NCBI GenBank assembly: GCA_016929795.1
Contig: JAFGIA010000039.1
Location: 1 to 27,448 of the forward strand
DNA: 27,448 nt
Reading direction: 5' to 3'
Source of the DNA: Anaerolineae bacterium
Lineage (GTDB): Bacteria > Chloroflexota > Anaerolineae > JAAYZQ01
Position numbers and translations under genes: made by a program. Shown here piece by piece: positions 1-27,448 of this stretch; position 1 is the stretch's first letter; every line of letters starts with the position of its first letter. The notes below the pieces were generated by a model, which made no database searches, was not told the origin of the DNA, and worked only from the letters and a program-made list of their open reading frames with translations.

Positions 1-243
1 GATCAGCTCTCGCATCCAGCGCACATACTGCACGTGCACAGGCTGGTCCAGGCCGTGGCGCTCGATCTGGATCTCGATGAGCCTTTGGTACTCTTCCTCA
101 CTCAAGTGTGGATTGCCCGACGGCATATAGACCAACACGCGCTGCTCGGGGGGGAGCTGCAAAATGAGCGCAAACAGGATGAGCGTCACGAAAAAAATGA
201 TCACTGGCAGGGCCAGCAGGCGACGTATCACGAATTTGAGCAA
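1..243 (-). CDS. Dpp/Opp-type ABC transporter permease, DppB-like (partial, runs off left edge)
   Basis: This is the first 81 codons of an inner-membrane permease of the oligopeptide/dipeptide ABC importer family. The reading frame is still open at base 1. It starts at a TTG (243-241) four bases after a strong GAGGAGG ribosome site. Residues 1-30 form a basic N-terminus and a first membrane helix (LKFVIRRLLALPVIIFFVTL). The extracytoplasmic segment that follows contains NPHLSEEEY and RHGLDQPVHVQYVRWM. This is closely similar in order and sequence to the first 80 residues of the complete permease at 1231-2277, so the two are paralogues. It sits 54 bp after the DppC-like gene on the same strand. 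No ATPase or binding protein is in the window; they may lie to the left. Family assignment is firm, substrate unknown. Confidence 0.85.
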   Translation of the reverse strand, partial: MLKFVIRRLLALPVIIFFVTLILFALILQLPPEQRVLVYMPSGNPHLSEEEYQRLIEIQIERHGLDQPVHVQYVRWMRELI

Positions 244-297
244 GGTTCCTCCTCATCGCGTGGATGATCGCAGGCGACCAAACGTTCATCTCGCGCA

Positions 298-1215
298 CTA
301 TTTCATGCGTGGGTCGAATGCATCGCGCAACCCGTCCCCGACCAGGTTCCAACCGACGGCAAACAGAACCACAGCCAGGCTGACCGGTACAAACGTGAAC
401 CAATAATGGAACGCGTTTCCGCCTGCACCGACGATCCAGTTTCTCGAGATGCTCAGAAGCTGGCCCCACTCTGCCGGCATCTCGCCCATCGTGCCCACGC
501 CAAACCCGATAAAGTTGAGTGCAGACACCAAGACGACCATAGCGCCGACATCCGAGGCGGACAGGACAAAGATCCCCTGGGTGACATTCGGCAGTAGATG
601 GCGCCAGAGGACACGCCAGCCAGGGACGCCTGTGGCGTGAGCAGCCTGCATATACTCTTTTTCTCGCTCGCTCAGGGCATTGCCCCGAATGATGCGCGCG
701 TACGACATCCAGCCAAAGAGCACCAGGGCGACCGTGATCACCATTTCCACGCGCCTGAGCATGAACATCTGGTCGCCACTCCCAAGCAGCTCGATGACAT
801 TTCCAAACACCGCGAGCATCACCATCACGGCGGCGATCACGGGAAAAGCCAGAAACGCATCTGTAACGCGCATCAGCAGCGCGTCGACCCACCCACCGCA
901 GTAGCCAGCCACGAGTCCAATCACGCCGCCGATCAACAGCCGGCCCAGAGTGACGAGCACGCCGACGCGAAACGCGGCTCGTGTACCCCAGATCACCCCA
1001 TAAAAAACATCGTTCTGGCTCTGTGTCGTGCCGAATGGGTGATCGGCACTGGGGGATACAGGCTGGACGCTAAACCCGTCACGCGGAATGATCTCCGCTG
1101 ATCGACCCTGTGGCGGGGCGATGAGCGGGGCAGCCAGCGCAACGAGGGCAAAGAAACCTACAATGGCCAAGCCGGTGAGGAGCGATGGTTGCCTGAGAAA
1201 CCGCCTGGCAGTCAT
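298..1215 (-). CDS. Dpp/Opp-type ABC transporter permease, DppC-like
   Basis: A 305-residue inner-membrane permease, the usual length for DppC/OppC. An N-terminal membrane helix (about residues 12-32) is followed by an extracytoplasmic stretch with the family signature HPFGTTQSQNDVF. The core then has several helices, and the EAA coupling loop reads EYMQAAHATGVPGWRVLWRH, where the ATPase would dock. The C-terminus GDGLRDAFDPRMK is typical of the family. The ATG (1215-1213) follows a GGGAAGG-like ribosome site. It begins 15 bp after the DppB-like gene ends, so the two are almost certainly co-transcribed and form the heterodimeric channel of a peptide, nickel or oligosaccharide importer. The sequence does not indicate which substrate. 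Confidence 0.93.
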   Translation of the reverse strand: MTARRFLRQPSLLTGLAIVGFFALVALAAPLIAPPQGRSAEIIPRDGFSVQPVSPSADHPFGTTQSQNDVFYGVIWGTRAAFRVGVLVTLGRLLIGGVIGLVAGYCGGWVDALLMRVTDAFLAFPVIAAVMVMLAVFGNVIELLGSGDQMFMLRRVEMVITVALVLFGWMSYARIIRGNALSEREKEYMQAAHATGVPGWRVLWRHLLPNVTQGIFVLSASDVGAMVVLVSALNFIGFGVGTMGEMPAEWGQLLSISRNWIVGAGGNAFHYWFTFVPVSLAVVLFAVGWNLVGDGLRDAFDPRMK

Positions 1216-1230
1216 GCACCTATCCCTTCC

Positions 1231-2277
1231 CTAAAAGAGCCGGACGCGTGGGTCGACCACAGCATACATCAGGTCCGCAACCAGGCTCGCCAGGATCACA
1301 ATACTACACGCAAACATAGCAAATCCGATCGCCACCGGGATATCAGCCTGCAAAATTGCCTTCGCCGCCCAGCGGCCCACCCCATTGTAGTTGAACACCG
1401 TCTCGATCACCACCACCCAGGTGATCAGCATCGACGTGGCGACGCCTCCTGCCGAGATCACCGGCAGCAGCGCGTTGCGCCGTGCATGGTGCCCGATCAC
1501 CTGTGGCTCTGGCACCCCCTTGGCCCGCGCCGTGACAATATAGTCGTCCCCCAACACCTCAATCAACGAAGCGCGCATGATACGCGTAAGCAGTGCCCAC
1601 TGCAGGATGCCCAGGCTTGAGGCCGGCAGCGCGAGATGGCGGAGCGCATCGACCAGGATCCCTATCTGGCCGTTGAGCAGGGCATCCACAGTCAACAACC
1701 CGGTGTAGCTGAGAAACGCGTCCGAATTGACGATCTGGCTCGCCCATATGCTCATCCGCTCGGGCGGGAACCACCCCAGCCAGGCATAAAACAGGCTCAT
1801 GAACAACAATGCGAGGATAAAAGGCGGGAACGCCCAGCCTATGAAGGTAACTATCCGCACCACGCGATCCGCCAGGCGGCCGCGCCGCCTGGCGGCAGCA
1901 CTCCCCGTGGCAACCGCCAGCAGGCTCGCCGGGATCATGGCATAGATTGTCAGCTCGATCGTAGCCGGTGCGCGCCGTCGCAGCGCAGTCAGCACCGGCT
2001 CCCGCGACGCAGGTGAGTAGCCCCACTCTCCCCTGGCGAGATTCCTGAGCCAATTCCAATACTGGACGTAGAAGGGCTCGTTCAAGCCATAGCGCGTGAT
2101 CGTCGCCTCGACGAGGGCGGCGTACTCCTTCTCGGTCAGGTGTGGATTGGCAGATGGCAGGTAGACGCCTGCCCGCTGCTCTACAGGCACCTGCAAGAGG
2201 ACCAGGAAAAGAATGGCAGTCACGAGCAAGATAATGGCTGGCATGACCAATAGCCGGCGGATGATGTACTTGAGCAC
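1231..2277 (-). CDS. Dpp/Opp-type ABC transporter permease, DppB-like
   Basis: A 348-residue permease that pairs with the DppC-like gene just downstream. Residues 1-30 form the first membrane helix. A long extracytoplasmic segment (about 30-100) contains NPHLTEKEY and GEWGYSPASREPV. The remaining helices surround the EAA loop (DYIVTARAKGVPEPQVIGHH), and the tail VVDPRVRLF is typical of DppB. The start is a GTG (2277-2275) preceded by GTAGGAGG. A plausible promoter lies about 100 bp upstream (2382-2411), so this gene may open its own operon rather than depend on the methyltransferase upstream. A second DppB-like gene at the left edge is a recognisable copy of its N-terminal part. Confidence 0.93.
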   Translation of the reverse strand: MLKYIIRRLLVMPAIILLVTAILFLVLLQVPVEQRAGVYLPSANPHLTEKEYAALVEATITRYGLNEPFYVQYWNWLRNLARGEWGYSPASREPVLTALRRRAPATIELTIYAMIPASLLAVATGSAAARRRGRLADRVVRIVTFIGWAFPPFILALLFMSLFYAWLGWFPPERMSIWASQIVNSDAFLSYTGLLTVDALLNGQIGILVDALRHLALPASSLGILQWALLTRIMRASLIEVLGDDYIVTARAKGVPEPQVIGHHARRNALLPVISAGGVATSMLITWVVVIETVFNYNGVGRWAAKAILQADIPVAIGFAMFACSIVILASLVADLMYAVVDPRVRLF

Positions 2278-2381
2278 GCAGGCCTCCTACCTGTCATTGT
2301 AGAACCGTGCAGTCATGCCGTGTCCCCACACCTGGTGAATCCTATCTTTTAACGCACCTCTCTCACCGCGTGTTCATCAAG

Positions 2382-2411
2382 AGTATACCACACCATCAAT
2401 CGGCTCGCCAA
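2382..2411 (-). promoter_or_regulatory. Putative sigma-70 promoter for the peptide-permease operon
   Basis: On the minus strand TTGGCG (2411-2406) and TATACT (2387-2382) are separated by 18 nt. The -10 sits in the context GTGTGGTATACT. It lies about 100 bp upstream of the GTG of the DppB-like gene. The -10 is good, the -35 moderate. Confidence 0.5.
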
Positions 2412-2433
2412 TTTACCAACCCACCAATCCCCA

Positions 2434-3210
2434 CTACTGCACCCGCTGCCCCACGATCACCAGGTTGCCATAGTGCTCCCGGTCGTACGGCACCAGGGGC
2501 AGGCTCGTGTCTGCCAGCGCGCGAGTCAGCACCAGGCCGGCATCGTGGAACAGCCGCCGCCACTCGGGCAGAGAGTAGACGCGGATCCGCTCCGGCTCGC
2601 CCGCCGTGTTGAGCACCCCCTCGTCGTCGACGAACATGAACTCCGACACGTAGGTGCACGTCTCGGGCTCCCACCACACGGTGCGCAGGCCATAACCGCC
2701 TCCGTAATAGCTCCACGTGCGCCGCGCCGGTCGGACCACCATCTGTGCCGGATCGAACACGTCGATCAACACCCGCCCCCCGTCGCGCTTGAGCGCGCGG
2801 GCGATACGGCGCAGCACATCCTCGTTCGTCGCGTCGTCAAAGAAACCAAAGCTGCCGCTCAGCACCAATACCGCGTCGAACTCGTCCTCCTGGTCGATCG
2901 TGCGCATGTCGCCGGTCCGAAACTCGACCCCCTTCAGCCCCTGGGCTGCGGCCTGCTGCCGGGCGTATTCCACCAAACTGGGCGCGATCTCGATGCCGAC
3001 CACATCCATGCCCCGCGCTGCCAGCAGGCGCGCGTGGTCGCCGCTCCCCGACGCCAGATCGAGCACGCGGTCGCCCGGCTCCAACTCGAGCACCTCCACG
3101 ATCAGCTCCACCAGCTTCTCATCCCACTCCCGAATCCCCGCGATCTGGCTGCGATGCACCACCCGATAGTGGTACGCCCACCAGTCCCACGGGCGCTCCA
3201 CACTTTTCAT
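2434..3210 (-). CDS. Class I SAM-dependent methyltransferase
   Basis: A soluble methyltransferase of 258 residues with a Rossmann core. Motif I is VLDLASGSGDHA (about residues 49-60). The acidic residue that binds the SAM ribose is in VVGIEIAP (E74). GDMR (100-103) corresponds to the adenine-binding acidic motif, and AVLVLSGSFGFF to motif IV/post-I. The substrate cannot be told from sequence. I place the start at ATG 3210 because AGGAGGAGG lies four bases upstream; an ATG further out at 3276 would translate the inverted repeat in the gap. It is the last gene before the permease operon and follows the tandem-GNAT gene after a 70 bp gap containing a 17-bp hairpin. A second methyltransferase occurs at 6777-7415. 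Confidence 0.9.
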   Translation of the reverse strand: MKSVERPWDWWAYHYRVVHRSQIAGIREWDEKLVELIVEVLELEPGDRVLDLASGSGDHARLLAARGMDVVGIEIAPSLVEYARQQAAAQGLKGVEFRTGDMRTIDQEDEFDAVLVLSGSFGFFDDATNEDVLRRIARALKRDGGRVLIDVFDPAQMVVRPARRTWSYYGGGYGLRTVWWEPETCTYVSEFMFVDDEGVLNTAGEPERIRVYSLPEWRRLFHDAGLVLTRALADTSLPLVPYDREHYGNLVIVGQRVQ

Positions 3211-3229
3211 CGAGCCTCCTCCTGCGTGG

Positions 3230-3267
3230 TGGAAGGTTGGAAGGCTGACCAGCCTTCCAACCTTCCA
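3230..3267. repeat. Perfect inverted repeat (hairpin) made of 8-nt words
   Basis: Arms 3230-3246 and 3251-3267 are exact reverse complements of 17 bp around a four-base loop GACC. The arms are built from the repeated words TGGAAGG/CCTTCCA. It occupies the gap between the GNAT gene (ends 3281) and the methyltransferase start (3210). There is no U-tract, so it is not a textbook intrinsic terminator. It belongs to the same style as the hairpins at 18015 and 19631. Confidence 0.85.
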
Positions 3268-3280
3268 ATCTTCCACTGCC

Positions 3281-4345
3281 TTACAACGGCTTCCGATACG
3301 TCGTATAGCGCTTCACCTCACAAAAGCCCATGCTCTGGTAGAGCTGTAGCGCGCCGTTCAGGTTCTCGGCGTCCACGCCCAGCGACGCCTCAGTCATGCC
3401 CAACTCCTTGATCACCTGGAAGCTGCGCGCGATCAGCGCGCGCGCCACGCCGCGCCGCCGCCACGGGCGCCGCACGCTGATGCCTTCCGTGTAGCCACGC
3501 TGGCGCTGGTATTCCTCGTTCTCAGCCGCGTCGATAAAGTTCTGCACCATGCCTGCCACCTCGTCCCCTGCCCACGCCACCTGCCACAGCGCCGGGTTGT
3601 AGGTCGGTGATTCCTGCCAGGCCAGGTGTTGCTCCCACGACCACTCATCTTCCGAAAAGCCCCAGTGGTCGCGGAACGCCTCGCGCGAAGCCTCCCAGAT
3701 CTGGCGCACCTGCTCAGGCTGCACCGGGCGCACTTCCAGCCCCTCGGGCAGCGGGTAGCGGGCCACATACTCGTCGGTCACATCCTCCAGGCTGGCGCGC
3801 ACCATGCTCAGACCCCAGCGCACCGGCTCATACTGCTCGCCTCGCAGCAGGGTATCCCAGTGTGTTTCACTGTCGGCGGCACCCGCCTGGAAAAAACGCT
3901 CGCCGCCTTCCGGCTGTTCCGCCGCGATTTCGCGTAGCCGCCGCTCGCAACGCAGCAGCATCTCCCGCCGCAGGCCATCCTTGCGCCATTCAGGCAGCAG
4001 GTGGGCAAAGTGGCAGTAGAGGCGCTTGCCGTCGTCCTCTTCCATCCACCACACCCGCGAGTAGCCCACCGCCTGGCCGTTCACCTCGACGAAAAACATG
4101 TCCCGCTTCGGATCGCTCTTGATCAGGTGCTGATAGTTGCGCTGCACATCCTCCAGCGTCGTGCTCCACTCCACCCCGTCGGCATCCTTGGCTCCGTTGA
4201 TGATGGCCACCATGAGCGGAAAGTCGGATTCTCCGGCAAACGGGCGAAAGACAGGCAGATTCGTAGGTTCTACGGCTGGAAGGCTGAAAGCCCGCCTGGC
4301 CGGCCGGTTAGTTTTGGTTCTCGGCTTGGCTTGTGTTTGAGCCAT
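3281..4345 (-). CDS. Tandem GNAT-domain N-acetyltransferase (paralogue 1)
   Basis: A 354-residue protein with two GNAT folds in a row, about residues 28-190 and 200-354. The C-terminal domain has a clear acetyl-CoA pyrophosphate-binding motif (WRRRGVARAL, about 295-304) followed by DAENLNGALQLYQSMGF, typical of motif B. The N-terminal domain is more degenerate. Such two-domain GNATs resemble the mycothiol synthase architecture, but nothing here shows that substrate; antibiotic, amine or peptide acetylation is equally possible. The start is ATG 4345 with AAGGAG nine bases upstream. The upstream in-frame extension is low-complexity and rejected. It is a clear paralogue of 5740-6738: both have EAFxDHWG in the middle and LGxDAxNLxGA near the end. 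Confidence 0.88.
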   Translation of the reverse strand: MAQTQAKPRTKTNRPARRAFSLPAVEPTNLPVFRPFAGESDFPLMVAIINGAKDADGVEWSTTLEDVQRNYQHLIKSDPKRDMFFVEVNGQAVGYSRVWWMEEDDGKRLYCHFAHLLPEWRKDGLRREMLLRCERRLREIAAEQPEGGERFFQAGAADSETHWDTLLRGEQYEPVRWGLSMVRASLEDVTDEYVARYPLPEGLEVRPVQPEQVRQIWEASREAFRDHWGFSEDEWSWEQHLAWQESPTYNPALWQVAWAGDEVAGMVQNFIDAAENEEYQRQRGYTEGISVRRPWRRRGVARALIARSFQVIKELGMTEASLGVDAENLNGALQLYQSMGFCEVKRYTTYRKPL

Positions 4346-4412
4346 CTTGGATATCTCCTTGATTTTGGCGCGGCAGGTGCCCGGTCCAGGGCCTCTGCCG
4401 CGCCCTCGTCGT

Positions 4413-5447
4413 TCAGTCAACGGCTGCCAGTGCCAGCTCGACGCGCGATAGGTCGGCAGCCAGGTCCTCAGGATCCATCTCCCCCATGTAGCGGCGCCAC
4501 ATCCTGTCGGCGATGGTGCGCGCGTTGGGCCGCAGGCCCTGCGCCCGAAAATAGTCGCATACGCGCTCGATGTCGCGCTCCAGGATAAGGCGCGCCTTGG
4601 GGTTGCCGCGCAGGTTCACCACCTGCGGAAAGTCGATGATCGTCATCTCCCCCGGTGGGCCGTTCGGCGCCCAGTAGAGAATGTTGTACGCCGAAAGATC
4701 GCCGTGGACCAAGTCTTGCTGCAGCAGCAGGTGCACGTTGTGCAACACTCGCCGCAGCAGCCGGTCCGCCTCCTCCAGATCGAGCGACACCGTGTTCATC
4801 GTCGGCGCCGGGCTGCCCACCTCGCCATGATAAGTCATCAGCACCGCATTGTCCGCTGCGTGGATCGGACGCGGCACGTCGCCGCCTGCAGTGTGCAGCC
4901 GCTTCATCGCATTGAACTCGTGCATCAGCCACGACGTATGCCCGGCCTGCATGCCGAACGCGGTGTGGTGTCGCATGGCGCGCTCGATATGGCCCGTTTC
5001 GCGCCCTGCCGGATTGCCGTCCGCCCCCAGGATCTCCCGCCCCTGTCGGTACAGCGCGTCATTGCGCAGATTGCGGAACATGCGCGGGCGGTACACCTTG
5101 GCTGCCAACAGGTCGTAACCTGTCGCCGGGTGCGCCCTGCATACATACACGCTCGCTTCCTTGCCCCCTTTTACCAGGGCCAGCACATCACTGATCAGCC
5201 CCTCGTCGTAAAAGGTATAGAGCGACTGCAACAGCCACCCTGACTCGTACTTGGACGGCTTGTACGTCGTCTCAAAGCCGAGTTCCACGTCAGTCAGGTC
5301 GTCGGTCAGCGCGGCCAGGATCTCGTCCCGCGTCTTTTTCGGCTTGTGGTCCGCTTTGCGTCGCCACCGCGTCGCCACCGCCACGTGCGGGTCGAACATC
5401 TCTTCATACTGCTCATATTCGTCCAGGTAGACGTCGTCTCCAAACAC
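4413..5447 (-). CDS. RIO-type serine/threonine protein kinase
   Basis: An atypical protein kinase of the RIO family, about 344 residues. Numbered from the GTG start, it shows the glycine-rich ATP loop VKGGKEASVY (92-101), the likely ATP-binding lysine in AAKVYR (117), the catalytic segment LVHGDLSAYNILYW (246-259; Asp 250, Asn 255) and the metal-binding motif TIIDFPQ (269-274). These match RIO1, whose archaeal and eukaryotic members act in ribosome maturation. In bacteria the role is unsettled, and the fold is related to aminoglycoside phosphotransferases. The start is uncertain: I prefer GTG 5447, ten bases after AAGGAG; an in-frame TTG at 5477 would add ten residues. It sits between two tandem-GNAT genes, 67 bp before the downstream one. 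Confidence 0.88.
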   Translation of the reverse strand: MFGDDVYLDEYEQYEEMFDPHVAVATRWRRKADHKPKKTRDEILAALTDDLTDVELGFETTYKPSKYESGWLLQSLYTFYDEGLISDVLALVKGGKEASVYVCRAHPATGYDLLAAKVYRPRMFRNLRNDALYRQGREILGADGNPAGRETGHIERAMRHHTAFGMQAGHTSWLMHEFNAMKRLHTAGGDVPRPIHAADNAVLMTYHGEVGSPAPTMNTVSLDLEEADRLLRRVLHNVHLLLQQDLVHGDLSAYNILYWAPNGPPGEMTIIDFPQVVNLRGNPKARLILERDIERVCDYFRAQGLRPNARTIADRMWRRYMGEMDPEDLAADLSRVELALAAVD

Positions 5448-5598
5448 TGTTGGGTTTCTCCTTGCGTTGTCTAACAACGCCCTGTCTTGCCATAGCCCTA
5501 TTTCCAGGGCCGTCCTTCACTCGTCTGTCGCCCACGTTCACACCCCCGCCTGCCGGCCGGAGCCCCTTCTTCTCAGGTGCAAGTCTATAGACTGACAT
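5413..5598 (-). CDS. Possible small basic protein or upstream ORF before the RIO kinase
   Basis: A 61-codon ORF starting at ATG 5598 with an excellent ribosome site (AAAGGAGGG, five bases before ATG), better than that of the kinase. It overlaps the kinase start in another frame, ending at 5413. The product (MSVYRLAPEKKG to RRRLPGRI) is rich in Arg, Gly and Lys, with no recognisable domain or membrane segment. It may be a real small protein, a coupling ORF that feeds ribosomes to the weakly initiated kinase, or chance. A 12-bp palindrome AGTCTATAGACT (5582-5593) overlaps its first codons. Confidence 0.35.
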   Translation of the reverse strand: MSVYRLAPEKKGLRPAGGGVNVGDRRVKDGPGNRAMARQGVVRQRKEKPNSVWRRRLPGRI

Positions 5599-5649
5599 CT
5601 ACTCCCTCCTTTCCCAACGGATGCGTCTCCCGCCATCCTGTCACTCTGT

Positions 5650-5739
5650 CATTGCGAGTTCATCCATAGCGCCCGCGCCACTCAGCCTGTGAGAAACTGT
5701 CATTGCGAGCGAGCGCCAGCGAGCGAAGCAATCCCCACC
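5650..5739. repeat. Dispersed intergenic repeat, copy A
   Basis: This element begins CATTGCGAGTTCATCCAT and carries a second CATTGCGAGCGA block exactly 51 bp later (5701), ending near GAAGCAATCCCC. A second copy at 27190-27265 has the same two blocks with the same 51-bp phase and near-identical sequence between them. The CATTGCGAGCGAAGC...GCAATC core resembles a repeat I recall from many unrelated bacterial genomes. It lies immediately 3' of the GNAT gene ending at 5740. Confidence 0.8.
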
Positions 5740-6738
5740 TCATGCCCCGTTCCGCATCGTCTTCCGGTACGCCATACTCGTCTTGCGCACGCAAAAGCCG
5801 AGCCGCTCATAGATGCGCACCGCGCCTGTCAGGTTGTTCGCGTCGGCACCGAGGTGCGCCCATTCCATGCCCGCGTCGCGCAGCATGTGCAGGCTCTGCG
5901 CCAGCAGCGCCGTGCCCAGGCCCATCTTGCGATAGTCGCGCAGCACCGCCAGAGTATTCACATACCCCTCCTGCCGGCCCGTGCTGGCGATCCACTCCGG
6001 GTCGATCTTGTTCAGGCAGATGCCCGCGGCCTGGCCTGTCGCCTCTTCCTCTGCCACGAGCCACAGCTCAGGTCGAAAAGTCGGCTGTTCGATCCAGTGG
6101 GTGTACTCTTCGAATGGAAAGCCGGTATAGCCCCAGTGATCCTTGAACGCCTCATTGTCCACGCGCCACACCGTCTCAGTGTCGCGTGCGGGATCAAAGG
6201 TGCGCAGCCGGAACCCACCTGGCACGTCGACACGTGGCAGCCCGTCGTCGATGCGGCGTGCCATGTTGACAAAGTAGCGCACGCGCTCCATGCCCAGGCT
6301 CTCGAACAGCGCCTGGCGATCCTCCTCCACATCGCGTGTGCTCGCCTGCATATAAGCGTTCCCACCCTCCACCTCCGCCAGGCGCTCTTCTGCCCGGCGG
6401 TAGAGGGCCTGCATGAGCCTGCGGCCGACACCCCGTCGACGGTGATCCGGGTGCACCATGCCCCACGTGTAGAACACCTTATCCTCCGCCCCCTCCTGGC
6501 TACGGAAGAAAAAGTCCACGTATCCCAGCAGCCGGCCCACCCCATCCCCGTCCCCGCGCTCGAACGCGAGAAAGCTGTCGGTCTCGGGATAAAAGTTCGG
6601 CCACGTATACTCATGCTCCATCTCTTCAATCGTCGTCGCCCGCTCCAGCCCGTCGACGGCGTCCGCCTCATTGTTCAGGCGCACCATCGCCGCCAGGTCC
6701 TCAGGTCGATAGTTCCGTATCACCACATTTTCTGCCAT
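5740..6738 (-). CDS. Tandem GNAT-domain N-acetyltransferase (paralogue 2)
   Basis: A 332-residue protein with two GNAT domains (about 5-155 and 175-332). Both keep an acetyl-CoA loop: HPDHRRRGVGRRLMQAL (about 96-112) and DYRKMGLGTALLAQ (about 268-281). The C-terminal domain ends with ADANNLTGAVRIYERLGF. The start is ATG 6738, five bases after GGAGG; upstream extension to 6795 is unlikely. It lies 38 bp after the methyltransferase on the same strand, so the two probably share a transcript. Sequence and architecture match the tandem GNAT at 3281-4345, and the pair flank the RIO-like kinase. The acceptor substrate is unknown; small amines, aminoglycosides or peptide N-termini are all possible. 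Confidence 0.9.
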   Translation of the reverse strand: MAENVVIRNYRPEDLAAMVRLNNEADAVDGLERATTIEEMEHEYTWPNFYPETDSFLAFERGDGDGVGRLLGYVDFFFRSQEGAEDKVFYTWGMVHPDHRRRGVGRRLMQALYRRAEERLAEVEGGNAYMQASTRDVEEDRQALFESLGMERVRYFVNMARRIDDGLPRVDVPGGFRLRTFDPARDTETVWRVDNEAFKDHWGYTGFPFEEYTHWIEQPTFRPELWLVAEEEATGQAAGICLNKIDPEWIASTGRQEGYVNTLAVLRDYRKMGLGTALLAQSLHMLRDAGMEWAHLGADANNLTGAVRIYERLGFCVRKTSMAYRKTMRNGA

Positions 6739-6776
6739 TATGCCCTCCAGTACTCCCAGCCGTTTGACACGGTGCT

Positions 6777-7415
6777 TCATCCCTTTTCTCCCCATACCAC
6801 CCAGTTGATGTCTGTCAGTTGCTCTGCCTCAAAGCTCAGGCCGGCGGCGTGGAACATCGGCGCCAGCGTGTCGAGGGTGGCAAAGTACTCTTCCTCCAGC
6901 TCGTCAGGCCATTGTTCGAGCGCCGCGTCCAGCGCAGCCCTATGGCGAAACATCGGGTCGCCGATGGCGAGGCGGCCACCATCCTTGAGCACGCGCGCCA
7001 TCTCGCGCACGGCGGCGGGCTTGTGGCGCTCGTGGATGTGGTGAAAGGCCTGCGTGCTGGCCACAGCATTGAACGAGCGATCCGGGTACGGGATCTCGAG
7101 AAAGGGTGCCTCTGCCACCTCAAAGACCCTCACCCCCCTGCCATTGCCGTCTGCCTTGCGTAGCGCCGCCTCGATCATGGCCGGCGACGGGTCGAGGCCC
7201 ACGACGTGGCAGCCACGACCGTGCGCCAAGCGGCGGGCGAGCTCACCTGTGCCTGTGCCAATGTCCAAGACCCTGTCGCCAGCGCGCACCCTGCAGCGCA
7301 CCACGACCAGGTCGAGCAGATCGTGATAGCGAGCATAGTAGAGACCCCGCTCCTCAGTGACCAAGGTGTCATATCTCGATGCCTGTGATTCGTTCCACGT
7401 CCAAGTTTTTTCCAT
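6777..7415 (-). CDS. Class I SAM-dependent methyltransferase (UbiE/Methyltransf_11 type)
   Basis: A 212-residue cytoplasmic methyltransferase. Motif I is VLDIGTGTGELA (about 49-60) and the acidic ribose-binding residue is the Asp of VVGLDPSP. The segment FNAVASTQAFHHI is motif IV-like, followed by the common MARVLKDGGRLAIGDP. The closest style is the broad UbiE/MerR-linked group acting on small molecules, but the substrate cannot be read. Its ATG overlaps the TAA of the MFS gene by one base (TAATG), which implies translational coupling to that exporter. An exporter coupled to a methyltransferase, followed by an acetyltransferase, suggests handling of a toxic small molecule. Confidence 0.9.
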   Translation of the reverse strand: MEKTWTWNESQASRYDTLVTEERGLYYARYHDLLDLVVVRCRVRAGDRVLDIGTGTGELARRLAHGRGCHVVGLDPSPAMIEAALRKADGNGRGVRVFEVAEAPFLEIPYPDRSFNAVASTQAFHHIHERHKPAAVREMARVLKDGGRLAIGDPMFRHRAALDAALEQWPDELEEEYFATLDTLAPMFHAAGLSFEAEQLTDINWVVWGEKG

Positions 7416-8713
7416 TACCCCGCCCCCTGTGTCAGATCCGGAACACCCTTCCGTTTCAGAAAGGCAGCCCGACGCTGCTCGTCGTCAATGCGCTGAAAGA
7501 ATCTCTTTTCCAGCACCGACGCGACGATGTAAAGTGTGCACGTAATAACAAAGATCGGTTGAAAGCCGATATCCGGATGCTCTTGCATATAACCGCTCAC
7601 GTACGGGCCGATCGTCCAGCCGATATTCCAGCTCATGCCCATCAGCCCACTCACCGTCGCCCGCTCGCGCTCTGTGAACTGCTGCATCGCAAACGCGCTA
7701 TAGAGCGGATTGCCCATGTTCATCAACGCCGCCCGCGCCCAGAACGCGCCGGCCGACACCCAGAACATCCCCGAAAAGCCGATCAGCAACAGGAACGGGA
7801 TAGACGTCAACTGGGTGAACACCAGCGACCGGATCCGCCCCCAGCGCCCCGCGAGTGCCGGCGATGCCAGCGTCGCCACCCCCGTCACCACCGACGACAC
7901 GGCAAAGATCGTGCCCAGCACCTTGTCCGAGATGGGGTAGGTCTCTTTGAAAAAGAGGTTCATGTATGGGATCAGGATCGCTGCCCCCATCGAGATGACA
8001 ATATTGGGCAAAAAGATACGCCATGCCATGCGCAGGTTGTTAAGGTTTCGCCACGGCAGCATCGACCTCACGGCTGCATCCGCCGCCGGTCGCTTCTCTT
8101 CGATGAAAAAGATCGGCACGATGGCCGCTGCCGCCAGCAACATCGCCACCGCCAGCGTGCCTGCATACGCTGTCGCACTCTCCACGTCGACGGATAGCAC
8201 ACTCCCGAACAGGGTCGGGAGCCAGCCGCCGACGAACGTCCCCGCAAACCCAACCAGCGTTTGCAGCCCAAAGCTGGCGCTAAAGAGCGCGTCCCGCTCC
8301 TCCTCTGTCGAGTTTTCCATCATGAATGGCGCGTTCGTCACCATGCGCAGCGACTGCGACACACCAAAAGTGATCATCGACAGGCGCAACCACCACTCGC
8401 CCGGTGCCAGCACGATGCCCAGGAAGGCGAGCGCCCAGCCGATGCCCGAGAGATAGAGCGCCTGTTTTCGCCCGATGCGATCCACCAACACCCCTGCCGG
8501 CAGCGCACTGAACAGCGCGATCAGATTCGGCATCGACTGCAGCTCTCCCAAAAAACTGCGTGGGTACCCTCTCGCGTCGACGTACAAGTTAAAGATGAGC
8601 GAGTAGATGCTAAAGCTCAGCCCGGTGATGATTGTCGCCACCAGCAGGTAGCGCGCGTTCGGGCTAAAGCTCCGCAGGCGTTGCCAGTAGGCGCGAATCG
8701 CATCGATAATCAT
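7415..8713 (-). CDS. MFS transporter (drug:H+ antiporter style)
   Basis: A 432-residue major facilitator protein with about 12 predicted membrane helices. After a short cytoplasmic N-terminus, helix 1 starts near residue 22. The loop between helices 2 and 3 holds the MFS motif A (PAGVLVDRIGRKQAL). A longer central loop (FFIEEKRPA) separates the two six-helix halves. Motif A and the overall length fit a proton-coupled exporter; the substrate is unknown. The start is ATG 8713 with a purine-rich AAAAGAG upstream. It lies 109 bp after the ABC-2 permease and overlaps the following methyltransferase by one base. Confidence 0.9.
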   Translation of the reverse strand: MIIDAIRAYWQRLRSFSPNARYLLVATIITGLSFSIYSLIFNLYVDARGYPRSFLGELQSMPNLIALFSALPAGVLVDRIGRKQALYLSGIGWALAFLGIVLAPGEWWLRLSMITFGVSQSLRMVTNAPFMMENSTEEERDALFSASFGLQTLVGFAGTFVGGWLPTLFGSVLSVDVESATAYAGTLAVAMLLAAAAIVPIFFIEEKRPAADAAVRSMLPWRNLNNLRMAWRIFLPNIVISMGAAILIPYMNLFFKETYPISDKVLGTIFAVSSVVTGVATLASPALAGRWGRIRSLVFTQLTSIPFLLLIGFSGMFWVSAGAFWARAALMNMGNPLYSAFAMQQFTERERATVSGLMGMSWNIGWTIGPYVSGYMQEHPDIGFQPIFVITCTLYIVASVLEKRFFQRIDDEQRRAAFLKRKGVPDLTQGAG

Positions 8714-8822
8714 GATCTCTTTTCTTCCCTATCCAGAATTAGCATGGCCGTCTCTTTCCACACTCACCACCCTCACCAGGTCACGGGTGTTGCCGGCAGC
8801 GGAAGGCTGCAAAGCATCTCTC

Positions 8823-9647
8823 CTATCCGCTGCGCTTCAGCTTCCCCGTACGCTTGGCATACTTTTCGGCTTGCCCAAAAATCAACACCCCCACTGGGAT
8901 GAAAACAACTCCCATCACCAGCAGCGGCCACACATAAGGCAGCAGCTCCTCAGTCACCCGCCCTTCCAGCAGGCCGGCGCGCACGCCTTCCAGTACGTAG
9001 GTCGCAGGCGACAGCTTGGCTGCCATTTGCATCCACCCCGGCAGCACGCTGATCGGATAGTACACGCCCGACACCAGCAGCAGCGTCGCCTGGATCACGT
9101 GCGTCATCTGCGCCCCCCGCTCGGGAAAGAGGAGCGGCATGATCGATGCCACGATCCCCAGTCCGATGAACGACAGGCTCCCCGCCAGCAGCACCAGCAG
9201 GCTTCCACCCAGGTTCGCCCCTCCCAGATCGAGCCTGAAAAAGAGCGCCACCACGGCGAGGATGGCAGCCGTGTGCAGCAGCCCGTACACCAGCGAAAAC
9301 GCCGTCTGTCCCAGCATGTGCGTGATGCGCGGCACGGGTGCCATAAACGTGTACTCGATTGTCCCTTCCCAGCGCTCCCACGCGATCACCTCACTGATCG
9401 CGTCAAACACGATCGACAAAAAGTGCCAGATCAGCGTCCCTGCCAGCAGGAACATGATCAGGTAGTCGGTGTCGACCGCCTGTCCGCTGATCGCTTCCAT
9501 CCCGGCACCGATGAAGGTGATGGCCAGTGCGTTGGCAATGCTGTATGCCAGCCACACCACTTCCCATCCCCAGTAGCGCCGTACCAGGTTAAAGTTCCGC
9601 TCGATAAATCCGTACGATGCTCGCATCTGGGCTACCAACTGGGCCAT
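8823..9647 (-). CDS. ABC-2 type exporter permease
   Basis: A 274-residue integral membrane protein of the ABC-2 family (DrrB/NodJ/antibiotic and polysaccharide exporters), with six predicted helices and the conserved C-terminal segment GVYYPISVLPGWMQ...LSPATYVLEGVRAGLL, which is diagnostic. The start is ATG 9647, six bases after AAAGGAGG. The expected partner ATPase is not adjacent on either side, which is unusual because these genes nearly always come as ATPase-permease pairs. It may use an ATPase encoded elsewhere. The 5' region holds a strong promoter, a 29-codon ORF and two intrinsic terminators (9701-9964), so its expression probably depends on read-through. Confidence 0.92.
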   Translation of the reverse strand: MAQLVAQMRASYGFIERNFNLVRRYWGWEVVWLAYSIANALAITFIGAGMEAISGQAVDTDYLIMFLLAGTLIWHFLSIVFDAISEVIAWERWEGTIEYTFMAPVPRITHMLGQTAFSLVYGLLHTAAILAVVALFFRLDLGGANLGGSLLVLLAGSLSFIGLGIVASIMPLLFPERGAQMTHVIQATLLLVSGVYYPISVLPGWMQMAAKLSPATYVLEGVRAGLLEGRVTEELLPYVWPLLVMGVVFIPVGVLIFGQAEKYAKRTGKLKRSG

Positions 9648-9664
9648 CGTCTTCCTCCTTTCCA

Positions 9665-9678
9665 CCTGCCACCGCAGG
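9665..9678 (-). other. Small hairpin just before the ABC-2 permease ribosome site
   Basis: The minus strand has CCTGC-GGTG-GCAGG, a five-pair stem with a four-base loop, ending directly before the AAAGGAGG ribosome site. It could modulate access to the site or be incidental. Confidence 0.4.
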
Positions 9679-9700
9679 AGTCATACCCAAACATACACAC

Positions 9701-9732
9701 AAAAAAGCCGTGAGATCCATCCCCCACGGCTT
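9701..9732 (-). terminator. Intrinsic terminator 2 upstream of the ABC-2 permease
   Basis: On the minus strand an eight-pair stem (AAGCCGTG at one arm, CACGGCTT at the other; 9705-9712 with 9725-9732) closes a 12-base loop and is followed by a run of six T counting the stem end. The loop is G-rich and repeats the GCCGTGGGG word of terminator 1. Confidence 0.7.
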
Positions 9733-9769
9733 ACTCTACACCTCGCCCGGCAAGGTTGCCCGGACAAAG

Positions 9770-9801
9770 AAAAAGGCCGTGGGGTGTAGTGCCCCACGGC
9801 C
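9770..9801 (-). terminator. Strong intrinsic terminator 1 after the 29-codon ORF
   Basis: On the minus strand a perfect ten-pair GC-rich stem (GGCCGTGGGG with CCCCACGGCC; plus coordinates 9775-9784 and 9792-9801) closes a seven-base loop CACTACA and is followed at once by five T. It lies 14 bp after the stop codon of the 29-codon ORF. It is the clearest rho-independent terminator in the window. Confidence 0.9.
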
Positions 9802-9815
9802 TCAGTTAACAATAA

Positions 9816-9905
9816 CTAAAGGCGTATGGGCGCACTACGAGTGCACTGACCGGCGGCATCGCTGCCGACCTTCTTCTTGCGATAAACGCACGGATCGTAG
9901 AGCAT
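9816..9905 (-). CDS. 29-codon ORF, candidate regulatory leader peptide or small protein
   Basis: The peptide begins MLYDPCVYRKKKVG and ends CTRSAPIRL, followed by TAG at 9818-9816. It has two cysteines, a run of three lysines and several arginines. GGAGG (9917-9913) lies seven bases before this ATG, which is ideal. An ATG four bases earlier (9909) gives a 24-codon ORF in another frame but only three bases from the ribosome site. A near-perfect promoter lies just upstream and a strong terminator just downstream, so this is a complete mini-transcription unit. The next gene is the ABC-2 exporter permease, whose own promoter is not evident. Either the peptide is a leader that senses stalled ribosomes, or it is an independent small gene. 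I recognise no homologue. Confidence 0.5.
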   Translation of the reverse strand: MLYDPCVYRKKKVGSDAAGQCTRSAPIRL

Positions 9906-9935
9906 CCATTTGCCTCCTTTCAAAAGATTGGCATC

Positions 9936-9964
9936 ATTCTAGACGAGTTCGGAAGAAATGTCAA
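9936..9964 (-). promoter_or_regulatory. Near-consensus sigma-70 promoter of the leader/ABC-2 unit
   Basis: The minus strand has a perfect TTGACA (9964-9959), a 17-nt spacer and TAGAAT (9941-9936). Transcription should start near 9929, leaving a 5' leader of about 25 nt before the 29-codon ORF. This is the best promoter in the window. Confidence 0.85.
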
Positions 9965-9997
9965 ATCGGGTGGTATGTGTGACCGAGCTTACACAGA

Positions 9998-10807
9998 TCA
10001 CGGCCCAAAGCGCAACAGCACCACCAGCCCCAACAGCGCCACCACGGCATACTCGACCAGTACCCGGCGCGTCAGGCGTCCCTGAAGCTGCTGGTTCGCC
10101 AGGCCCGTGGCCGCATAAAAACCGAGCAGCAGGATCAGGCCGCCGGTGATGCCTGAAATGCGCCAGTAGTTCATGGCCCATACAATCTCACCCGTACACA
10201 GCCCGGCGATCGCCGCATACAATGCTGTGCGCGAAAAACTGCGCCCTGCACTGCGCAGGAACTCGAGCGCCAGCAGCGTGCCGATCAGTGTCACCCCCGT
10301 TGCCGAGATCAGGCTGCGCGCCTTGGCCGAATAGATGAGCACGAACACGATCGCTGCCAGCAGGTAGGCCCAGGCGTTGAGACTCACGCGCGCCACCAGG
10401 TAGCGTGGGTTTGCCGGATCCACAGTATAGTACTCGGCGCTGATCACCAGGATCAGGATCAGGCCAGTGACGACATACCCGATCAATTGGTAGAGACGCG
10501 ACTCTGCCTCGGGCAGCAGCACCGTCGCCAGCAGCACCGTCAACGCCGGTAGCGTCCACGTCACAAAGCTGTAGCGCGCCTCGATCCGGCGCGCCGTGGG
10601 GTGCGAGCGCACGATCGCGTCGGTGCCTGTGCACGTGATGCCCACCAGCAGCATCGCCATCAGCGCCGTTTGCGAGATGCGCACGGTCAGCGGCGAGCCG
10701 AGCACCGTCAGGCTGTAGGTCCACGCCGGGATCTGTAGAAACGCGGCCAGGATCAGCCCCAGCACCACCAGCGCCGCGACGACACTGGCACGGTCACGAT
10801 AGAGCAT
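9998..10807 (-). CDS. Polytopic membrane protein of unknown function
   Basis: A 269-residue protein, almost all hydrophobic, with about eight predicted membrane helices (first at about residues 8-28, last at about 247-266). I see no catalytic motif, and no confident family; DUF5656-like membrane proteins are one possibility that I cannot verify. The start is ATG 10807; GGAGG lies 11 bases upstream, slightly far. It is divergently oriented from the histidine kinase gene, with a 209-bp shared gap. It ends 34 bp before the strong leader promoter on the same strand, so it is probably a separate transcription unit. Confidence 0.8.
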   Translation of the reverse strand: MLYRDRASVVAALVVLGLILAAFLQIPAWTYSLTVLGSPLTVRISQTALMAMLLVGITCTGTDAIVRSHPTARRIEARYSFVTWTLPALTVLLATVLLPEAESRLYQLIGYVVTGLILILVISAEYYTVDPANPRYLVARVSLNAWAYLLAAIVFVLIYSAKARSLISATGVTLIGTLLALEFLRSAGRSFSRTALYAAIAGLCTGEIVWAMNYWRISGITGGLILLLGFYAATGLANQQLQGRLTRRVLVEYAVVALLGLVVLLRFGP

Positions 10808-10868
10808 GGATCATCTATCCTCCGGCCCTGATTCTACATCGGCGCTCGCTGCTTGTCAAACCCGCCGT

Positions 10869-10964
10869 GCCAGGTGCCTTGCCATCTCTTCGGTTCAAGT
10901 CCCCGGGGCCGTTCTCGCCGCGGGTACCAAGCTGCTAGTTTGGGGGCCAGGTACCTTGCCATCT
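10869..10964. repeat. 19-bp direct repeat pair in the divergent promoter region
   Basis: GCCAGGTGCCTTGCCATCT at 10869-10887 and GCCAGGTACCTTGCCATCT at 10946-10964 differ at one base and are 77 bp apart. The second copy overlaps the -35 box of the histidine kinase promoter. It could be a regulator site or a dispersed repeat word. Confidence 0.75.
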
Positions 10965-10984
10965 GGTGCCGATCGTGCTATACT
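10956..10984 (+). promoter_or_regulatory. Sigma-70 promoter of the two-component system
   Basis: TTGCCA (10956-10961), a 17-nt spacer and TATACT (10979-10984), 32 bp before the GTG of the histidine kinase. The -35 lies inside the second copy of the 19-bp direct repeat. Confidence 0.8.
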
Positions 10985-11016
10985 GGTAGGCAGTACGGCT
11001 GAGAAGGAAAGAAATC

Positions 11017-12612
11017 GTGTCACAACGCGCGCGCAGCGACGAACTGTCTGCCTTGACGGACATCGCCGCCCAGGTGAACTGCACCCAAGATCTGGACGAG
11101 ATCCTCGCCGGTGCACTAGAGACGACGCTCAACGTCATTGGCGAAGAGTCGGGTGAGATCTTTTTGCTCGATCAAGACACCGGCAACCTGATACTCCACA
11201 CCCATCGTGGCGTATCCCCTGCCTTTGTGGCAGAAGAATCGATCATTCCACTCGGCGCTTGCCTGTGCGGTCAGGCTGTCGCCACCAGGCAGCTCCTCGC
11301 CACGACCGACCTGGAAAATGACCCCCTCCGCACCCGTGGCGCCTGCCTGCGGGAGCGCTTTTCCACCTGCGTGCGCCTGCCTCTCATGGCGCGTGGCCGG
11401 GCCCTTGGCCTCCTTGCTGTTCAGAGTCGGGCCAGGCACGCGATCACCCAGGCCGACAGAGAGCTGCTGATGGCCATCGGCAACCAGATCGGCATTGCCA
11501 TTGCCAATGCGCAGTTGATCAAGGACGCAGAACAGCGCCGTGCCACGCTCCACAGCGTCATGAACAGCCTGGTGGATGGCCTGATCCTGATCAACCGCCA
11601 CGACAGGGTAACTTACATGAACCCGTGCGCCGAAGAGATCCTCGCCCTGCCGGCCTCCACCATCGTCGGGCAAAAACTCGACGACCTCCACTACCAGATC
11701 GCCTCGCAGGCTGCGGATCCCGAGATCAAGCTGGAGCAACTGCGCCTGGCTGCGACCTGCCATGAAGAGGCTGCGTCTGTCGAGATCGCACTGACAGAGC
11801 CGGACGGGCGCACACTCCAGGCGCGCTTTTTCCCGATCCGGCACGCCGGCGAGCAGTCGTTCGGCCTCGGCCTGATCCTGCGTGACGTGACGCGCGAGCG
11901 CGAAGTGGATGAGATGAAATCGCGTCTCCTGGCGACGGTCAGTCACGAGCTGCGCACCCCGCTGGCGAGCATCAAGGGCTTTGCCACCACCCTCCTCCGT
12001 CGCGATGTCCAGTGGGACGAGGCCAGCCGGCGTGACTTTTTGTCAATCATCGATGAGGAGAGCGATCGCCTTTCCGAGCTCATTGGAAACCTGCTTGACA
12101 TGTCGCGCATCGAAGCCGGAGAGCTTGCCGTCGAGCCGGAGCCGATCGACCTGATCCCGCTCCTGCGCGAGACAGCCGCCACCCTGGCGCCGCTCAGCAA
12201 CAACCATCATCTGCAGCTCGAGCTTGCCGACCCACTCCCACTTGTCCTGGCTGATGCGCGCCGCACCAGGCAGGTCCTGCGCAACCTGATCGAGAACGCC
12301 ATCAAATATTCACCCGAGGGCGGATCGGTGCGCGTCACCGCACGCGCCGATAGAGACCGGGTCCAGGTCAGCGTGGCGGATGAGGGAATCGGGATTGAGC
12401 CCGATCAGTTGGACCGCATATTTGACCGCTTCTACCAGATCGACAGTGCCTCGACCCGCCGCGTCGGCGGCACCGGCCTCGGCCTGCCGATTTCATTGGC
12501 GATTGTCCAGGCGCAGGGCGGCACCATCTGGGCCGACAGCCAGCCTGGTGCCGGCGCCACCTTCCACTTTACCGTGCCGCGTGCCACCGCCTCTCCTGCC
12601 GTGGCCGAATAA
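11017..12612 (+). CDS. Soluble sensor histidine kinase with GAF and PAS domains
   Basis: A 531-residue kinase with no membrane segment, so it senses a cytoplasmic signal. Domains in order: GAF (about 12-168), PAS (about 178-292), HisKA dimerisation/phosphoacceptor (about 298-365, with His 310 in TVSHELRTPLASIKGF) and HATPase (about 405-525). The HATPase carries an N box (NLIENAIKYSPEGG), a G1 box (DEGIGIEPD) and a G2 box (GGTGLGLPIS). The H box resembles KdpD-type kinases but the sensory part is different. The start is GTG 11017 after AAGGAAAG. The response regulator follows after 25 bp, so the two form an operon driven from 10956. The ligand of the GAF or PAS domain is unknown. Confidence 0.95.
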   Translation: MSQRARSDELSALTDIAAQVNCTQDLDEILAGALETTLNVIGEESGEIFLLDQDTGNLILHTHRGVSPAFVAEESIIPLGACLCGQAVATRQLLATTDLENDPLRTRGACLRERFSTCVRLPLMARGRALGLLAVQSRARHAITQADRELLMAIGNQIGIAIANAQLIKDAEQRRATLHSVMNSLVDGLILINRHDRVTYMNPCAEEILALPASTIVGQKLDDLHYQIASQAADPEIKLEQLRLAATCHEEAASVEIALTEPDGRTLQARFFPIRHAGEQSFGLGLILRDVTREREVDEMKSRLLATVSHELRTPLASIKGFATTLLRRDVQWDEASRRDFLSIIDEESDRLSELIGNLLDMSRIEAGELAVEPEPIDLIPLLRETAATLAPLSNNHHLQLELADPLPLVLADARRTRQVLRNLIENAIKYSPEGGSVRVTARADRDRVQVSVADEGIGIEPDQLDRIFDRFYQIDSASTRRVGGTGLGLPISLAIVQAQGGTIWADSQPGAGATFHFTVPRATASPAVAE

Positions 12613-12637
12613 CCATCGCCGTTAGGAGGGCTTGCCC

Positions 12638-13333
12638 ATGTCAACCAAAGCCACCATCCTCGTCGTCGATGACGAGCCCCATGTGCGCAAACTCGTCCAG
12701 GCCAACCTGGAATCCTCTGGCTACAAGGTTCTGACCGCCCAAGATGGGCAGGCCGCCGTCGAGATCGTAGAGCGTGCGCTGCCCGACCTGGTCATTCTTG
12801 ACCTGATGCTGCCCAAGATGGATGGCTATGCCGTCTGCCGGCGCATCCGCGAGTTCTCTGCCGTGCCCGTCATCATGCTCACAGCCCGCAGCAGCCAGGT
12901 GGACCTTGTGCACGGCTTTGAGGTGGGCGCCGACGACTATCTCACCAAGCCATTTTCCGTCGCCGAGCTCCTGATGCGCGTCCAGGCCGTCCTGCGCCGT
13001 GCCAAGTGGCCCGAAGAAATAGTCACCCGCCAGGACTTTCAGGCTGGTCCTATCGCTATCGACTTTGCCAGGCACGACGTCACCGTCGATGGCGAGCCCG
13101 TCAAGCTCACACCCACCGAGTACCGCCTCCTCTCCTACCTCGCGTCGAATCCCAACCGCGTGATCAGCCACCGCGAGCTGCTGCGTGCCGTGTGGGGCCC
13201 TGAATATGGCGAAGAGACCGAGTACCTGCGCGTCTATGTCCGCTACCTGCGCCAGAAACTCGAGCCCGACCCTGCCAGCCCCATCTACCTCGTCACTCAG
13301 CCCGGCGCCGGCTATATGCTCCAGCAACCCTGA
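12638..13333 (+). CDS. OmpR/PhoB-family response regulator
   Basis: A 231-residue DNA-binding regulator. The receiver domain (about 5-118) has the acidic pair D11-D12, phospho-acceptor D55 in LVILDLMLPKMDG, T82 and K104. A winged-helix output domain (about 130-229) contains LTPTEYRLLSYLASNPNRVISHRELL and ends EPDPASPIYLVTQPGAGYML. I place the start at ATG 12638, eight bases after GGAGG; a TTG two codons earlier is too close to the ribosome site. It is the cognate partner of the GAF-PAS kinase immediately upstream. The direct-repeat elements around the kinase promoter could be its own binding sites, which is inference. Confidence 0.95.
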   Translation: MSTKATILVVDDEPHVRKLVQANLESSGYKVLTAQDGQAAVEIVERALPDLVILDLMLPKMDGYAVCRRIREFSAVPVIMLTARSSQVDLVHGFEVGADDYLTKPFSVAELLMRVQAVLRRAKWPEEIVTRQDFQAGPIAIDFARHDVTVDGEPVKLTPTEYRLLSYLASNPNRVISHRELLRAVWGPEYGEETEYLRVYVRYLRQKLEPDPASPIYLVTQPGAGYMLQQP

Positions 13334-13419
13334 CCATTTACGATTTACGATCCCTTCCGCTCGTGGCGGATCACAATCCGCTACCCTGAACCGCAGCCGC
13401 GCGGTGCCCACCCGCGACT

Positions 13420-13448
13420 TTGACGTAACCCTCTGTCTGTGCTAAGAT
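13420..13448 (+). promoter_or_regulatory. Sigma-70 promoter of rubrerythrin
   Basis: TTGACG (13420-13425), a 17-nt spacer and TAAGAT (13443-13448), 68 bp before the rubrerythrin ATG. The 5' leader contains a G-run (GGGGGGG at about 13460) of unknown meaning. Confidence 0.75.
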
Positions 13449-13516
13449 CGTCGTCATCTGGGGGGGAGTGAGCTGTCGCCTCACCACACTCTCCATTCCA
13501 ATCAAGGAGACGTGCC

Positions 13517-14020
13517 ATGAAAGAGATGACCAAGGAGAACCTGCAGTCCGCACTGGCCGGCGAGAGCCAGGCGGCCCTGAAATATCTCGCCTTCGCCGAC
13601 AAGGCCGAGCGCGAGGGCAAGCCGAACATCGCTCGCCTCTTCCGCGCCATTTCGCACGCCGAGCAGGTACACGCCATCAACCACCTGCGCGAGCTGAACA
13701 AGGTGGGCGATACCGTCGCCAACCTCCAGGCTGCCATCGACGGTGAGAACTTTGAAGTCGACGAGATGTACGCTGCCTACCTGACGGTTGCCGAGGCGCA
13801 GGGAGAAAAGGGCGCAGTGCGCAGCATGAACTATGCCGTCGAAGCTGAAAAGATCCACGCCGACATGTTCGCCGACGCCAGGCAAGCTGCTGAGGCCGGT
13901 GGGGATGCCGATATCGGCACCATCTACATCTGCCCGGTCTGCGGCTTTACCCACATCGGCGAGCCGCCGGACCGCTGCCCGGTGTGCAACGTGAAAAAGG
14001 AACGCTTTTTGGCCTTCTAA
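13517..14020 (+). CDS. rbr: Rubrerythrin
   Basis: A 167-residue non-haem iron protein that reduces hydrogen peroxide in the cytoplasm, typical of anaerobes and microaerophiles. The N-terminal ferritin-like four-helix domain (about 1-130) carries the di-iron ligands: Glu in LAGESQAALKY, the E-x-x-H in SHAEQVH, Glu in VAEAQGEKGA and E-x-x-H in EAEKIHADMF. The C-terminal rubredoxin-like knuckles are CPVCGF and CPVCNVKK (about 141-162), which hold one iron. The ATG follows AAGGAG by seven bases. It has its own promoter and ends 11 bp before the chelatase gene, so read-through into the chelatase is likely. Confidence 0.96.
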   Translation: MKEMTKENLQSALAGESQAALKYLAFADKAEREGKPNIARLFRAISHAEQVHAINHLRELNKVGDTVANLQAAIDGENFEVDEMYAAYLTVAEAQGEKGAVRSMNYAVEAEKIHADMFADARQAAEAGGDADIGTIYICPVCGFTHIGEPPDRCPVCNVKKERFLAF

Positions 14021-14031
14021 GGAATCGATTC

Positions 14032-15153
14032 ATGCCAGCAATTTTCCCATTCACCGCCATCGTGGGGCAAGAGCCGATGAAAACAGCGTTGGTCCTCAAC
14101 GCCATCAGCCCCAACATTGGCGGCGTCCTCATCCGGGGCGAGCGGGGCACCGCCAAGTCCACCGCCGCACGCGCCCTCGCCGCCCTCTTGCCCGAGATCG
14201 AGGTCGTCGCCGACTGCCCCTTCAACTGCAACCCACAGCGGCCTGAGCAACTGTGCGACAACTGTCGTGAGCGCATAGATCGCGGCGAGCGCCTGCCCAC
14301 CGCCACGCACCGCACACGCTTTGTCGACCTGCCCGTCAGTGCCACCGAGGACCGCGTCGTCGGCACCCTCGACATCGAGACAGCCATCAAGACCGGAACA
14401 AAGAAGTTCGAGCCCGGTGTCCTTGCCGCCGCCAACCGCGGCCTCCTTTACGTCGATGAGGTCAACCTGCTCGACGACCACGTCGTCGACCTCCTCCTCG
14501 ACTCGGCCGCCATGGGCCGCAACGTCGTCGAGCGCGAGGGCATCTCTTTCAGCCATCCGGCACGCTTCATCCTCGTCGGCACCATGAACCCCGAGGAAGG
14601 CGAGCTACGCCCCCAGCTCCTCGACCGCTTTGCCCTCTGCGTCGAGATCCGCGGCATCGAGTCCCACCAGGCGCGCGTCGAGATCCTGGAGCGCACCGTC
14701 CAGTTTGAGAGCGATCCCGAGGGCTTTCGCGCCGAGTGGCAGCCGTACGAGGATCAGCTCTGTGCCCAGATCGGTCGTGCCCAGCGCATCTTGTCCGACG
14801 TCACCTATTCGCCGCGCGACCTCTACACCATCGCCGAGCTGACCACCAGTTTCGAGGTCGACGGCCACCGGGCCGACATCGTCATCCTCAAGGCCGCCAT
14901 CGCCCACGCCGCCCTCCGCCTGGCTCAGAACGGCGCAGCGCCCCCAGAGGCTGCCATCGACGAGCTCGACATCCTCGTCGCCGCCGAGCTGGCTCTGCCC
15001 CACCGCCTCAAGCGCCTCCCCTTCCAGGATACAGAGAACCGCCTGGAAGAGCTGTCGAGCCGCCTGCAAGAAGCGCGCACCGAGGCGGCGGCGTCCAAAT
15101 CGGGGGCCACCATGGTGGAGCAATCCGCCGCCCCCTCAAAAAAAAAGACGTAA
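14032..15153 (+). CDS. chlD: Chelatase AAA+ subunit, ChlI/BchI-like (zero-frame product)
   Basis: A 373-residue AAA+ ATPase of the magnesium/cobalt chelatase family. Walker A is GERGTAKS (36-43) and Walker B is GLLYVDEVN (137-145). A four-cysteine segment (DCPFNC...LCDNC, 61-78) is typical of this subfamily. The winged C-terminal helices end in a Glu/Ala-rich tail. The start is ATG 14032 after AAGGA; an in-frame extension inside rubrerythrin is rejected. The frame ends AAA AAA AAG ACG TAA. The A AAA AAG heptamer and the long continuing ORF in the -1 frame indicate that a fraction of ribosomes make a ChlD-like fusion. In this family the AAA+ ring drives insertion of Mg2+ or Co2+ into a tetrapyrrole by a large subunit (BchH/CobN), which is not in the window. 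Confidence 0.9.
   Translation: MPAIFPFTAIVGQEPMKTALVLNAISPNIGGVLIRGERGTAKSTAARALAALLPEIEVVADCPFNCNPQRPEQLCDNCRERIDRGERLPTATHRTRFVDLPVSATEDRVVGTLDIETAIKTGTKKFEPGVLAAANRGLLYVDEVNLLDDHVVDLLLDSAAMGRNVVEREGISFSHPARFILVGTMNPEEGELRPQLLDRFALCVEIRGIESHQARVEILERTVQFESDPEGFRAEWQPYEDQLCAQIGRAQRILSDVTYSPRDLYTIAELTTSFEVDGHRADIVILKAAIAHAALRLAQNGAAPPEAAIDELDILVAAELALPHRLKRLPFQDTENRLEELSSRLQEARTEAAASKSGATMVEQSAAPSKKKT
15141..15147 (+). promoter_or_regulatory. Probable programmed -1 frameshift slippery site A AAA AAG
   Basis: Nine A then G (15138-15147) are phased so that codons read AAA AAA AAG; the last seven bases are the heptamer A AAA AAG, identical to the slippery site of E. coli dnaX. The zero-frame stop TAA is two codons later. 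Slipping back one base reads GAC at 15147 and enters the VWA frame without a stop. GGTGGAG at 15114-15120 might act as an upstream stimulator, though 20 nt is longer than in dnaX. CGGCGACG (15166-15173) and CGTCGCCG (15224-15231) can pair downstream. Confidence 0.75.
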
Positions 15154-16136
15154 CATCTGACGACCCGGCGACGCAGACGGCGCAGCTCGACACAGGCGGC
15201 GCCGGCACCCCGCTGCAGGGCCACGTCGCCGACCCGATGGGCATCGGCGGCACCGAGCAGGTGGACCTCGTCGTGCCTGTCGGCGAGGTGTTCAAGCCGC
15301 GGCGTGTCGAATCGCCCGTCGACCGCCTGACACGCCGTACCGCCGGCAAGCGCTCCACCACGCGCACCGATCGCAAGCGCGGTCGCTACATCCAGGCCCG
15401 CCCTGCCGGTGACGACCTGAGCGACATCGCCCTCGACGCCACCATCCGCCAGGCTGCGCTCGAGCAGAGGGCGCGTCACGAACAGGCCGGCTGGGTTGAG
15501 GGCGCCGGCCAGGACCTGATCATCCTGCCTCAGGATGTGCAAAAGAAGGTCCGCGTCCGCCGGGCGGCCAACCTCATCCTCTTTGTCGTCGACGCGAGCT
15601 GGAGTATGGCCGGTGCCCAGCGCATGGAAGCCACCAAGGGCGCCATCATGTCGCTCCTCGTTGACGCCTACCAGAAGCGCGATAGAGTCGGCCTGGTCGT
15701 CTTTCAAAAAGAAGAAGCGCGCCTGGTCCTTCCTTTCACCTCCAGCGTCGAGCTGGCCCAGCGGGCGCTGCACCACCTCCCTGTCGGCGGCAAGACACCC
15801 CTGTCCGCCGGCTTGATGCTCGCCTATCGAACCTTTCGCCGCGAGCTGCGCCTGCATCCCAAGGCCATGCCGCTCATGATTCTCCTCACCGATGGTGCCG
15901 GCAATGTATCGCTCACCGACACCCCACCCCACGAGGAAGCCGCCAAAATCGCCGACTTGATCCACCGTACCTCTATCCACTCCGTCATCGTCAATATGGA
16001 GCACGAAGCCTACGATCGTGGCCTCGCCAGCAACCTCGCCCGCGCCCTCGCCGGCCCTTGCTACCGCCTTGCAGAACTCAAGGCCGCCGAGCTCTACCGG
16101 ACCGTCCGCAAAGAGCTCGGCGAATCGGATACGTGA
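15147..16136 (+). CDS. chlD: VWA-domain half of a ChlD-like chelatase subunit, reached by -1 frameshift
   Basis: This frame follows directly on the slippery site and gives 329 further residues; joined to the first 372 codons of the AAA+ frame the product is about 701 residues, the normal size of BchD/ChlD. The first part is a Pro/Gly/Arg-rich linker with basic stretches. The VWA domain (last ~190 residues) has a full MIDAS motif (VVDASWSMAG, then GKTPLSAG and LLTDGAGN) that binds Mg2+ and contacts the large subunit. The frame has no convincing start of its own: the first in-frame ATG (about 15237) has no ribosome site. If frameshifting does not occur, this would be a frameshifted pseudogene or a sequencing error in the A run. 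Confidence 0.85.
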   Translation, partial: DVTSDDPATQTAQLDTGGAGTPLQGHVADPMGIGGTEQVDLVVPVGEVFKPRRVESPVDRLTRRTAGKRSTTRTDRKRGRYIQARPAGDDLSDIALDATIRQAALEQRARHEQAGWVEGAGQDLIILPQDVQKKVRVRRAANLILFVVDASWSMAGAQRMEATKGAIMSLLVDAYQKRDRVGLVVFQKEEARLVLPFTSSVELAQRALHHLPVGGKTPLSAGLMLAYRTFRRELRLHPKAMPLMILLTDGAGNVSLTDTPPHEEAAKIADLIHRTSIHSVIVNMEHEAYDRGLASNLARALAGPCYRLAELKAAELYRTVRKELGESDT

Positions 16137-16177
16137 AACATGAACCATGAACAACATTTCACGCCTCACGCATCACT

Positions 16178-16206
16178 TTGCCTTAACGTGCAACTTCTGC
16201 TATACT
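16178..16206 (+). promoter_or_regulatory. Sigma-70 promoter of the polysaccharide genes
   Basis: TTGCCT (16178-16183), a 17-nt spacer and TATACT (16201-16206), 28 bp before the TTG start of the glycosyltransferase. The region just before it (16133-16175) contains GTGAAA...TTTCAC and repeated CATGAAC/TCACGC words, like other gaps here. Confidence 0.8.
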
Positions 16207-16234
16207 CCTCTTCACGCTCGTATCAGGGGAGATC

Positions 16235-17353
16235 TTGAAAGTCGCCATCGTCCATGATTGGCTGAACCAGATAGGGGGGGCAGAGCGGGTGCTCGAAGCA
16301 CTCGTCGACCTCTTCCCATCGGCGCCCGTCTACACCTCCATCTACCAGCCCGAGGCCATGCCCGCCGCATACCGCTGCTGGGACATTCGCACCACCTGGA
16401 TGGACCGCTTGCCAGCCATTCACCGCCATCACCAGCCCTACCTTCTCCTCTATCCCCAGGCCTTCGGCGGGCTGCAGCTCGCCGGCTACGACCTGGTCAT
16501 CTCCAACAAGAGCGCCTTCTGCTTTGGCTGCCGCGTCGCACCTGGCACGCGGCACGTCTGCTACTGCCTCACCCCTACCCGCTTTGTGTGGAATTTCGAC
16601 GGCTACGTCCACCGCGAGCAAGTAGGTGCTGCCGCCCGCCTCGCCCGCCCCTTCATCGGCTGGCTCCAGCGCTGGGAACGGTCCGCCGCGGCGCGCGTCG
16701 ACGATTTCATCTCCATCTCGCGCGAAGTCCAGTCGCGCGTCGAGTCCTTCTATGGCCGCCAGTCAGCCATCGTCTACCCGCCCGTCGACACCCGGCGTTT
16801 TGTCCCGGCATCCCCTGGCGGCTCTGGCGATTACTATCTCGTCGTCTCGCGCCTGATCCCCTACAAGCGCATCGACCTTGCCGTGCGGGCATTCAACCGC
16901 CTCGGGCTGCCCCTCTGGATCGGCGGCGACGGCCGTGACCGTGCCAGCCTGGAGGCGATGGCCGGGCCGAATGTGCGCTTTCTCGGCCGCGTGTCCGAGG
17001 ACGAGCTGCCAGGTCTGATGGCGCGCTGCAAGGCCTTTGTTTTTCCAGGCCTCGAGGACTTTGGCATCACGCCCGTCGAGGCCATGGCTGCCGGCCGGCC
17101 CGTAGTCGCCTATGGCCGCGGCGGCGCCCTCGACTATGTGGTGGATGGCGTCACCGGCGCCCTCTTCGCCGACCAGACGCCAGAGGCGCTTGCCGATGCG
17201 GTACGTCGCCTGGAGGCGATAACCCTCGACCCGGCTGCCATCCGCCGCCACGCCCTCCAATTCGATACCGACCGCTTCAAAGCCAAAATGCGCACCCTTG
17301 TCAACGCCTACGTGCCGCAACCCTCCGGATTACAGGAGGCATCATGGAACTGA
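16235..17353 (+). CDS. GT4-family glycosyltransferase
   Basis: A 372-residue retaining glycosyltransferase with the GT-B fold. The N-terminal Rossmann half starts MKVAIVHDWLNQIGGAERVLEAL, which includes the family G-G-A-E motif. The C-terminal nucleotide-sugar half contains YLVVSRLIPYKRIDLAVRAF and the E-x7-E motif in GLEDFGITPVEAMAAGRPVV. It probably adds a sugar to a lipid-linked exopolysaccharide or surface glycan at the inner face of the membrane. The start is TTG 16235 after AGGGGAGA. Its last ten bases overlap the start of the following Wzz-like gene, so the two are translationally coupled. The neighbouring genes place it in a capsule or exopolysaccharide locus. Confidence 0.93.
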   Translation: MKVAIVHDWLNQIGGAERVLEALVDLFPSAPVYTSIYQPEAMPAAYRCWDIRTTWMDRLPAIHRHHQPYLLLYPQAFGGLQLAGYDLVISNKSAFCFGCRVAPGTRHVCYCLTPTRFVWNFDGYVHREQVGAAARLARPFIGWLQRWERSAAARVDDFISISREVQSRVESFYGRQSAIVYPPVDTRRFVPASPGGSGDYYLVVSRLIPYKRIDLAVRAFNRLGLPLWIGGDGRDRASLEAMAGPNVRFLGRVSEDELPGLMARCKAFVFPGLEDFGITPVEAMAAGRPVVAYGRGGALDYVVDGVTGALFADQTPEALADAVRRLEAITLDPAAIRRHALQFDTDRFKAKMRTLVNAYVPQPSGLQEASWN

Positions 17354-18012
17354 AACAATATTGGAGCATCATCTGGCGCCGCTGGTGGCTGATCGCTTTG
17401 CTCGTGGGCCTCGTGCTCGTCGTGAGCTTGCTCACGGCGCGCACCCCCGCGCCCACCTACCAGGCGCACATGCGCTTCGCCATCGGCATCGAGGGCGCCG
17501 AGCCGGTGAACGCTGCATCAGGCGAGGGCCGCTCCGACGCCTGGCTCGCGTCTGAATACCTGGCCGACGACCTGAGCGAGGTCCTCAAGGGCGGCGATTT
17601 TGCCGCGCGCATCGCCGCGCGTACTGGCTTTCCCCTCCCAGCCGGCGCCATTTTCGCCACGCGCGAGCACCGGATCATGACCGTCACGGTCACCTGGCCC
17701 GACGAGGCGCAGGCGCAGGCCATTGCCGAGGCGGTCCCCGCCGAATTGGCAGAGGCGCCCTACGACTATTTTCCACAGCTCCAGGGCATCAAAGCTGAAG
17801 CCGTGCTCATAGATGGCCCTGGCATCGGCACCGTCGGCCCCAGCCTGACCGACCGCCTCGACCTGCCCATCCGCCTCCTCGTCGCCCTCGCCGCCGGCGT
17901 CGCCCTCGCCTTCCTCTGGGACTACCTCGACGACACCGTCCGCACCCGCCGCGAGCTTGAAGCCATGGGCGTCCCCATCCTGGGCGAGATCCCCAGGAAG
18001 CGCCGCCTATAG
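17344..18012 (+). CDS. Wzz-like polysaccharide co-polymerase / chain-length regulator 1
   Basis: A 222-residue membrane protein of the Wzz/CapA type. An N-terminal helix (about 14-34) follows the typical MELKQYWSIIWRRWW. A mostly alpha-helical extracytoplasmic domain occupies residues 35-175, and a second helix (about 178-199, ending FLWDYLDD) leads into the short cytoplasmic tail RRELEAMGVPILGEIP, the docking segment for a CpsD-type kinase. It is short for the family. The ATG follows AGGAGG by four bases and lies inside the end of the glycosyltransferase gene. It is followed by a second protein of the same family, so two such proteins may work with one kinase. Confidence 0.85.
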   Translation: MELKQYWSIIWRRWWLIALLVGLVLVVSLLTARTPAPTYQAHMRFAIGIEGAEPVNAASGEGRSDAWLASEYLADDLSEVLKGGDFAARIAARTGFPLPAGAIFATREHRIMTVTVTWPDEAQAQAIAEAVPAELAEAPYDYFPQLQGIKAEAVLIDGPGIGTVGPSLTDRLDLPIRLLVALAAGVALAFLWDYLDDTVRTRRELEAMGVPILGEIPRKRRL

Positions 18013-18014
18013 CC

Positions 18015-18056
18015 GGTGGATTGGTAGATTGGTCCGGACCAATCTACCAATCCACC
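18015..18056. repeat. Perfect 42-bp palindrome
   Basis: Positions 18015-18035 and 18036-18056 are exact reverse complements with no loop. Each arm repeats the word GATTGGT/GGATTGG. It starts three bases after the stop of the first Wzz-like gene and ends 11 bp before the -35 of the next promoter. No U-tract follows. It would form a very stable hairpin or cruciform. Confidence 0.9.
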
Positions 18057-18066
18057 ATCACGAGAT

Positions 18067-18095
18067 TTGAGCAATCCGCCGTTTCGTGTTACAAT
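18067..18095 (+). promoter_or_regulatory. Sigma-70 promoter of the second Wzz-like gene
   Basis: TTGAGC (18067-18072), a 17-nt spacer and TACAAT (18090-18095), 32 bp before the GTG at 18128. It gives this gene and the kinase expression independent of the glycosyltransferase. Confidence 0.7.
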
Positions 18096-18127
18096 GTTAG
18101 GGTTCCTATCTAGCTTTGGAGGAAACC

Positions 18128-18913
18128 GTGGAGTTTCGTGAATATTGGAATATCTTGTGGAAGCGTGGCTGGATTATTCTTGTGGTGGCGGTGGTGGCCG
18201 CGATCGTCGCGTTGGGCGTCAGCCAGATCCTGCCCGAGACGTACCGGGCCACGATCAAGCTGAACGTCGAGCCGGCCCGCCCTGACTATGGCCTCAACCA
18301 GGCGACCAAGGACCTGCTGCAAAACTATATCGTGAACGTCCGCAGCCACAACATGACACAGGAGGCCATCAACCGTGCCCAGCTCGACATGACCACCGAC
18401 CAGTTCCTCGCCGACCTCGATGTCAGCGTCGACTCGTCGAACCTCACGGTCACCATGGTCGCCGAGAGCCGCGATCCGGAAGAAGCGCGGCTGATGGCCC
18501 AGACGCTGGCTGAAGTGTTTGTCGAGGATCGCGACATCTGGAACGAAAAGATCGACGTGCGCGACCGCATCTATGTCAGCATCGTCGACGACATCCGCTA
18601 CGTCCCCCTCGCCTCGCCCAAATGGAAGATCAACACCCTGGCCGGTGCCGTCTTTGGCGCCATCGCCGGCGGTATCATTATCTTTTTCCTGGAATGGCTC
18701 CAGTCGGACATTGTGCGCACGCCTGCCGACGTGCAAAAGACCCTGGGCATCTCTCTGATCGGCACCATCCCTGCCAGCGGCCAGGCCGCAACCACCCAAA
18801 CGACCACCCGCCGGTTCCTGCCGTCGTGGATCGAGCCCGGCTTCCTCCTCGTCTTTGCCATCGGCCTGATCATCGGCGCCGCCCTCGGCGGCCTCGTCGT
18901 CGCCCTGCTCTGA
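18128..18913 (+). CDS. Wzz-like polysaccharide co-polymerase / chain-length regulator 2
   Basis: A 261-residue member of the Wzz/CapA family. The N-terminus MEFREYWNILWKRGW leads into helix 1 (about 15-36), followed by an extracytoplasmic coiled region and helix 2 (about 176-195, GAVFGAIAGGIIIFFLEWL). A cytoplasmic segment follows with the family motif RTPADVQKTLGISLIGTIP. Unlike usual members it adds a third hydrophobic helix at the very C-terminus (about 237-260). I place the start at GTG 18128, five bases after GGAGG; the earlier TTG at 18116 lies inside that ribosome site. The CpsD-like kinase follows after 34 bp. Confidence 0.87.
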   Translation: MEFREYWNILWKRGWIILVVAVVAAIVALGVSQILPETYRATIKLNVEPARPDYGLNQATKDLLQNYIVNVRSHNMTQEAINRAQLDMTTDQFLADLDVSVDSSNLTVTMVAESRDPEEARLMAQTLAEVFVEDRDIWNEKIDVRDRIYVSIVDDIRYVPLASPKWKINTLAGAVFGAIAGGIIIFFLEWLQSDIVRTPADVQKTLGISLIGTIPASGQAATTQTTTRRFLPSWIEPGFLLVFAIGLIIGAALGGLVVALL

Positions 18914-18940
18914 TATCCAATACCTAATATCCAATATCAG
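18914..18940. repeat. Short direct-repeat gap with ATATCCAATA words
   Basis: The gap before the kinase gene reads ATATCCAATA, CCTA, ATATCCAATA, then TCAGG. The same word recurs as an inverted repeat directly after the kinase gene (19631-19665). Confidence 0.7.
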
Positions 18941-18947
18941 GATCCGA

Positions 18948-19622
18948 GTGAAAACCATGACCGAAAACACACCCAATCTGATCAGCATCACCCAGCCCCG
19001 CTCCGCCATCAGCGAGGCCTACCGCACGCTGCGCACCAATCTCGACTTTGCCAGCCTCGATGAGGAGCTGCGCACCATCGCCGTCACCTCTGCCGGCGTG
19101 GGCGAGGGCAAGTCGACGACGCTCGCCAACCTGGCGGTCGTCTCCGCTCAGGCAGGCCGCAAGGTGATCCTCGTCGACGCCGACCTGCGCCGCCCGACCC
19201 TGCACCAACTATTCGGCCTCTCCAACGAGCTTGGCCTGACGACCATGATCCTGGATGAATCGGCCCTCGCCGATCCGCCCCTGCAGGACACAGGGGTCGC
19301 CGGCCTGTCGCTGCTCACCAGCGGGCCCCTGCCGCCCAACCCTGCCGAGATGATCGCATCGCGCCGCATGGCAGAGGTGATCGCCGCGCTCTCCGAGCAC
19401 GCCGACCAGCTCTTTTTCGACACCCCGCCTGTCGTCGCCGTCACCGACGCCGCTGTCCTCGCCACCAAGGTTGACGGCGTGCTCCTCGTCATCTCTGCCG
19501 GCAAGACCCGCCGTGAGGGCGCGCGCACCGCCATCCAGCGCCTCGAACAGATCAACGCCCGCCTCGTCGGCACCGTCCTCACCAATGTCGAAATGGGTGC
19601 CACCTTCACCGGCTACTACTAA
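18948..19622 (+). CDS. CpsD/CapB-like tyrosine autokinase (BY-kinase) of the polysaccharide system
   Basis: A 224-residue cytoplasmic P-loop protein. Walker A is SAGVGEGKSTTLANLA (about 50-65), Walker A' is VILVDADLRRP (about 75-85) and Walker B is LFFDTPP. These are the marks of bacterial tyrosine kinases that pair with a separate Wzz-like activator. The C-terminus ends TGYY and lacks the longer tyrosine cluster of well-studied members, so autophosphorylation may be reduced or limited to those two residues. The start is GTG 18948 after AGGA; a nearby ATG three codons later has no ribosome site. It should control assembly or export of the glycan made by the upstream glycosyltransferase. Confidence 0.9.
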   Translation: MKTMTENTPNLISITQPRSAISEAYRTLRTNLDFASLDEELRTIAVTSAGVGEGKSTTLANLAVVSAQAGRKVILVDADLRRPTLHQLFGLSNELGLTTMILDESALADPPLQDTGVAGLSLLTSGPLPPNPAEMIASRRMAEVIAALSEHADQLFFDTPPVVAVTDAAVLATKVDGVLLVISAGKTRREGARTAIQRLEQINARLVGTVLTNVEMGATFTGYY

Positions 19623-19630
19623 ACAGCACC

Positions 19631-19665
19631 AGGTATTGGATATTGAGCCGCTCAATATCCAATAC
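19631..19665. repeat. Inverted repeat of ATATTGG words after the CpsD-like gene
   Basis: Two 16-bp arms, GGTATTGGATATTGAG and its exact complement, surround a three-base loop CCG. It sits eight bases after the kinase stop codon. There is no T-tract. Confidence 0.85.
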
Positions 19666-19739
19666 CCCATATCCAACCCCCAACCACGGGGGTACAGGTT
19701 AATTGCACCTCAAAAACACCCATCGCTACCCTGGCCCCC

Positions 19740-19775
19740 GGTGCGACGCACCTGCCCTTCAAGGTGCGTTGCACC
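19740..19775. repeat. Two GGTGCG-type palindromes upstream of recO
   Basis: GGTGCGACGCACC (19740-19752) and GGTGCGTTGCACC (19763-19775) are near-identical odd palindromes 23 bp apart, and the second ends 14 bp before the recO -35. They could be operators or a dispersed repeat. Confidence 0.7.
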
Positions 19776-19789
19776 TGGTCATCTGCTAC

Positions 19790-19817
19790 TTGTCACCACC
19801 CACAGAAGTGGTATAAT
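19790..19817 (+). promoter_or_regulatory. Sigma-70 promoter of the recO-glyQS operon
   Basis: TTGTCA (19790-19795), a 16-nt spacer and a perfect TATAAT (19812-19817), 28 bp before the GTG start of recO. Confidence 0.8.
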
Positions 19818-19845
19818 CGGTCGATATTCTGGAAAGGATCGACCT

Positions 19846-20649
19846 GTGTCGCACCGGGATCGAATCTATCGCACCAGCGGGATCATATTACGGCGCACCG
19901 ACTTTGGCGAGGCCGACCGCTTGCTGACCGTGCTCACCCCTGACCGGGGCAAGCTGCGCCTCGTCGCCAAGGGCGCGCGCAAGCCGAGCAGCCGCAAAAG
20001 CGGCCACGTCGAGCTCTTTTGCCACACCCACTTTCTGGTGGCCGTGGGCCGCGACCTGGATATCATCACCCAGGCCGAGACCGTCGAGCCCTTCCTGGCG
20101 CTGCGCGACGACCTGCTGACCACGACCTATGCCTACTATGTTGCCGAACTCGCCGACGCGTTTATTGGCGAGGAGGACGTCAGCCAGCCGATGTTCGACC
20201 TGGTCGAGGATGCCATGGGCTGGATTAACCAGGCAGCGATGACCACCGAGTTCGAAAAGGTCCTCCCCCTCATGGCGCGCTACTACGAGATCCACGTGCT
20301 CGGCCTGGCCGGCTACCAGCCTCAGCTCTACGTGTGTGGCCTATGCAAAAAGTCCCTGGAGCCCACCGTCAACTATATGAGCGCTGCCGAGGGCGGTGTG
20401 TTGTGCGCCGCCTGCGGCTACCGGCACGTTGGCACGGCTGAGCTGTCCGTGAACGCCCAAAAAGTGCTCCGCTTCCTCCAGACCCACGAGTGGGAGAGCG
20501 TCCGCCTGCTGCGCCTGACCGAAGCCACCCAACGCGAGCTGGAGCGCACGCTGGGCGACTATATCACCTACTACCTTGAGCGCAAGCTCAAGTCAGTCGA
20601 TTTTATGAACCGCCTGCGACGGCAAATCAAGCCTAGGAGAGAACCATGA
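19846..20649 (+). CDS. recO: DNA repair protein RecO
   Basis: A 267-residue protein of the RecFOR pathway, which loads RecA onto SSB-coated single-stranded DNA. The N-terminal OB-fold (about 1-80) has the family sequence [37 protein letters not shown]. The helical C-terminal domain includes a zinc knuckle (CGLCKK...CAACGYR, about 165-188). The start is GTG 19846, seven bases after AAAGGA and 28 bp after a strong promoter; the upstream open frame through the CpsD-like gene is not coding. Its TGA overlaps the ATG of glyQS (ATGA), so the two are translationally coupled. Confidence 0.95.
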
Positions 20650-23600
20650 GCCAGCCACTATCCTTCCAGCAAGTCATCATGCATCTGGAGCAATATTGGG
20701 CCGACCGCGGATGCCTCATCTGGCAACCGTACAGCGAAAAGGTGGGTGCTGGCACCAACAACCCCGGCACCACCCTCCGCGTCCTGGGACCCGAGCCGTG
20801 GAACGTCGCCTACGTCGAGCCCTCCTACCGGCCCGACGACGGCCGCTACGCCGAAAACCCCAACCGGATGCAGATGCACACCCAATACCAGGTCATCCTA
20901 AAGCCCGACCCCGGTAACCCTCAGGAGCTCTACCTCGGCAGCCTCGAGGCCATCGGCATCGACATGCGCGAGCACGACGTCCGTTTCGTCGAGGACAAGT
21001 GGGAGAGCCCTGTGCTCGGCTCCTGGGGCCTCGGCTGGGAGGTGTGGCTTGACGGGCAGGAGATCAGCCAGTACACATATTTCCAGCAAGCCGGTGGCCT
21101 CACCCTTGACCCCGTCGCCGTCGAGCTGACATATGGCCTGGAGCGGATCGTCATGTACCTGCAAAAGGTGCGTTCCGTGTGGGAGATCAATTGGGATGGC
21201 CTGCACACCTACGGCGACATCTATATGCGGCCTGAGGTCGAGCACTGCACCTACAATTTTGAGCTCGCCGACGTCGAGCGCGTCACCCGTATGTACGACC
21301 TTTCCGAGGCCGAGGCGCGTGCTGCCATCGCGCGCGGCCTGGTCATTCCCGCCTACGACCACATCCTGCGCTGTTCCCACTTTTTCAACGTCCTCGACGC
21401 CCGCGGCGCCATTGGCGTCACCGAGCGCGCCGCCTATTTCGCCCGCATGCGCGACCTCAGCCGCGAGGTCGCCCGCCTCTACGTCGCCCAGCGCGAAGAG
21501 ATGGGCTTCCCCTTTATGAAAGCAGCCACTGACAATGCCCTGCGGGCAGCCGAAGAAACCAGTGAAGGGACTGCCGTCGAACCGTCACATCAGGAGCCCC
21601 CTGGCCGTTCTGCCCTGTTACTCGAAATCGGGACGGAAGAGCTGCCGGTGGGCGATCTGGCGTTGGCGCTGACCCAATTGGGGCGGGCAGTGCCCGAGAT
21701 GCTGGCCGAGGCGCGGCTCGAGTACGAGTCAGTGCGCGTGGTGGGCACACCGCGCCGCCAGGCAGTGTTGGTGCAAGGGCTGGTAGCGCGCCAGGCGGAT
21801 CGCACGGCGGAGGTGCAAGGCCCACCCGCAAAGGTTGCGTACGACGCCGACGGCCACCCCACGCGCGCCGCCGAGGGCTTTGCCCGCAAGCAGGGCCTCC
21901 CCGTCGAGAATCTGCGCATCGTGACCGAGGACGACAAGTCGTACGTCGTCGCCACCGTGACCGAGGCGGGCCGGCCAGCCGCCGACGTGCTGGCCGAGGC
22001 ACTGCCGGCGCTTGTCGCCGGGCTCCGCTTCCCGCGCGCCATCCGCTGGAACCAGACCAACGTCGCCTTCTCGCGCCCCATCCGCTGGTTCGTCGCCCTG
22101 CTCGGCAACACCGCCATCCCCTTTGAATACGCCGGCATCCACAGCGGGCGCACCACCCGTGGCATCCGGCCCTATGGATCGCCGGCCATCCGTCTCGACA
22201 CTGCCGACGACTATTTGCCCGCCATGGCAGCACACCACGTGGTGGTCGACCTCGACGAGCGCCGCGAGTCAGTGCGCACCCAGGTGGCAGCCCTCGCCGC
22301 GTCCGTCGGCGGGAGCGTCCCCGACGACCCGGCGCTCCTCGAAGAGGTCACCAACTTGATCGAGTACCCTACCGCCGTGCTCGGCCAGTTCGAGCCCGAA
22401 TACCTCGCCCTTCCATCCGACGTCCTCATCACCGTCATGAAAAAGCACCAGCGCTTCTTCCCCATCGTCGACGACGCTGGCGACGGCCGCCTGCTGCCCT
22501 ACTTTATCGCCGTCCGCAACGGCGATGACGAGCATCTTGACGTCGTGCGCCAGGGCTACGAGGACGTCATCCGGGCTCGCTTTGCCGACGCCAAGTTCTT
22601 TTACGAGAACGACGTCCGCCAGCCGCTCGACGCCTTCCTGCCGCGCCTCGACACCCTCACCTTCCAGCAGAACCTCGGCTCGATGCTCGACAAGAGCCGC
22701 CGGCTGGAGGCGCTCGCGCCCACCGTCGCGCGCGCGCTCGACCTTGACGCCGACGCCATCGCGTTCACCCGCCGCGCCGCTCAGCTCGCCAAGGCCGACC
22801 TCGCCACTCAGCTCGTCGTCGAGTTCACCAGTCTGCAAGGCCTGATGGGCAGCCACTACTCGACCTTGTCGGGCGAGGAACGCGCAGTGTCTACCGCCAT
22901 CTTTGAGCACTACCTGCCGCGCTTTGCCGGCGACGAAGTGCCGGAGAGCGGCCCCGGCCTTGCCCTTGGCCTTGCCGACAGGGTCGACAGCCTCGTCGGC
23001 CTCTTTGCTGCCGGCCTCGCGCCCACCGGCTCTGCCGACCCCTACCAACTGCGCCGCGCCGCCCTCGGCATCGTCGAAAGCCTCATCGAGCGCCAGGCAT
23101 CCCTCGACTTGAGATCCTTGATGGCCGAGGCGGCAGCCTTGATGCCGCTCTCCGTCGGTGCCCAGGTGCTCGATGAGGTCGCTGCCTTTGTCGCCGAGCG
23201 CCTCCGTGGCTGGCTGCGCGACCGCGGCTTCCGCCACGACGTCGTCGACGCCATCCTCGCCGCGCGTGCCCACGACCCCTATGCCGCCTACCGCGCTGCG
23301 GGCCAGCTCACCGCCTGGGTCGAGCGCGACGACTGGGCCGACTTGTTGAATGCCTACGGGCGCTGCATCCGCATCGTCCGCGATCGCCCCGAGCGCGACG
23401 AGTTCCGTCCTGGCGTGGACGCGGACCCGTCGACCGTGGCGCTGCGCCATGCCTACGACACCGCCCGCACCCAGGTGCACCCCGATAGCGACGTCGACCG
23501 CCTGCTCACCGCCATCCACCCCATGATCCCGGCCATCAACCGCTTTTTCGACGACGTCCTGGTCATGCACGACGACGAGGCCCTACGCCGCGCCCGCCTC

Positions 23601-23669
23601 GGCCTCCTCTTTGACATCTGGGCTCTGAGCGACGGCATCGTCGACCTGACCCGACTTGAAGGATTCTGA
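20646..23669 (+). CDS. glyQS: Glycyl-tRNA synthetase, alpha and beta subunits fused
   Basis: A single 1007-residue chain covering both subunits of the bacterial alpha2beta2-type glycyl-tRNA synthetase, which charges tRNA-Gly. Residues 1 to about 290 are the class II catalytic alpha part (starts [25 protein letters not shown], with [24 protein letters not shown]). A linker of about 30 residues ([18 protein letters not shown]) leads to the beta part, which begins [11 protein letters not shown] (about 322-335) and contains the HD-like and anticodon-binding regions up to the end. Most bacteria keep glyQ and glyS separate; fused forms are known, for example in Chlamydia. The ATG overlaps the recO stop. 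No frameshift is seen across the junction, so the fusion looks genuine. Confidence 0.96.
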
Positions 23670-23718
23670 TGATAAACCAACAGCATCACTTGCCGGGGGA
23701 ATTACACAGGAGGTAGCT

Positions 23719-24510
23719 ATGCTCAAAGACTATCGCACCGCGCTCATCACCGGCGCGTCCGGCGGCATCGGCAAAGCCTTCGCCTGCCAGCTTGCCGCCC
23801 GCCGCATCGACCTGGTCCTCGTAGCCCGCAGCGAGGGCGCACTGCGGGCGCTTGCGGGCGAGCTGGCTGACGCACACGGCATTCGCACCCACGTCGTCGT
23901 CGCCGACCTCGCCGTCCCCGGCGCCGCCCAGCGCCTATACGACGACGTCACCGCCCTCGGCTGGCCGATCGACCTTCTGATCAACAACGCCGGCTTTGGC
24001 CAGGCGGGCGCGTTCGCCGAGCTGCCCTTTGATGCCCAGTCGCGCATGGTACATCTGAACGTCAATGCCGTCGTAGAGTTGACGCGTCTCTTTCTCCCTG
24101 CCATGATCGAGCGCCAGTGCGGTGGGATGATCAACCTCGGCTCCACCGCTGCCTTCCAGCCTGTCCCCTTCATGGCCGTCTACGGCGCCACCAAGGCCTT
24201 TGTATTGAGCTTTTCCGAGGCGGTGGCTCAGGAAGTGGCGCGCCATGGCGTGCGCGTGATGGCCCTCTGCCCTGGCGAGACCGCCACAGGCTTTCAGGAC
24301 GTAGCGGGTGTGGCCCAGGGGCGACGCGACAGGATGCCCTCCGCCGGTCAGGTGGTCACGCTGGCACTCGACGCGTTCGAGCGGGGCAAGCGTGCCTATA
24401 TCCCGGGCTTTCTGAACAAGACGATCGCCTTCTTTTCCAGCCGGCTCTTGCCCAGTCGTTGGGTCACGCGTGGCGCCGAGTTCTGGATCGGTGCGCGCAA
24501 ACCAGGCTAA
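23719..24510 (+). CDS. Short-chain dehydrogenase/reductase (SDR)
   Basis: A 263-residue classical SDR using NAD(P)H. The cofactor loop is TGASGGIG (11-18). An arginine after the second strand (ARSEG) favours NADPH. NNAG is at 89-92, and the catalytic Ser 142, Tyr 155 and Lys 159 lie in GSTAAFQPVPFMAVYGATK. The substrate is unknown; the sequence resembles the DltE/YdfG-like group. The start is ATG 23719, five bases after AGGAGG; the open frame extending back to 23656 overlaps glyQS and is unlikely. It is 49 bp after glyQS and ends 47 bp from the convergent EcfT gene. Confidence 0.92.
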   Translation: MLKDYRTALITGASGGIGKAFACQLAARRIDLVLVARSEGALRALAGELADAHGIRTHVVVADLAVPGAAQRLYDDVTALGWPIDLLINNAGFGQAGAFAELPFDAQSRMVHLNVNAVVELTRLFLPAMIERQCGGMINLGSTAAFQPVPFMAVYGATKAFVLSFSEAVAQEVARHGVRVMALCPGETATGFQDVAGVAQGRRDRMPSAGQVVTLALDAFERGKRAYIPGFLNKTIAFFSSRLLPSRWVTRGAEFWIGARKPG

Positions 24511-24557
24511 GCCGCACCTCTTCTATTTCTTCGATCCCTTCATGGCGTGGGGGTTCC

Positions 24558-25355
24558 CTACCATGGCGCCGCCCCCAATCCCACCCCATAGCGCACGACC
24601 ATCAGCCCGGCAAACGCCGCGCCCGTCAACAGCACAAACGCCCAATCGCCGGCCCCAAAGTGCAGGCTGTGTAGCGACGTGCGCTTGGCCGGGTAGCCCA
24701 GCCCACGCGCAGCCAGCGCCAGCCCCAGGTTGTCGCTCAGCCGCAAGCCGGCAATCACCGTCGCCACCAGGATCGGCACGTACGCCCGCGCCCGCTGCAA
24801 CAGGCTCCCTCGCTCGACGATCCACCCGCGCGCCTGCTGCGCCTCCGACACCGTCACGAATAGTCCATACACCGTCGGCAGGTAGCGGATCGCCAACCCC
24901 AGCGTCAGCCCCCACGTGTAAGGCAGCCCCAGGCGCACCAACCCCGCCACCAGGTCGTTTGCCTCCGTCGTCACCAGCAGCAGTGCGGCAATGAACGTCA
25001 GCGCCGCCGCCCGCAGCGCAAAGCTTACCCCCACCAGCATGCCCTCGACCGTCAGCCGCACCGGACCGAGCGCCACCAGCGCTGGCCCGGGACCCGGCGC
25101 GAAAAAGGGCTGCAGGATCAGGATCACCGCCACCAGCGGCAGCAGCCGCGCCCACAGCCAGCGTACCCGCTCGGCAGGCACCCGTGCCGCCAGGAGGAAC
25201 AGGTGTGTCCCGATCAGCAAGCCGACCTGCACCGTGATATGCTGGAAGACGAGGCCGGTGGCACCCATCAACAGAGTCACCCACAACTTGGTGCGTGGAT
25301 CGAGATGATGGAGCCACGAGTCGCCAGGCAGGTAGACGTCAAAACGCTGGCTCAC
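24558..25355 (-). CDS. ecfT: ECF transporter transmembrane scaffold EcfT (CbiQ family)
   Basis: A 265-residue membrane protein that links the vitamin- or metal-binding S component to the two ATPases of an energy-coupling-factor importer. The start (LPGDSWLHHLDPRTKLWVTL) carries the conserved H-x-L-D-P-R-x-K motif. There are about five to six helices. The two ATPase-contact motifs are seen as SEAQQARGW (about 178-186) and LALAARGLGYP (about 214-224), each with the A-R-G core. The start is GTG 25355 and overlaps the TGA of the upstream ATPase gene (GTGA), so the two are coupled. No S component is present in this window, as expected for a shared group II module, though one could lie to the right. 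Confidence 0.93.
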   Translation of the reverse strand: MSQRFDVYLPGDSWLHHLDPRTKLWVTLLMGATGLVFQHITVQVGLLIGTHLFLLAARVPAERVRWLWARLLPLVAVILILQPFFAPGPGPALVALGPVRLTVEGMLVGVSFALRAAALTFIAALLLVTTEANDLVAGLVRLGLPYTWGLTLGLAIRYLPTVYGLFVTVSEAQQARGWIVERGSLLQRARAYVPILVATVIAGLRLSDNLGLALAARGLGYPAKRTSLHSLHFGAGDWAFVLLTGAAFAGLMVVRYGVGLGAAPW

Positions 25356-26206
25356 AGCATCGGTTCCCTGCCCATGCTGCCTGCCAGTGCCGCATAGGCA
25401 TCGACGAACGCCTCCACCGTCATCACGCCGGCCCCCATGCCCGGCGCCGCCAGCGCTGCCGCCAGGGCCGCCACAGGCGGCAGGTCGAGTGAGGCGCGTT
25501 CGATCAGCTCGGGCCGCTGAAAGATGGCTGCCGGCCTGTCATCGGCCACGATCCTGCCTTCGTGGAGCACCACAGCCCGCTGCGCGTGCTGCGCCACCAG
25601 CTCCATATCGTGCGTCACCAGCAAGATGGTGCGCCCCCGCGCGTGCATCTCCCCCAGCCACCCAAACGTCTCTTCCAGCCCACCGGCGTCGAGGCCCACC
25701 GTCGGCTCGTCCAGCACCAAGATCGGCGGGTCCATCGCCGCCAGCGACGCGAGCGTGACGCGCCGCCGTGCCCCATAGCTCAGGATCGCCGGCGGCCGTT
25801 CGGCAACGTGAGCCAGGGCAAACCGCTCGAGTGCCGCCTCCACCCTCGCCTCCACCTCGTCCCCCGCCAGCCCCAGGTTCGTGGGCCCAAAGGCCACTTC
25901 TTCCCGCACCGTTGCGTTGAAAATCTGCTGCTCCGGATGCTGAAAGAGAAAACCCACCTGCCACGCCACGTCGCCCACCGGCCGCCCCGCCACCGGCTTG
26001 CCCATCACCGTCACTGCGCCGCGCCCGGATCGCAGCAGCCCGTTCATCTGCTTTGCCAGCGTCGTCTTGCCCGATCCGTTGGCCCCCACCAGCGCCACGA
26101 ACTGTCCCGCCGCGATCACGAGATCGATCCCACGTAGCACGGGCCTGCCCGGCTCGTACCAGAACCACAGGTCCCGCACCTCGAGCGCCGGAGCAGTGAC
26201 CGTCAT
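25352..26206 (-). CDS. ecfA: ECF transporter ATPase, EcfA-type, with LSYGA signature
   Basis: A 284-residue ATPase. Walker A is GANGSGKT (41-48), the Q loop FQHPEQQIF (89-96) is typical of ECF ATPases, Walker B is ILVLDEPT (162-169) and the switch histidine is His 199 in LLVTHD. The ABC signature, however, reads LSYGARRR (142-149) where LSGGQRRR is expected, replacing the second glycine by tyrosine and Gln by Ala. A C-terminal extension of about 60 residues follows. The start is ATG 26206 with only a weak G-rich ribosome site. It is 88 bp after the other ATPase gene, and the gap carries a nine-pair hairpin. Together the two ATPases should form the heterodimer under EcfT. Confidence 0.93.
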   Translation of the reverse strand: MTVTAPALEVRDLWFWYEPGRPVLRGIDLVIAAGQFVALVGANGSGKTTLAKQMNGLLRSGRGAVTVMGKPVAGRPVGDVAWQVGFLFQHPEQQIFNATVREEVAFGPTNLGLAGDEVEARVEAALERFALAHVAERPPAILSYGARRRVTLASLAAMDPPILVLDEPTVGLDAGGLEETFGWLGEMHARGRTILLVTHDMELVAQHAQRAVVLHEGRIVADDRPAAIFQRPELIERASLDLPPVAALAAALAAPGMGAGVMTVEAFVDAYAALAGSMGREPML

Positions 26207-26227
26207 CGCCCCGTCCCCGGCCTGCTC

Positions 26228-26249
26228 GCGGCGGACCCCAGTCCGCCGC
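26228..26249. other. GC-rich hairpin between the two ECF ATPase genes
   Basis: GCGGCGGAC and GTCCGCCGC form a perfect nine-pair stem with a four-base loop in the 88-bp gap. There is no T-tract on the minus strand. It may stabilise or process the message, or adjust the ratio of the two ATPases. Confidence 0.6.
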
Positions 26250-26294
26250 TTTCCCTGCCGCGCACTCTACCCACAGCCATACCCCACATCTCGT

Positions 26295-27170
26295 TCACGG
26301 CCTGCCCCACCCAAGCCGCTCTGCCAGCGCCTCGCGCGCCTGCGCGACGGTGGAAAACTCGAACCCCATCCCCAGCCGCCGGTTCAGCGCCGCCGCCAGC
26401 CTGGCGAGCTGCGGGCTCGCCACGCCAAGCGCCGCGAGTTGCTCCGGCCTGGCAAACATCTCGCCCGGCGCACCCTCCAGCACAAATCGGCCGCCTGCCA
26501 GCACCAGCAACCGGCTTGCAAAGGCGGCTGCCGCTTCCGGGTCACTCTCCGTCATCACGATCGTCACCGGCTCCGCCCGCCGCTGCAGGTCCGACAGCGC
26601 CGCCAGCAGGTCCCGCCTGCCTGCCGGATCGAGTCCCCCCATCGGCTCGTCCAGGATCAACACCCGTGGGTGCATTGCCAGCACCGAGGCGAGGGCCAGC
26701 CGCTTTTTCTCCCCACCCGACAGCTCCGCCGGCCGCCTGTGTCGGTATCTGTCGATCTGGAAAAAGTCGAGCATCTCGTCGACCCGCGCCCGGACCTCTG
26801 CCACCGGCAGCCCTAGGTTTTCGAGCCCCCACGCCACCTCGGCCTCCACCGTCGGGTTAAAGAGCTGCGCCTCGACCTCTTGCAGCACCAGGCCCACAAG
26901 GTCGGCCAGTTCTGGCGGCGGGTGATCGTGCGTGTCTCGCCCGGCGACGACGATCCGGCCCTCCATCTGCCCGCCCGTCAGGTGCGGCGCCAGCCCGGCA
27001 AGAAGCAGGCACAGCGTCGTCTTGCCCACGTCGCTGGCGCCCATCACCGTCACCCACTCCCCTGGCTCCACGGTCAGGTTGAGCCCCTCCAGCACCCACG
27101 GCGTATCTTCCCCCGGCGCCAGTGCCGGGTACGCAAACCGCAGAGACTCAATCTGGATAGCAGCAGTCAC
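26295..27170 (-). CDS. ecfA: ECF transporter ATPase, EcfA-type, lacking the switch histidine
   Basis: A 291-residue ATPase. Walker A is GASDVGKT (44-51), the Q loop is VLQEVEAQLF (95-104), the signature LSGGEKKR (150-157) is intact, and Walker B is VLILDEPM (170-177). Where ABC ATPases have the switch histidine (VTHD) this protein reads VMTESDPEA (about 205-213), with no histidine nearby. The start is GTG 27170, five bases after GGGAG; an in-frame ATG at 27221 would put the dispersed repeat into the protein and is rejected. It is the first gene of the ECF operon. It complements the LSYGA ATPase: each has lost a different motif. Confidence 0.92.
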   Translation of the reverse strand: MTAAIQIESLRFAYPALAPGEDTPWVLEGLNLTVEPGEWVTVMGASDVGKTTLCLLLAGLAPHLTGGQMEGRIVVAGRDTHDHPPPELADLVGLVLQEVEAQLFNPTVEAEVAWGLENLGLPVAEVRARVDEMLDFFQIDRYRHRRPAELSGGEKKRLALASVLAMHPRVLILDEPMGGLDPAGRRDLLAALSDLQRRAEPVTIVMTESDPEAAAAFASRLLVLAGGRFVLEGAPGEMFARPEQLAALGVASPQLARLAAALNRRLGMGFEFSTVAQAREALAERLGWGRP

Positions 27171-27189
27171 GTGTTCTCCCTGCCCTTGC

Positions 27190-27265
27190 CATTGCGAGTT
27201 CATCCATGGCGCCGGCGCCACTCGGCATCCAAGAACCTGCCATTGCGAGCGAAGCGAATCCCCAT
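27190..27265. repeat. Dispersed intergenic repeat, copy B
   Basis: This copy has CATTGCGAGTTCATCCAT at 27190 and CATTGCGAGCGAAGCGAATCCCC at 27241, 51 bp apart, as in copy A at 5650. It contains the palindrome GGCGCCGGCGCC. It lies between the putative promoter and the start of the first ECF ATPase gene, so it would be transcribed into the 5' leader. Confidence 0.8.
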
Positions 27266-27448
27266 CTCCCTCTCAGGCTCTCAGCACCATTGACGCTTCG
27301 CCCTCAGACCAGCCATCGCCAACAAGCATACCACACTTCTGCCGTCCGGGAAAGCGCGGCGGCCTACGCATTTTCATCCCTCGTGGCGCCCGCCGGGCAT
27401 GTTGATTCCCTTGTCCTCTATGCAGTGCGCCCGGCAGGCAATGGTTGC
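27266..27448. other. Right-edge region with no supported gene
   Basis: I see no convincing coding region. Two related GC-rich words, GCGCCCGCCGGGCA (near 27387) and GCGCCCGGCAGGCA (near 27427), suggest another repeat family that continues past the edge. On the minus strand a short open frame from the edge ends in TGA near 27376 and could be the last codons of an outside gene. Confidence 0.4.
27325..27353 (-). promoter_or_regulatory. Weak candidate promoter of the ECF operon
   Basis: On the minus strand TTTCCC (27353-27348), 17 nt, and TATGCT (27330-27325) in the context AGTGTGGTATGCT, which resembles the GTGTGGTATACT of the promoter at 2382. The -35 is poor. It is 155 nt before the GTG start of the first ATPase. 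Confidence 0.3.

Follow-up and report, generated by a model that had tools for sequence, protein, structure and literature searches.

In the trp, his, and ilv attenuators, the position of the ribosome chooses between a terminator and an antiterminator. In the ermK-type leader, a leader peptide and tandem terminators stand before a resistance gene. The system nearest in its working to the leader described here is bmrB/bmrCD of Bacillus subtilis, although the construction is different. According to the report on that system, the terminator lies within the 53-residue ORF of bmrB, an anti-antiterminator is predicted, lincomycin induces read-through, loss of leader translation lowers expression, and slow ribosomes are proposed to permit the antiterminator (PMC4191407). 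The RAPP-type arrest peptides likewise come from short ORFs whose Arg-Ala-Pro-like ending lies close to the stop codon (PMC12992588, PMC10951233). A survey of leader genes terms its Chloroflexi data insignificant (PMC4833913). Among the matches listed from the open-licence literature, we found no description of such leaders in Chloroflexota, Chloroflexi, or Anaerolineae, and none of an R-S-A-P motif or tandem-terminator family of the kind described below.

The leader was found in a stretch of 27,448 nucleotides from an Anaerolineae bacterium, which was analysed whole and is called the window; all of the window features given below are on the minus strand. It has the features of the bmrB type, as far as these can be read from the DNA (PMC4191407): an apparently translated in-frame leader ORF, an intrinsic terminator with a mutually exclusive antiterminator, and a resistance-type gene, here an ABC exporter, downstream. 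By prediction, it would also respond to slow ribosomes in the same way. However, compared with bmrB as described there, the Chloroflexota ORF is short and stops ahead of the terminator, and the codons for R-S-A-P are themselves the putative antiterminator strand. Furthermore, a second terminator with a like stem is often present, and a conserved anti-antiterminator was not found in the Chloroflexota leaders.

Results

The initial annotation had read this region as a candidate leader-peptide attenuator composed of a promoter, GGAGG seven nucleotides from an ATG, a 29-codon ORF, two terminators, and the permease ribosome site. All of these parts were located, and the set recurs in relatives. The promoter, TTGACA-17-TAGAAT at 9964-9936 (TTGACA 9964-9959, TAGAAT 9941-9936), has 11 of the 12 consensus letters. 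The leader ribosome site, AAAGGAGG (9920-9913), has its GGAGG 7 nt ahead of the ATG at 9905, the start of the 29-codon leader ORF, MLYDPCVYRKKKVGSDAAGQCTRSAPIRL (9905-9816), which ends R-S-A-P-I-R-L before the TAG at 9816. An additional ATG at 9909, just 3 nt from GGAGG, opens 24 codons in another frame. Terminator 1 (9803-9773) has 12 pairs, 9 of them GC, with a U-run behind it, and terminator 2 is at 9732-9705. The ABC-2 permease gene (9647-8823; PF01061, 4.6e-17), which would be the first controlled gene, has a ribosome site at 9661-9654. Three promoter-like sites were seen in the 1.6-kb region, compared with 0.4 in shuffles; a second, weaker promoter-like site (9 of 12 letters) lies inside the leader at 9923-9894. 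The suggestion that there is no good promoter ahead of the permease is borne out, as nothing promoter-like is present from 9647 to 9705, between terminator 2 and the gene, where the best site has 7 of 12 letters. A scan of the window with the covariance models of Rfam 15 gave no matches at the gathering score, and the best score in the leader was 15.8 bits (E 0.89), against a gathering score of 41.

A closely spaced run of genes on the minus strand, spanning 2434-8713, lies behind the permease. It encodes an MFS transporter (7415-8713), a methyltransferase (6777-7415), a GNAT (5740-6795), a RIO1-like kinase (4413-5477), another GNAT (3281-4420), and another methyltransferase (2434-3276). We infer that the permease and these six same-strand genes form one transcript. 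No ABC ATPase is found among the seven genes of this operon.

Is the leader peculiar to the window? The best 80 permease relatives of a larger set comprise 70 whose titles name Chloroflexota groups and 10 with titles of other groups, mostly Bipolaricaulota or Acetothermia. The closest of these 80, L001, has 87% identity, and the same leader is found upstream of the permease in L001, L002, and L015. A motif scan for an ORF ending R/K-x-A/G/S-P near the stop, followed by a terminator, was positive in 24 of the 80 permease loci and in the window, with two chance matches (L001 at 1074; L025, minus strand) excluded. A covariance model, R1, was built from an alignment, A1, of 24 copies, namely, the window and 23 loci; L036 was left out, its terminator 1 being doubtful. 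R1 matched 45 of the 80 permease-anchored loci and the window (E < 1e-5), every one on the permease strand. Of these 45 loci, 22 lay outside the model; L006, L018, and L040 are partial.

The phyla searched with R1 were Chloroflexota and Bipolaricaulota. Matches were found in at least 47 of 400 phylum genomes, with 10 candidates scored per genome, and in at least 77 of 199 class genomes, with 21 scored per genome; the two sets of genomes overlap. There are up to four copies per genome. No match was seen in 100 genomes of Bipolaricaulota, the phylum of L038, a set without a known positive, while the same model matches Chloroflexota. The 166 genome matches consist of those with E of 1e-4 or better plus the weaker G001:C9 (5.7e-4). 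We took 140 of them with their flanks, omitting 26 that were the last, weak ones of the class search, and the window completes a set of 141 elements. Fifteen of the 141, with a core score below 9, were excluded from most statistics.

A transport/ATPase, GNAT, HAD, or RIO1-kinase gene is directly downstream in 121 of the 141 elements. The first gene encodes an ABC-2 ATPase in 43, an ABC half-transporter in 34, a small GNAT in 17, a tandem GNAT in 12, an ABC-2 permease in 6, an MFS transporter in 4, another GNAT in 2, a HAD protein in 2, and a RIO1-like kinase in 1. The remainder have no classified gene within 450 nt (18) or are at a contig end (2). The expectation that the ORF is conserved together with the exporter was not refuted, and transporter genes accompany it in relatives. 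Genes were placed in families by their similarity to representatives for which Pfam and NCBIfam had supplied the names, and the resistance role of the downstream genes is deduced from these family names. The MFS representative, L253, is nearest TetA(P), far under the curated cut-off (294 vs 750 bits). In some operons, a cluster of four RtcB-like genes, one of them checked with Pfam, was seen further downstream. Upstream of the leader ORF, a sigma-70-like promoter (score ≥ 9) is present in 99 of 108 elements, compared with 3 of 108 after dinucleotide-block shuffling. These comparisons of sequence indicate that the leader is a real, recurrent Chloroflexota family, with parts beyond chance, and is not local to the window.

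In 110 of the 141 elements, the R-S-A-P frame begins at a start codon with a Shine-Dalgarno site and has no stop before the end of the motif, compared with 22 and 22 for the other frames. Most of the ORFs close with R-S-A-P-x-x-R ahead of the stop codon. The start codon was not selected by the model, since the model spans just 15 nt ahead of the motif. In the 101 ORFs with a core score of at least 9, Arg is present in 90, Ser in 89, Ala in 91, and Pro in 92, frequencies that are inflated because the model and the core score use those letters. The residue after R-S-A-P is V in 33 of these ORFs, I in 24, A in 15, and P in 3, and there is a Pro two codons ahead of the Arg in 66, mostly outside the core pairing. 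The ORF is 21-36 codons long in 95 of the 101. For the 113 elements with a core score of at least 9 and a stop within 60 nt, the stop codon is 21 nt past the start of the Arg codon in 62 and 18-24 nt past it in 95. Given the narrow range of this distance and the usual size of the ribosome footprint, S-A-P would therefore be under a ribosome sitting at the stop codon. Terminator 1 starts at a median of 21 nt past the stop (5th percentile 10, minimum 5; 81 elements).

In 18 aligned leaders, hand-picked among motif carriers, the central residues of the peptide show no conservation, and no run of one codon is common to the 18. The Ala codon has G as its third base in 126 of 126 elements, though Ala may become Val (GTG). 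Because this base is invariant while the amino acid changes, the R-S-A-P motif is kept mainly as RNA, which leaves room for an additional role of the peptide itself. We also considered, and rejected, the idea that the CCT-TCT codons pair with the ribosome site of their own leader (percentile 0.483).

These features bear on two other explanations, both of which we considered and rejected. Classical amino-acid attenuation, with scarce charged tRNA for Arg or Pro as the signal, would account for a leader ORF with a terminator and an antiterminator, and Arg and Pro codons are indeed within the motif. However, unlike in the trp, his, and ilv attenuators, neither a common codon run nor a biosynthetic operon was seen: the former is absent from the 18 aligned leaders, which also lack a conserved middle, and no biosynthetic family is found among the classified first genes, with 18 of 141 unclassified. 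We regard this explanation as very improbable. Still less credible, almost negligibly so, is the idea that a small-protein gene stands here by itself, complete with a terminator, and that the operon behind it is unrelated. The promoter, ribosome site, ORF, and terminator would make a complete gene, but the peptides are alike at the end alone, where the codons pair with the terminator. Furthermore, the association with certain downstream genes is consistent, and a promoter-like site is absent ahead of the permease of the window.

In the window, the codons CGT AGT GCG CCC AT (9839-9826), designated strand 2, are the putative 5′ strand of an antiterminator, and their partner is strand 3 (9803-9786). 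More generally, the R-S-A-P codons are complementary to the 5′ arm and loop of terminator 1. The initial annotation had proposed that GTAGTGC (9838-9832) pairs with GCACTAC (9792-9786); the two are exactly complementary, and the pairing is longer than was claimed. The predicted fold has 22 bp, formed by GTAGTGC/GCACTAC, CCCAT/GTGGG, GCCTT/GAGGC, and AGTTA/TAACT. The inner part consists of GCCTT (9823-9819), with its partner at 9803-9799, and the apical hairpin AGTTA/TAACT (9817-9804).

The pairing of strand 2 with terminator 1 is specific to each element. For 126 elements, the mean energy is −20.9 kcal/mol for a strand 2 with its own terminator 1 and −18.8 kcal/mol for swapped pairs, and the mean percentile of the own pair is 0.66 (p = 1e-9). 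The percentile is 0.63 within the same first-gene group (p = 6e-6, 112 elements) and 0.67 with one element per genome (p = 1e-7; 93 elements, from 92 genomes and the window), so that relatedness among the sequences is partly controlled. In several elements in which the Ser codon differs, the loop carries the complementary change, with ACT/AGT in L158, GCT/AGC in L167, and ATT matched by AAT in L188, L197, and L211. Of 18 second-base variants, 12 pair with their own terminator, compared with a mean of 5.1 with those of others, and 6 are unpaired. All four bases are found across the elements at the third position of the Arg codon. When it is G, pairing with the own terminator is seen in 40 of 40, compared with 27.8, and when it is A, in 6 of 9, compared with 1.6; the gain is slight for C (15 of 20 vs 13.9) and T (41 of 57 vs 36.2). 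In a gapless register, from which 7 of the 126 elements without a CCRYGG-like anchor were excluded, the covariation is weak because loop lengths vary (0.569 paired vs 0.549 permuted), but this value was reached in 0 of 500 permutations. These compensatory changes support the R-S-A-P codons as the probable 5′ strand of the antiterminator.

A competing structure, the local hairpin GCACT-CGT-AGTGC, had also been proposed. It is present in the window but is not conserved; in 126 elements, the pairing of strand 2 with the upstream ORF has a mean z of −0.44 (sd 1.56), and no conserved anti-antiterminator was found. Likewise, an isolated hairpin between the stop codon and terminator 1 is not enriched (32 of 71, vs 29 shuffled). 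The initial reading as a leader-peptide attenuator of an exporter is thus sustained in part. The in-frame ORF, the switch, and the association with exporters stand, and an antiterminator between the ORF and terminator 1 is favoured by both covariation and folding, but the local competing hairpin is not supported.

Could R-S-A-P instead be a nascent-chain arrest motif like those of the RAPP peptides, such that the pause, by itself or drug-bound, sets the switch? The high frequencies of R, A, and P, letters that the model itself scores, and the Pro two codons ahead of the Arg would be expected of such a motif. Most of this is explained by the constraint on the RNA, as the Ala codon never varies in its third base and the swaps among Ser, Ile, Thr, and Ala mostly keep the pairing. 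Moreover, a ribosome stalled at this point would mask strand 2, and the operon would be off. R-S-A-P, which is followed mostly by V, I, or A, is not RxPP, and compared with the RAPP peptides, the codons are constrained as RNA and the genes are those of exporters and acetyltransferases, not of protein localisation (PMC12992588). We consider arrest at the motif unlikely.

The stem of terminator 1 is mostly CCRYGG, and two-sided changes keep its pairing (24 aligned copies). After exclusion of 2 of the 126 elements in which no terminator was found, a second terminator is present in 56 of 124 at a score of at least 18 and in 74 of 124 at any score. It is seen more often in front of ABC-2 ATPase genes (25 of 40) than in front of genes for half-transporters (7 of 32). 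The 3′ arm of terminator 1, strand 4 (9784-9775 in the window), has strand 5 (9732-9722) as its predicted alternative partner; strand 5 would otherwise pair with strand 6 (9715-9705) in terminator 2. A complementary run of at least 7 bp between strands 4 and 5 is present in 42 of the 56 elements, with a mean of 7.8 compared with 4.7 for shuffled sequences, and own pairs have a percentile of 0.71 against foreign ones (p = 2.5e-5). In the 37 of 56 terminator pairs with CCRYGG in both stems, the other 19 being excluded, the variable stem dinucleotide is identical in 32, where 18.5 is expected (0 of 20,000 shuffles). By contrast, the loops (0.52) and flanks (0.55, 0.51) of an element's two terminators resemble each other no more than they resemble foreign ones. 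This covariation, confined to the stems, fits selection on the stem alone. The script picked terminator 1 wrongly or doubtfully in some elements (L158, L159), and L184, L208, and L278 have no CNRYGG stem.

Two other origins of the like stems were considered. Tandem duplication of the terminator was rejected, as the loops and flanks are no more alike than foreign. A favourite genome-wide terminator was ruled out only weakly, because the stem pattern that was used is strict. In six genomes, the exact pattern occurs at 1-2 places per genome (9 matches, two strands); it is at or beside the element in three of the six and misses the own element terminators of the other three. In the gap between the terminators, hairpin formation is lower than in shuffled sequences in 24 of 39.

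As the window transcript lengthens, its most favourable fold is the antiterminator up to the point at which strand 4 is made. In the free RNA, the complete terminator 1 is then better than the antiterminator by 9.4 kcal/mol, and the full-length fold has both terminators in all three ribosome states that were tried. Since the full-length fold and the energies favour the terminators, the switch would have to be kinetic. When a ribosome is modelled at the stop codon, it hides strand 2, and both terminators fold; when it sits at codon 8 instead, transcripts too short to contain the whole of strand 4 fold into the antiterminator. In a transcript ending after strand 5, the most favourable fold combines the antiterminator with the 4-5 helix, whether the RNA is free or carries a ribosome at codon 8. 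Addition of strand 6 shifts the optimum first to a nested 3-6/4-5 structure and afterwards to the two terminators. In the 56 elements having terminator 2, a ribosome stalled upstream gives at least 6 bp between strands 2 and 3 in 51, and a ribosome on the stop gives a terminator 1 with a mean of 8.5 bp. The 4-5 helix is missing in the stalled state in 24 of 56 and present with the ribosome on the stop in 10 of 56, counts that are rough because some hairpin picks are wrong (e.g., L158, L159).

Discussion

We consider it probable, from sequence comparison and predicted folds, that this conserved Chloroflexota leader is a ribosome-sensing transcription attenuator, in which a finished ORF stops transcription and an earlier hold-up allows the exporter operon to be read. 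In the OFF state, a ribosome at the stop codon would mask strand 2, and terminators 1 (strands 3 and 4) and 2 (strands 5 and 6) would form. In the ON state, a ribosome halted before the midpoint of the ORF, for example by an inhibitor, would leave strand 2 to pair with strand 3 before strand 4 is made. The predicted inducers are translation inhibitors in general. As no conserved anti-antiterminator was found, an untranslated Chloroflexota leader is predicted to behave in the opposite way to bmrB (PMC4191407).

What is the function of the second terminator? In the ON state, strand 4, freed from strand 3, may capture strand 5, so that terminator 2 would fail too and the operon would be read. The leader could thus be a domino attenuator of six RNA strands with one stem sequence in common, in which the ribosome on strand 2 picks 3-4 and 5-6 (off) or 2-3 and 4-5 (on), and which would act widely in Chloroflexota as a sensor of blocked translation, whatever the drug, for efflux and acetyltransferase operons. 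This joint reading, drawn from covariation and modelled folds, is quite possible, but we hold it tentatively. Alternatively, the switch might be at terminator 1 alone, with terminator 2 a plain back-up or local duplicate and no relay. That a strong terminator 2 is missing in 68 of 124 elements, and that the 4-5 helix is unpredicted in 24 of 56, would be understandable in that case. However, terminators 1 and 2 covary in their stems alone, and an uncontrolled terminator 2 would keep the operon off in the ON state. We think a switch without a relay possible but doubtful. The relay between strands 4 and 5, if real, would be a simple way for one ribosome decision to remove two terminators.

The leader differs from the ermK type in its phylum and in its genes. 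Beyond the initial annotation, the analysis adds the occurrence of the family in the phylum, the further kinds of gene that it precedes, the R-S-A-P ending, and a coupling between the two terminators that is new here. Sequence comparison gives good support to the reading of the leader as a form of ribosome-mediated attenuation that is frequent in one phylum; a relay across its two terminators is possible. If this is true, sequence by itself would have revealed a large set of translation-responsive operons in a phylum of which most members are uncultured, and the set would point to unnamed exporters and acetyltransferases that may answer to translation inhibitors in nature.

The motif R-S-A-P, encoded near the end of the leader ORF, provides the 5′ strand of the predicted antiterminator pairing with the 5′ arm and loop of terminator 1. 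The third base of its Ala codon is invariably G across the 126 leader copies with a core score of 9 or more, and this G is kept even in the 27 elements in which the predicted terminator partner is U, where A would pair better than G. Two genomes that also carry a permease copy of the leader (G002 and G003) have a second copy, at loci L158 and L159 respectively, in which the motif reads R-T-A-P, with ACT as the Thr codon; in L158, the terminator loop carries an AGT that matches this ACT.

Upstream of the leader in the window lies a gene for a DUF5656 protein (9998–10807, minus strand), which ends 33 nt short of the leader promoter; nothing was seen that connects this gene with the leader. The gene run downstream (2434–9647, minus strand) contains the ABC-2 permease together with an MFS protein, two GNATs, two methyltransferases, and a RIO1-like kinase, and no ABC ATPase is present in it. 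In relatives such as L004–L006, an ATPase gene seems, on reading by eye, to be immediately upstream of the permease.

Among the leader operons of relatives, L173, L183, L185, and L221 have five consecutive genes from GNAT acetyltransferase clusters downstream of the leader. Others include an RtcB-like RNA ligase gene, as the third gene in L187, L217, and L225 and the second in L238; these form a cluster of four, for which the L187 member was checked against Pfam. The presence of RtcB-like genes in leader operons may fit with a response to ribosome damage or blockage.
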